From Spirochaetaceae bacterium (GTDB lineage Bacteria; Spirochaetota; Spirochaetia; DSM-27196; SLAA01), in contig REEM01000038.1 in the NCBI GenBank assembly GCA_007695055.1, positions 1-51,491 on the forward strand: 51,491 nt of DNA, given 5' to 3'. Under the pieces are notes generated by a model. The model was not told where the DNA came from and did not search any database. It was given only the letters and a program-made list of their open reading frames with translations. Positions 1 through 51,491 of this stretch are shown here, piece after piece. How positions within the stretch are numbered: position 1 is the first letter of the stretch; each line of letters starts with the position of its first letter. Both the position numbers and the translations under genes were made by a program.

Positions 1-144
1 GAGGAGTACACCGGCCTCTCAACGCACGACTCAACCCCGGCTGCCCCGGCTGCCCCGGCTACCCCGCCCGCGGCCCCGCCAGCTACCCCGCCCGCTGCCG
101 AGGGTCAGAGCAACGACGACCCCGTCACTGAAGAACCGTCCTAA
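1..144 (+). CDS. C-terminal end of an Ala/Pro-rich protein (partial)
   Basis: Frame 1 is open from the window edge to a TAA at 142-144 and gives 47 residues. The tail is low complexity: alternating Pro, Ala and Thr (PAAPAAPATPP-type units, about residues 13-33), then an acidic end (EGQSNDDPVTEEPS). Such tails are usual at the C-terminus of exported or surface proteins, but the domain giving its function lies outside the window. The stop falls inside the 3' end of the convergent AddA-like gene, a 20-bp tail-to-tail overlap. The frame is supported by the regular codon pattern of the repeats (CCG/GCC/GCT). Function unknown. Confidence 0.6.
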   Translation, partial: EEYTGLSTHDSTPAAPAAPATPPAAPPATPPAAEGQSNDDPVTEEPS

Positions 145-3100
145 GGGCCAGCTCCGGCAGCTCCGGTTGTGGCGCCACCAGTTGCTCACGTCCGGAACGG
201 AGGTAGTACAGAAACACCTCTGGTTCCTCGCCAAACAGCTCTGCCGCGGCTCGTCGGTACAACTCCAACTGCACTGTATAGTTCTCCGGTTTTTCCACAA
301 GGTCGGTCTTGTAGTCCACCACGACCCGCTTCCCGCGATACCGGAATGACAGGTCGATGCTTCCGCTCAGCACAATATGCTCGTAGGGGGCCTCGGCCCG
401 GTAAACAAACTCCAACTCGGTCTCGCGATTTGGGTCTGCAATGGCCTGCATGCCCAAAGGCGATCCCAGAAAGGACTCCACGGCAGTTGCCGCCTCGGTG
501 TGCAGCAGTGCGCGCTCTGGCTCACTCAGCCTGGAAAAAAGCTGCCTGCTCAGGCGTTCATCCTGCTCTACCGGCCCACCGGGAGAAGGCTCTGTTTCGG
601 GGGCGGAACCTGTCGAGGGGCCTGGTTCCAAGACCCGCTCAAGCAAGGCATGCACATAGGTGCCGAAAGCTGCCTCAAGACCGTGCTCATGAAGGAGAGC
701 CTCAAAAGGTCCGGGGACAACAGTGTCCAGCGAGTCAAACAAACCAGGATGCTCGGTGGTACGCTCGACGGCACCACGCGGGGCCGCAGCCCGCTCTCCG
801 GCACCACCCGACTCGGCACCGAGTCCGGCCGCTTCGCGATACATCGCATTCAGCTCACTGACCGCAAAGGCATAGCGCTCCGCAGGGCGACGCACAACCG
901 CCTCGGGTTCCGGCAAGTCCTCGACTGCGACCGTAAACCGCTTAGCTGCGGCGCGACTGAGTCCAGCCGTCCGCAGCTGTTTCTGCGTGACCGGCGCTAT
1001 GGGCTTGAGCGGCACCTGAGCGTGTTGGAGCATGAGTAGATGACAGTTGCTGGTGTTCGCGCCGTGCTTGTTGAGGACGCCAGTCACAATCAGGTGGTAC
1101 TGAGCCCGCGTCAGCGCCACATACAAGAGCCTCTTGAGCTCGGCCGTATCCTTGGCCGACTCTTCATCCTTGGCGCGCCGGTAGAAATAGTTTGAGGCTC
1201 CCTGGTCCTGCAAGCGCGCACCGGACCTGAGGCGCAAGCACGGTCCAAACTGGTCGGAAATGTAGCATGGCGCCCCACCGTCCGAGTTCCGGCCTTTGTT
1301 CCCGGTATTGGCCAGGAAAACAATGGGGAACTGAAGTCCTTTGGATCGATGTATTGTCAGCAGCTGAACTCCCGTCTCCTCTTCGCGCAAAATGGAGGCA
1401 TCTTCAAACTTTTTGTAGTCGCCCAGGTTCTCACGCAGCACGGCCAGGAACTCCCACACGGTTTGCGTCGGATCCCCGGCAGCTAGCGCAAAGAGGTAGT
1501 CGTAGTACTCCAGATAGGGGTGAAAGTCCGAGTCAGCAACCAAGTAGTAGCGGTAGCCATAGAGGTACCAAATGTCCTCCAACAGCTCGGTAACCGGAAC
1601 TCGCCCCGCCTTGTCCCGCAGCGCCGAGTACATCTCAACCCCACGTGCAAAACGCTGGCCGTCCTCACCCTCATGAGTGTTAGCACCAAAGGGCAGCCCC
1701 CTAAACTCCAGCAACTCTCTCACCATGCCTTCATCCGAGAGCGCAACCAATGGCCCGCGCAAAACGGCTGCGTATGACAGAGATTCCTCCGGGTACAGAG
1801 CAAGTCTCAGAAGATGGTAGATGTCGTAACTCGGCGCCTCCAGGAACAGGCTGCGGACGTCTCCTGAGTTGTACGGCACCCCAAAGCGCCGTAAGAGGCG
1901 TTCATAGCGAATTTGGTTTGAGCCAGACCGCATGAGTATTGCAATATCCCGGTACTCGGCCGGGCGCACGGTACCGTCTTCCTCCGCAACGCTCCATCGG
2001 CCAGAGCGAATACCCTCACTAATGGTAGCGGCTACGAAATACGCCTCGGTGTCGTCGGTGGCGGCCAGCTGCTCGTCCTCGCCTCCGGTTTCCGTTCCCC
2101 CTTCTTCAGCTGTGTCTTGCGAGGGATCGTAGGCATACACAGATATCTCCGGCTCAATTCCCGGAGTGGCCTCACGTGACTCAAGCGGACGAAACTCTGC
2201 CTCCCATGGTTGGCGCTGCTCACTGGCCGCCTCCATAACAGCAGGAAACACCTGGTTGCAGAACTCCACCAGCGCAGGCTCGCTGCGATAGTTGGCCGCA
2301 AGTTCCAGGATAACCCCACCCACCGCCCTCAGCTCCTCTGCAAGCGTGCGAAACACCGCGACATCGGCTCCGCGAAAGCGATAAATGGACTGCTTGTCGT
2401 CCCCCACAAAGAATAACTTGCTCGACTCCAGTTCGCCTGCACTCGGAACTGCATCACTGCAGAGATCGTTACGCTCAGAGAGAAGATACAGCAGCTCCTT
2501 CTGCAGCGGATCATTGTCCTGAAACTCATCAATCAGCAGTGCGCGGAATCGCTTCTTGTAGTAGCTCCGCAGCTCAGATGAACGCCTGAGCGCTTCAACC
2601 GCAAGAAGCACAACATCGCGATATGACAACACTGCTTGAGAACGTTTGCGCTCAAGAATGCGGGTCTGAAGCTCGCCAAAGAGGCTAAATAGCTCGGCAA
2701 GCCGGGGCCTTAACTCCAAGGTTGCGAGCGCCTCGGCCAGATCTTCCCGCTCCTGTTTGAGAACCGGTTGCAACTCCTTGTATGACTCAGCCGCGCTGCT
2801 TGTCTGGCGGCCTCGCAGGCCGCTGAACTTCTCAAGCTCCGATGTAGCTCGCGCCAGTTCTTCTGGACTACAGTCACCCTCACCCCACGCCGGATCACTC
2901 CGCAGTCTGTCAGCGCTTTCAATAAGGCCGCTCAAGCTTGGCGGTGCCGGGCCGTCAATGTGTGAGATGGTATACAACAGTTCAGCAATGGTGCCTCGCG
3001 CGCGGGCTATGTCCCTTTCCAGGGTCTTCATCTGGAGGGAGAGCAGTGCCGCGAAGTCGGTGGGACGAGCGGGCGACATCAACTGTGTAGCAAGCGGCAC

Positions 3101-3580
3101 GAAGCATCCACGCAATGCAGCGTCCACTCCTTGCTCGGCTATCAACCGTTTCAGCGCCGGATGCTCGGACTTCTCCCTAAGAAACGCGAGGCTGCTTTCC
3201 TCGGCAAGCTGAGATACTGCCGCGGGGTCAACGGTGAAGGAGGGAGGCAGGCCAAACTCAGGTGCTGCGCTCGCGGCTACCTCGGAACAGAAACTGTCCA
3301 AGGTTGCAATGGTCGCTTCATCAAAACGCTCAAGCTCACGCCGAACAAACTCGTCCTCGGAGTGAGTGGCGAGACCAGCGTAAATGCGCTCGTACATCTC
3401 CATGGCAGCCTTGCGGGTGAAGGTAAGCGTAAGAATGCTTCGCACTGGTATGCGGTCCTGCAGGACGAGCCGTAGGTATCGCTCAGCCAGGACACGAGTC
3501 TTTCCCGACCCTGCCCCAGCAAGAACTACGGTGTTGCGCTGTTCATTGACAGCGGTTTGTTGTGCCGCACTCATCTGCAT
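125..3580 (-). CDS. AddA/RecB-like UvrD-family helicase-nuclease subunit
   Basis: This is a 1151-residue superfamily 1A helicase with a C-terminal PD-(D/E)XK nuclease, the architecture of AddA. Walker A is AGAGSGKT (21-28), followed by the UvrD motif TLTFTRKAA, a DEFQDND Walker B region and the VGDDKQSIYRFRGA motif. Late in the protein QLLTIHRSKGLQFP and YVALTRA are typical motif V/VI elements. The nuclease core is VVVDYKTD with Asp1089 and Lys1091. Together with the AddB-like gene upstream it should process double-strand DNA ends for RecA-dependent repair. The start at 3580 has AAGGAG eight bases upstream. The gap to the addB-like stop is 29 bp, so the two are almost certainly co-transcribed. 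Family assignment is firm; AddAB rather than another RecB-like complex is inferred from the pairing. Confidence 0.9.
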   Translation of the reverse strand: MQMSAAQQTAVNEQRNTVVLAGAGSGKTRVLAERYLRLVLQDRIPVRSILTLTFTRKAAMEMYERIYAGLATHSEDEFVRRELERFDEATIATLDSFCSEVAASAAPEFGLPPSFTVDPAAVSQLAEESSLAFLREKSEHPALKRLIAEQGVDAALRGCFVPLATQLMSPARPTDFAALLSLQMKTLERDIARARGTIAELLYTISHIDGPAPPSLSGLIESADRLRSDPAWGEGDCSPEELARATSELEKFSGLRGRQTSSAAESYKELQPVLKQEREDLAEALATLELRPRLAELFSLFGELQTRILERKRSQAVLSYRDVVLLAVEALRRSSELRSYYKKRFRALLIDEFQDNDPLQKELLYLLSERNDLCSDAVPSAGELESSKLFFVGDDKQSIYRFRGADVAVFRTLAEELRAVGGVILELAANYRSEPALVEFCNQVFPAVMEAASEQRQPWEAEFRPLESREATPGIEPEISVYAYDPSQDTAEEGGTETGGEDEQLAATDDTEAYFVAATISEGIRSGRWSVAEEDGTVRPAEYRDIAILMRSGSNQIRYERLLRRFGVPYNSGDVRSLFLEAPSYDIYHLLRLALYPEESLSYAAVLRGPLVALSDEGMVRELLEFRGLPFGANTHEGEDGQRFARGVEMYSALRDKAGRVPVTELLEDIWYLYGYRYYLVADSDFHPYLEYYDYLFALAAGDPTQTVWEFLAVLRENLGDYKKFEDASILREEETGVQLLTIHRSKGLQFPIVFLANTGNKGRNSDGGAPCYISDQFGPCLRLRSGARLQDQGASNYFYRRAKDEESAKDTAELKRLLYVALTRAQYHLIVTGVLNKHGANTSNCHLLMLQHAQVPLKPIAPVTQKQLRTAGLSRAAAKRFTVAVEDLPEPEAVVRRPAERYAFAVSELNAMYREAAGLGAESGGAGERAAAPRGAVERTTEHPGLFDSLDTVVPGPFEALLHEHGLEAAFGTYVHALLERVLEPGPSTGSAPETEPSPGGPVEQDERLSRQLFSRLSEPERALLHTEAATAVESFLGSPLGMQAIADPNRETELEFVYRAEAPYEHIVLSGSIDLSFRYRGKRVVVDYKTDLVEKPENYTVQLELYRRAAAELFGEEPEVFLYYLRSGREQLVAPQPELPELALRTVLQ

Positions 3581-3609
3581 TGTGTTGTCTCCTTGCTAGT
3601 GACGGAGCT

Positions 3610-6396
3610 TTAGGCGAATTGAAGATGAAACTTTGCCCGACATATCCCGGGGAAGTCACAGTTCTCACATCCGGCGGCGTCAGGCAGTTGATACTCGCCC
3701 GCCTGTATTCCGGCGACACAGCTTTGTATGAGAGCCCTTACAGACTCTACCGCCGCTTCTCTATGCTCCGCGTCCAAATAGCTCTTGCGCTCGGCTGGCC
3801 CAAATACCGCTTCATACTTGGTGGACTCAATCCCAACATAGTATGCAGCCTGGGCTGGCCGACCATACTCCTCTCGCAGCATGAGATCGTAGAGTGGCAG
3901 CTGAAGACTCTCAGGCCCGTGCTCGCCTGGGGTCAGCTGCTTGGACTTAGGAATGTTCTTGCGCTTGTAGTCCAGAAAGACGTACTCACCGTCGGGCAAG
4001 GCCGCTATCCGGTCTATTCGCCCGCTAAGCAGCACCGGAAGCTCGGCGAGCGCAATATGCAGGCTTTTCTCAAGCTCCATGACCGAGGCGCCCTCAAGGA
4101 GCTCGACCTCCTGTTCAAGGAGTGCACCAAGATAGTCGCCAGCTCTGAGGGCGACTGCAGGATAGGCGGCCGAATCTAACGCCAGCTGTGCGGGAGCCCA
4201 GGACTCCAAGCTCTCTCGAACTGCGTCCTCGAGATAGGTCCTGTACACAGGGAGTCGGGAGCTGCGAAATGCGCCATCCGAGCTAGCTTCCGCAGCAATA
4301 CGCCGAAAGAGCACCTCAAGAATTCGGTGGTAGAGCGTTCCGGTATCAAGGGCAGACTCGTACTCCCGCTCGGAGCTCACTTCACGCAGTTTCAGTCCAT
4401 GCTGCAAAAGATACCCAAAGGGGCAGTTGCGATATGCCTCAATGGGGCCGGAGGACAGCGCAATGCGCGCCGCTTCCGGCTCGGTGGCGGCCAGGCCTCC
4501 GGTGCTATTCGGGGCGGTGCTATTCGGGGCGGTGCTATCCGGGGCGACGCGGGACTGGGAGCTCGGGCGCGGGCGCGGCGTCACGGCCTCGCGCAAGGCC
4601 GCAGAAAGCGGTGTAAGGTTCAGCCCCGGCGGGCGGGAGTTCGGTTGTAAATCCCGGAGTCTGCTCCGAGACAACTGCTGTACCGGATACCGAGCCTGCT
4701 TCGAGAGCGGATCGGACAGCTCGTCAATATATCGATCCTTACTACGGTCACGGTGAAATGCATGAGCAGCATTCGCAAGTGAGAAGGCGGGCTCTGGCAA
4801 CTCGGCTCCGTGGAAGCCATCTCTTGAGGCGCTAAACACCACCCGCTCGCCCGACGCAGCATACAGGCGGAGCACCGCCTCGCTTTGATCTGTGGTGGAC
4901 AGTCCCAACGCGGCTTTGTGATCCTCACGCACAAAGGAAAAGGGGTCGCTCTTGAGGCGGCAGTTGCGCTGAGTTGTTCCCATGACAAAGTGGAGCCGCG
5001 GGGCGCTCCCGGCAGCCACCCTATAGGAATACACCGGAATACCGGAGGCAGGGCGGCGTGGAACATAGGACTCCTTGCGCAGTAAGGACACCCAGATGCG
5101 GGCGGCATGCAGCTTGTGCTCGCCTATATACTCGGCCGCGCCAACAAGCTCTTGCAGCAGAACCAAGGCGCGCTCATAGACACGCTCACTCTCGGTGTCC
5201 CATGCGCCCGAATCCAACAGCTCTCGGCCAAACTCCATGACCGCGGTTTGTAGCGTCCGGAAACTACCAGCCCTGCCCATGGCTTCAAGAGGGCGAGAGA
5301 AACGCTCAAAGGCCCCCAGTAGGGCGGCGCCGTTGCGAGGGTTGTGCTTGGCAACAGTCTTCAGTCGAGTGCGAACCTCGGTCGCGCGTCCTTCGGCGCC
5401 GTGTTCTACCATCCCGTCGAGCATGCTGTACATTTCCTGAGGGTTGCGCCACGGCACAGCCGGATTGCGAATGAGTGCGGCAAGTGCAGCAACGGTGTAT
5501 CCACCTTCTGCGGCCTCGAGCAGACGTGGAAAGATACCGGCTCCAATGGAGTCAGTGAGCGGGGCCCCACCTCGGAACTGCAGCGGTATCTCACGCAGGC
5601 GCGCCTCCGACTCCAGGAAGGGGCGGATTGAGTCAGGATTGCCTATGGTCAGCATGATCTCGTGTTGTGCTACACCGCTATCAAGCGCCTGTTCAATCTC
5701 ATCTAGCACCGCCCGAATCTCTTCAATTGCCGTGCCGTACACTCTCAGCTCAGGCAAGGGCACATGGGCAGTCGGTACCACACGAATATCTTTGCAGTCG
5801 GCGACAATCGAGCTAAACATGCTGAAGTCGTCTATGGTGTCGGAAAAGAAAATGTAGGTGTGTCGCGCCGGTGATAGCCGTTCCGGCCGGAGTGATGCGG
5901 GTTCAAAAAGTCCATGTCGATCCAGGAACTCCTGATACTCAGCAGACAGCCGTCGATAGTCCTCAAATAAGGCGGTCCCAAGAATGGGTGTGTCGGCCTC
6001 CTGTGTCTCGTCCAACAGAGCAGCAAGCGAGGGGAGGATCAAAGAGATGTACTCCGCAAAGGCTCCCGAATTGGCGGCAAAGCTCCGTGGGACAAGTGCC
6101 TCAAGAAAAGGCTCGTCAAGATTCTGTATGGTAAGCAGCTCGGCAAAGAGCCGACGAATGAGGGAGTTTACGGGACGGCGTTCAGATCGGAGGAAGAACG
6201 CAGACTCCTTAAAGCTGTCCCAGGACAGGAACCGGTCCGCCCGAACCGCCCGCGCGCTGCTTGGAGTGCCAGCCGAGGATGGAGAAGCAGCAGCGTTCCT
6301 CCTATCACGAGCAACGGTCTCGGAAGGAAACACAAAATTGCAACCCTGCCCTGCTTCAGCAATGAGTTTTGCCACGGCATCTTGATACTCGCCCAT
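3610..6396 (-). CDS. AddB-like PD-(D/E)XK nuclease with Fe-S cluster cysteines
   Basis: This 928-residue partner of the AddA-like gene has a C-terminal PD-(D/E)XK nuclease domain: the core is VFLDYKRKN (Asp809, Lys811). One Cys comes before the domain (Cys658 in YRNCPFGY) and a CX2CX5C group ends it (Cys910, 913, 919). That is the arrangement known to hold a 4Fe-4S cluster in AddB-type nucleases. The helicase-like first two thirds show no Walker A P-loop, so this subunit probably does not hydrolyse ATP. An ATG at 6483 is possible, but the one at 6396 has GGAGGG a few bases upstream and gives the conserved opening, so I use it. A low-complexity stretch with repeated SxAPNST units lies just before the nuclease domain. 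Confidence 0.85.
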   Translation of the reverse strand: MGEYQDAVAKLIAEAGQGCNFVFPSETVARDRRNAAASPSSAGTPSSARAVRADRFLSWDSFKESAFFLRSERRPVNSLIRRLFAELLTIQNLDEPFLEALVPRSFAANSGAFAEYISLILPSLAALLDETQEADTPILGTALFEDYRRLSAEYQEFLDRHGLFEPASLRPERLSPARHTYIFFSDTIDDFSMFSSIVADCKDIRVVPTAHVPLPELRVYGTAIEEIRAVLDEIEQALDSGVAQHEIMLTIGNPDSIRPFLESEARLREIPLQFRGGAPLTDSIGAGIFPRLLEAAEGGYTVAALAALIRNPAVPWRNPQEMYSMLDGMVEHGAEGRATEVRTRLKTVAKHNPRNGAALLGAFERFSRPLEAMGRAGSFRTLQTAVMEFGRELLDSGAWDTESERVYERALVLLQELVGAAEYIGEHKLHAARIWVSLLRKESYVPRRPASGIPVYSYRVAAGSAPRLHFVMGTTQRNCRLKSDPFSFVREDHKAALGLSTTDQSEAVLRLYAASGERVVFSASRDGFHGAELPEPAFSLANAAHAFHRDRSKDRYIDELSDPLSKQARYPVQQLSRSRLRDLQPNSRPPGLNLTPLSAALREAVTPRPRPSSQSRVAPDSTAPNSTAPNSTGGLAATEPEAARIALSSGPIEAYRNCPFGYLLQHGLKLREVSSEREYESALDTGTLYHRILEVLFRRIAAEASSDGAFRSSRLPVYRTYLEDAVRESLESWAPAQLALDSAAYPAVALRAGDYLGALLEQEVELLEGASVMELEKSLHIALAELPVLLSGRIDRIAALPDGEYVFLDYKRKNIPKSKQLTPGEHGPESLQLPLYDLMLREEYGRPAQAAYYVGIESTKYEAVFGPAERKSYLDAEHREAAVESVRALIQSCVAGIQAGEYQLPDAAGCENCDFPGICRAKFHLQFA

Positions 6397-6416
6397 ATAT
6401 CCCTCCCTCTTAAACG

Positions 6417-6444
6417 TAAACGATCGTAGCAACTGCGCCGATAA
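6417..6444 (+). promoter_or_regulatory. Sigma-28 (FliA)-like promoter for the 76-aa gene
   Basis: TAAA at 6417-6420, a 16-bp spacer, then GCCGATAA at 6437-6444. The -10 element matches the flagellar sigma-28 consensus at all eight positions. The spacer from TAAA is one base longer than the usual 15. It lies in the short divergent gap between the AddB-like gene and the 76-aa gene, about 24 bp before the latter's ATG, leaving room for its ribosome binding site. Confidence 0.55.
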
Positions 6445-6467
6445 TAAGAAAGGGAGGAACACAAAGG

Positions 6468-6698
6468 ATGACAGATTCAACACATGGAGCTCGGTACAAA
6501 GTTAAGGGGATCGACGGTGTAGAGACCTACATTCGCGTGCTTGCCGACCATGGTGACGGGTTCGACATTCTCATCACCAGTATCAGCAATGGCCGGATTA
6601 AGGAGTCAAGCGAGTTCATTGCTCGCGAGCTCCTGGAAGCCTGTCTCCGCACGGGATATATCTGCCCCGCACCCGCAGAGAAGGTAGCTATAGCTTAA
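6468..6698 (+). CDS. Small hypothetical protein, possibly in the flagellar/motility regulon
   Basis: The product is 76 residues with no signal peptide or membrane segment: a beta-rich first half (YKVKGIDGVETYIRV) and an amphipathic helical second half (SSEFIARELLEACLRTGYI). I do not recognise the family. GGGAGG followed by AAAGG precedes the ATG, so translation is well supported despite the small size. The gene stands alone between the divergent nuclease operon and the TPR-lipoprotein operon, which has its own promoter. A sigma-28-like promoter lies immediately upstream, suggesting co-regulation with late flagellar or chemotaxis genes. That role is inference from the promoter only. Confidence 0.7.
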   Translation: MTDSTHGARYKVKGIDGVETYIRVLADHGDGFDILITSISNGRIKESSEFIARELLEACLRTGYICPAPAEKVAIA

Positions 6699-6758
6699 CA
6701 CTATCGGCGGGAGTAGGAGGAGCCTTTTCCCGTCGCAAAATTACCTTGGTCTACACCC

Positions 6759-6787
6759 TTGTCTTAAAGAAAAAGCATAGTTATCAT
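6759..6787 (+). promoter_or_regulatory. Sigma-70 promoter giving a predicted leaderless mRNA
   Basis: TTGTCT (6759-6764), 17-bp spacer, TATCAT (6782-6787). The start codon of the TPR lipoprotein follows after 8 nt, where transcription would be expected to begin. No purine-rich ribosome binding site precedes the ATG. Confidence 0.55.
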
Positions 6788-6795
6788 GGGCCGGT

Positions 6796-8187
6796 ATGAT
6801 TCAATTACGAAGCACTGCCGCGCTGATAGTAGTGACGGCGCTTTTTTTTGGTTGCCGAACGGCTCCGGAGCCAATCCCGGAAGCACCTCCAACAGAACCC
6901 GAGATCGAACTTGAACTCGATGCCTACCAAAGCATTAGTTTGTTCGTTGCAGCCGGAGACCCTGAAGAAGCAATCCGGGCCTACCAGGAAGCCCGCCTCG
7001 ACGACCCTGACCAACCGGATACCATTGTACTCCTCGCAGGACTGTTCCTCTCCGCTGGAGAGTTGAGTGAAGCAGCGCGTAATCTTGAACTGGCCTTGAG
7101 TCGTGATCCGGACAACGTAGACGGTTTATTTCTCAGCGCCTTGCTTGAGGGCTATCGTGGAGACAAAAAAGAACAGGAACAACGCCTGCGACGGGTACTG
7201 GAGCTCGTGCCGGGCGACGCACGAGCCCATGCGGCACTTGGCGAACTGCTTCTGGAACAACGCCGCTACCGTGAAGCAAGAACCGAGTTTGAAGCTGTCC
7301 TTGAAGGCGCCCCAGACGACTTTGTATCCCTCATAGGCCTTGGGAATGTTCACATGCGGACTTCCCGCCATGAAGAAGCGGAGAAGGTGTTAAGCCGCGC
7401 GATTGAGGTCGAACCGGATTTTTCCTTTGCGTACCTTGACCGCAGTCGCAGTCGGATGTTGCAGCAGAATCTCCATGGAGCCGAGGCAGATCTAGACACG
7501 GCCATTGAACTGGAGCCCGACTTCGTCTGGAACTATCTCGACCGAGGCCGCGTTCGTCTGCAAAGAAACAACCTTGAAGGCGCCCGCGCCGACTTCACTC
7601 GTGTTATTGAGCAAGACCCAGGCATTTTCCTGGCATATGCCTACCGCGCCCGCGCTGCGGATGGACTGGGCATGCGAGCCGAAGCCATTGCAGATTACGA
7701 GCGGGCACTTGAAATCCGTCCCGACTACCACACTGCCTATACCCCGCTTGGCACGCTGTACTACGAGACCGAGCAGTGGAGCAAAGCCTTTGAAATGTAC
7801 CAAAAAGCGGCGGAGCAGGACCAAAGCAATGAGAGCCTGCCGCTGCTTGCTGCCCTTTCGCTCAAGCGTGCGGGTGAGCAACGGCGCGCTGCAGACTACC
7901 TTGGACGCGCAACTCAGCACATACGCCGAGACGGGCCCTTCCACCAAATGGTTAGATACTATATGAACCCCACCTCGGATACATTAATATTTCGTACGGT
8001 TGACCGCGAACAGGACCGAGTTACAAAAGCCCGGCTTCAGTTCTTTCTGGCCTCGCAGTATCGAATACAGGAACGACACAACTCCGCCAACGCAGTCATG
8101 CGGCTGGCAGAGGAAAACGGCATCCCGGGTCTCATTGAGACGCGCCTTGCCAAACACGACCTCGATGCATATCGAGACAAGAGGTGA
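6796..8187 (+). CDS. TPR-repeat lipoprotein
   Basis: This 463-residue protein has a hydrophobic leader ending LFFGC at about residue 20. That is an acceptable lipobox under the relaxed spirochaetal rules, followed by a Pro/Glu-rich tether. The rest is about ten tetratricopeptide repeats with the usual spacing of Gly/Ala, Tyr and Pro (ALGELLLEQRRYREA, AYLDRSRSRMLQQN, AYYRARAADGLG-type units). It is expected to be lipid-anchored and exported, acting as a scaffold for protein-protein contacts; partners cannot be read from the sequence. The ATG has no ribosome binding site but a 17-bp-spaced promoter 8 nt upstream. The stop overlaps a possible GTG of the DHH gene, so the three plus-strand genes to 10361 form an operon. 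Confidence 0.85.
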   Translation: MIQLRSTAALIVVTALFFGCRTAPEPIPEAPPTEPEIELELDAYQSISLFVAAGDPEEAIRAYQEARLDDPDQPDTIVLLAGLFLSAGELSEAARNLELALSRDPDNVDGLFLSALLEGYRGDKKEQEQRLRRVLELVPGDARAHAALGELLLEQRRYREARTEFEAVLEGAPDDFVSLIGLGNVHMRTSRHEEAEKVLSRAIEVEPDFSFAYLDRSRSRMLQQNLHGAEADLDTAIELEPDFVWNYLDRGRVRLQRNNLEGARADFTRVIEQDPGIFLAYAYRARAADGLGMRAEAIADYERALEIRPDYHTAYTPLGTLYYETEQWSKAFEMYQKAAEQDQSNESLPLLAALSLKRAGEQRRAADYLGRATQHIRRDGPFHQMVRYYMNPTSDTLIFRTVDREQDRVTKARLQFFLASQYRIQERHNSANAVMRLAEENGIPGLIETRLAKHDLDAYRDKR

Positions 8188-8192
8188 TCACC

Positions 8193-9149
8193 ATGCCCGG
8201 ACTGCCGGAGCTTATTTCGCACCTGGATACCAATCGTCATATTGTTATTCAGGCTCATGACTTTCCGGATCACGATGCGGTAGCGGCGGCCTTTGGTCTT
8301 GCGCGACTGCTGAGTCAGAAAGGACTCACCTCAACCCTCTGTTACGGCGGAGAGATTCAGAGCGACTCGTTGGTAGAAGCGGTGCGAGTTCTGGAAATTC
8401 CCATTGCTACCGCGGTGGGTCTTGAACTGGAAGACGACGCTCAGATCGTCATTGTGGACGGGTTTGTGGGGAACAAAAACATGTCCGGCATTCCCGGAGA
8501 GGTTGTCGGGGTAATTGACCACCACAGCCCACCGCGCCAACCCGACTGCAAGTTTTTTGATATACGCGAGAACTACGGTTCCTGTAGCACGATCATCTTT
8601 GATTACTACCGTGAGGCCGGGGCGGAGATGGATCCCTCGGTGGCGACCGCGCTGCTGATGGGTATCATGATGGATACCGCCTTTATGACCCGCGGTGTAT
8701 CGAAGTTGGATCTTGAGGCCTTCTCCACCCTCTTCTTTAAGGGAGATTGGGAAACAGGTAGCCGACTCCTCAAGAACTCTCTCTCGTTGAGGGACCTGGG
8801 CGTTTTTCGTGAGGCCATAAACAGCTGCATAGTGGCTGAAGGGTTCTGTTTTGTACCCATTCAGAAGGAGTGCAGTGCCGAGGTTATGGCCTTGGTTGCT
8901 GACTTCTTTCTTGGGCTCCGCGAAATTCATTTTGTAGTGGTTGTCGAACCCGACCGCGACGCCTACAGGCTCTCGGTTCGTAGCGAAGACCACCGCTATC
9001 CGAGTGACGTTGTAGTGCGCGAGGCCCTCAACGGCATAGGCTCCGGCGGCGGCCACATTCACATGGGTGGCGGTGCCATTCCCACAGATCTTTATCCCGG
9101 CGAGGAAGGCCTACGACGACGTTTCCTCAGCGCCCTTGGAATTGAGTAA
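8193..9149 (+). CDS. DHH-family phosphoesterase (NrnA/RecJ-like)
   Basis: A 318-residue DHH/DHHA1 protein. N-terminal metal motifs are DFPDHDAVAA (about 25-34) and the signature DHHSPP (about 110-115), preceded by IVIVDG. The C-terminal DHHA1 half ends in the nucleic-acid-binding glycine motif GSGGGHIHMGGG. Such stand-alone proteins degrade nano-RNA, pAp or cyclic dinucleotide products; which substrate applies here is not decidable from sequence. I use the ATG at 8193, which has GAGGTGAT five to six bases upstream, rather than the GTG at 8184 that overlaps the TPR stop. It is co-transcribed with the TPR lipoprotein and the TraB-family gene. Confidence 0.88.
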   Translation: MPGLPELISHLDTNRHIVIQAHDFPDHDAVAAAFGLARLLSQKGLTSTLCYGGEIQSDSLVEAVRVLEIPIATAVGLELEDDAQIVIVDGFVGNKNMSGIPGEVVGVIDHHSPPRQPDCKFFDIRENYGSCSTIIFDYYREAGAEMDPSVATALLMGIMMDTAFMTRGVSKLDLEAFSTLFFKGDWETGSRLLKNSLSLRDLGVFREAINSCIVAEGFCFVPIQKECSAEVMALVADFFLGLREIHFVVVVEPDRDAYRLSVRSEDHRYPSDVVVREALNGIGSGGGHIHMGGGAIPTDLYPGEEGLRRRFLSALGIE

Positions 9150-9155
9150 CACACC

Positions 9156-10361
9156 ATGAAGGTAACACAGACATCCGACTCGTTAACGCGACTCAGCTAC
9201 ACCGGCGCCGACGGGGAGGATCGTGAGATCGTCCTCCTTGGTACAGCACACGTCTCGCACGCCAGTGTGGATGAGACCCGGGAACTCATCACCAACGAGT
9301 CTCCCGATAGGGTCTGCGTGGAAATTGATGCGGCCCGATATGAGTCGCTTACCAAGCCCGACGGTTGGCGGTCACTAGACATCTATCAAGTCCTGCGCCG
9401 CAAGCAAGGCTTCCTGCTTCTGGGCAACCTGGTTCTTTCCTCGTTCCAGAAACGCATGGGGCTGGACCTGGGAATTAAACCTGGAGCCGAGATGCTTGAA
9501 GCTATCCGCTGTGCGGAGGAACTAGGGCTTCCCTTCAGCCTCTGTGACCGGCAGATTCAGATTACATTGCGCCGAGCCTGGGCTAAGAGCTCGTTGTGGG
9601 GCAAGAACAAGATGCTGGCGGCCTTGCTGGCGTCGGTCTTCAGCAACGAGAAACTCAGTGACGAGGAAATTGAGCAGTTGAAGAGCCGTGGAACGGTAGA
9701 AAGCATGATGGAGGAACTTGCCGAGTATCTTCCGCATGCCAAAGAGGCGCTCATAGATGAGCGAGACCGTTACCTTGCCACCCGCATATTCGAGGCAGAA
9801 GGATCAAAACTGGTGGCCATTATAGGCGCCGGTCATGTCCCTGGAATAGTCCGTCATTTGGAGATGCTGACCGAGGGTAGCCTCGACACCAATCTGGACG
9901 ACCTTGATATTATTCCACCCCCTTCGCGTCTTACAAAGGCGCTCCCCTACCTTGTTCCGGCGGCGGTTATTGGACTCATTACCTGGGGTTTCGTTCAAGG
10001 AGGCTTTGACGCGGGCTTTCGCTCACTCACGCGCTGGGTGCTCATTAACGGCACTCTGTCGGCGGTTGGCGCCGCTGCCGCCTTTGCACATCCGCTGACA
10101 ATCATAGCATCCTTTCTGGCGGCACCAATTACCTCAATGAATCCCACCATTGGAGTGGGCTTTGTCGCGGGCATTCTGGAGTCGTTCTTTCGCAAACCCA
10201 GGGTATCGGATTTTGAGAATCTTCAGGACGATATAACCGGACTGCGGGGGTTTTTCCGCAACAGAATCACCCGCATCTTGCTGGTGTTTCTCTTCACCAC
10301 CATTGGAAGCGCAATAGGAACCTTCATAGCCATTCCGCTGCTGTTCCCCGGCGCGGCGTAG
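9156..10361 (+). CDS. TraB/PrgY family membrane protein
   Basis: A 401-residue TraB-domain protein. The conserved opening is VLLGTAHVSHASVDET (about 26-41), then CVEIDAARY, and GAGHVPGI near residue 224. These Gly-His and Glu residues are the family's putative metalloprotease-like site. The C-terminal third holds several membrane segments (about 265-290, 295-335 and 370-400), including a GxxxP-rich region. The founding member, PrgY of Enterococcus, limits sex-pheromone activity; in other bacteria the role is unknown and the protein is probably a membrane peptidase-like enzyme. It starts 7 bp after the DHH gene and ends the operon, converging on radA. Confidence 0.85.
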   Translation: MKVTQTSDSLTRLSYTGADGEDREIVLLGTAHVSHASVDETRELITNESPDRVCVEIDAARYESLTKPDGWRSLDIYQVLRRKQGFLLLGNLVLSSFQKRMGLDLGIKPGAEMLEAIRCAEELGLPFSLCDRQIQITLRRAWAKSSLWGKNKMLAALLASVFSNEKLSDEEIEQLKSRGTVESMMEELAEYLPHAKEALIDERDRYLATRIFEAEGSKLVAIIGAGHVPGIVRHLEMLTEGSLDTNLDDLDIIPPPSRLTKALPYLVPAAVIGLITWGFVQGGFDAGFRSLTRWVLINGTLSAVGAAAAFAHPLTIIASFLAAPITSMNPTIGVGFVAGILESFFRKPRVSDFENLQDDITGLRGFFRNRITRILLVFLFTTIGSAIGTFIAIPLLFPGAA

Positions 10362-10364
10362 GCG

Positions 10365-10417
10365 GGTTCCGAGCCGGTCGGGAGTTTCTCGGCTGTAGGC
10401 CTGGACTACTCGGAACC
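10365..10417. repeat. Inverted repeat between convergent traB-like and radA genes
   Basis: GGTTCCGAG at 10365-10373 is the exact reverse complement of CTCGGAACC at 10409-10417, with a smaller nested AGCCG/CGGCT pair between them. The right arm includes the last codons of radA. A long hairpin could form in transcripts from either side and act as a bidirectional 3' end, although there is no run of T after it. Confidence 0.35.
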
Positions 10418-11797
10418 AAATACTCGGCGAATTGCCTCGGAGATACTCTCAGTCTTTTCCCAGTCCTCGGGACTCGGTTCTCCCTGACGCACCTGTTTGG
10501 GGCCAATGAACCGTGAGTAGCCAAGCGCGGCCGCCGCCTTGCGGCGCCGGTCAAACTGAGCGGCTGGGCGGAGTTCACCGGTAAGACTCAACTCACCGGC
10601 CGAGGCGAGATCGGATGGCACCGGGCGCCCACTGTAGGCCGAGTACAGCGCCAAGGCCAAAGGAAGCTCAACCCCAACATCCGCGACCCGCATTCCCCCA
10701 GCGACATTCACATAGATGTCCAGGTTCGAGAAGGCCGGGCCTATGTGTTTCTCCAACACCGCGGCAATGCGCGCCACTCGGCGCGAGTCCACCCGGTCGG
10801 CAAATACGCGGGACACCCCACCTTTTGCAGGAACCGTTAAGGCCTGTAACTCCAACATGAGAATACGTGAGCCCTCGTAGACCGGTGCCGCCGCAATGCC
10901 GGCTGGCATGCGCCCACTGCGCCGCACCAGGAACACCGCGGTCGGGTCGGTGATCTCCACCAAACCTTCAGCCTGCATTGCAAAGAGCCCCACCTCCTCC
11001 ACAGCGCCAAAGCGGTTCTTGCTGGCCCGAACGAATCTCAGGTCGTTCTCGGACTGCTCAAAGTACAGCACCGCATCCACCATGTGTTCCACGGCTTTAG
11101 GCCCCGCAATGCTACCGTCCTTTGTTACATGCGCCACAAAGAATACAGGGACATTGTGGGCCCGCGCCCAGTCTATGAGTTCATAACAACCATACTTGAT
11201 CTGGTTTACTGTGCCCGGCACGTCTCCGGCCTCGGCAGAGAAAAGCGTTTGTACCGAGTCAATCACAAACATTTCAGGAAGAATCTTGTCGAGCGCGGCC
11301 GCAATTCGTCCGGTGTCGGTCTCGGCAAGCAGCGTTACGCTTGCCTTCTCCACCCCAAGTCGGCGTGCTCGCATGGCCACCTGAGCGGGAGACTCCTCGC
11401 CGGTGATGTAGAGCACGCGACGGCCGCTGCCCGCGGCGGCCTGCAGCATAAGGGTGCTCTTGCCAATGCCCGGCTCACCACCAATCATGACTGCGGCACC
11501 AAGCGGCATGCCACCGCCCAAGACGCGGTCAAGCTCACCAATACCGGTGCTCATGCGTGAGCCTTCTTCGGTGGGTAGCTCAGCGAGAGTTGCTGCCACC
11601 GCTGGCGGCCGGGCAGCCCGACCGCTGACACTGCCTGCGGCGGCACCTCGCCGACTCCCCGCGGCGGCCCCTACCCCTGCCGAGGACTCCTCGTGCAGAC
11701 TGTTCCACTCACCACAGCTTGGACATCGCCCCGACCACTTAGCCTCAAGATGCCCACAACTTGAGCAACGAAACTGGGGGCCGCTTTTTTTGGCCAC
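10406..11797 (-). CDS. radA: DNA repair protein RadA (Sms)
   Basis: A 463-residue RadA with every hallmark: N-terminal C4 zinc finger (Cys11, 14, 25, 28), a Gly/Ala-rich linker, the RecA-like ATPase with Walker A GEPGIGKST (107-115), the RadA-specific KNRFG motif (260-264) and a C-terminal Lon-protease-like domain ending in the SELSLTGELRP region. RadA is a hexameric branch-migration helicase that extends recombination intermediates. The start is a GTG only 3 nt after the cyclophilin stop with no ribosome binding site of its own, so translation is probably coupled to the upstream gene. It is the last gene of a long minus-strand series. Confidence 0.97.
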   Translation of the reverse strand: MAKKSGPQFRCSSCGHLEAKWSGRCPSCGEWNSLHEESSAGVGAAAGSRRGAAAGSVSGRAARPPAVAATLAELPTEEGSRMSTGIGELDRVLGGGMPLGAAVMIGGEPGIGKSTLMLQAAAGSGRRVLYITGEESPAQVAMRARRLGVEKASVTLLAETDTGRIAAALDKILPEMFVIDSVQTLFSAEAGDVPGTVNQIKYGCYELIDWARAHNVPVFFVAHVTKDGSIAGPKAVEHMVDAVLYFEQSENDLRFVRASKNRFGAVEEVGLFAMQAEGLVEITDPTAVFLVRRSGRMPAGIAAAPVYEGSRILMLELQALTVPAKGGVSRVFADRVDSRRVARIAAVLEKHIGPAFSNLDIYVNVAGGMRVADVGVELPLALALYSAYSGRPVPSDLASAGELSLTGELRPAAQFDRRRKAAAALGYSRFIGPKQVRQGEPSPEDWEKTESISEAIRRVFGSE

Positions 11798-11800
11798 CGG

Positions 11801-12421
11801 TCAACGTCGTTCGGTGCGCAAACGGTCAAACATGGTTTGGTCGGGCCTGAAACCTTCGGCAGCACTGCCGCGTCGGACAATTTCTACCCGCTCAATTCGG
11901 TCACCCTGACGCACTGCATTCACGACATCCATGCCCGCAACCACGTAGCCAAAGACAGCGTGCCCGCCGTCCAACCAGGGAGTTGGGACATGCGTTATGA
12001 AGAACTGACTGCCGTTTGTATTCGGGCCGCGATTCGCCATAGAAAGTACGCCGGGGCGGTCATGCCGCAGCGACGGATGTATCTCGTCAGGAAAGGTATA
12101 GCCTGGCCCGCCGGTGCCGTTTCCCAGCGGGTCTCCCGTCTGTATCATGAAGTTGTCTATGACCCGGTGAAACACCAGCCCATTGTAAAACGGAACACCA
12201 CGCCTCCGGTCTGTTTCCAGACTGCCTTCTGCAAGACCCACAAAGTTTGCGACGGTGAGTGGCACCTTCTCAAACTCCAGCTCGAGCACGATCTCACCGC
12301 GGTTCGTAACAATGCGTGCGTACAGGCCATTCGCTTGGGGGACATCAGCCCAGGCCGTGGCCGTCACAAAAAGAAAAAAAGCCGAGACACATAGTGTGGT
12401 ACTTACCTTAAGAAACTTCAT
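11801..12421 (-). CDS. Exported cyclophilin-type peptidyl-prolyl isomerase
   Basis: A 206-residue cyclophilin with a signal peptide (Lys near the start, hydrophobic core, AWA cleavage site after about residue 25), so it should act in the periplasm on proline bonds of exported proteins. The catalytic surface is complete: [34 protein letters not shown] and a [10 protein letters not shown] loop. GGGGAG precedes the ATG closely. The next gene, radA, begins 3 nt after the stop although the two functions are unrelated. The C-terminal 30 residues (about 175-206) are a short charged extension. Confidence 0.93.
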
Positions 12422-12466
12422 TTCTCCCCTCTCTTGCTTGCAAACGTGTGCTTGCTAACGTGCTCT

Positions 12467-13633
12467 CTAGTACACCAAACGGGCCGCGAGCACCCCCTCA
12501 ATCTCACTGAGGCGGCTCATGGTGCGTTCATTTGGTGCTTCACTCAGATCTATGATGTTGTACGCTACATCGTCACGGTGCTTATTTATCAGGTCTTCTA
12601 TGTTGTGCCCGGCAGACGCGAGCAAGGTAGTGATCTGCCCAACCATGTTTGGGACATTCCGGTTAGCAATAGTAATGCGATGTCGTCCCCCGCGATCCAT
12701 ACTACAGCGCGGAAAGTTCACCGAACTCTCAACGTTGCCGGTTTCCAGGTAGGTCTTGAGCAGTCGCACCGCTGTAACGGCACAGTTGTCCTCGGCCTCC
12801 GGCGTTGAGGCGCCAATGTGTGGAGTAAGGAGGACTGACTCCTGCCCGGCAAGCCCAGGTTCCGGCAGGTCACTCATGTAACAGGCTACCTTCCCGTCCT
12901 TAAGGGCGGTAATGAGGGCATTGTGTTGCACCAGGCCTTCACGGCTGAGGTTCAGGATTCGGACTCCGTACTTCATGAGCCGGATGCTGTCTTCATCTAT
13001 CATGTTGCGGGTAGTCTCGTTCAAGGGAACATGAATGCTAATGTAGTCGGCCTGTTCGTACAAAGTTTGCAGCTCGTCGGCACGCTCTACCGACTGGGAG
13101 AGATCCCATGCGTTCGGTATGGAAATATAGGGGTCATATCCAATGACGCGCATGCCTAACTGCTCGGCGGCATTACAAACCAAAACACCAACCGAGCCGA
13201 GCCCAACAACCCCAAGGGTCTTGCCAGCAATCTCCGGCCCGCCAAAGCGCCGTTTCTCACGCTCTACCAGCGCGGGAAGCTCCTCACCTTTGTGAGCGTT
13301 GCTGCGCACCCAGTCCACCCCCTCGCAAATGCGACGGGAGGACAGCAGAAGTCCCGCAATTACCATCTCTTTGACAGCGTTTGCGTTGGCACCCGGAGTA
13401 TTGAAAACCGGTATCCCGGCGGCGGTGCAGCGGTCAAGAGGGATATTGTCTACACCGGCCCCCGCGCGGGCTATAGCCTTGAGCTGTGAAGGAAGCTCGC
13501 GATCATGGAGAGAGGTGCTCCGAATAAGGTACGCATCCGGGTTTTCCATCTCGGCGCCGGTTGAGTAGCGCCCTGAGTCAAGAAGACTCAGGCCCTTGTC
13601 CGAGATGGTATTAAGCGTCTGGATTCGATACAT
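12467..13633 (-). CDS. serA: D-3-phosphoglycerate dehydrogenase, short ACT-containing form
   Basis: A 388-residue D-2-hydroxyacid dehydrogenase with a C-terminal ACT domain (about 318-388), the layout of short SerA enzymes that make 3-phosphohydroxypyruvate for serine synthesis. The NAD-binding fingerprint is VVGLGSVGVL, catalytic regions include IARAGAGVDNI, ISIHVPLN, LSREGLVQ and TPHIGAST. The family usually has Arg-Gly where this has SREG. The ATG at 13633 has GGGGGAGGG about eight bases upstream; this puts the start 23 bp inside the end of aspS, so the two are translationally linked. Serine dehydrogenase identity is probable; another hydroxyacid substrate cannot be excluded. Confidence 0.85.
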   Translation of the reverse strand: MYRIQTLNTISDKGLSLLDSGRYSTGAEMENPDAYLIRSTSLHDRELPSQLKAIARAGAGVDNIPLDRCTAAGIPVFNTPGANANAVKEMVIAGLLLSSRRICEGVDWVRSNAHKGEELPALVEREKRRFGGPEIAGKTLGVVGLGSVGVLVCNAAEQLGMRVIGYDPYISIPNAWDLSQSVERADELQTLYEQADYISIHVPLNETTRNMIDEDSIRLMKYGVRILNLSREGLVQHNALITALKDGKVACYMSDLPEPGLAGQESVLLTPHIGASTPEAEDNCAVTAVRLLKTYLETGNVESSVNFPRCSMDRGGRHRITIANRNVPNMVGQITTLLASAGHNIEDLINKHRDDVAYNIIDLSEAPNERTMSRLSEIEGVLAARLVY

Positions 13634-15431
13634 CGGCACCCTCCCCCTGAACTCTGGCCTGTTCTGCCTCGGCAGTTGCTCGCAGCCCCAGTTCCCTGAG
13701 TTGCTGCTCATCAACCTCCGCTGGCGAGCCGTCCATGGGCGAGACTGCAACCGCGTTCTTGGGAAAAGCAATGACTTCACGGATGCTTGACTCACCAGCC
13801 ATAATCATGACAAGTCGGTCAAGACCAGGGGCTATGCCGCCATGCGGCGGTGGGCCATACCGAAAGGCTTCAAGCAAGAATCCAAAGCGGCGGTGGGCCT
13901 CCTCTTCAGAGAAGCCAACAATCTTAAAGACGCGCTTTTGGAGTTCCGGATCATGAATTCGAATTGAGCCAGATGCTAGTTCAAAACCGTTGCACACTAA
14001 GTCGTAGAGATCTCCCTTGACCTCACCAGGGTTCGACTCCATGGTTTCCAGGTACTGTTCCTGCGGCATGCTAAACATGTGGTGTGCTGCGTCCCATCCC
14101 TGTTCATCCTCGTTCCATTCAAAGAGCGGAAAGTCCACAATCCAGGCAAAGCGAAACAAGGAGGGGTCAATCAGTCCAAGCTCATGCCCAAGTCTGGAGC
14201 GCACCGCTCCCAGAGCTGTACAGGCGGTTCGCCAGTCGGCGCCAACAAACAGCAGAAGATCCCCCGGCTTGGCCTCATAGGCTGCAATAATCTCGGCCGC
14301 TACCCCTTCATAGAACCGCGAGACACCACCCTCAAGGCCCTGATCCGTTACCTTCATCCAGGCGAGTCCGCCAGCCCCGTATATTTTTGCGGTCTCCTCA
14401 AGTTCGGTGATCTGCTTGCGTGAGTAAGTGCCACAGCCTGAGGCCTTGAGAACGCGAACCGCACCCCCGGACTCAAGCACCTGTTGGAAAACAGAAAACT
14501 CACCCTTGGGTACAAACTCGGCAAAGTCCTGCAGTTCAAGTTCAAAGCGCAGATCCGGCTTGTCACTACCGTAACGGTTCATGGCATCATGGTAGGAAAT
14601 GCGGGGGAAGGGAGTTTCGAGCCGCACATCAAGACATCGCTCAAAAACAAATGAGAACATGCCTTCCATGACCGCAAAGACATCATCGCGCCCGACAAAA
14701 CTCATCTCTACATCGATCTGGGTGTGCTCTGGCTGCCGATCACCACGTGCGTCCTCGTCCCGAAAACAATGAGCAAGTTGGAAATAGCGGTCGAATCCTG
14801 AGACCATGAGCAGCTGCTTGAAGAGCTGTGGCGACTGAGGCAGGGCATAGAACTTACCGGGATGAAGACGTGAGGGAACAAGGAAGTCACGTGCCCCTTC
14901 CGGTGTTGAACGGATCATGCTTGGGGTCTCAATCTCGTAAAACCCTTCACCACTCAGATACTCGCGGACGCTCAACATGACTTCATGACGCAGTTTGATC
15001 TTGCGCTGCATGGAGAAAGACCGCAGGTCGAGGTAGCGATAGCGCAAACGCAGGTCGTCCTTAGCGTCCGACCGTTCGTCAATAACAAATGGGGGAACCT
15101 CGGACTTTGAGAGCAGGTGGATCTCGGTCGCGGCAACCTCTATATCTCCGGTCGTCATCTCCGAGTTTTTCATGTTATCCGGCCGTGCCCGCACCCGACC
15201 ACGCACCGCCACGCAGTATTCCGGCTTTAATGCCGCACCCGCACTGTGCAAAACCTCGGGAGCGTCCTGGTCGATAACAACCTGCGTAAGGCCGTATCGG
15301 TCCCGGAGGTTAATAAACTGTATTCCGCCGTGATCGCGATTGCGATGCACCCAACCGTTAAGTACAACCTCTTTTTCAAGGTCGGCGGCGCGCAGTTCGC
15401 CGCAAGTTACGCTACGTTTCATGCTCTCCAT
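13611..15431 (-). CDS. aspS: Aspartyl-tRNA synthetase
   Basis: A 606-residue class II synthetase with the full bacterial layout: N-terminal OB fold (about 20-110), class II motif 1 and 2 (FRDEDARGDRQPEHTQID), the bacterial GAD insertion domain in the middle, and motif 3 with GLDRLVM near residue 550. It charges tRNA-Asp. Two starts are possible: ATG at 15431 and ATG at 15422 (MKRS). The second resembles other AspRS starts, but the first sits 7 nt after a promoter -10 box with 17-bp spacing, the arrangement seen at six other genes here, so I prefer 15431. The C-terminal tail (about 585-606) is charged and not conserved. Confidence 0.96.
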   Translation of the reverse strand: MESMKRSVTCGELRAADLEKEVVLNGWVHRNRDHGGIQFINLRDRYGLTQVVIDQDAPEVLHSAGAALKPEYCVAVRGRVRARPDNMKNSEMTTGDIEVAATEIHLLSKSEVPPFVIDERSDAKDDLRLRYRYLDLRSFSMQRKIKLRHEVMLSVREYLSGEGFYEIETPSMIRSTPEGARDFLVPSRLHPGKFYALPQSPQLFKQLLMVSGFDRYFQLAHCFRDEDARGDRQPEHTQIDVEMSFVGRDDVFAVMEGMFSFVFERCLDVRLETPFPRISYHDAMNRYGSDKPDLRFELELQDFAEFVPKGEFSVFQQVLESGGAVRVLKASGCGTYSRKQITELEETAKIYGAGGLAWMKVTDQGLEGGVSRFYEGVAAEIIAAYEAKPGDLLLFVGADWRTACTALGAVRSRLGHELGLIDPSLFRFAWIVDFPLFEWNEDEQGWDAAHHMFSMPQEQYLETMESNPGEVKGDLYDLVCNGFELASGSIRIHDPELQKRVFKIVGFSEEEAHRRFGFLLEAFRYGPPPHGGIAPGLDRLVMIMAGESSIREVIAFPKNAVAVSPMDGSPAEVDEQQLRELGLRATAEAEQARVQGEGADVSNPDA

Positions 15432-15438
15432 TGAGCGG

Positions 15439-15467
15439 ATGCTATCGAAGCAACGCTAATTCTGCAA
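15439..15467 (-). promoter_or_regulatory. Promoter for aspS, predicted leaderless
   Basis: On the minus strand: TTGCAG (15467-15462), 17-bp spacer, TAGCAT (15444-15439), then 7 nt to the ATG at 15431. The -35 box is weak (three of six matches to TTGACA). Its edge overlaps the first copy of the short repeat that follows the HIT gene. The same TAGCAT box is used upstream of the 319-aa membrane protein gene. Confidence 0.4.
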
Positions 15468-15558
15468 GCCCCGCTGCCTTGGGAGCCTGCTCCGTTTCAA
15501 ACTGCCCCACCGCCTTGGGCCCTCGTGCAAGCACAGCCGCAAGCCCCACCGCCTTGGG
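15464..15558 (-). repeat. Three degenerate copies of a GPKAVG-encoding repeat after the HIT stop codon
   Basis: The unit GCCCCACCGCCTTGGG occurs at 15504 and 15543, with a diverged copy at 15468 (GCCCCGCTGCCTTGGG). Starts are 36 and 39 bp apart, both multiples of three. Read on the minus strand in the same frame as the HIT gene, directly after its TAA, the stretch stays open for about 40 codons and encodes GPKAVG, GPKAVG and APKAAG before a TAG. It fills the whole gap between the HIT gene and aspS. Confidence 0.6.
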
Positions 15559-15561
15559 CCC

Positions 15562-15909
15562 TTAACCCGGTGGCCACTCCATGCCACGCCCGCCAAGAAT
15601 ATGGGCATGAATGTACTCCACGGTTTGCAGTGCGTCCGGGCCGGTGTTGAAAACCACTCGGAAACCTCGCTCTGTTAGCCCCAACTCCGCGGCAACGCGC
15701 GAAACGCCAATCATAAAACGGCCCACCGTTTCAGCATCACCGTCTTTGAGGTCGCTCACGTTGCGGAATTTGGCCTTGGGCACTACCAGCACATGTACCG
15801 GCGCCTGCGGGTTGATGTCCTTAAAAGCAAGAACATGCTCGTCCTCATACACAACCTCGGCCGGAATCTCCTTGCGCAGGATTTTGTCAAAAAGGGTGTC
15901 GTCACTCAT
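15562..15909 (-). CDS. HIT-family (histidine triad) nucleotide-binding protein
   Basis: A 115-residue HINT-type protein; the family hydrolyses or binds nucleoside phosphoramidates and similar purine nucleotides. The opening DTLFDKILRKEIPAEVVYEDE and the PVHVLVVPK strand are typical, as is the C-terminal GRGMEWPPG. The triad motif reads EYIHAHILGGR: the second and third His are present, but the usual first His is Tyr. I use the ATG at 15909, which overlaps the YihY stop by 8 bp and has GGAGGG upstream; a longer open frame reaches 16023 but runs through that gene. The stop is followed in frame by the repeat stretch at 15464-15558. Confidence 0.9.
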   Translation of the reverse strand: MSDDTLFDKILRKEIPAEVVYEDEHVLAFKDINPQAPVHVLVVPKAKFRNVSDLKDGDAETVGRFMIGVSRVAAELGLTERGFRVVFNTGPDALQTVEYIHAHILGGRGMEWPPG

Positions 15910-16828
15910 TTCCTGTAACCCTCCAGGGTAGTTGCTGCGGAGCCACTTCCTTGTTCGACTCCAAGAGCCGGAGAATTTCCTCTTCCTCGGTTGGAGAGAA
16001 ACGCCCGACGACGATACTTGCAAGAATAATGATATCAGCTAATATACGCATGAACATAAGAAAAATCACGGCCCAGGCAACTGCTCCGTAAATCAGATAA
16101 CGGGAACCAACCGCCCTCATAGCAATTCCTACAACCCTGCCAGCAACCTGCCAGGCAAAGGCCGCAACAAGACAAACGACGAAGGTCGACTTAGTCCTCA
16201 GTGGGCGCCTCGCGAATAGGCGTAGGAGCCCATAGAACATGACTGCAAAGAGAAGGCCGGTAACTCCGTGAGCATACCACGTGTTGAGTCCCGGAGTGAG
16301 GTTTGTCAGTTCCACTGGTAAGCGCACGAGTGGGGCGGCCACCGCGGCGGCATAGAACAATGTGACAACACCAACCATAAGACCCAGTGAGATTACCTTG
16401 CGGAAATGAGCGTGCCGCCGCCGGCTGCCGAGCATGGTAGACATTGCTAGTTCCAGCGAGTCAAACATGGAAATGACCGCAATTATGAGCGCAAACACAG
16501 TGATTACCCCAGGCAAGGCGCCGCCCCCAACACGAGATAGTTGCATAAGGAGGTCGTAGCGCATGTCCGGAGGAAGAAAACCCAACACCTGCTCGGAGAT
16601 CAAGGCGCGAACCCGAGGCGTCAAGGGCGAGTCGAGCCGCAGCAGAAATACGCCAAACAGCAGAGGGACAGTTCCCCAGACAAAGCTGAAGGCAAGTCCC
16701 TTTGCCAGGAGCGCGCCACGATCTGCCTTGTAGCGACGCACCACAGCACGCCAAAACACAACAATTCGTCGCAGTCGCCGAGGAAGCCGGTCTTGGATGG
16801 CGAGTAGTTTAAGTCGAAGCGCCTGCAT
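15902..16828 (-). CDS. YihY/UPF0761 family inner-membrane protein
   Basis: A 308-residue integral membrane protein of the YihY (BrkB-like) family, with a basic N-terminal cytoplasmic helix (RLPRRLRRIVVFWRAVVRRY) and six predicted membrane segments: about 38-60, 95-125, 140-165, 182-205, 220-240 and 245-275. The conserved FSFVWGTVPLLFG opening of the first segment is present. The molecular role of the family is not established. A TTG at 16840 is the only other start; I use ATG 16828. It overlaps the sugar transporter gene by 20 bp and the HIT gene by 8 bp, so this is one transcript. Confidence 0.85.
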   Translation of the reverse strand: MQALRLKLLAIQDRLPRRLRRIVVFWRAVVRRYKADRGALLAKGLAFSFVWGTVPLLFGVFLLRLDSPLTPRVRALISEQVLGFLPPDMRYDLLMQLSRVGGGALPGVITVFALIIAVISMFDSLELAMSTMLGSRRRHAHFRKVISLGLMVGVVTLFYAAAVAAPLVRLPVELTNLTPGLNTWYAHGVTGLLFAVMFYGLLRLFARRPLRTKSTFVVCLVAAFAWQVAGRVVGIAMRAVGSRYLIYGAVAWAVIFLMFMRILADIIILASIVVGRFSPTEEEEILRLLESNKEVAPQQLPWRVTGNE

Positions 16829-18200
16829 CGCGTCGTGCAATCCTATCCATAATTTCTTGGTACCTCACCGTGTTGATGGGATACTGCAATAACACCACAA
16901 TCCCAATGACAAAAAAGACCGCGGGAATGGGCCCAACCAACAGACGAATGCCAAACTGAGCTGCCTCGGTCTGCACCGGAGCAGGCACGCCCGCCACTGA
17001 CTCCTGGTACCCAAACCAGGTCAACACCCAACCGTTCAGTGCAATACCAAAAGCCTGCCCCATCTTACTCACAAAGGTCCAGAGCCCGTAGAAGACACCC
17101 TCGCGCCGCACCCCGGTATCCGCATAGTCATACTCAACTACATCCGGAACTATGGCAAAGGGCATGACGTACTGGGTAGCGAATCCTATGCCAGCAATGA
17201 ACATGAGCACATATGCAAGCTCCACACCGGCCAAATGACCGAACAGGAAAAAGCAAATTACGGTGACCGCAAAAATGCCCATTCCAATATTATAGCTGGC
17301 CTTCTTTCCAATCCGGCTGGATATCTTCACCCAGATTGGAATAAAGAACATGCTACTACCCAGAAGTATAGGCAAGGCTATCTGGAATCCGGCCTCAAAG
17401 CCGTAAATGACCCGAAAATAGTACAGAAGTGATGCCTGAATAATATTGATTCCGGTGATATGGCAGGCCCATGGAATAAGCGCAGTCACGAATGGTTTCA
17501 TCCGCAGCACCTCGAAGTAGGAACGAAATACATTGATCCCGGGCCCCGCGGGAGGATGTGGTTCTTCCTTTACCGTGAAGAAGGTGATCAGCGCGGTTAC
17601 CGCCATCACCGCCCCCATGACCACCCCTACCATGGTCCAGCCGAGATCACCCCCACCAAAGGCTCCCAAGAGCGGCAGCACGGCGGCAGCACCTACAAAG
17701 GTGCCCACCACAGCAAAAACCATGCGGTACCCGTTCAGCACGGTCCGCTCGTAGAAGTCGGTGGTGATCTCGGGGGTCAAGGCCCCATAAGGAATATTGA
17801 TCAATGTGTAGGCCGTGTTCAGCACGCAGTAGGTGAAGCCCACCCACAGAAATAGCCCCATCTGACTTGTGAGGCCTATATTCGTGAACATGAGAATCAT
17901 GGCAAAGAAAAGAGTTATGGACCCCAAGAAAATGTACGGCCGGCGACGACCCCAACGTGTTCGAGTTCTATCCGACAGATATCCTACCGCTGGGTCGGTT
18001 ACCGCATCCCATGCCTTACCAATCATGAGGGCAGTACCGGCAAGTCCAGCTCGCAATCCCAGATGGTCGGTCAGGTAAAAGAGCATGTAGAAGCCCATGA
18101 CCGTGAAGAAGAGGTTTCCCCCAAGATCACAAACACCAAAGCCGAGTTTAAGCCCCACCGGAAGCCGTGTTCCAGGGGACTGCGCAACCCGACTGCTCAC
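16809..18200 (-). CDS. GPH-family sugar:cation symporter (MelB-like)
   Basis: A 463-residue major-facilitator-superfamily protein of the glycoside-pentoside-hexuronide family, twelve membrane segments. Diagnostic motifs are AWDAVTDPAVGYLSDRTRTRWGRRRPYI after the second helix and the second-half PDVVEYDYADTGVRREGVFYG region. Asp residues in helix 2 (KAWDAVTDP) are those that bind the coupling cation in MelB. The sugar carried cannot be told and no glycosidase lies nearby. Translation starts at a GTG that overlaps the stop of the preceding gene as GTGA, so it is coupled. This is the second gene of a minus-strand operon. Confidence 0.9.
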   Translation of the reverse strand: MSSRVAQSPGTRLPVGLKLGFGVCDLGGNLFFTVMGFYMLFYLTDHLGLRAGLAGTALMIGKAWDAVTDPAVGYLSDRTRTRWGRRRPYIFLGSITLFFAMILMFTNIGLTSQMGLFLWVGFTYCVLNTAYTLINIPYGALTPEITTDFYERTVLNGYRMVFAVVGTFVGAAAVLPLLGAFGGGDLGWTMVGVVMGAVMAVTALITFFTVKEEPHPPAGPGINVFRSYFEVLRMKPFVTALIPWACHITGINIIQASLLYYFRVIYGFEAGFQIALPILLGSSMFFIPIWVKISSRIGKKASYNIGMGIFAVTVICFFLFGHLAGVELAYVLMFIAGIGFATQYVMPFAIVPDVVEYDYADTGVRREGVFYGLWTFVSKMGQAFGIALNGWVLTWFGYQESVAGVPAPVQTEAAQFGIRLLVGPIPAVFFVIGIVVLLQYPINTVRYQEIMDRIARRDAGAST

Positions 18201-19252
18201 TGTCCACCCCCGTCGGTGTAGAGCTCCAGTACTCCGGCGCCTACATACACACGTAAGTCCGCCAGTTTCTCAGTGGTTTCGGTGGTTTCGGCGTTCTCAG
18301 AAGCCTCGGTACTCTCGGTGTACTCGGTATCCTGAACGGGCGTTTGTAGACCGGACTCAACCTCAGACCCGTTGAGCATAAGTCTTCCCAGTATCCCAGC
18401 CTGCAGATCCATCAGCAGCTCCGCCAATGGGTTTCTCAGAAGCAGTCGCATATCACCGGATAACGAACGGATATCGGAGGGTCCGGTCAGCAACAGCTGG
18501 TCGGCGTAGATGGCTCCATGGGTACTCGTCAGTCTGAGTTCAGCCTCGACATTCTCTAGGAACAGATCCCCGGAGTTGGTCGAGATTGACAATGCTCCAC
18601 GCATATCTGAATACCGCTGCGCACCCAGGGTTGTGTGAGCCGTAAGGGCCCCTTGGAACCCTTTCACCACTATCTCCCCCTGTCCGGCGGTCAAGACTGC
18701 TTCTCCGCTGACATTTTCAACCTGCAGCTCTCCGGACTCAGTTTCAAGCACAAGATCACCGACTGAGTCCATGACATGTACGCTGCCTGTGCCCGATACG
18801 AGCTGTAGCGGCCCGGAACTAACACCTTTCACGGAAATATCGCCATAGGTCGTGTTTGCAATTATGCGGAGATGCGGCGGCACCTTTAGATGGACACGCG
18901 CACGATCTAGAGATGCCCCCGGTGAGTCATCACCTACCACCCGAATCCGCAGCACGCCGCCGTCCCGTTCACTCTCTATACGGTACCGGGTCGGGAGATC
19001 TACCCCCTCTACCGAAATGTACAAGGCGTCCGGGTCGGCTTCAAAAAGCAATGATAGCGTCCGGCTGTTGATTGAGACTGTATGAATGCCAAAATAACGC
19101 GCGCCAGCAATCTCGCTGTACCCCAGAGCCGCTAACTGGGGCGCCAGGCTCATAAACAGTACACAGCCTAGCCACACGGCGGCACGACTCGAACACGGCC
19201 TTACGGGGTATCTATGGGACTGGGAACCTATTTGCTTCATCAACTTCACCAT
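18197..19252 (-). CDS. Exported DUF4097-like beta-strand repeat protein
   Basis: A 351-residue exported protein. A signal peptide after a basic region (about residues 24-43, ending SLAPQLAALG) leads to a body of repeated short beta strands with Gly-Asp/Ser turns (LVLETESGELQVENVSG, ALSISTNSGDLFLENVEA), the pattern of DUF4097 putative adhesins. A Thr/Glu-rich low-complexity stretch (about 310-335) separates a last strand pair. The family folds as a beta-helix and is often linked to envelope stress or surface contact. Its function is not established. GGGAG stands just before the ATG at 19252. Coupling by GTGA to a sugar transporter is unusual. Confidence 0.75.
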   Translation of the reverse strand: MVKLMKQIGSQSHRYPVRPCSSRAAVWLGCVLFMSLAPQLAALGYSEIAGARYFGIHTVSINSRTLSLLFEADPDALYISVEGVDLPTRYRIESERDGGVLRIRVVGDDSPGASLDRARVHLKVPPHLRIIANTTYGDISVKGVSSGPLQLVSGTGSVHVMDSVGDLVLETESGELQVENVSGEAVLTAGQGEIVVKGFQGALTAHTTLGAQRYSDMRGALSISTNSGDLFLENVEAELRLTSTHGAIYADQLLLTGPSDIRSLSGDMRLLLRNPLAELLMDLQAGILGRLMLNGSEVESGLQTPVQDTEYTESTEASENAETTETTEKLADLRVYVGAGVLELYTDGGGQ

Positions 19253-19289
19253 AATCTCCCACCTGCTAACCTGCCTCGACCTACCTGCC

Positions 19290-19814
19290 TCACCCTTCCG
19301 GAGGGCCCTTGTTCACATCATTGGTACCAAGGACCTCGGTCGAGCCTTTGGGCGTAGTTCGTCGAGCTCCGCTACGGCATTCCGTACACCCAAGGACATG
19401 AATATGCTTACGTCCCTCGCGCTCAAACATACGGGCAACCACGTAAGCATCTTTAGGGAGTGTAGCACGACAAACCGGACAGGTGCGAGCATTGGCTGCA
19501 GATGAGGAACCCGGTTTGCAGTAAGGGCAACCAAACATGTGAGTAATTGCGTCGCGCACCTCACCGCGCCGGGCCACACCTTGTGGGGCAGGAGGGCCCG
19601 AATACACGACCGTATGCACTCGCTCGCCTCGCCGAAGCATGGTACGACACAAGGGGCATGGGCGCAGAACCTCAAGTCCCTTGTTGCCGGAAACAGCTGC
19701 TCCGCTCGCGTGCGTCTTGCCACGAACTACCCCACCACCTTTGCCGAAACGCAGCAAACTGTAGATCAGGAGCGCGACCACAATACCAACGAAGGTGAGT
19801 ACGAAAAAATGGAT
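19290..19814 (-). CDS. Membrane-anchored zinc-ribbon protein with probable ATC start
   Basis: The protein has 174 residues from the proposed start, or 163 from the first conventional one (GTG 19781). From ATC 19814 the N-terminus is one continuous membrane helix (HFFVLTFVGIVVALLIYSLL) and AGGAGG lies exactly seven bases upstream. No ATG, GTG or TTG occurs in frame between an upstream in-frame TGA and GTG 19781, which would cut the helix in half. The soluble part carries four CxxC knuckles (CPLC, CPYC, CPVC, CTEC), enough for two zinc ribbons, ordered with long basic linkers. I do not recognise a named family. It is preceded by the divergent rsmI. Confidence 0.7.
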   Translation of the reverse strand: MHFFVLTFVGIVVALLIYSLLRFGKGGGVVRGKTHASGAAVSGNKGLEVLRPCPLCRTMLRRGERVHTVVYSGPPAPQGVARRGEVRDAITHMFGCPYCKPGSSSAANARTCPVCRATLPKDAYVVARMFEREGRKHIHVLGCTECRSGARRTTPKGSTEVLGTNDVNKGPPEG

Positions 19815-19868
19815 AGTAGAGCCTCCTGGTGACCTATCGGCGCAAATGGTAGTCGTACAATAGGGGGA

Positions 19869-19897
19869 TAGGCAAGCCGAGAGAGGGCGACTACACT
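19869..19897 (+). promoter_or_regulatory. Promoter for rsmI, predicted leaderless
   Basis: TAGGCA (19869-19874), 17-bp spacer, TACACT (19892-19897), 6 nt to the ATG of rsmI. No ribosome binding site precedes the ATG. Confidence 0.4.
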
Positions 19898-19903
19898 CAA
19901 TTC

Positions 19904-20584
19904 ATGGGTCGTGTATACGTAGTTGCTACACCAATTGGAAATCTGAAAGACATAACCTACCGCGCGGTTGAAATCCTCCATTCCGTGAATCTTATCCTAT
20001 GTGAGGACACAAGACATAGCCGCAAGCTGTTCCAAGCTTACGATATTCGAGCAGAACTCTGGAGCTGCCCACAGCAGCACCAACGCCGAGTTGCAGAACA
20101 GCTTTGCGAACGCCTGGGTGAGGACGGCGAAGCAGCCTATGTCAGCGACGCCGGAACTCCAGGAATTAGCGACCCAGGCAGTGCCCTGGTTGAGGTGCTC
20201 TACAAGGCTGGCCATGAAGTGGTACCTATTCCAGGCCCTTCCGCGCTCGCCGCAATCCTGAGTATTGACCCTTTCCCAGGAAAGACCGTAATTTTTGAAG
20301 GTTTTTTGTCGATCAAACGAGGAAAACGCCGATCTAGAATACAAGAGTTGCTTGTCAGCGGTGATAAGTTTATCCTGTACGAGTCACCGTATCGTATTGT
20401 TGCGGCACTGGCCGAGATTGCCAATGCCGAACCAGATCGGCAACTGATACTTGGCAGGGAAATGACTAAAATTCATGAGGAGTATCGTTTTGGCACGAGC
20501 GCTGAGATCCACAACGACTTCGCCCAACGTGATTCCGTTAAGGGTGAGTTTGCACTGCTTGTATCAGGTGCGAAAAAGCGTTAA
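19904..20584 (+). CDS. rsmI: 16S rRNA 2'-O-ribose C1402 methyltransferase RsmI
   Basis: A 226-residue SAM-dependent methyltransferase of the tetrapyrrole-methylase fold, slightly shorter than E. coli RsmI because the C-terminal domain is missing. The family opening VVATPIGNLKDITYRA is at 6-21, followed by CEDTRHSRKL, YVSDAGTPGISDPG and PIPGPSALAA, all RsmI signatures. It methylates the ribose of C1402 in the ribosomal P site. The start codon has no ribosome binding site but a promoter 6 nt upstream. Its TAA is shared with the -35 element of the flgM promoter. Confidence 0.95.
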   Translation: MGRVYVVATPIGNLKDITYRAVEILHSVNLILCEDTRHSRKLFQAYDIRAELWSCPQQHQRRVAEQLCERLGEDGEAAYVSDAGTPGISDPGSALVEVLYKAGHEVVPIPGPSALAAILSIDPFPGKTVIFEGFLSIKRGKRRSRIQELLVSGDKFILYESPYRIVAALAEIANAEPDRQLILGREMTKIHEEYRFGTSAEIHNDFAQRDSVKGEFALLVSGAKKR

Positions 20585-20608
20585 AATTAAGACACCGCAT
20601 GCCGATAC
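20582..20608 (+). promoter_or_regulatory. Sigma-28 (FliA) promoter of flgM
   Basis: TAAA at 20582-20585, spacer of exactly 15 bp, GCCGATAC at 20601-20608: eleven of twelve positions match the flagellar sigma-28 consensus. The TAAA lies on the stop codon of rsmI. The flgM start is 24 bp downstream, with GGAAGG between. Confidence 0.8.
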
Positions 20609-20632
20609 TACTATTGAAAGGAAGGCTCTGCG

Positions 20633-20917
20633 ATGACAATCGACAGGCTTGGTCCGATAGACCCGGTGCAAAAGTTTCAGAAAGCTCAAGGCGATGCAAA
20701 CGCTCGTCGTAAAGAAAGCGGTGACTCAATCGCATTCTCAGACGAAGCACGACTCAAGTCGGAGTTGCTACGAGCGCAAGATGCTGTACGCGCCGGACAA
20801 GACGTACGGGCGGACCGTATAGCCGAAGTTGCAAAAAAACTTGAGGATCCCAACTATATCGACAACAAGATTCTTGGTGTAGTTGCCGACCGGATAATGG
20901 ATGTCTTTGACTTATAA
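20633..20917 (+). CDS. flgM: FlgM-type anti-sigma-28 factor
   Basis: A 94-residue protein with the FlgM pattern: a disordered N-terminal third starting MTIDRLGPIDPV, a central DSIAFSDEARLKSEL resembling the D-x-V-x-l-S-x-e-A motif, and C-terminal helices with DVRADRIAEVAKKLEDPNYIDNKILGVVADRI, matching FlgM's r-x-e-K-v-a-e-l-k-x-x-I-x-x-G-x-Y motif. FlgM binds FliA and is exported through the flagellum once the hook is complete. The sigma-28 promoter upstream gives the usual negative feedback and supports the call independently. GGAAGG precedes the ATG by eight bases. Confidence 0.88.
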   Translation: MTIDRLGPIDPVQKFQKAQGDANARRKESGDSIAFSDEARLKSELLRAQDAVRAGQDVRADRIAEVAKKLEDPNYIDNKILGVVADRIMDVFDL

Positions 20918-20964
20918 GATCCTGCGTTAGCCCATGGCCGACGAATGCATTGGCCTGCCCTTGA

Positions 20965-20979
20965 GGCCGACTATCGGCC
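20965..20979. terminator. Small perfect hairpin between flgM and the ADH-like gene
   Basis: GGCCGA (20965-20970), loop CTA, TCGGCC (20974-20979). It lies 48 bp after the flgM stop. There is no T run, so it is at best a weak or factor-assisted end; it may just as well be a protein-binding palindrome. Confidence 0.3.
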
Positions 20980-21015
20980 ACAGTGGCAGAACGGACCTAA
21001 CAAGGCGGATGGCTG

Positions 21016-22167
21016 ATGCCGGATAGCGTTTTTCATGTACCCGCGCGAATCACTTTCGGCGTTGACGTACTCAATAGACTCGGCGTCATAGCTTCGTCTT
21101 ACGGAACCCGAGCTCTTCTTGTTACCGAACCTAATCTTCGTGATGCAGGGCATATTCGCAGAGTACAAGACCTTCTTTCAAAGAAAGGTATAGATGTAAT
21201 CCTCCACGATGAGCTCATGAGCGGTGCGCACGTTGGCTCAGTGGATGAGGCAATAGGGCTTGCTCGGGCTGGAAAGGTTCAAATGGTCATTGGGCTTGGA
21301 GGCATGAATGCGGTATTGGCCGCCCGTTGTGCCTCGGTTGCCGCTCCCAATCAGGAGGCCAGTAGCGCTTCGCTCCTGAACAGTGTGCCAAATCCTAAGG
21401 CTGCGCTCCCATGTATTGCCATTCCCACCGCGATCAGAGATCACTTTCTTTTTACCGAGGATGTTGTACTTGTCGACAGTTCTGCAAAGACTGCGCGCTC
21501 GGTACGTCTGGGGCCAAGTAGTATTCGTGAGGTGCTGGTAGATCCGCGCCTTAACCTGAGCCTTTCAAAGAAGGCGGTCGGCGCGGCTCTTCTGGACACG
21601 TTGGCAGCCGCCTGCGAGGGGTATTTTTCAAAAAGGAACACATTCCTCTCCGAGACCCTCTTTCTGGAGAGCTGCCGGGCCATCCATGATGCGGTTGAAC
21701 TCATACACAAACAGTCGGAGGATCTTCGAGGGCGATTTCGTGCATGTGAGGCAGGCATGGCCTGCGCAATTGCTTTGTCGTCCTCGGTGCAGGGACCCGC
21801 GGGTGCTCTAACCTATGCTATCAATGCGAAATACGCCATACCTAAGGCCTGGGTTGCTACTGTACTGTTGCCACACATGCTTGACTATGCCGTAGCACCA
21901 CGAACCGACCGAGTCGTAAAGGTTGCGGAAGCCCTTGGTGAGGAAGCCGACGGTCTAGACATTAACGACGACGCCAGCCGTGCAGCCTCCGCGGTGCGCC
22001 GGATGATGGGGCGCTTAGGGCTCACATCACGCTTACGGGACTTCGACATTCGCCTGGACGACATGTTCGAGATGTCCGAGATCGCGGCCGGATTCGAAAT
22101 GAGCGGGTACAGCCCGGTTGCACATTCTTCCGAGGACATCTACGAAATGGTTAAGGCTGCCTTTTAG
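21016..22167 (+). CDS. Iron-ADH-fold protein without catalytic residues (probable pseudoenzyme)
   Basis: The 383-residue sequence aligns end to end with iron-containing alcohol dehydrogenases: FHVPARITFGVDVLNRLG opening, ALLVTEP, DDMFEMSEIA and a near-C-terminal LPHMLDY. The functional motifs are gone. The cofactor motif GGGSxxD reads GLGGMNAV (93-100), TAGTGSE reads TAIRDHF (138-144), and of the four metal ligands only Asp194 remains: the DxxxH His is Ala198, and the HxxAH...PHG motif reads GALTY...PKA, so those His positions are Gly263 and Lys277. The frame is intact with normal codon use, so it is a maintained non-catalytic or re-purposed protein rather than a decaying gene. AAGGCGG precedes the start. 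It abuts the TrmH-type gene, 3 bp apart. Confidence 0.8.
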   Translation: MPDSVFHVPARITFGVDVLNRLGVIASSYGTRALLVTEPNLRDAGHIRRVQDLLSKKGIDVILHDELMSGAHVGSVDEAIGLARAGKVQMVIGLGGMNAVLAARCASVAAPNQEASSASLLNSVPNPKAALPCIAIPTAIRDHFLFTEDVVLVDSSAKTARSVRLGPSSIREVLVDPRLNLSLSKKAVGAALLDTLAAACEGYFSKRNTFLSETLFLESCRAIHDAVELIHKQSEDLRGRFRACEAGMACAIALSSSVQGPAGALTYAINAKYAIPKAWVATVLLPHMLDYAVAPRTDRVVKVAEALGEEADGLDINDDASRAASAVRRMMGRLGLTSRLRDFDIRLDDMFEMSEIAAGFEMSGYSPVAHSSEDIYEMVKAAF

Positions 22168-22170
22168 TCT

Positions 22171-23040
22171 GTGATCTCGCCACGTAAGTTCCGTCGTTTA
22201 CCCTACTCCACTCGACTACGAAAAAGTTACCGCATGGTGCTTGATCTGCAGCGGTGTCTTCGCCGTGGCGAACAGCCGGATACTGACATGGTGACGCTCT
22301 TGCACGCGGCCGCTGAACTCGGCCAGGAAGACGCCACTGCCGGGGAGGCCTCGGTATCGCTCGCTGCATTGGCAACAGCGCTGGCAGGAGACAAAGAAAC
22401 CACGCAGACTGGCCTTGAGTGGCTCTGTGACCGCGCAGCGGCCGCTCTTGAGACCCTGTGTGGCATAGCCCCAGCCGACTGGGATCTTCTTCCACCGCTC
22501 CAGCAGACGCAGCACCAGCAGCTTGCGCTGCTGCCACAGCCACATGAATCTGCGTCGGGCACCCTGCTTGAGTCGCCCACCCGACCGCAAACGGCCGCCC
22601 TCGCCGACATCAGCCTGTACCTTCAGGATCTGCGTTCGCCCTTTAATGTCGGATCAATCATCCGCAGCGCAGCCGCCTTCGGGTGTCGGGAGCTTTATCT
22701 GTCTCCGGGTTGCTCAAATGAACAGCACCCGCGCTGCCTGCGAGCTGCAATGGGAGCACACCACATGCTTGAAATCACGCGCATTTCTTTGAGCGAGCTG
22801 AGGGAGAGGCAGCCGGAGTCAACGGTTGTGGCCCTGGAAACCGGCGGAACTCCTATTAGCGAGTTTGTGTTTCCGCGGCAGGGAGTTCTGGTGCTGGGTA
22901 ACGAAGAACTAGGCATAGACTCATCAACGCTTGCCGCCCCGGATGCCCACCGGGTAAGCATTCCCTGCTATGGGGCCAAAGCGACCCTCAATGTAGGAGT
23001 TGCGGCGGGTATAGCTCTGTCCTGGTGGCGCGCCAGATAG
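22171..23040 (+). CDS. TrmH/SpoU-family RNA 2'-O-methyltransferase
   Basis: A 289-residue SPOUT methyltransferase. The catalytic C-terminal domain starts near residue 145 with YLQDLRSPFNVGSIIRSAAAFG (motif 1; Asn and Arg catalytic), then VLVLGNEELGI (motif 2) and IPCYGAKATLNVGVAAGIAL (motif 3), forming the trefoil knot that binds SAM. The first 140 residues are an Ala/Leu-rich helical region, not an obvious L30e-type domain. The RNA target (tRNA or 23S rRNA) is not decided by sequence. Translation begins at GTG 22171, immediately after the ADH-like stop. Confidence 0.88.
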   Translation: MISPRKFRRLPYSTRLRKSYRMVLDLQRCLRRGEQPDTDMVTLLHAAAELGQEDATAGEASVSLAALATALAGDKETTQTGLEWLCDRAAAALETLCGIAPADWDLLPPLQQTQHQQLALLPQPHESASGTLLESPTRPQTAALADISLYLQDLRSPFNVGSIIRSAAAFGCRELYLSPGCSNEQHPRCLRAAMGAHHMLEITRISLSELRERQPESTVVALETGGTPISEFVFPRQGVLVLGNEELGIDSSTLAAPDAHRVSIPCYGAKATLNVGVAAGIALSWWRAR

Positions 23041-23055
23041 CGGTGGTCGTGGTGT

Positions 23056-24540
23056 TTAAGCCCGCGCGTCGCGGTCAAAAGCCTCGGTGAGTCGCTCCTC
23101 AACCTTGAGGAGATCCGCTTCATTCTGCATTCGGAACTCACGCAGTGCTGGAAGGTAGACCTGGTCAAAGGAAAGGCTGTCTTGTTTGTAGTGGCAGAGA
23201 GTATTTGCCATGTACACCGCAAGGGTAACCTCTTGGAACTCATCAGGTGCATCAAGCGGGTGGTGGTGATACTTAATGGCATTCACTAAGGCGTCGGGAA
23301 AATTCCAGTTCTCAGCAACAATCCCGCCTATCTCTGCATGATTGACGCCGTTGGCCAGATCCTCAAAGAGCTCTACCGACAGTCCCTTATCGCGACAGAA
23401 GGCCTCCATTTTACCGTGGACTTCAGGATGCACTGACGAGAAAATGATTTTCCCCATGTCATGAAGAATGCCCCCAACGTATACATCATCTAACAGGTGT
23501 TTCTTACGGGTTATATTCTTGGTCAGGTTGTAGGCATAAAAGGCAGTGCGGTACGAATGCTCCCACAACTCTTTCGTTTCAGCAGTGTCCACACCCAAGA
23601 TCTTCTGAGTTCCGTATGAGTAAAGCAGATTGCGCAGCCCTCGCAAACCAACGAGCTTCACAGCCTCAACAATGTTATCTACCCGCTTTGGAAGCATAAA
23701 CTGTGCACTGTTGACAACCTTGAGCAGGTCAGCCGTAAGAGCCGGGTCCGTGGATATCTGGCGGGCTATTTCATTCAGTTCGGAGTCCGGGTCTGATATT
23801 GCTTTCTGTAAGTTGGTAATATTCTCAGGAAACCGTGGCAGACCTTCTATATACTTGGCCAGCTGATGTGAAATCATGTCAAGGTTCTCACTGCGCACCT
23901 CGGACATTGGTATGTTCAACTCGGCAATAGTCTCGCCGTTGCGCGAATCAATATCAAAGGCGTCTTCATCAAGTCCTATCTTCTTGAGCATGAGAACCAG
24001 TATTACAATACCCAGTCCAGCTCCCTCGGAGTCGTCTAGCACCGTGGTGAGCGCTTCCTCCAAGGAGTCAAATGCCCGTGAACGCGCAATGCGGTCATAT
24101 ACGCGAATTTGTTCTTTTTTATTGATCTCAGAGTTGTTTGCTACCGAAATTACCAGCTCGTTTCCACGTGCATGAAAGGTAATTTTTATGTAAAGACCGG
24201 CCTCTTTCTGCTTCTTCAAGTAGTAGTCGATATTGTCGAGTGTTTCCTGCTTGAATCTCTCCATACCAACTTGGTAGTCGGCGTCGGAGTTCATGTTCAA
24301 GCCTTTCTCTTGGAAGTAAACGCGCTTTGTGTTGGCCTTTTTGGCATTTACCGCAATCTCTCGCAAGCAGTAGGCCAAAGGGTCCCGCAACTTCTCTTGC
24401 CCCATTTCATTGAGGAACACGGCAAGCACGTCTTCTAACTGCACTTCGGTTTCATGAGGCAGGGTGTAGGTCTTTACGGTAATGGGAATACCGCTCCTGG
24501 CAGCCTGTAGGATTTTCTGTGTATCTACTTTCTTAGCCAT
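23056..24540 (-). CDS. GHKL ATPase-like / HDOD fusion regulator
   Basis: A 494-residue protein with two parts. Residues about 45-225 resemble a histidine-kinase-type ATPase: an N box (CLREIAVNAKKAN), a VISVANNSE segment where the Asp box would be, and a G2 box (SEGAGLGIVILVLMLKKIG). There is no dimerisation/His domain. Residues about 235-430 are an HDOD domain (ISHQLAKYIEGLPRFP, RQISTDPALTADLLKVVNSAQF, GLRGLRNLLYSY) with an HD pair in GGILHDMGKI. HDOD proteins act in signalling, often cyclic-di-GMP and motility, without confirmed hydrolase activity. A strong sigma-70 promoter drives the gene alone and gives about a 30-nt leader. Confidence 0.85.
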   Translation of the reverse strand: MAKKVDTQKILQAARSGIPITVKTYTLPHETEVQLEDVLAVFLNEMGQEKLRDPLAYCLREIAVNAKKANTKRVYFQEKGLNMNSDADYQVGMERFKQETLDNIDYYLKKQKEAGLYIKITFHARGNELVISVANNSEINKKEQIRVYDRIARSRAFDSLEEALTTVLDDSEGAGLGIVILVLMLKKIGLDEDAFDIDSRNGETIAELNIPMSEVRSENLDMISHQLAKYIEGLPRFPENITNLQKAISDPDSELNEIARQISTDPALTADLLKVVNSAQFMLPKRVDNIVEAVKLVGLRGLRNLLYSYGTQKILGVDTAETKELWEHSYRTAFYAYNLTKNITRKKHLLDDVYVGGILHDMGKIIFSSVHPEVHGKMEAFCRDKGLSVELFEDLANGVNHAEIGGIVAENWNFPDALVNAIKYHHHPLDAPDEFQEVTLAVYMANTLCHYKQDSLSFDQVYLPALREFRMQNEADLLKVEERLTEAFDRDARA

Positions 24541-24577
24541 ACTCGACCAGCACCTTTAGTTTATTTTGCTACTGAAG

Positions 24578-24605
24578 ATTATAGACTCCATATCCCTTGT
24601 GTCAA
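24578..24605 (-). promoter_or_regulatory. Consensus sigma-70 promoter of the GHKL-HDOD gene
   Basis: On the minus strand: TTGACA (24605-24600), 16-bp spacer, TATAAT (24583-24578), perfect at both boxes. The ATG is 37 nt after the -10 box, with AAAGGTG between, so this transcript has a normal leader. Confidence 0.85.
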
Positions 24606-24655
24606 GTTTTGCATGGATATCACGGCAAAGTTCACACCTTGTTCTCCATGTTGCC

Positions 24656-27172
24656 CTACAAAGCTCCGAAACTCTTCATCTGCTGAGCCATTTCCCGTAA
24701 ACGTCGTTCCACCAAGGCATTCACACTGCCTCCACGGTAACCACCCTTTAAGGTACGTCCGCCTGCTTCCAGCCCGGTCAGGATTTCCATAGCCTCATCT
24801 ACGGTGGCAACCGACCACACATGGAACATTCCTTCATCAAGAGCCGCTTGAAGGGCTCGTGACGGCATGAGGTTTGCAAGATTACCTCGGGGAATAACAA
24901 CCCCCTGCGAGCCGCTGAGGCCCAGCTTACAGCAGACTTCGTAAAAGCCTTCAATCTTCTCGTTGATGCCGCCCACGGCCTGTATCTGCCCCATCTGGTT
25001 GACCGAACCGGTTACTGCAATATCTTGCCGCAAGGGCAGCTCCGCAATGGAGCTGAGGAGCACGTAGACCTCGCTTGAGGAAGCAGAGTCTCCATCTACC
25101 TCGATGTAGGACTGTTCAAAACAGATTGAGCCGCGCACCGAGAGTGGGAAGTCCTGGGCATACTTTGAACGGAGATATCCCTCCAGTATGTACACTCCCT
25201 TGTCGTGAATCTCACCAGAAAGTCCGGACTCGCGCTCAATATTGACAATGCCCTCGCTTCCGGGTGCGGTGCGTGCTGTGATAAGCATGGGCCGTGCAAA
25301 GGCGTAGTAGCCACGGTCAAGTATTGCGAGCCCGTTAATGCGTCCTACCGCCATGCCGGAAACCGCCACCAGCAACTCCCCGGATAGGATCTGTTCGTCA
25401 ATTTTCTCTTGCGGCAAATTTGAAAGATACGCGCGCTCGGACACCGCCGCCTCAACCGACTCGCGCGAAATTGAGCTGTCCTTGCTACGGCGGGCACAGT
25501 AGTCAGATTCACGCAGGACGTCAGCAATGCGGGAGAAGCGGGTACTGTACAAATTCCGGAACTCACCAAGCCGAACTGCTTGCTCAAGAATAGCGGCAAT
25601 CCCACTGGGTTCAGGCTCCAGCAACGACTCCTGGGCCGCAATCATACGCACAAACGCAATGTAGCGTGCGGTGGTATCGGCGTTGCGTGGCATAACAGAG
25701 TCGAACTCAGCGGTGACCTTGAAGAGCTTTCCAAAGTCGTCATCACCGTAATAGAGCGCGTCGTATACATGCTCGGCGGCAGTTACAATGAGCTTAAAGC
25801 GGACCTCTATTGGTTCCGGCCTCAGAAAACCCGCCTGTGCCTGTGGGCCGGGTACGGTACGAATCTCGGTTATTCCGTCCTGCAACACCCGTTTACAGGC
25901 CTGCCAGACCTCTTCCTGGGTGAAGAGGTCCTCGGCACGCAGCACCAGAAATCCGCCGGATGCCTTGGCAACCGCACCAACACGTAAACTGCGGTAGCCG
26001 GGAACAGCCGACTCATCACCGCCATGCATAGGCTCAATACTACCGAACATTGTTTGATAGTCCGGGTTGCTCTCAAATACAATCGGTGCAGATCTGGAGT
26101 CGGTGTGATCAACCACAATATTCACGCCGTATCGCTGGAGCTGCTCCGAGGCCTCGGTGCCTCCCGCGGCCTCCGCTCCTACAGTCTCACCCTCAACCAT
26201 GAATAGCTGCAGGTTTTCCAAGATGTCCTTGGTGAAGGCATCTAGATAGGTCTTCACGGCTGGCGCCGAGAAGCGTTCCCTCAACTGAGCTGTAGCAGCA
26301 CGCAGTTCTGGCTCAATGGCCTTCCTGCGGAGTTCCGCAAGCTGGCTTTCTATGTTCTCACGGTCCAGTCGGAGACGCAGCATGATGCGATGCATCTCTT
26401 CCAGATACGCGTAATACTGTGCTCGGATTTCTTCCAGACCTGCGCGATCACGTTTACCCGATGAAACCTCACGCTCGAGCTCTGCAAAACTCGCTGGTTC
26501 CCCTTCTAATAGGGGCACGAGTTCAGCCTTAGCTGTTTCTCCAGGTGAGGCAACCACCCGGAAACCTTCCCGGCCTATCCGATCCTCAAACTCTGCAATT
26601 GTTTGAGCTTCACGGGTCTGTACCGATTGAAGCAAGGCGTCACGCTCCGAGATAAATTTCTGATCCTCGGTGAGCAGTTCAATACTGCGTCGTATCTGAG
26701 CCACACAGTCGCCGAGGCCTGCCCGAAACTCGCGAGCGGTTCCGGGCTCGAAATACAGAACCCTTGGCTCGTAGGGGCAACTGAAGTTATGGACATAGGC
26801 AATATCACGCAGGCCCGATGTATCACCAGAGAACTCGGCAAGCACGCGTTCAACAGCAGTCCGTTTACCAACCCCGGATGGGCCGGTAACTATGACGTTG
26901 TAGCCCTTATTGCGTATCTCTAGTGCCATACGCAGGGCCCTCAAGGCCCGGGGTTGGCCAATAATCCCAAACTCGCCGTTCTCACTCTGGTCGGGCAGTC
27001 CAGCGAAGGTTGTTTCGGGCTTCTGCTCAGCAGCAGCTATGCCAGCCTTAACTTCTTCGCTATCAATGGTGAATCTGTAGTCCTGCGATTGTGCTCTCAA
27101 GCGCTGTTCTGCGGGTAGCTCTTCACCGGAACTCCCAGGTTGCGAGTCGGTGCTGTAGTTCTTCTCAATCAT
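24656..27172 (-). CDS. Lon-family ATP-dependent protease (LonB/AAA_32 type)
   Basis: An 838-residue protein of the stand-alone Lon-like family distinct from classical LonA. It lacks the LonA N domain; the P-loop GPSGVGKRT follows a GQPRALRALRMALEI segment, and a long coiled coil (about residues 190-310) is inserted in the ATPase. Walker B is in GGFLVLRAEDL. The C-terminal protease domain holds the Ser-Lys dyad: Ser696 in DGDSASS and Lys739 in GGINEKIEGF. It should degrade selected or damaged proteins in the cytoplasm. I use ATG 27172, which has AGGT just upstream, rather than the TTG at 27193. Confidence 0.9.
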   Translation of the reverse strand: MIEKNYSTDSQPGSSGEELPAEQRLRAQSQDYRFTIDSEEVKAGIAAAEQKPETTFAGLPDQSENGEFGIIGQPRALRALRMALEIRNKGYNVIVTGPSGVGKRTAVERVLAEFSGDTSGLRDIAYVHNFSCPYEPRVLYFEPGTAREFRAGLGDCVAQIRRSIELLTEDQKFISERDALLQSVQTREAQTIAEFEDRIGREGFRVVASPGETAKAELVPLLEGEPASFAELEREVSSGKRDRAGLEEIRAQYYAYLEEMHRIMLRLRLDRENIESQLAELRRKAIEPELRAATAQLRERFSAPAVKTYLDAFTKDILENLQLFMVEGETVGAEAAGGTEASEQLQRYGVNIVVDHTDSRSAPIVFESNPDYQTMFGSIEPMHGGDESAVPGYRSLRVGAVAKASGGFLVLRAEDLFTQEEVWQACKRVLQDGITEIRTVPGPQAQAGFLRPEPIEVRFKLIVTAAEHVYDALYYGDDDFGKLFKVTAEFDSVMPRNADTTARYIAFVRMIAAQESLLEPEPSGIAAILEQAVRLGEFRNLYSTRFSRIADVLRESDYCARRSKDSSISRESVEAAVSERAYLSNLPQEKIDEQILSGELLVAVSGMAVGRINGLAILDRGYYAFARPMLITARTAPGSEGIVNIERESGLSGEIHDKGVYILEGYLRSKYAQDFPLSVRGSICFEQSYIEVDGDSASSSEVYVLLSSIAELPLRQDIAVTGSVNQMGQIQAVGGINEKIEGFYEVCCKLGLSGSQGVVIPRGNLANLMPSRALQAALDEGMFHVWSVATVDEAMEILTGLEAGGRTLKGGYRGGSVNALVERRLREMAQQMKSFGAL

Positions 27173-27257
27173 GTGACCTGTATCATATCCCAAAGCAGCC
27201 CCAGCTGGCCAGAGTCCTGGTGTTTCGCTCGCCAGACTTCCGGTGCTTTAAGGTGGC

Positions 27258-27286
27258 TTGGAAAAAGCGAACAGGCGTTCTATACT
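27258..27286 (+). promoter_or_regulatory. Promoter for the Nif3-like gene, predicted leaderless
   Basis: TTGGAA (27258-27263), 17-bp spacer, TATACT (27281-27286), then 6 nt to the ATG at 27293. No ribosome binding site lies in between. Confidence 0.6.
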
Positions 27287-27292
27287 GCCGTC

Positions 27293-28054
27293 ATGCTACT
27301 TCAAGAACTGGATCACTATCTACGGTCGAACTTGGCTATTGATGAGATGCAAACTGTCGACAAAAGCCTCAACGGTATTCAGGTGGGAAGACGCAAACAG
27401 GATATCCGCCGAGTTGCATGTGCGGTTGACGCCTGTGCCGAGACCTTTGACCGCGCTGCGGAATGGGGTGCCGATGTGCTTGTCGTGCATCATGGGTTGT
27501 ACTGGGGGCGCGTGCTCCCATTAACCGGTGAGCACTATGAACGCATTCGGAAGCTCATAGATGCCGATATCGCGCTCTACGCAGTACACCTGCCTTTGGA
27601 CATGCATGCTGAATTCGGCAACAATGCTGAAATGGCAAGGGCTCTTCATCTCAAAGAGACCAAACCCTTTGGGAAGTATCATGGCTACGACATAGGCTTT
27701 GCGGGGCGCCTGGATCCTGCGGTTCGCAGGGAGGAACTTGTTGCCAGCCTATTTGCCGACCTTGGGAATCCGCTTGCAGTTCTTCCTTTTGGCCCGGAAA
27801 TGGTCGGCAGTGTGGGAATTATTTCGGGTGGTGCGGTCTTTGAGGTGGAACAAGCAATTGAGCAAGGACTCGACCTCTACATCACCGGTGATGCCTCGCA
27901 CACCGTCTACCATCGCTGCATGGAGGCCGGAATTAATGTAGTTTTTGGCGGTCATTACGCAACGGAAGTCTGGGGGCCGCGCGCGCTTGGGCAACGAATA
28001 ACCAAAGACCTGGGGCTCGAAACGAGCTTCATTGACGTACCAACCGGACTCTGA
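27293..28054 (+). CDS. Nif3-like (NGG1-interacting factor 3) dinuclear metal protein
   Basis: A 253-residue protein of the Nif3/YbgI family, which forms hexameric toroids with a two-metal centre; some members act as GTP cyclohydrolase-like enzymes, but the general role is unclear. Metal-binding motifs are visible: VVHHGLYWG (two His), AVHLPLDMH and, near the end, GDASHTVYH and GGHYATE. The longer open frame back to 27140 covers the start of the divergent Lon gene and is not used: ATG 27293 matches the family start (LLQELDHYL) and sits 6 nt behind a promoter. lspA follows 41 bp downstream. Confidence 0.9.
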   Translation: MLLQELDHYLRSNLAIDEMQTVDKSLNGIQVGRRKQDIRRVACAVDACAETFDRAAEWGADVLVVHHGLYWGRVLPLTGEHYERIRKLIDADIALYAVHLPLDMHAEFGNNAEMARALHLKETKPFGKYHGYDIGFAGRLDPAVRREELVASLFADLGNPLAVLPFGPEMVGSVGIISGGAVFEVEQAIEQGLDLYITGDASHTVYHRCMEAGINVVFGGHYATEVWGPRALGQRITKDLGLETSFIDVPTGL

Positions 28055-28095
28055 ACGGTGTGCGCCAACCATTCCTCAGGAGAAGACCTACTATC

Positions 28096-28650
28096 ATGAT
28101 CAGCCGTGAACAACTGAAGCCCCTATTCCTGGTCCCATTCATCACGATAATTGACCAGATCACCAAACACATTGTGGTGCTGCGAATTGAGCCCATTTAC
28201 GCAGGCGGAGAGATCATTGAGGTAATTGGTGACTTCCTTCGCATTATTCACGCCCGCAATCCTGGAATTGCGTTCAGCATTGGGCGCGATCTGCCGGATC
28301 CGTTCCGAGGAATTCTCTTCACTGCCGTTCCGCTCCTGGTGCTTGCCGCCCTACTCGCCTACTACCTTCACACCAAGGATCTGCCCCTGCTGTATCGCTA
28401 CGCGGTAGCCGGAATACTGGGTGGCGGGGCAGGGAATCTTATAGATCGCCTCTTCCGACCGGACGGCGTAGTGGACTTCATTGATGTCCGCTTCTACGGA
28501 CTCTTGGGAATGGAGCGTTGGCCTACCTTTAATGTAGCGGATGCGTGTGTTGTTATGGCAGGTATCCTGCTCTTCGTTGCAATGCTGCGCGACGAGTTTC
28601 GTGGAAAAGGCTCGGAACAGGACAAGGAAAAGATAGACCGTGAAGTTTAA
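28096..28650 (+). CDS. lspA: Lipoprotein signal peptidase (signal peptidase II)
   Basis: A 184-residue inner-membrane aspartyl protease with four membrane segments. It removes the leader from prolipoproteins after diacylglyceryl transfer. The conserved first-helix motif DQITKHIV, the NPGIAFSIG loop, the catalytic Asp regions GNLIDRL and VVDFIDVR, and FNVADACVV are all present. It would process lipoproteins such as the TPR protein at 6796. AGGAG precedes the ATG, at a rather wide spacing. The C-terminal tail is charged (GKGSEQDKEKIDREV), and the next gene begins 11 bp before its stop. Confidence 0.96.
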   Translation: MISREQLKPLFLVPFITIIDQITKHIVVLRIEPIYAGGEIIEVIGDFLRIIHARNPGIAFSIGRDLPDPFRGILFTAVPLLVLAALLAYYLHTKDLPLLYRYAVAGILGGGAGNLIDRLFRPDGVVDFIDVRFYGLLGMERWPTFNVADACVVMAGILLFVAMLRDEFRGKGSEQDKEKIDREV

Positions 28651-28939
28651 GAGTAAGAGACTTAACACCATACTCCTGGTTTTTGCGGCAACAGTGTTGA
28701 ACCTCGTAGTGATGGCGGTGCTGTACTTTGGACTGGTCCTACTCTACGGACGTTTCGGAGCGCCTCACATTCCGCCGGAATATGGGGCTCCAGTACTCGT
28801 TGGGCTGTTCCTTGTTGTGGCGGTATTCACCTACTTCGGCTACTACCATCTTATGCGGATGCTTGCACAGCGCTACGATATGGAACGCTACTTTGACCCT
28901 GTGTTCCCCAAAGGTAAACCCAAGAACGGAACTCAGTAG
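28640..28939 (+). CDS. Small two-helix membrane protein coupled to lspA
   Basis: A 99-residue protein with two membrane helices (about 10-35 and 48-70), a short loop with Pro residues (HIPPEYGAP) between them and a basic C-terminal tail. It starts at a GTG overlapping lspA by 11 bp, so the two are made together. I do not recognise a family. Location suggests a link to the lipoprotein-processing enzyme or envelope, but no direct evidence exists. The stop sits within the first copy of an 18-bp tandem duplication. Confidence 0.7.
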   Translation: MKFKSKRLNTILLVFAATVLNLVVMAVLYFGLVLLYGRFGAPHIPPEYGAPVLVGLFLVVAVFTYFGYYHLMRMLAQRYDMERYFDPVFPKGKPKNGTQ

Positions 28940-28967
28940 CCGTCGGACACTCAGTAGCCGTCGGACA
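28932..28967. repeat. Perfect 18-bp tandem duplication across two convergent gene ends
   Basis: CTCAGTAGCCGTCGGACA occurs at 28932-28949 and again, with no gap, at 28950-28967. The first copy holds the stop of the small membrane protein (CAG TAG), the second the last codons and stop of the convergent 551-aa gene (SDGY-stop). The unit is a multiple of three, so either copy alone would serve both genes. Confidence 0.9.
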
Positions 28968-30606
28968 TGGCGCGATTCTGGTCCTTCTTATAAAGTTCCT
29001 GGTACACAAATCCGCGGTTCTTAAGCTTATCCTTCACATCTTGGGGAAAGGGTAGATATCGCCAGAAAATATCCCGCACCTCGCGATCAAGCTTTTGTGT
29101 ACCTTCGCTCTCCTTGGTAATCCAGAGTATGTAGTCGCCTATGAAGGCATCTTTGACATCACCCTTCATTTTACGGTCGCTAAACCACTGGTAGTACCAA
29201 CCGGTGAGGCCTTCCTCCATCCAGTAGTGTTGAGCCTTTTCCTTAGCGACCTGCCATCTAAGGTCTCCGACCGCCGCAATGATTGCCACCCTCAGATCCT
29301 TAGGGTACATCGCAACGGCAAGGCGTCCTCTACTACCGGCACGATTGAAGCGCTCAAACGGCTCCCAACACACGCCGTACTCGCCATAACATGGAATAAG
29401 CACAATGTTCGGCACAATTCGGTTGGTCTGTTGTTTAAAGGTGCGAAGAAAGATACCGGGATCCAGATACTCTATGCCAATGAGCGTGTTTATCACGTTT
29501 TCTCTCGTGCCTAAGTCCTGAATGCCCCCACGATAGTACTGCTTCAGAAGGAGCGGGAAATGATTCCCTTGACGCCCGACCACGAGCTTGGCCATTTGCC
29601 GCACTGTGTTCAACTCATCTACCACCGTCTTTGCGTCAAAGCGATAGTTGTTGTCCTCATCTTCATCTGCATCTGCGTCCTTGGCGGTCAGCTCGTCGAG
29701 TTGCTCCTGAAGCGACTCAAGCTCACGGAGCTGACGCTCAAGTTCACGATTCATGGTTGCGAGCTTGCGCGTGAGGTTTCCGATCTCGGTGAGTGAGGCC
29801 TTGCGTCCATCATCGTAGGGTTGCCTGACTCCACCAAGGTCGTCACGAACATCTACCTCTTTGAGGCTGTCTGCATGGCTACTCAACGCGTTCTCAAGAA
29901 TCTCCATCTCCTCGGCGTGATTGCGAATGAGCGCCGCCTGGGCCTGAAACTTGCCGCGCGTCTTCTCGAGTTGAGCATTCAGCCGTTGCCCGGCCTGCCG
30001 TGCCGCCGTCTTGGTTTCGTCGGTAGCCGAGGCGTTCACCCTACCACGGGCAACAAGAGTCAGCCACTCATCTACGTAGTAGATTGGCTCGCCGGTCTTG
30101 TTCTCAGGTACAACCCTTGAGAGGATGTCACGTTGTTCAGCATCAATCATGGTCGGCAATAGCACAGAAAACCGTAGAAAGAGCTTCTTTTCAATGGAGA
30201 GTACATTGATCTTTCGAGCAAGGCCAGCGAGGAGATCCCAGTAAGCAGGTATGAGGCGACCTCGGTACAGCGAGCGATCCTCCGAGGTCTTTGAGTTCAG
30301 AAACGAACTCAGCAGCGAGTGAACCTTTTTGGATACATCACCTTCGCCGGTAAGGACATTCTTATAGTAGTCTTTGTTATTAAACTGGTCGTGTGGTTCT
30401 GCTTGAAGCTGTTCGGGTTTCGTAAAGCCGCGGGAACTAAAGGTGTCGTGGGCCTCTACGCCTTCTAGGCCGTCGTCTCCGGAGCCTTCATCACCAAAGA
30501 GCTCGCTGAAGTCCGGCATCTCGTCGTTGTGCTCAACGCCAATGAGATCCGCAAGGTCGTCATCGAGATCTCCTGAGAATCGACTTCTACTTTCCTCATT
30601 ACTCAT
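28951..30606 (-). CDS. Unknown cytoplasmic coiled-coil protein
   Basis: A 551-residue soluble protein I cannot assign. The first 60 residues are very acidic (SGDLDDDLADLIGVEHNDEMPDF and GDEGSGDDG stretches), residues about 190-310 form a coiled coil rich in Glu/Leu (RQLRELESLQEQLDELTAKD, followed by an acidic DADADEDED run), and the last 230 residues look like a folded domain with many aromatic residues (HYWMEEGLTGWYYQWF). No signal peptide or membrane segment. It begins 38 nt after tRNA-Ala, on the same strand, and may share its transcript. The ATG at 30606 lacks a clear ribosome binding site; a TAGAAC box 7 nt upstream is only a weak promoter candidate. The longer frame to 30690 runs into the tRNA gene. 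Confidence 0.75.
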   Translation of the reverse strand: MSNEESRSRFSGDLDDDLADLIGVEHNDEMPDFSELFGDEGSGDDGLEGVEAHDTFSSRGFTKPEQLQAEPHDQFNNKDYYKNVLTGEGDVSKKVHSLLSSFLNSKTSEDRSLYRGRLIPAYWDLLAGLARKINVLSIEKKLFLRFSVLLPTMIDAEQRDILSRVVPENKTGEPIYYVDEWLTLVARGRVNASATDETKTAARQAGQRLNAQLEKTRGKFQAQAALIRNHAEEMEILENALSSHADSLKEVDVRDDLGGVRQPYDDGRKASLTEIGNLTRKLATMNRELERQLRELESLQEQLDELTAKDADADEDEDNNYRFDAKTVVDELNTVRQMAKLVVGRQGNHFPLLLKQYYRGGIQDLGTRENVINTLIGIEYLDPGIFLRTFKQQTNRIVPNIVLIPCYGEYGVCWEPFERFNRAGSRGRLAVAMYPKDLRVAIIAAVGDLRWQVAKEKAQHYWMEEGLTGWYYQWFSDRKMKGDVKDAFIGDYILWITKESEGTQKLDREVRDIFWRYLPFPQDVKDKLKNRGFVYQELYKKDQNRAMSDGY

Positions 30607-30644
30607 TGGGCTTGTTCTACACGTTTCGACAATAGCTGAAGATA

Positions 30645-30718
30645 TGGAGGTGACGGGACTCGAACCCGTGACCCCTTGAATGCCATTCAAGTACTCTAGC
30701 CAACTGAGCTACACCCCC
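30645..30718 (-). tRNA. tRNA-Ala (anticodon GGC)
   Basis: A 74-nt cloverleaf. Acceptor GGGGGTG pairs with CACCTCC, the discriminator is A, the D arm is GCTCAGTTGGCTAGAGT, the anticodon stem CTTGA/TCAAG encloses a loop with GGC (reads GCC/GCU), and the T arm ACGGG-TTCGAGT-CCCGT is standard. The 3' CCA is not encoded and must be added by a nucleotidyltransferase. The gene is upstream of the 551-aa coiled-coil gene on the same strand. Confidence 0.95.
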
Positions 30719-30873
30719 AAATCTGTATAGTACTTAATCATGCTCTAAGTTACTGTACGATGGCATTCTTTCCGTATTTGGAGGCCTTGTCAACAGGTTT
30801 CCACCACTTTGTAGCTAAGCACCATAGAGAGCACCCACGAACAAGCTCAGTCGGGGCAGGCGGCAAAGCCCCC

Positions 30874-30902
30874 TTGCGACGGCTCGCGCTCTTAGATAGA
30901 CT
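30874..30902 (+). promoter_or_regulatory. Possible promoter of the 611-aa exported protein
   Basis: TTGCGA (30874-30879), 17-bp spacer, TAGACT (30897-30902), in the 220-bp gap after tRNA-Ala. The rest of the gap shows a modest GGGGC/GCCCC hairpin near 30854-30873 and nothing else that I can support. Confidence 0.3.
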
Positions 30903-30938
30903 ACCTTTACAATGCCCCTACTATGTGAGCGCAAATAA

Positions 30939-32774
30939 ATGAAGATTCGGATCAAGAAGGCCTATTTCTTTATACCGGCCGTGTACATACTCATTCTCCT
31001 TGGACTTGTTGCATTACAATTTGCTACGACACAGCGTTTTAGCGATGCACGACAAGGGCTTTCCTTGAGTGGGAGACGTGAACTCCATACCGATATGGAG
31101 CGGGCCCCTATACGTGAGCTTCAGCTCAGCTACCGTGGAATTGTTTTTCCTTTTTCTTCTGAGAATCCTCTCACCATTCGTGACACCGAGAATACCGAGC
31201 GTCAACTCGCGCTCATAGGATACACCCCGCTTGACAATGGCTTTGAAGTCCACTTCAGCGAAGATATCTCGGTGCAGTTTGCGGTTGTTGGCGACGAACT
31301 CAATGAGCTTGCAGTACAACCTTTCTTGCCGCAAGACCCCGCACCGGCGTCCGAGCTATTCCTACCCTACCAATTTGCCTCCGGGGCAAGCGGATCCTTG
31401 GACTCCTCAGGGGTGTTTGAGGTTAATCACAACGGCCGCGGGTTCTACCTTGCGGCACCACCGCGGGCACGGGTCAACGAGCAAGAACGCCGCATTGAGC
31501 TCCCTGGCGACGTAGATCTGCAGACCGTGCGTTACTTTCCGGCACCCGTAGAGGTCGAAAGCGTAACTGAGCGCTTCTTTCAGGACGGTGAGTTTGAGAT
31601 CTCATCCCAAGCCTACCTGGCCGCACGGAACGCCTATATCGACACAGCATATCGGGGTTGGGGTGACACCCGTTTCAACGGTGGCTCGGGTACCTGGAGT
31701 AGACTTGGGGCTACACCAACCTTTGACGAGCGTATTCTCACTGCCTACCTTGCCGAGGCATGGTATCGCAACGACTACACCGGTGCCTTTAACAACATGC
31801 GGCGAGCCGCAGATCAACATCCAAATGAGGTCGGTCTGCTTTCAAGCCCCTTCCTTGGCGACCTCAACACCGTTCGTGCTCGATTCCTGGAAGCAGACTC
31901 GGCGCGTGCAAGTGAGTTGTTGCGCCGAGTGCGCAACAACGACGTAGGCGTGTTTAGAACACCAGATATCCTCCAGTTTGCTCGGGACCGGGCTGGGAGT
32001 GAGTTGCTTCAAGGCCTCATGGCCATGGCCGACCGCATAGACCCCCGCGAACTAGATATGCCAACCGCTATTGGCGTCTTTCGGGCAGCTATTGAAAGCC
32101 GCGATCTTGGCCTGGGGATGGCCACTCCAATGTCACGTTTCTTCAGCATTGCCGAGGAGCAGATACTACCCGAGATTATTCGGGTAGAGGAAGGTTTCTT
32201 TCTCCGCACCGGTACCGGACAGATTGAGCTCGAGCACTCGGTGCGAGCCGGAGTGCTCCTGAACAAGCTCGGAGAGATTCAGGATAATGCGGTCCTCCGG
32301 CGGGCTGGCCGCAACCTTGTGAGCTCCGCTCTTTCCCTAGCCGACCAGGAGGGGTTCCTTCCGCGGGTTCTTCTCGTACGCTCCAATGAGCTTCACGGCT
32401 CGGAGGGAGTCTTGGGTCCGGAAGCATTGTATGAGGATATTCATGAGAACCCCAACTATCCGTACTTCATCTCGCTCCATGATGAGTTGGGACCCGGCTC
32501 TTGGCTGTACACGATTGCAGATTTCGACCCGGTTGAACAGGTTCAGAACGAGACTCGCTTCACTGTACGATATCCACGAAACCGGACCCACTACATCATC
32601 ATGCAGGGGATTGACCCCTTTGCAGAGATGGAGCTTTTCGGACAAGTCTGGCGCAACGACCCGTTCTTTGAGTCCTATATCAAGGGCCGGAACTACGTTG
32701 CCTCCTCACGGACACTGCTGATCAAGTACAATGATAACTCGGTCGAGCGTGACATCATCATTCGGTATAACTAA
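30939..32774 (+). CDS. Membrane-anchored periplasmic protein of unknown function
   Basis: A 611-residue protein with a single N-terminal membrane helix after a basic start (KIRIKKAYFFIPAVYILILLGLVALQF) and no obvious cleavage site, so the body (about 35-611) is probably periplasmic and anchored. The first 230 residues are beta-rich; the middle contains helical hairpins (ARDRAGSELLQGLMAMADR; ILPEIIRVEEGF); the C-terminal 120 residues again look beta-rich and end SVERDIIIRYN. I recognise no family. The ATG has no good ribosome binding site. The histidine phosphatase gene follows 13 bp later. Confidence 0.75.
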   Translation: MKIRIKKAYFFIPAVYILILLGLVALQFATTQRFSDARQGLSLSGRRELHTDMERAPIRELQLSYRGIVFPFSSENPLTIRDTENTERQLALIGYTPLDNGFEVHFSEDISVQFAVVGDELNELAVQPFLPQDPAPASELFLPYQFASGASGSLDSSGVFEVNHNGRGFYLAAPPRARVNEQERRIELPGDVDLQTVRYFPAPVEVESVTERFFQDGEFEISSQAYLAARNAYIDTAYRGWGDTRFNGGSGTWSRLGATPTFDERILTAYLAEAWYRNDYTGAFNNMRRAADQHPNEVGLLSSPFLGDLNTVRARFLEADSARASELLRRVRNNDVGVFRTPDILQFARDRAGSELLQGLMAMADRIDPRELDMPTAIGVFRAAIESRDLGLGMATPMSRFFSIAEEQILPEIIRVEEGFFLRTGTGQIELEHSVRAGVLLNKLGEIQDNAVLRRAGRNLVSSALSLADQEGFLPRVLLVRSNELHGSEGVLGPEALYEDIHENPNYPYFISLHDELGPGSWLYTIADFDPVEQVQNETRFTVRYPRNRTHYIIMQGIDPFAEMELFGQVWRNDPFFESYIKGRNYVASSRTLLIKYNDNSVERDIIIRYN

Positions 32775-32787
32775 CAAGGCACACACC

Positions 32788-34625
<1,838 letters not shown>

Positions 34626-34681
34626 AGCCTTCTTCTCAGAATACGCTTGATACCGAGATAGGATAGCTGCGCGGCGCAGGT

Positions 34682-35317
34682 TTATTCGCGACCGCGCAAC
34701 ACATCCATCACCCCTTGTACCGGAATATCACACACCTCAAGCAGAACCAAGAGGTGGTAGATCAAGTCCGCGGCTTCGTTGCGAATGTCCTCGGTCTTTT
34801 GGGCAAGTATCAGCTCTATTGCTTCCTCACCAGTCTTCTTGCGAATTTTGTCTTCACCCTCACGGAAGAGGTAGCTGGTGTACGAGCCTTCCGGCATGTC
34901 TCTACGCCGGGCGCCAATAATGTTTGCGAGCCGTTCAAGCGTTGCCTCTGACTGCATTCCGTGGTCAAGCGTCTCTACACCAGGTCCAGCACCGGTGGCA
35001 GAATCAACAACTGCGGTGGCGGCGTGATCTCCGTGCGCTTGCAAGGGCTTCTCGCCTGCTGCGCCCTCTCCAGAACCACTTCCAGAGAGGGATACAACAG
35101 CCTCATACCAGGTGCCCCGGTCATGCAGCTCCCGGAGTTCATTGCTTCCGTTGTTGTAGGGCAGCACCCGGCCGCCCTCAGCTTGATACACCCACAGTTC
35201 ATTGTTTTCCAGGCTCTTGCGGAACGCCTTTGCGTTCTGCAAGGCGGCAGCGACGACATCGCCATGGGAAGATCGAATGACCAGAGCCTTGATGTCGCTT
35301 TCCTGTAGAGGAATCAC
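34682..35317 (-). CDS. hisE: Phosphoribosyl-ATP pyrophosphatase with degenerate HisI-like N-terminus
   Basis: A 211-residue protein. The C-terminal 95 residues are a good HisE domain (ETLERLANIIGARRRDMPEGSYTSYLF; GEEAIELILA; NEAADLIYHLLVLL), hydrolysing phosphoribosyl-ATP in histidine synthesis. The first 75 residues have the outline of phosphoribosyl-AMP cyclohydrolase (AALQNAKAFRKSLENNELWVY resembles its MAYMNxEALxxTLETGExxFWS) but lack the CDxDALL and Cys metal-binding motifs, so HisI activity is unlikely. A Gly/Ser/Ala-rich linker (about 76-115) joins the two. Start GTG overlaps the hisA stop as GTGA. Confidence 0.85.
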   Translation of the reverse strand: MIPLQESDIKALVIRSSHGDVVAAALQNAKAFRKSLENNELWVYQAEGGRVLPYNNGSNELRELHDRGTWYEAVVSLSGSGSGEGAAGEKPLQAHGDHAATAVVDSATGAGPGVETLDHGMQSEATLERLANIIGARRRDMPEGSYTSYLFREGEDKIRKKTGEEAIELILAQKTEDIRNEAADLIYHLLVLLEVCDIPVQGVMDVLRGRE

Positions 35318-36060
35318 CAGCTTACTTCCTCCGAACTTGAAGGCCGTTTCGCGAAAAAAGCGGCCGGATCCAGCTTAGCTTCATAGATTGCGCGCCCAGC
35401 AATAACCCCAACAATATTCTTGTGTCCCTCGGCGATCACCTTCTCTACATCCTCAGCCGAGGAGATTCCCCCGGACAGAATAACCGGCAAGCCACAGCTT
35501 TCGGCAATGAGGTTCGTGCGAGCAATATCCGGCCCCTGCAGAGCACCGTCTTTCTCAATGTTCGTGTAGATGATCCCACAGGCCCCTAACTCCCGGGCTC
35601 GTTTTGCAAGCGTGATGTCGTCAAGCCCCGAGTCTTCTTCCCAGCCCGACACCTGTACCTTGCCGTTGCGGGCATCAATACCTGCCAGGAAAACTCCACC
35701 ATAGTGAGCGGTCCAGCCCTCAACAATCTCTGGCCGCCGGGCAAAGGCCGTGCCCACTACGAACCTATCTATCCCAATATCAAGCAGTTCTTCTATATCG
35801 TCCTCGGAACGGATCCCGCCACCAAGCTGCAAAGTGCACTTCACCGCGCGTCGAATCTTTCGGATCTTGGATCGATTTAGTCCACTATCACCACGCGCTG
35901 CATCGAGGTCTACTAAGTGAATTCTTTGGGCCCCTGCCGCCTCGAACTCGCGAGCTACAGCAACTGGATCCTTGTCATAGACGGTGGCCTCATCGAAGTC
36001 ACCCTGGAGAAGTCGTACACATTTTCCGCCTAGTATGTCGATAGAGGGGATTAAGGTCAT
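35314..36060 (-). CDS. hisA: Phosphoribosylformimino-5-aminoimidazole carboxamide ribotide isomerase
   Basis: A 248-residue (beta/alpha)8 barrel that performs the Amadori rearrangement of ProFAR in histidine synthesis. The opening IPSIDILGGKCVRLLQGDF includes the first catalytic Asp; the phosphate-binding loops LQLGGGIRS and ILSGGISS and the DGALQGPD segment with the second catalytic Asp are intact. AAGGAG precedes the ATG by seven bases. The gene is coupled to hisE. Other his genes are not in the window. Confidence 0.95.
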   Translation of the reverse strand: MTLIPSIDILGGKCVRLLQGDFDEATVYDKDPVAVAREFEAAGAQRIHLVDLDAARGDSGLNRSKIRKIRRAVKCTLQLGGGIRSEDDIEELLDIGIDRFVVGTAFARRPEIVEGWTAHYGGVFLAGIDARNGKVQVSGWEEDSGLDDITLAKRARELGACGIIYTNIEKDGALQGPDIARTNLIAESCGLPVILSGGISSAEDVEKVIAEGHKNIVGVIAGRAIYEAKLDPAAFFAKRPSSSEEVSW

Positions 36061-36149
36061 CGTTGATCTCCTTGCTGAAGTTCTTCATGTAGTATGTGGG
36101 ATTCTTTCGCAAAGCCTTGCAGACAACGGCCACAAGGCATGACACGCCA

Positions 36150-36178
36150 AGTGTACGCACTCCTTGAGTACAAGGCAA
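36150..36178 (-). promoter_or_regulatory. Candidate promoter of hisA-hisE
   Basis: On the minus strand: TTGCCT (36178-36173), 17-bp spacer, TACACT (36155-36150). It lies in the 135-bp gap between pyrC and hisA and would give a leader of about 85 nt. The -35 and spacer contain a small CCTTG/CAAGG hairpin. Confidence 0.4.
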
Positions 36179-36195
36179 GTGAAGGATGCGCTTCT

Positions 36196-37524
36196 CTAGT
36201 ACTGTCTTAGTGCGCGAAACTGGAGTTCTTCGCCAGCATAAAACGGAACAACCCCGTGATACTCTGCCGGAACAGTCCACGGCCGACGCTCAAGCCTTAA
36301 GTGCCCGGTATTCAGAGGCAACTGGTAGAACTCCGCCCCATAACGCGAAACGAAGGCTTCCATCGCTTCTACCCATGCCGGACAATGTGCCTTTCCAGCG
36401 GTACTGTGGACCGTAGCTCCGTCCCCGGCCTCGGCTTCACCGTTCCCGTTCCCGCTACCGTTGCCTCCACCGTTCCCGTTACCGCCTCCTGCGTGCTCGC
36501 TGCCACCGTAGCTGCTAACGGCACCACGGCCGCCGAGCCCTCGAGTACCTATGTGCTCCTCAAAAAAACTGGCAAGCAAAGGCAGCGAGACCGGTGCAGT
36601 GTACAGCCCGGCACAACCGCAGTCACACTCTTTATGTTCACGGGTATGGGGAGCGCTGTCCGAACCAAAAAAGAACTTGGACTCGCCGTTTAGTACAACT
36701 TCACGCAGCAGCGCTCGATCAGCCGGTGTCTTCACTACCGGTTTGCAAAAGTGATGTGGCCGGAGCTCACCACCAATGAGGTCGTCAAGCGTCAGGAGGA
36801 GGTGGTGCACGGTTATGGTAGCCGCCACGCGCGGTGGCAAATCACGCACCGCACGTACGGCGTCCGCGGTAGAGAGGTGTTCAAGCACCACGCGCAAGCT
36901 CGGAAATCGCGTGACTATAGTCTCCAGCTTGGAAAGAAAAGCCGTCTCACGATCCAGGCAAAAAGCGTCCGGGGCCTCACCATGAATGCATAAGACGATA
37001 TCGTGTTCCTGCATTGCCTCAAGAGCCGGAAATATGGACTCAATGGTACGAACACCGTCCTCGGAGTTCGTCGTGACACCGGCCGGATAGAGCTTGCCAG
37101 CCTTTACGCCACCGATAGCGAGCGCCGCTACCGCCTGTGCGTCATGGCGCGGGGCAAGCTTGAAGCTCATAAGCGGTTGGAAGTGGGGGGTATTTGCCCC
37201 AAGACCCTCGACAATTTGGCTACGATACCGTTCAAGGTCCTCGACAGTCGCAACCGGCGGTAAGGTATTGGGCATGACCAAGGCGCGCGCAAAACCAGCA
37301 GCAAGATCCTGAGTGTAGGCCGCTACGGCCGCACCTTGACGCAAATGAACGTGGAAATCATCCGGTGTACGAAGGTGATAGATCTCCAATGCCTCACCCG
37401 GAACCGCAGGCTCCGGGGACACCACAGCCGCCGTAGCAGCGGCAGCCGTAGCATCGGCAAGGGGGCCACTTTGGGCTATGGCTTCGGTGCCGGACTCGTA
37501 CATTACTACGCTTTTGAGCTTCAT
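36196..37524 (-). CDS. pyrC: Dihydroorotase with a Gly/Asn-rich insertion
   Basis: A 442-residue amidohydrolase matching the PyrC (type II) dihydroorotase of pyrimidine synthesis. Metal ligands are in DDFHVHLRQG, the carboxylated-lysine region GVKAGKLYPAG, LCIHGEA, VVLEHLSTA and SDSAPHTREHKE. A low-complexity insertion (GGGNGNGGGNGSGNGNG, DNA about 36420-36510) stands near residue 365-395, absent from ordinary PyrC, and another Ala-rich patch precedes the catalytic domain. ATG 37524 is preceded by a promoter 8 nt upstream and no ribosome binding site; ATG 37503 is an alternative. Confidence 0.9.
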   Translation of the reverse strand: MKLKSVVMYESGTEAIAQSGPLADATAAAATAAVVSPEPAVPGEALEIYHLRTPDDFHVHLRQGAAVAAYTQDLAAGFARALVMPNTLPPVATVEDLERYRSQIVEGLGANTPHFQPLMSFKLAPRHDAQAVAALAIGGVKAGKLYPAGVTTNSEDGVRTIESIFPALEAMQEHDIVLCIHGEAPDAFCLDRETAFLSKLETIVTRFPSLRVVLEHLSTADAVRAVRDLPPRVAATITVHHLLLTLDDLIGGELRPHHFCKPVVKTPADRALLREVVLNGESKFFFGSDSAPHTREHKECDCGCAGLYTAPVSLPLLASFFEEHIGTRGLGGRGAVSSYGGSEHAGGGNGNGGGNGSGNGNGEAEAGDGATVHSTAGKAHCPAWVEAMEAFVSRYGAEFYQLPLNTGHLRLERRPWTVPAEYHGVVPFYAGEELQFRALRQY

Positions 37525-37532
37525 ATGGCCCG

Positions 37533-37561
37533 AGCATATCCCTGCACCAGGCTTTCGGCAA
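37533..37561 (-). promoter_or_regulatory. Promoter for pyrC, predicted leaderless
   Basis: On the minus strand: TTGCCG (37561-37556), 17-bp spacer, TATGCT (37538-37533), 8 nt to the ATG at 37524. Confidence 0.45.
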
Positions 37562-37566
37562 GCCTC

Positions 37567-37596
37567 TTGAGTCACTCTAGTGATACTCTGTACAAC
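37567..37596 (+). promoter_or_regulatory. Weak candidate promoter of the DUF4954 gene
   Basis: TTGAGT (37567-37572), 18-bp spacer, TACAAC (37591-37596), in the divergent region with pyrC. It would start transcription near 37603, upstream of the first good in-frame ATG at 37690. Confidence 0.25.
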
Positions 37597-37689
37597 CTGC
37601 TGCATGAGGGGGGGGAAGATCAGCCTTGGCGGCTACGCGTGAACCGGCCCGCACTTGACGAGCACAGCTGGCCCCGGCATGCTCACACT

Positions 37690-39597
37690 ATGACAGCTTC
37701 CGAACTTTCCGCAAGCAAACGCATGGCGTTACTCCTCAACGCGTCCGAAATGAATAGGGTTTCACAGATGCTTGCCTTGTTGAGCGCTCGACGTGAGGAA
37801 GTAGTGCGTCTCTGTAAGCCCGCAGATGCGGAGCAAGTTCGGCTTTTGAAGGCGAACGGAAACAGTTGTGAAGACTGGAGCCAACTGCTTTTGGGGCCCC
37901 TTTTTGATCCGGACCAAGTACACGGCTCTCAGTTCTTGGGGCACTGTGTCCTCATGGGGCCCAACGCGGATAGTGCTCACAATGCCAAGCACGACATAGG
38001 GGCTGGGGTCGGGGCCGAGCCCGGGTCCGGGTATAGGCCGTTCCCAGCTGGTATCTACAACTCAACCCTTCAGGACTGTGTGGTAGACCACTCTGTGGCG
38101 CTCTACCACTGCCCAGCGCTCGTTGGCTACTCCATTGGGCACGGTTGTAGCATTACTGCGTCGCGCCTTGTGGCAACACCACCAGAGCACCGTATAGACA
38201 GCCCGGAGCTGTACGCTGCAAATGCGCTGAGCCCTACCAATTGTGTGGAGGCCGGACTGGAAACTGGCGGCCGGTCGCTACCTTTTTTCCCGGAAATAAC
38301 CCTCGAACTCGCAGGTCTGATAGCGGAGAATCCTGGAGATCCGGACTGCCTGAAGGTACTTGAGCAGGCACGCAGCACACGCAGCACCCAATTGGCAGAA
38401 GGATACCGCCTCCTTGGCCCCGACTCATGGATAAACCACTGCCAGCTGCTCCGCAATAGCTTTGTCGCTGGCACTACCGTGATTGACGGCGCGGAGTACA
38501 TTACCGAGTCCGTGCTCCTGTCGGCGGTGGATAGCGGCACACGGGTAAGCGGCGGGGCTGGCGTAGCAGGCTCAGTACTGCAGGAGGGCGTTACGGTAGA
38601 CTCCGGCGCGCGAGTTCGTTCATCCATACTGCTCAGTGGTTCGGGCGCCGAGGACGGTGCACGCATACGGGACTGCCTTATTGCCGGGGGTACCGTAGTC
38701 GCGGCGGGCGAGGCTACAGCGAGCTTCATTGGACCTTTTGTGGGAATGCACCATAGCTCCCTGCTCATTGCCGCCTACTGGCCCGAGGGACGTGGAAACC
38801 TGGGATACGGGGCAAATGTGGGGTCTAACCATACATCACGCATGCCGGATCAGGAGATTCATCCTGGTGAAGGCATGTTCTTTGGTCTGGACACAGTGGT
38901 AAAGTTTCCCGCACATTTTCGCCGCGCACCGTACACCGTACTTGCATCCGGCGTAACCACCTTGCCGCAACGGCTCGAGCTGCCTTTCTCGCTGATTCTG
39001 GAGGATACCCCGCCGCCGGGAGCGGGCTCAGGATTAACCCGCATCATTCCCGGGTGGATGCTGCGTGAGAACCTCTACGCAGTCATTCGTTCCGAGCATA
39101 AACTCAAACGCCGCGCCGGTTCATTTGTCGAAAAGGACTTCAATCCAAGTCCCTTTAGACCCAGCATAGCCGAGTTTGTGCGGGCGGCGCTCATAGAACT
39201 CCGCAGCCTACCCGAGGCTGCGTGGTATCTTCCCAAGGACCTTGCCGCACTCGGAAAGAACTACATGCGTGGAGACGACCTTGCCCCTGCAATTGCCGCC
39301 TATGAGGACTATCTAACCGTAGTGGAAGGGCGAGAACTGGCACAGGAAAAGGCTGCCGATCACAGCTCATTAACCGCAGAACAGCGCCAGCTTTTCCTGC
39401 GCTATATTGACATTCTTGGGCTCTTGCCGGAACGGGCAGCTGCTTCACGCCGTAAAGATATGGACCGTGGTATGAGGATCATCCCGGACTACGGAAGCAC
39501 CCACCTGCCTCCCGAGCAGGAGCCCTTGCTGCAGGAGTTCCAGTTGGAGGTAGCCAGAGAACTTGAGCAGGCCAAGGATGTGCTCACAAGGCAGTGA
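37690..39597 (+). CDS. DUF4954 family protein (acyltransferase-like beta-helix)
   Basis: A 635-residue protein matching the DUF4954 layout as I know it from spirochaetes and Bacteroidetes: a short N-terminal helix region with the ADAEQVRLLKANGNSCEDWSQLLL segment, then a long left-handed beta-helix-like region with many hexapeptide-type turns (NCQLLRNSFVAGTTVIDG, ARVRSSILLSGSGAEDGARI), and a helical C-terminus. Such folds occur in sugar-nucleotide acyltransferases and nucleotidyltransferases; the reaction of this family is not known. The frame is open back to 37336 but that region belongs to the divergent pyrC, so I use ATG 37690 with moderate confidence. The HD-domain gene begins at or just after its stop. 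Confidence 0.75.
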   Translation: MTASELSASKRMALLLNASEMNRVSQMLALLSARREEVVRLCKPADAEQVRLLKANGNSCEDWSQLLLGPLFDPDQVHGSQFLGHCVLMGPNADSAHNAKHDIGAGVGAEPGSGYRPFPAGIYNSTLQDCVVDHSVALYHCPALVGYSIGHGCSITASRLVATPPEHRIDSPELYAANALSPTNCVEAGLETGGRSLPFFPEITLELAGLIAENPGDPDCLKVLEQARSTRSTQLAEGYRLLGPDSWINHCQLLRNSFVAGTTVIDGAEYITESVLLSAVDSGTRVSGGAGVAGSVLQEGVTVDSGARVRSSILLSGSGAEDGARIRDCLIAGGTVVAAGEATASFIGPFVGMHHSSLLIAAYWPEGRGNLGYGANVGSNHTSRMPDQEIHPGEGMFFGLDTVVKFPAHFRRAPYTVLASGVTTLPQRLELPFSLILEDTPPPGAGSGLTRIIPGWMLRENLYAVIRSEHKLKRRAGSFVEKDFNPSPFRPSIAEFVRAALIELRSLPEAAWYLPKDLAALGKNYMRGDDLAPAIAAYEDYLTVVEGRELAQEKAADHSSLTAEQRQLFLRYIDILGLLPERAAASRRKDMDRGMRIIPDYGSTHLPPEQEPLLQEFQLEVARELEQAKDVLTRQ

Positions 39598-39614
39598 GAG
39601 GCACAGGAGTAGAT

Positions 39615-40715
39615 GTGGTTGAGGAACAACTGCAATCGGCCGGAATTGAGTACTACCGGGCGGGGACATCGGCGCTTGACGCCTATTTCGACATCTCAAA
39701 TCCCTATCACCGCTACATCTACGCTCGCGTCGATCTTGTCGAGCTGGTGCGTATCATGGACGAGCCAGATTTTCCCGGAATTCATGGGTGGGATGTCGCG
39801 GTCGGGAAGCCGGAGTACAATGCCCCTCTCGTCCACACCGAGATAAGCCCACGAGTCTACATCCGATGTTTAGAGGAGCAGACCGCCTTTCCACAGGAAG
39901 AACCCAAGGTGTTCTCTTTCCTCTATGATCCGGTTGGCGACCGATATCTGGACAAACGGGGGGTGTATCACTCAATCCGGGAGCGCAGGCTCGACGGCTC
40001 CGGAGATCTATGTTCTACCGCAGTGCTCATTGCCCGTTACGGATTTGATCCGGGAACACATGCAGCTTTGGATGCCACACATGAATCAGTACCTGTTGAG
40101 GAGCAGCGTCTCCTCCTTGGAGATATTCTCACCGGAAGACATCCTCAGCAGGCTCTTGACTTCCTCCTGGAGTCGGGTTTTATTGCTAAGTTCTGGCCGG
40201 AGCTACCGGCAATGGATCTCACCGAGCACAGTAAGGAGCATCACCCTGAGGGGAATGTCTGGCGGCACACGCTTGAGACTCTGAGGTATCGGAAATCCAC
40301 CGACCTCCGTCTGTCGCTTGCGCTATTACTGCATGACATTGGCAAACCACTTTCAAGCCGCAGTGAGGAGAATGAATTCGAGAGCCATGCAGAGCTTGGG
40401 GCTAAGGCGGCGACCCGCTTTCTTAGGCAACTGGGATATGGAGAGTCCGTTGTACAGGATGTTCGCTTTCTCATTCGGTATCACATGTTTCCTGGCGCGG
40501 TCGCACGCATGCCGGTACATCGTAGCGGACCCATCATGTCAAATACGCTGTTTCCACTACTGCTTGAACTCTACCGCTGCGATCTGTCGTCCACCTTCCG
40601 TGGGCCAGAGGGATACTACAAGGCATGCCGCACCTACAGGACCTTCCTCAAGAACAACGCAAATCCTTTCCGTGATGCTGAAGGGAAAAAGCTCTTGCGC
40701 CTCTACGTTGAGTAG
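39615..40715 (+). CDS. HD-domain protein related to CCA-adding/poly(A) polymerase enzymes
   Basis: A 366-residue HD protein. Residues about 20-150 resemble the nucleotidyltransferase domain only in overall outline (EPKVFSFLYDPVGDRYLDKRGV); the GGxxRD catalytic signature is missing. The HD half is intact: NVWRHTLETL, LALLLHDIGKP, FESHAELGAKAATRFL and IRYHM. tRNA CCA-adding enzymes carry this HD domain with phosphohydrolase activity, so this may be a stand-alone relative. Start GTG 39615 has AGGAG five bases upstream; an alternative GTG at 39594 overlaps the DUF4954 stop as GTGA. Since tRNA-Ala here lacks an encoded CCA, a complete CCA enzyme must be elsewhere. Confidence 0.8.
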   Translation: MVEEQLQSAGIEYYRAGTSALDAYFDISNPYHRYIYARVDLVELVRIMDEPDFPGIHGWDVAVGKPEYNAPLVHTEISPRVYIRCLEEQTAFPQEEPKVFSFLYDPVGDRYLDKRGVYHSIRERRLDGSGDLCSTAVLIARYGFDPGTHAALDATHESVPVEEQRLLLGDILTGRHPQQALDFLLESGFIAKFWPELPAMDLTEHSKEHHPEGNVWRHTLETLRYRKSTDLRLSLALLLHDIGKPLSSRSEENEFESHAELGAKAATRFLRQLGYGESVVQDVRFLIRYHMFPGAVARMPVHRSGPIMSNTLFPLLLELYRCDLSSTFRGPEGYYKACRTYRTFLKNNANPFRDAEGKKLLRLYVE

Positions 40716-40745
40716 GCCGGAGTTGAACCGCTCGACAGCAGTCGC

Positions 40746-42077
40746 TCAGACTGAGGATCGGCGAAAGCTGTCCCCATATCGGTCGGCCAGAAACTCAAGG
40801 AGCCCTGCTGAGTTTGGCGAAACCATGGTTGCCTGTTTGGGAAGCTGCAAGGACTCAGCGAGTCGCTCCGGTATCTCGGGCGCAACACCCACGGCACGCT
40901 CAACGGTTTCAACGAACTTAGCTGGATGCGCGGTTGCCAGCGTAATCACATGCGCATGAGGATTCCGTGAAAGATATCGTTCCGCAGCTAGCGTGCCGGT
41001 AGCGGTATGGGGGCACACGAAGTAGTCGTAAGAACTATGTACTCGCCGAATCTCCGAAAGCGTGCTCTCATCATCCGCAACTTCAGACTCCATCATCTCG
41101 GTCATGGGCATTTCGAGTGAGGCAAAGATCGAGGCTAGACGCTCGAAGTTGCTGGGGTTCCCAACATCCATTGCGTTGGAAAGGGTCTGCACCGAGGCTC
41201 GTGGCCGATACACGCCGCTTGCAAGATACTCGGGCACAACATCGTTTGCATTGGTCGCCGCCACGAATCTTCGAGCTGGCATCCCCCAACGCCACGCCAA
41301 TACACCCGCACACAGGTTGCCAAAGTTCCCGCTAGGTACAGAGAAGACTAACTCCGAGGCAAGCGACCGCAAACGAACGGCTGCGTAGAGATAGTACAGC
41401 GCCTGGGGCAACAGTCGACCCAGATTGATGGAGTTGGCAGAGGTGAGAGAAAAACGCTCTCGGGCCTGCTCGTTTTGAAAGGCTTCCTTCACCATTGCCT
41501 GGCAGTCGTCAAAGGAACCCTGCACCTCCAGTGCGCACACATTCCCACCAAGAGTGGTAAGCTGCTGTTCTTGGAGGTGGCTTACACGGCCGGAGGGGTA
41601 GAGGATAACTACTTCCAGATTCTCACGCCCGTGAAAGGCGCGAGCCACAGCACTACCGGTATCGCCACTGGTAGCGGTGAGGATTACCGCCTTCTCTCCT
41701 CCCTCGCCCAGATAATGCTCCATCATGTGAGCAAGAAACGAAGCGCCGAAATCCTTAAAAGCGCATGATGGTCCATGAAAAAGCTCCAGTACCGAAAGCC
41801 GCTCATGGAGGGGATGTATCTCAGGGGCAAAAGGAAACGCATTGTGGGCTATACCTGCCGCGGTGTGCGCATCAATATCGTCTGGAAAGAGAACCGGCAG
41901 CACACGTTCACTGAGCTCAACAAAAGAAATATCGGAGCTACAATCTTCCAAGAGTTCAGCAAGCATTGGCGTCTCAGTCGGCATATACAAGCCGCCATCG
42001 GGCGCCAAGCCCCTGAACACCACACTACGGAACTCTGCTGAGATAGAGGAGTCTCGTGTGCTCACATAACGACTCAC
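40746..42077 (-). CDS. thrC: Threonine synthase
   Basis: A 443-residue PLP enzyme converting O-phosphohomoserine to threonine, of the longer (E. coli-like) class. The start YVSTRD and FRGLAPDGGLYMP are family signatures; the PLP lysine is in PSCAFKDFGASFLAHMM and the phosphate-binding loop is TATSGDTGSAVARAF. SVPSGNFGNLCAG is also conserved. GTG start overlaps the lysC stop as GTGA, so the two are translated together. The end converges on the HD gene with 30 bp between. Confidence 0.96.
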   Translation of the reverse strand: MSRYVSTRDSSISAEFRSVVFRGLAPDGGLYMPTETPMLAELLEDCSSDISFVELSERVLPVLFPDDIDAHTAAGIAHNAFPFAPEIHPLHERLSVLELFHGPSCAFKDFGASFLAHMMEHYLGEGGEKAVILTATSGDTGSAVARAFHGRENLEVVILYPSGRVSHLQEQQLTTLGGNVCALEVQGSFDDCQAMVKEAFQNEQARERFSLTSANSINLGRLLPQALYYLYAAVRLRSLASELVFSVPSGNFGNLCAGVLAWRWGMPARRFVAATNANDVVPEYLASGVYRPRASVQTLSNAMDVGNPSNFERLASIFASLEMPMTEMMESEVADDESTLSEIRRVHSSYDYFVCPHTATGTLAAERYLSRNPHAHVITLATAHPAKFVETVERAVGVAPEIPERLAESLQLPKQATMVSPNSAGLLEFLADRYGDSFRRSSV

Positions 42078-43549
42078 GCCTTCACCTCCGTTGCAGGTGT
42101 TCCCTGAGTCGGTTCCTGCGTTGAACCTGTAAAGAATGCGGAATGAACCACGTTCAATACCTGCTTGCGCGCCGCCATCTCCACTACAAAAGAGATATTC
42201 ATCTCCGACGAGCCTTGGGCTATTGCGAGTATGTTCACCTTTGCCTCTCCTAAGGCGCTAAAAATTTTCCCGGCAATTCCCGGAGTCCCCCGCATGCAGG
42301 CTCCTATGACGGCAACAATCTCAAGGTTGTGGATGAGCTCGAGCTGCCCAATGCGCCGGGACTCAAGCTCCTGAGCGAGTTCTCGTTCAAGCGCCTTCAT
42401 TGCGGGCTGCGCGTCATGCCGCCGACAAACAACACAGATGCTGTGCTCGGAAGAAGCCTGAGATATCATGATTATGTTCACTCCGGCAGCTGCAAGCGCA
42501 GAGAACACTCGTGATGCAATTCCCGGTACACCCACCATGCCTCCGCCTTCAACATTAATGAGCGCGACATCTCCTATAGAGGCTATTCCGGTAATGGTGT
42601 CTATTCCGCGATCTTCGCCGCGCGCCTCGTGAGTGATAAGGGTACCTGGGGCCTGGGGATTGAGGGTGTTCTTAATTCGAATAGAAACCCGGCGCTCAAT
42701 AGCCGGAAGCATTGTGTAAGGATGTAGCACCTCGGCGCCGAAATAGGCCAACTCCATAGCTTCTTCCACAGTGATAGTTGGAATGACAAAAGCGTCTTTA
42801 ACATGGCGCGGGTCGGCGCTCAACACTCCGTCTACATCGGTCCAGATCTCAATTACATCGGCATGGAGACCAGCGCCCAATAAACTCGCGGTATAGTCCG
42901 AGCCGTTGCGCCCAAGGGTGGTCGTAACACCGTCCTCGGTAGCTGCAATAAAGCCGGTGACAATGGGCAGTTCCTGGTCATGATGTATAAGTGCCCGTGC
43001 ACGCTCGAAGCTCTTCTCAAGTAAGACGGTGGCTGAACCGTGCTCCGCCTCGGTAACAATAACCCGCCGTGCATCGACCATGACCGCATTTTCACCCAGG
43101 AAACTCATATAGGCGCTCATAAGCGTACAGGACATCCGTTCGCCAAATCCTGCTATGAGGTCGCGACTTCGCGGAGAACACTCCCGCACCAACTCAATGC
43201 CATGGAGGATATCACCAAGCTCATGATGCAGCGCGGTGAGCTTCCCCATGAGCTGTCCTGCTTGGGAAAAATCCTCGCTTGAGTCTTCCGGAACAGGGGG
43301 CTCGGCAGCGAATAAAGTCTTGATTGCCTTCTCATGGGTGTCCAGCACACGCTCATAGAGTGAGCGGAACTCCGGGTCCGCATTCTCAGCAAGATCGGCC
43401 GCAGCCAGGAGAGTATCGGTGATCCCTTTCATAGCCGAAAGCACAACCACCACCGAACCGGCAGCTGCCTCGGCACGCACAATCTCGGCAACAGCCGCTA
43501 TACGACCCGCGTCCGCAAGCGAACTTCCTCCAAATTTCATTACTTTCAT
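42074..43549 (-). CDS. lysC: Aspartate kinase
   Basis: A 491-residue monofunctional aspartokinase feeding the lysine/threonine/methionine pathway. The nucleotide-binding opening VMKFGGSSLADAGRI, the substrate loop GRNGSDYTASLLGAGL, and two C-terminal ACT domains (about 330-400 and 400-475, with IGACMRGTPGIAGKIFSALGEAKVNILAIAQGSSE) identify it; the ACT domains provide feedback control. No homoserine dehydrogenase domain is fused. AGAGG lies about ten bases before the ATG. A TACAAT box about 24 nt upstream of the start may be its -10, with no good -35. Confidence 0.95.
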   Translation of the reverse strand: MKVMKFGGSSLADAGRIAAVAEIVRAEAAAGSVVVVLSAMKGITDTLLAAADLAENADPEFRSLYERVLDTHEKAIKTLFAAEPPVPEDSSEDFSQAGQLMGKLTALHHELGDILHGIELVRECSPRSRDLIAGFGERMSCTLMSAYMSFLGENAVMVDARRVIVTEAEHGSATVLLEKSFERARALIHHDQELPIVTGFIAATEDGVTTTLGRNGSDYTASLLGAGLHADVIEIWTDVDGVLSADPRHVKDAFVIPTITVEEAMELAYFGAEVLHPYTMLPAIERRVSIRIKNTLNPQAPGTLITHEARGEDRGIDTITGIASIGDVALINVEGGGMVGVPGIASRVFSALAAAGVNIIMISQASSEHSICVVCRRHDAQPAMKALERELAQELESRRIGQLELIHNLEIVAVIGACMRGTPGIAGKIFSALGEAKVNILAIAQGSSEMNISFVVEMAARKQVLNVVHSAFFTGSTQEPTQGTPATEVKA

Positions 43550-43639
43550 GATAAACCAGCCTCTGAGCTAAATTGTAGCAGAAAGCCTCGAAGATGAGTA
43601 TGATACAAGCATGATTCTGCTTGGAGAGGGAGTCGAAAT

Positions 43640-44731
43640 TTGAAACACCTTCGGTTCCTCTTGCCCCTATTCCTGGTTGCACTTCACCTAAACGCGCTTG
43701 TCTTCATTGGACGTGCAGCCGGTGAGACACCCTTCTCCGACTCGGAATACATTGTGCGCCGGGCACTCCAACTTCTGCCCGACGACTACTCCCCCATCCT
43801 CTCAAACGGCGAGGCACATGCTCTGGTTCGTGATCTCCATGGGGAAGGTATGGTCGATGTAGTCATTGCGGCTGTTCGTGGAAAGAACGTAGAGAACCGG
43901 CTTGAGGTGCTCGCCGATATCTCGCGCCTGTATGTCCGCGGCTTAAGCTCACCCGAGCTCTTCGTTTTTGTCTACAAAAGCAGCTATAATCGCTTGGAAG
44001 AGCGCGGTCGCTACTCTATTGGCGATCCGCCGGTATTCGAAGGCCTCCATTTTCGGCGGCTGTCACGAGCCGAGGCAACCACGTCAGTGAACGCAGTGAT
44101 TGTTGAGACCATGCGCAGCACAGGACGCATTGAGGAATGGCTGATCTACGGCTCGGGGGCCGAGCAGCCAACCCGCATGACTATTCGCAACACCCACTCT
44201 GAACGCTGGCGCACCACCGAGATTGGGGAACACGGGACACTTGACCTCCTTCGATATCAGACTGCCTATGAGCAAGGCTCGGGAATGGAGACCTTTATCA
44301 CCCGCTATACCTGGGATGGTGGGAAGTATCGTGGGGATGAATCACTGGCGGTAGTTCGCAGCCTGAACTCCTTCCTTGAACACTGCGAGACACTGCTCAA
44401 CAACCATGAGTACGAAGCCTTCATTGAGTTTGCCTTGCCTCCGCACATGGTCGACAGGCCCACGACCGTGCTGCAACGTACCTTCATACCGGTGACGGAG
44501 GAGTTTGAGGCTAAGGCTGAGCACCCGTTTCCAACCGGCGACACCAATGCTGAACTTACTCATAGATACATCCTGCCTCGGGTCTTGCAGAGTCCCTTCC
44601 CTTTCGTTGACTCGCCTTCCTTTGAGATCTATGTACGGACCCTTGGGCCGCATCAGGGGCTCTACCGTGCCCGTGTTAGAATGGCTGAGGACCCTTTCTC
44701 GGACTCGCCCTACTTCCTCACCGGGCCTTAG
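43640..44731 (+). CDS. Exported protein of unknown function
   Basis: A 363-residue protein with a signal peptide (basic KHLR, hydrophobic core, cleavage probably after about residue 27 in GRAAGE). The body is mixed alpha/beta with many Arg/Glu and Tyr residues and no recognised motif; repeated structures include FITRYTWDGGKYRGDESL and HFRRLSRAE. It starts at a TTG with GGGAG seven to eight bases upstream; no ATG is near. It is divergent from lysC and upstream of murA, which has its own promoter. The role is unknown; envelope association is inferred from the signal peptide only. Confidence 0.7.
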   Translation: MKHLRFLLPLFLVALHLNALVFIGRAAGETPFSDSEYIVRRALQLLPDDYSPILSNGEAHALVRDLHGEGMVDVVIAAVRGKNVENRLEVLADISRLYVRGLSSPELFVFVYKSSYNRLEERGRYSIGDPPVFEGLHFRRLSRAEATTSVNAVIVETMRSTGRIEEWLIYGSGAEQPTRMTIRNTHSERWRTTEIGEHGTLDLLRYQTAYEQGSGMETFITRYTWDGGKYRGDESLAVVRSLNSFLEHCETLLNNHEYEAFIEFALPPHMVDRPTTVLQRTFIPVTEEFEAKAEHPFPTGDTNAELTHRYILPRVLQSPFPFVDSPSFEIYVRTLGPHQGLYRARVRMAEDPFSDSPYFLTGP

Positions 44732-44777
44732 GCATACGCATGCTGGCGCCGGTGAAGACAGGAAAAGTCTCCACCAC

Positions 44778-44795
44778 CCGGTATTTTTTTACCGG
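44778..44795. terminator. CCGGTA/TACCGG hairpin with a T-rich loop before murA
   Basis: CCGGTA (44778-44783), six T, TACCGG (44790-44795). It follows the 363-aa gene by 46 bp and ends 4 bp before the murA -35 box. The T run is in the loop rather than after the stem, so a terminator role is uncertain; it could also be an operator. Confidence 0.3.
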
Positions 44796-44799
44796 TCTG

Positions 44800-44828
44800 T
44801 TGACAACCGCCGAGCCCGTCGATACCAT
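44800..44828 (+). promoter_or_regulatory. Strong promoter for murA, predicted leaderless
   Basis: TTGACA (44800-44805) is a perfect -35 box; 17-bp spacer; TACCAT (44823-44828); 6 nt to the ATG at 44835. No ribosome binding site is present. Confidence 0.65.
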
Positions 44829-44834
44829 GCGCCC

Positions 44835-46118
44835 ATGTATCGATACCAGATTGAAGGCGGTATCCCCGTAAAGGGACGAATACGCGCCGCAGGAAATAAG
44901 AACGCTGCCCTACCCTGTATCGCGGCAGCTTTGCTCACAGATGAGACCGTCCGTCTTCGAAACATACCAGATATCGAAGACGCGCATGTCATGTTTGAAA
45001 TCCTTGAAAAGCTCGGGGCCACAGTGAAGCGGCTTGAGACCAAGGGTGAATACGAAGTGACCACCCATGACATTGTCAGTTCGGAGCTTCCGGTCGACCT
45101 CGCGCGCAAGATCCGGGCATCAATCCTGTTCGCCGGACCTATGCTTGCGCGCACCGGCAAGGTCGTGCTCCCACCACCCGGCGGTGACGTGATTGGACGC
45201 CGGCGCCTTGACAGCCACTTTCTGGCCCTGTCCGCACTTGGTGCGCGTGTTGAAGTTGACGGCGCCTATAGGCTCACCGCTAACAAGCTTAAGGGAACCG
45301 ACATATTCATGGATGAAGCCTCGGTAACCGCTACCGAGAACGCCCTTATGGCAGCAGTCCTCGCCGAGGGGAATACCGTCATTGAAAATGCCGCCTCTGA
45401 ACCTCACATACAGGATCTCTGCAACATGCTCAACGCAATGGGAGCATCAATCAGTGGAATTGGCTCAAACATCCTGCGTATTGAAGGACGAGAAAAGCTG
45501 CACGGGGCGGACTTTACTATTGGCGCAGACTTCATGGAGGTTGGATCCTTCATTGGACTTGCCGCCGTTACACGTGGAGAACTCACTATCGAGAACGCAG
45601 CCCCGCACCATTTGAAAATGGTCAAGATTGCGTTTGCCAAACTTGGTATTTACTGGGAGGTCGATGGCGAGGACCTGCACATTCCCGCTCATCAGGAGCT
45701 TCGGGTTCATCCCGATATGGGTGGCATGATTCCCAAAATTGACGACGCCCCATGGCCTGGCTTCCCACCAGATCTCACCAGCATCATGACGGTTGTTGCT
45801 ACTCAGGTAGAAGGCACCGTTTTGGTACATGAGAAGATGTTTGAGTCGCGAATGTTTTTCGTGGACAAGCTCATAGGTATGGGGGCCAGAATTGTTCTGT
45901 GCGACCCGCACCGAGCTGTTGTCAGCGGGCCTTCACGGCTGAGCGGTTCGGAGCTCGTTTCACCCGATGTACGTGCAGGTATGGCCATGCTGCTCGCGGC
46001 GCTCTGTGCTGAGGGGTCCAGTACCATACACAACGTCTATCAGATTGAACGTGGCTACGAGAACCTAACGGTGCGACTGCAGGCTCTTGGGGCCCGAATT
46101 GAGCGAGTCTCGTCGTAA
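44835..46118 (+). CDS. murA: UDP-GlcNAc 1-carboxyvinyltransferase with Asp in the active site
   Basis: A 427-residue EPSP-synthase-fold enzyme that adds enolpyruvate to UDP-GlcNAc, the first committed peptidoglycan step. Signatures are GNKNAALPCIAAALL (20-34), KIRASILFAGPMLAR and SPDVRAGMAMLLAALCAEG. The catalytic loop reads PPGGDVIGRRRLDSH with Asp118 at the place of E. coli Cys115. Asp at this position is known in Mycobacterium, Chlamydia and Borrelia MurA and makes the enzyme insensitive to fosfomycin, which alkylates the Cys. The open frame extends upstream to 44505, but ATG 44835 is the family start and lies 6 nt behind a strong promoter. Confidence 0.96.
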   Translation: MYRYQIEGGIPVKGRIRAAGNKNAALPCIAAALLTDETVRLRNIPDIEDAHVMFEILEKLGATVKRLETKGEYEVTTHDIVSSELPVDLARKIRASILFAGPMLARTGKVVLPPPGGDVIGRRRLDSHFLALSALGARVEVDGAYRLTANKLKGTDIFMDEASVTATENALMAAVLAEGNTVIENAASEPHIQDLCNMLNAMGASISGIGSNILRIEGREKLHGADFTIGADFMEVGSFIGLAAVTRGELTIENAAPHHLKMVKIAFAKLGIYWEVDGEDLHIPAHQELRVHPDMGGMIPKIDDAPWPGFPPDLTSIMTVVATQVEGTVLVHEKMFESRMFFVDKLIGMGARIVLCDPHRAVVSGPSRLSGSELVSPDVRAGMAMLLAALCAEGSSTIHNVYQIERGYENLTVRLQALGARIERVSS

Positions 46119-46135
46119 GAGACACTGTAGCACGG

Positions 46136-46981
46136 CTAGTGAAGATCCTCCCCGAGTTCCCTGCTGAGGATTTTATACGCCTCCTGTATGCGGAGAAAGG
46201 CCTCGTTTGTCATCCGCTTTTGGTCTTCAGTGAGTCCCTGAGCAAGGTCGGGGTGGAACTCCGCCGCTAAGCGACGATATACCTTCTTGAGCCCAGCCAG
46301 GTCGATATCTGCCTCCACGCCAAGCACCGCGCGGGCCTCGGCATTGAGACTGCGCAAGGGCCGCAGCATAATGCCTATATCGACGGGGTCAAGACCGAGT
46401 CCAGCCCCGATAGCTTCAAGCTGTGAAATGCGTACAGGCGTGAAGTGCGGTCCGTCGCTGAGCGAAACCCGCAGAAGGGCACCAAAGATCTCAGCCTTCA
46501 CCACCGCAGACTCGGCCTCCAGAAGACTTACAACGCGGGCGGTATCGATACGAGTGCCCAGGACCACCGCTTCTTGCATTACCGACTCCACTTGGCGCGC
46601 GGACCTGGCAATCAGTGGATAGCGTCCTCGCAGTTCCCGTTGAAGTGTGCCAAGGTGCAGATCCTTCACAAATCCGTCGGCAACCACTACCCTAACTCCC
46701 AACCCAATGAAAGCCACAATCTCAACAGGGAGGCCGGTCGCCTGCTCGGCCGCTTGTCGTGTCGGTAGGGGCTCCGAGCCGCGAAAGCACCGTGCAATCA
46801 TGGATCCGGCAGCACGGCGCATGCGCATGTGGTCGACCAGGAATCCCACCAGGAATCCCAGGGCTACCCCGAAGGGACCTGCAGTTAGCCCCACCACCGC
46901 ACCGACCACTCGCCCCCAGATGGGACGTTGGGCGGCGGCCGATATCAAAGGTCGCAACCGACCAGCATCAATGCGCAGCAC
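46136..46981 (-). CDS. DjlA-like membrane co-chaperone with C-terminal J domain
   Basis: A 281-residue protein. A glycine-rich membrane helix pair (about 20-52: GRVVGAVVGLTAGPFGVALGFLVGF) leads to a TerB-like helical domain (about 60-200) and a C-terminal J domain (about 215-281) with the HPD tripeptide in AAEFHPDLAQG and helix IV KILSRELGED. This is the order seen in DjlA, which regulates DnaK at the inner membrane. Start GTG 46981 has GAGGG in range and lies 10 bp after the stop of the preceding gene. The open frame to 47035 runs through that gene. Confidence 0.85.
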   Translation of the reverse strand: MLRIDAGRLRPLISAAAQRPIWGRVVGAVVGLTAGPFGVALGFLVGFLVDHMRMRRAAGSMIARCFRGSEPLPTRQAAEQATGLPVEIVAFIGLGVRVVVADGFVKDLHLGTLQRELRGRYPLIARSARQVESVMQEAVVLGTRIDTARVVSLLEAESAVVKAEIFGALLRVSLSDGPHFTPVRISQLEAIGAGLGLDPVDIGIMLRPLRSLNAEARAVLGVEADIDLAGLKKVYRRLAAEFHPDLAQGLTEDQKRMTNEAFLRIQEAYKILSRELGEDLH

Positions 46982-46991
46982 GACAGGGCCC

Positions 46992-48710
46992 TCAATCGGC
47001 TGGCTGAAGGGCCATGAACAACAAAGCACCAACAAGCACGATAGCCTGTATCATAACCGTGGCCAAAAGCCCAAGCGTAGCTCCGCCAAAACCAATGAGC
47101 ACAGAAAGCACCAACTTGTTCAGATAGAGATAACTCGCAAAGGCATACGAGAGAACAAAGGGGAACAAGGGAACAGCAAGTATCGCAGGTAGAACTGGGG
47201 GGACAAGATACCGGCTGCGCATTCGCCACCCAAAACCTGCCGCGAGAAAGGAAAGTGACACAAAACTGAAGGGATGAATAAGCCGTGAAAATAGTTCCAG
47301 ATAGATTGGCTCCTCTGCAAATCCAAACTCGGAGGCCTGTGGAGCCAGGTTAAGGAGTACTGCCGCAGGAATAGACGATAGCGGCGCCGAAGCGTAGGAA
47401 AGGGTCAACAGCTCGCCAGGATCAAGATTGAACGTCAGTAGATTCCTGACCTCGTCCGAGGCGTTGCCACGAAGATAGTTGGCCTCATAGCCGAAACCCG
47501 GAAAGTCACGATCAAGAGCCTGCAGGCTCAAATGACCTTCAATGAGCTTGCCGTACGGGGCCTGGAGATGAAAATCTAACTTCCCACTGGGATCAAGTCG
47601 TAGCGCCTCAATCCCTCGTGCATATGCACCCTCAGAGGTCTGGGTGAATAGACTCATGTGTACAAAGAGCTGTGCTCCGTCACCATCTGTTAGCCGAAAG
47701 AAAACACCACTCGTCGACAAGTAGTCTTCAAGTCTACTTAGCTCATCTACAAAGAAGGAAACCTGCTCCAGTTGTTCCTTTGCAATGGGTAGATAGCGCT
47801 GGACATCAGGATCCTGCGGTATAGTTTCTCCCAATGCCTTAAAGATGTAGTAGGCCTCAATAGGGCGTCCAGCTAATAGAGCGTCATACCCCCGACGCTT
47901 CTCGGCAAACAGGCGTGCAGTCTCAGCCTCACGTTGGCTCAGAGTCATGCGTTCAATCTGCCTATATGCACGCGCGGATAGCCTCCTGCCCTCGGCCTCA
48001 ATCTCGCCACCCATTGGCAGAGCTAAAGAAGCGTAGTAGTGGGCAGTGAAATAGTCCTCCCTGCCATACGCCCTCTCGGACCGTTGCAGGAGTTCTGCAC
48101 CGGTCAGGCCAAGAGGCAAACGAGGCTCACCGCGATCCTCAACCAGGCGGCCAGCGTTTTGAGGGTCCCTCTCGGCTCGGATCAAGATGTTTTCTATGTG
48201 CTGGGCAGTTGATTGGTCATGGGAATGAACCGACAAGTAGGCACGATACTCCATGGCGGCCGCCCTGTATTCACCACGAGCTTCCAGCTCAACAGCACGG
48301 TCAAAAGCGCGTCGCGCAAAACGGCTTTCGGATACGGCTGACGACTGCATCTCCTGCGCAACAGGTAGACCCAGACCGTACCCTAGGCTATACAGAAGCC
48401 CAAGTCCCAAGAAGAGCATAATTCCAACCTGCATAATCTCATATAACGGTCGCTGCAATGACTCGTGCTCTCTGTGCCACGAACCCAACAACAGGGCAAA
48501 GCCAATAAGCACACCGCTGATATGGAGAGGAATGAAGTGCGTCAGGTAGGAAACCAAGGTAGAGCCGAAAATCCACCGCCATTGAAGTACGGTGTCTGCA
48601 TCTACCTGGTCGGCTGGGAATCGAACCACCGATATGGCAAAATGGAAGGCAAACCCTACCAAGTACACGCAGCATAGTGCAATGAGCAGGCGTAGAAAGA
48701 GCTTACGCAT
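46992..48710 (-). CDS. Large membrane protein with LptF/LptG-like topology (unknown)
   Basis: A 572-residue protein: three N-terminal membrane helices (about 5-28, 48-75, 85-108), a periplasmic region of about 370 residues, then three C-terminal helices (about 475-495, 505-530, 535-568). The first part of the periplasmic region is helical and TPR-like (AVELEARGEYRAAAMEYRAYLSVH; YGREDYFTAHYYASLAL), the last part beta-rich (FRLTDGDGAQLFVHMSLF; GKLIEGHLSLQALD). The 3+3 helix layout around a periplasmic domain is that of LptF/LptG, but I see no sequence signature, so this is inference. ATG 48710 has GGGTGG upstream and overlaps the preceding gene by 8 bp. Confidence 0.7.
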   Translation of the reverse strand: MRKLFLRLLIALCCVYLVGFAFHFAISVVRFPADQVDADTVLQWRWIFGSTLVSYLTHFIPLHISGVLIGFALLLGSWHREHESLQRPLYEIMQVGIMLFLGLGLLYSLGYGLGLPVAQEMQSSAVSESRFARRAFDRAVELEARGEYRAAAMEYRAYLSVHSHDQSTAQHIENILIRAERDPQNAGRLVEDRGEPRLPLGLTGAELLQRSERAYGREDYFTAHYYASLALPMGGEIEAEGRRLSARAYRQIERMTLSQREAETARLFAEKRRGYDALLAGRPIEAYYIFKALGETIPQDPDVQRYLPIAKEQLEQVSFFVDELSRLEDYLSTSGVFFRLTDGDGAQLFVHMSLFTQTSEGAYARGIEALRLDPSGKLDFHLQAPYGKLIEGHLSLQALDRDFPGFGYEANYLRGNASDEVRNLLTFNLDPGELLTLSYASAPLSSIPAAVLLNLAPQASEFGFAEEPIYLELFSRLIHPFSFVSLSFLAAGFGWRMRSRYLVPPVLPAILAVPLFPFVLSYAFASYLYLNKLVLSVLIGFGGATLGLLATVMIQAIVLVGALLFMALQPAD

Positions 48711-49662
48711 AACCCACCCCTCGTTTCCAATCGCGATAGCGAGGCCGTAGGAGACCAAGAAGCGAAAATAGCAGGGCGGCGGCTCCAAGCGCTGAGGGGA
48801 CAACGAGAAACTCCGGCAGGGGCGGCAACAGAGTTACCGCAAAGTTGGCAAATGCAGGGACAGATATGACCGCGTACAGAGTGATGGTTAGACGGAGAAT
48901 CAACAAACTCATCAGCGCATTGAACAAGGGCCAGCGAGTATAGCGGATCCAGACAAAACAGCTAGAGAGATAGATGGCAAGGGCTATACTCAGCACAATG
49001 CCGGATAGCAGGGAGAAATGTATGGTTGCAATGAAGTGCTCGCGCGCCTGAGCAACCTCCGCAAGGAACAGGGAGAGATAACCCGGGGCCGCAGGGGTAG
49101 ATACCCATGGCCGATCCTGAGTTGTAAAACGAAGGAGTTCCGGTCTGTCTGCAGTGTGGAACAGCAGCAGCCCGTTTTCTTCCGGATCAAGCATAGCCTC
49201 GTCGTAGAACCGGAGCACAGGTTGCTCCCTCGGCTGAAGGAGAACTACATCCTCAAAACGAATACCCTCAACACTACCGAAATAGACCGTAGCACCGCCA
49301 ATTTGATACAAGCGCTCTGCCGATGGCGTGCTCAGTTCGGCACCTCTGTGATCTGCAACATCTTGGAGCACAAGGCTGAGCAGCCCGGCCGCAAAAAGGA
49401 GTCCCGCTGTCAAAATGGCAAGGTAGGGTAACGCCACAGCGGGCATAAGTGGAGTTCGAACGATTCTGAATAGCACAAGAAAGCTGCCTGCCCATACCGC
49501 AGGAACCAGAGCGCGGTACAGAAGTTCCGCCAACAGCGGAACCGGCTCACGTATACCAGCATACTCACTGAGATGGGACAGAAGGAGTATGGATAGTGTG
49601 ATGAACAACACGCATATGGTGAGTACCATGACTCGTGCCGATAAAAGGAGAACGCTTCTCAC
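48703..49662 (-). CDS. Membrane protein with LptF/LptG-like topology (unknown)
   Basis: A 319-residue protein: three membrane helices (about 8-30, 45-67, 75-98), a periplasmic segment of about 115 residues with a beta-rich middle (GGATVYFGSVEGIRFEDVVLLQ; VLRFYDEAMLD) and three more helices (about 215-240, 248-270, 285-308). Not recognised by sequence. It overlaps the 572-aa gene by 8 bp; the two probably form a membrane complex. The GTG start lacks a ribosome binding site and stands 8 nt after a -10 box. Confidence 0.7.
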   Translation of the reverse strand: MRSVLLLSARVMVLTICVLFITLSILLLSHLSEYAGIREPVPLLAELLYRALVPAVWAGSFLVLFRIVRTPLMPAVALPYLAILTAGLLFAAGLLSLVLQDVADHRGAELSTPSAERLYQIGGATVYFGSVEGIRFEDVVLLQPREQPVLRFYDEAMLDPEENGLLLFHTADRPELLRFTTQDRPWVSTPAAPGYLSLFLAEVAQAREHFIATIHFSLLSGIVLSIALAIYLSSCFVWIRYTRWPLFNALMSLLILRLTITLYAVISVPAFANFAVTLLPPLPEFLVVPSALGAAALLFSLLGLLRPRYRDWKRGVGYA

Positions 49663-49670
49663 GGTCGCTC

Positions 49671-49699
49671 ATGCTACCATGCAGCGGTACGCTGCGCAA
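49671..49699 (-). promoter_or_regulatory. Promoter of the 319-aa membrane gene, predicted leaderless
   Basis: On the minus strand: TTGCGC (49699-49694), 17-bp spacer, TAGCAT (49676-49671), 8 nt to GTG 49662. It is next to the DnaA-box cluster. Confidence 0.4.
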
Positions 49700-49749
49700 G
49701 TTTTGTGAACACGAAATCAGGATCTATGTTCTACGGTGAATACTACAAA

Positions 49750-49993
49750 CTATGCACAGGTTATCCACAATCCCAAGCCAGTACATGGCGCAGGCAAGGA
49801 CCCATAGGCCAGCATTGTCCGTATCCGACCTCTAACAAAAAGCACACCAACTACGAAGTAAAATGCGTAAATTTGCGCTCTTTTTCCGAAAGGGACTCAG
49901 TCGTTGTGGAGAAAACAGCTAAGCTAGCAACAAGAACAAGGCTAAATGCACACAGCACCGTAGATTAGATGGGTTTTCCACAAGTTACTCACA
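49750..49993. other. Cluster of DnaA-box-like sites in the longest gene-free stretch
   Basis: The 322-bp gap 49663-49984 holds a perfect TTATCCACA at 49761-49769, preceded two bases before by CTATGCACA (49750-49758; one mismatch to TTATNCACA). TGTGGAGAA at 49905-49913 is a reverse-strand box with one mismatch, TTTTCCACA at 49974-49982 has one mismatch, and TTACTCACA at 49985-49993 has two. The sequence between (about 49830-49950) is noticeably AT-rich with runs of A and T. Nothing here reads as a gene. This could be an origin of replication, a DnaA-titration site or DnaA-controlled promoters; no dnaA or dnaN is in the window. Confidence 0.45.
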
Positions 49994-50662
49994 ACCACTT
50001 GCTGCAACTGCATTACCCGAAATAAGCCTATATCCAACTCCACGAACCGACTGTATGCCTGCCTCGTCCGGTAGACTCCCAACAGCAGTCTCTAACTTCT
50101 TTCTAAGTCGAGAAATGTACACATCAACCAGTCGCGAATCGGTTGAGACATCTCTGCGGAGTGCGTAGAAGAAGACCTCACGCGGAACAACCTCATCGGG
50201 ATGGCCAACCAGCAGGCGGAGCACCAGATACTCTCCATGGCTAATTCCACAGCTGCTCTTTGGTCCAGATAGATACCCAGGCGCCATCTCCAGCACCTGT
50301 CCCCCGACACGAAAGCGTCGAAAGGTCACGGATCTACTTAGCCGGATGTGAAGCTCGTCTATGTCCCATGGATCTCGCAAGAAGTCACCGCAACCTGCAC
50401 CAAAACTTGCCTTGAGCAACGTGGCCGGGCCATACGCTATTCGCGGCACATGGGAGCAACCGTACCCTGCCAACTCAACAACCTGAGATAGTTCTGCTGC
50501 CGGAAACACCAGTACATCCGGCATCTCCGCCTGACGTACGTCATTGCTGAAACGAACCTTAACGTCATCTACCCGATCAAAATACCACCGAAGACGGGTC
50601 TCTAACTCTGGTTCAGTAAAGAGAAACTGTACAGTCGGACCGCCACGACTCTCAATCTTCAT
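49985..50662 (-). CDS. OmpR-type transcription regulator with degenerate receiver domain
   Basis: A 225-residue protein. Residues about 10-110 have receiver-like length and strand/helix order, but the phospho-acceptor region reads PDVLVFPAAEL with no Asp at the expected place, and the conserved Lys is missing in GDFLRDPWDIDEL. The last 90 residues are a good OmpR/PhoB winged helix (GEYLVLRLLVGHPDEVVPREVF; DSRLVDVYISRLRKKL; IQSVRGVGYRLI). It probably binds DNA without phosphorylation. It starts 11 bp inside the end of pspA, so it may control or report on the same stress response. Confidence 0.85.
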   Translation of the reverse strand: MKIESRGGPTVQFLFTEPELETRLRWYFDRVDDVKVRFSNDVRQAEMPDVLVFPAAELSQVVELAGYGCSHVPRIAYGPATLLKASFGAGCGDFLRDPWDIDELHIRLSRSVTFRRFRVGGQVLEMAPGYLSGPKSSCGISHGEYLVLRLLVGHPDEVVPREVFFYALRRDVSTDSRLVDVYISRLRKKLETAVGSLPDEAGIQSVRGVGYRLISGNAVAASGCE

Positions 50663-51446
50663 CCTGCATTCGCCTCTTGAGTTCATCTAGATCGGCTTCA
50701 ATGGAGTCTCCTGCGTTGGTTCCTTGCAGATCCGCGGCAGGCCCATTCGTTTGGGAACCGGATTCCGGCTCTCCTATAGCCATCTTGGATTTAAGCTCGG
50801 CGAGAAGTCTGTCGGTACTGTTTGTTGTTCCTTCAAGTCGTCGGAACTGTTCCTCAAGGTCGTCGGTCTGTTCGAGCCGTGATAGTTCCTCTAGTGCCTC
50901 GTTCTCTGCCTCAAGCTGTTCCATGTGCGTTGTCATTTTTTCAAAAACTTCGAAGGCAGATGTATCTTTCATACCCCCAATAGTCTTCTGCATACGCCGT
51001 TGCGCCTCAGCTCGTTTGGAACGTGCAATGAGAAGGTTCTTCTTTCTCTGGGCCTCATCAATTTTTGACTGTAGGCTACGCAATGCCTCTTTGAGCTTTT
51101 CGACGGCATCATGCTGCGCCTGCCACTGTTCTTGTAACTCCGTCGCGACGCCGTCTAGACGTTGTTTGCGCTCAAGCGCCTGCCGAGCTAAATCTTCCTC
51201 GTCATTTCGCACTGCAGTCATTGCACGACGTTCCCAGTCAGCGGACTGTGCTCGAGTCTCGTTGATTTGACGTTCAAGCTTTTTCTCGTCGGCTATTGCA
51301 GATGCAACACTTTTCTTGGAGTCGATGAGTTGCTGATTCATCTCCTGAATGAGTTGGTTCAGCATCTTCTCGGGATCCTCAGACTTACTGATCATGTCAT
51401 TGAGATTTGAGCTGATCAGCCGCCGAAATCGATCAAAGATCCCCAC
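50652..51446 (-). CDS. pspA: Phage-shock protein A / IM30 family
   Basis: A 264-residue coiled-coil protein that polymerises on the inner membrane in response to membrane stress. The opening GIFDRFRRLISSNLNDMISKSEDPEKMLNQLIQEM is the PspA/Vipp1 signature with amphipathic helix 0, followed by continuous heptad repeats to about residue 200. GTG 51446 is the proper start: AGGAGG stands seven bases upstream and it gives the family MGIF start; a GTG two codons earlier is too close to the AGGAGG. The C-terminal 50 residues are loose and acidic, longer than in E. coli PspA. The promoter is outside the window. Confidence 0.93.
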   Translation of the reverse strand: MGIFDRFRRLISSNLNDMISKSEDPEKMLNQLIQEMNQQLIDSKKSVASAIADEKKLERQINETRAQSADWERRAMTAVRNDEEDLARQALERKQRLDGVATELQEQWQAQHDAVEKLKEALRSLQSKIDEAQRKKNLLIARSKRAEAQRRMQKTIGGMKDTSAFEVFEKMTTHMEQLEAENEALEELSRLEQTDDLEEQFRRLEGTTNSTDRLLAELKSKMAIGEPESGSQTNGPAADLQGTNAGDSIEADLDELKRRMQDED

Positions 51447-51491
51447 GAGCACGCCTCCTTAAGACCGCGAAAACCGCGAAAGACGCGGATA

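Follow-up and report, generated by a model that had tools for sequence, protein, structure and literature searches.

Why would a spirochaete maintain an intact gene of the iron-containing alcohol dehydrogenase (Fe-ADH) fold whose metal and NAD motifs have been replaced, and what might its product do beside the gene of an anti-sigma factor? The gene in question (pseudo-ADH) lies at 21016-22167 (+) of the window, a 51,491-nucleotide stretch (in contig C182 of genome G000) from a Spirochaetaceae bacterium. Its uninterrupted, full-length frame encodes 383 amino acids and is preceded by AAGGCGG (21002-21008, +), a likely ribosome binding site read from the sequence 7 nt 5' of the ATG. Upstream on the same strand are rsmI (19904-20584, +), encoding a 16S rRNA 2'-O-methyltransferase (TIGR00096, 198.8 bits; cut-off 167.9), and flgM (20633-20917, +), encoding the anti-sigma-28 factor (PF04316, 26.1 bits; cut-off 25). 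A SpoU-family methyltransferase gene (22171-23040, +; PF00588, 101 bits; cut-off 29.7) begins 3 bp past the pseudo-ADH stop. A scan of 19700-23300 for promoters and terminators gave counts not above those of shuffled sequence (3 versus 1.9 and 3 versus 3.3, respectively), which speaks neither for nor against an operon.

By homology and by predicted fold, the protein is a member of the PF00465/PF25137 Fe-ADHs. Both Pfam models are matched well above their cut-offs (PF00465, 78.9 bits against 31.3; PF25137, 78.1 bits against 27); none of the NCBIfam models attains its cut-off on the 383-aa protein. A phmmer comparison with 8zrl (4.2e-22) shows that homology to Fe-ADHs spans the whole length. The AlphaFold2 model, built with 39 orthologues as input, has a pLDDT of 92.2 and a pTM of 0.92, and its best matches among solved structures are all Fe-ADHs. 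Aligned to FucO (5br4) with VIA-align, it gives a Z of 51.6 and an rmsd of 2.0 over 381 residues.

What the protein has lost was read by alignment to Escherichia coli FucO and to a canonical paralogue from the same genome. The metal ligands of FucO, which we take to be Asp/His/His/His, align with D194 (21595-21597, +), A198 (21607-21609, +), G263 (21802-21804, +), and K277 (21844-21846, +), such that only the aspartate is retained. GGGSxxD is replaced by GGMNAVL (residues 95-101; 21298-21318, +) and TTAGTGSE by TAIRDHFL (residues 138-145; 21427-21450, +), while the HxxxH/PHG region reads G263-ALT-Y267/P276-K277-A278. The second His of HxxxH also varies among intact paralogues (His in 18 of 25), and thus its loss alone means little. 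The earlier note had described just this: an intact Fe-ADH-fold gene with a good ribosome binding site, set between flgM and an RNA methyltransferase gene, with all three motifs replaced and three of four ligands gone. Each of these points held on analysis. The losses exclude the established Fe-ADH reaction but would still allow a different one. Elsewhere in the same genome (contig C122, locus L002), a canonical Fe-ADH is intact and has every motif in place.

An ordinary pseudogene in decay would also lack its catalytic motifs. However, every listed orthologue has an open frame without stops, and the gene has been retained across the phylum at 20 to 95 percent identity. Within the genus, dN/dS is 0.024, 0.049, and 0.044 in three pairs; since synonymous sites are near saturation in two of these (dS 1.2-1.4), 0.049 (dS 0.64) is the safest value. 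The range of 0.024-0.049 resembles that of flgM (0.034-0.063) and lies below that of the SpoU neighbour (0.15-0.27). Decay is refuted by these three observations taken together, and we regard it as scarcely credible. The earlier note had read the intact frame as a sign of selection for a non-catalytic role: the selection is borne out, and the non-catalytic part we infer from the lost motifs.

The losses are shared throughout the family. Three genomes from the same genus (91-95 percent identity) have every loss in common with the window protein, four of the five genomes of a sister genus (g2) that hold a copy also show the losses (48-52 percent identity), and so do the remaining rows of a 39-row orthologue alignment (A1; 27-45 percent identity). 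Among the matches listed, the closest named relatives are Spirochaetales metagenome-assembled genomes, and the closest cultured relative is Alkalispirochaeta alkalica (38 percent identity). A profile search of 296 Spirochaetota genomes at 1e-30 matched 246, with a mixture of the pseudo-family and ordinary Fe-ADHs. None of the 69 best open reading frames of loci L052-L120 (several of which are the same gene twice) carries the canonical motif set.

We compared 54 hand-picked pseudo-family rows covering the families, with one or a few per family (A3), with 25 Fe-ADH paralogues of the phylum picked from the strongest other matches. All 54 representatives match both PF00465 and PF25137 at E 0.001. 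None has GGGSxxD or TTAGTGSE, and the number of ligands kept is zero in 27 rows, one in 24, and two in 3. In contrast, the paralogues keep four ligands in 22 cases and three in the other 3; GGGS and the Asp are retained in all 25, none has fewer than three ligands, and the two motifs are present with small variations. The catalytic set is missing from 39 of 39 orthologues in A1 and from 54 of 54 rows in A3. A clade with common losses is what the earlier note had expected of a re-purposed protein. Ligand-retaining close relatives, which it had named as a sign of recent decay, were sought and none was found among the three same-genus genomes. An intact gene that is under selection while its whole clade has lost the catalytic residues is the mark of a pseudoenzyme, and both this status and the selection on the gene are well supported.

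In an unrooted tree of 83 rows, a 100/100 branch splits the 25 canonical paralogues from the 54 pseudo-family rows and four degenerate ones. This is compatible with a single origin of the pseudo-family without proving it; the deepest branches on the pseudo-family side have poor resolution, and very long branches lead to two of the degenerate rows. An intact intermediate was sought beside flgM in 20 stretches from genomes that lack a clear copy or have flgM elsewhere, and none was found there. Four genomes (G052, G108, G057, and G199) carry full-length, even more degraded copies between flgM and SpoU.

The copies of families f15 and f20 (L175, L176, L177, and L178) are degraded much further, yet are full length and keep the flgM-gene-spoU position. 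They share 25-28 percent identity between families, and of the motif residues only GG is left. The model of an f15 copy finds Fe-ADHs in a Foldseek search (best match 6.7e-16), which is supportive of the same fold rather than firm evidence, as the model was built from four sequences and has a pLDDT of only 70.9.

If the old active site no longer holds a metal, it might have been rebuilt for another small molecule, making the protein a ligand sensor or a new enzyme. In class Spirochaetia, the cleft has gained basic residues (Arg or Lys at 98, R141, and K277) that might accommodate an anionic metabolite or nucleotide in the absence of a metal; R141 is invariant and K277 at least 90 percent conserved in the 39-row alignment. 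Furthermore, G95, G96, D176, and E201 remain conserved in the 54 rows. Across the phylum, however, the pocket drifts: R141 is found in 30 of 54 rows and K277 in 32 of 54, so that a conserved basic pocket holds within Spirochaetia and fails as a family-wide function. The former catalytic columns are of middle to high variability in the pseudo-family, with entropies of 3.67 at position 97 (among the most variable columns of the alignment), 3.30 at 198, and 3.12 at 263, compared with zero or less than 0.6 in canonical rows. A conserved ligand site should also not vanish in deep branches that keep the gene, as it has in f15 and f20, where only GG persists. We therefore consider a sensor or new enzyme unlikely, although it is the main rival to the reading developed below.

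Other columns have become more conserved than in canonical rows. The largest gain is at R339, which is present in 48 of 54 pseudo-family rows and in all four degenerate rows, but in only 2 of 25 canonical rows. The C-terminal Arg-Leu pair (R339-L340), within the signature LTSRLRD (residues 336-342; 22021-22041, +) identified by column counts, is nearly constant in the pseudo-family. R328, S205, K299, and D154 resemble R339 in the 54 rows, and not all of them are retained in the degenerate rows.

Gene order around pseudo-ADH is conserved. In class Spirochaetia, nearly all loci of sufficient length have the order small Cys-rich gene (-), rsmI, flgM, pseudo-ADH, spoU, HDOD gene (-), Lon-like gene (-), with the SpoU-family gene as the downstream neighbour. 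Outside this class, rsmI-flgM-pseudo-ADH survives, and most of the SpoU, HDOD, and Lon neighbours have disappeared. Among the 56 genomes with a clear copy, 46 have flgM directly upstream on the same strand: 45 detected by the FlgM profile (A4), and G067, where a weak 28-bit match lies between rsmI and the gene. The four genomes with degenerate copies were left out of this count because those copies were found by looking beside flgM. The gap between the flgM and pseudo-ADH matches is 9-276 bp in 49 genomes. In the other 10 of 56, flgM is elsewhere and the new neighbours of pseudo-ADH are mostly non-flagellar (an AEC transporter, a SpoIIE/GAF phosphatase, RNase H, and GidB). In one case away from flgM, in a Treponema-like lineage (G078), the gene adjoins fliQ-fliR-flhB-flhA, the first three assigned by Pfam and flhA by the position of the FlhA match. 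Here the gene moved along with spoU, and the case thus counts as one rearrangement.

Several neighbours have features of their own. The small protein encoded at 19290-19781 (-) of the window has CxxC pairs that recur along it, and no Pfam model matches it above cut-off; in most of the Spirochaetia loci inspected, its gene is conserved next to rsmI in divergent orientation. The HDOD protein (23056-24540, -), whose synteny is conserved in Spirochaetia, has a first 230 residues that are unmatched by Pfam and by eye resemble a histidine-kinase-type ATPase. In an f58 genome, GidB (RsmG) and SpoU are fused into one 550-aa protein encoded divergently from pseudo-ADH (L104:2456-4105, -).

The gene is restricted to genomes that carry FlgM. 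We searched 80 genomes, drawn from 51 families and in most cases no less than 90 percent complete, for pseudo-ADH (A3 profile), FlgM (A4 profile), and FlhA (PF00771). Pseudo-ADH scores separate clearly: 55 genomes reach at least 326 bits, and the next single match, at 296 bits, is canonical (L046). The total of 60 adds G084, whose copy is split over two contig ends, and the four degenerate copies beside flgM, which score 142-174 bits (G199 included). FlgM totals 68, comprising 67 by profile and G067, whose 28-bit match is at the right place. Both are present in 60 genomes, FlgM without pseudo-ADH in 8, neither in 12, and pseudo-ADH without FlgM in none (60/68 versus 0/12; Fisher test, 2e-9). 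This value is overstated: a single family (f16) accounts for 7 of the 12 genomes without FlgM, so that few independent events lie behind the co-occurrence. At the family level, the gene occurs in 42 of 51; four families are wholly FlgM-less (f10, f11, f16, and f26) and none has the gene, and f19, where FlgM is mixed, lacks it. Pseudo-ADH is found in 60 of 71 FlhA-positive and 0 of 9 FlhA-negative genomes, and all 60 copy-bearing genomes have FlhA. Since 11 of 71 flagellated genomes do without pseudo-ADH, flagella as such do not require it.

The linked genes include rsmI and spoU as well, so that there are candidate partners other than flgM. Together with the two methyltransferases, pseudo-ADH might act in rRNA methylation or translation rather than in the flagellum, as the place of rsmI within the conserved string, the adjacent SpoU in Spirochaetia, and the GidB-SpoU fusion in f58 would allow. 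Nevertheless, at least 13 loci from which pseudo-ADH has been lost or has moved away still keep rsmI with flgM, the 12 genomes without FlgM all lack the gene, and conservation of SpoU is far below that of pseudo-ADH. A role of this kind therefore seems improbable to us.

Fe-ADHs commonly form dimers, and canonical Fe-ADHs are also present in many of the copy-bearing genomes. Pseudo-ADH could then be a regulatory subunit that forms mixed dimers with a catalytic Fe-ADH or AdhE. However, among 20 genomes searched, 2 of which have no copy, a PF00465 search at E 1e-5 finds nothing but pseudo-ADH in 7 of the 18 that bear a copy (G064, G088, G099, G076, G096, G121, and G228). It thus need not partner a catalytic Fe-ADH. 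With no partner gene in these seven genomes, mixed dimers are rejected for them, and we consider the proposal highly improbable overall.

The best explanation, which we put forward tentatively, is that pseudo-ADH is an ancient, phylum-wide, non-catalytic pseudoenzyme that serves the FlgM/sigma-28 (FliA) checkpoint as a protein partner. Its job is probably regulatory rather than enzymatic, and the link to FlgM is suggested by gene linkage and co-occurrence. In this account, the metal and NAD sites of an old Fe-ADH would have gone before the sampled spirochaete orders radiated, and the protein would then have been retained in a non-catalytic form. Presumably cytoplasmic and co-transcribed with flgM, it may use a surface around the conserved C-terminal Arg-Leu region, which would be part of it, to bind FlgM or sigma-28. 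Such binding would tune the amount of free sigma-28 in a checkpoint for late flagellar genes. The 10 of 56 genomes with flgM elsewhere and the eight FlgM-bearing genomes without the gene are points against this role. That the protein is an unnamed checkpoint component that sets free sigma-28, maybe coupled to a metabolic signal, retained from an early stage of the phylum and lost with FlgM, is a possible but more doubtful proposal.

The available part of one study describes a pair in the related Treponema denticola, TDE0200 (tetrapyrrole methylase family) and TDE0201 (PMC3914990). In the available part of another, the FlgM homologue TDE0201 is stated, on preliminary data, to antagonise sigma-28 (PMC9481697). 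The tetrapyrrole methylase family is the class of RsmI, and this is the same pair as rsmI-flgM. Thus, as far as these excerpts go, loci of this type are likely to carry the flgM that encodes the real anti-sigma factor.

As these genes pass the Pfam cut-offs, automatic annotation can be expected to name them iron-containing alcohol dehydrogenases, crediting spirochaetes with an enzyme that is absent at this locus. Gene control of the periplasmic flagella of spirochaetes is not yet well understood. If the link to FlgM is functional, the whole phylum would have an extra regulator, which could be tested by one deletion.

In the open-access literature, as far as it was available in part, we found no description of an Fe-ADH pseudoenzyme that spans a whole phylum and is linked to flgM. 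Proteins of the FlgM/FliA checkpoint resemble pseudo-ADH in gene linkage and co-occurrence with FlgM; to our knowledge, an ADH fold occurs in none of the known components of this checkpoint. Group III Fe-ADHs (FucO, Bacillus methanolicus Mdh, and Zymomonas mobilis ADH2) share whole-length homology and fold with it, but pseudo-ADH lacks their metal-ligand set, GGGSxxD, and TTAGTGSE, and its clade is separate from the intact paralogues. The best-known Fe-ADH homologue named as regulatory is ErcA of Pseudomonas, whose model (NF041833) matches all 54 rows; the window protein, however, reaches 104.7 bits where the cut-off is 550. According to the available part of PMC12997753, the ErcA gene lies with a sensor kinase gene, whereas the neighbours in the window encode RsmI, FlgM, SpoU, and HDOD proteins, with no sensor kinase gene among them. 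Pseudoenzymes are a known kind of protein, and ErcA is, by name at least, an earlier example of an Fe-ADH homologue in regulatory use.
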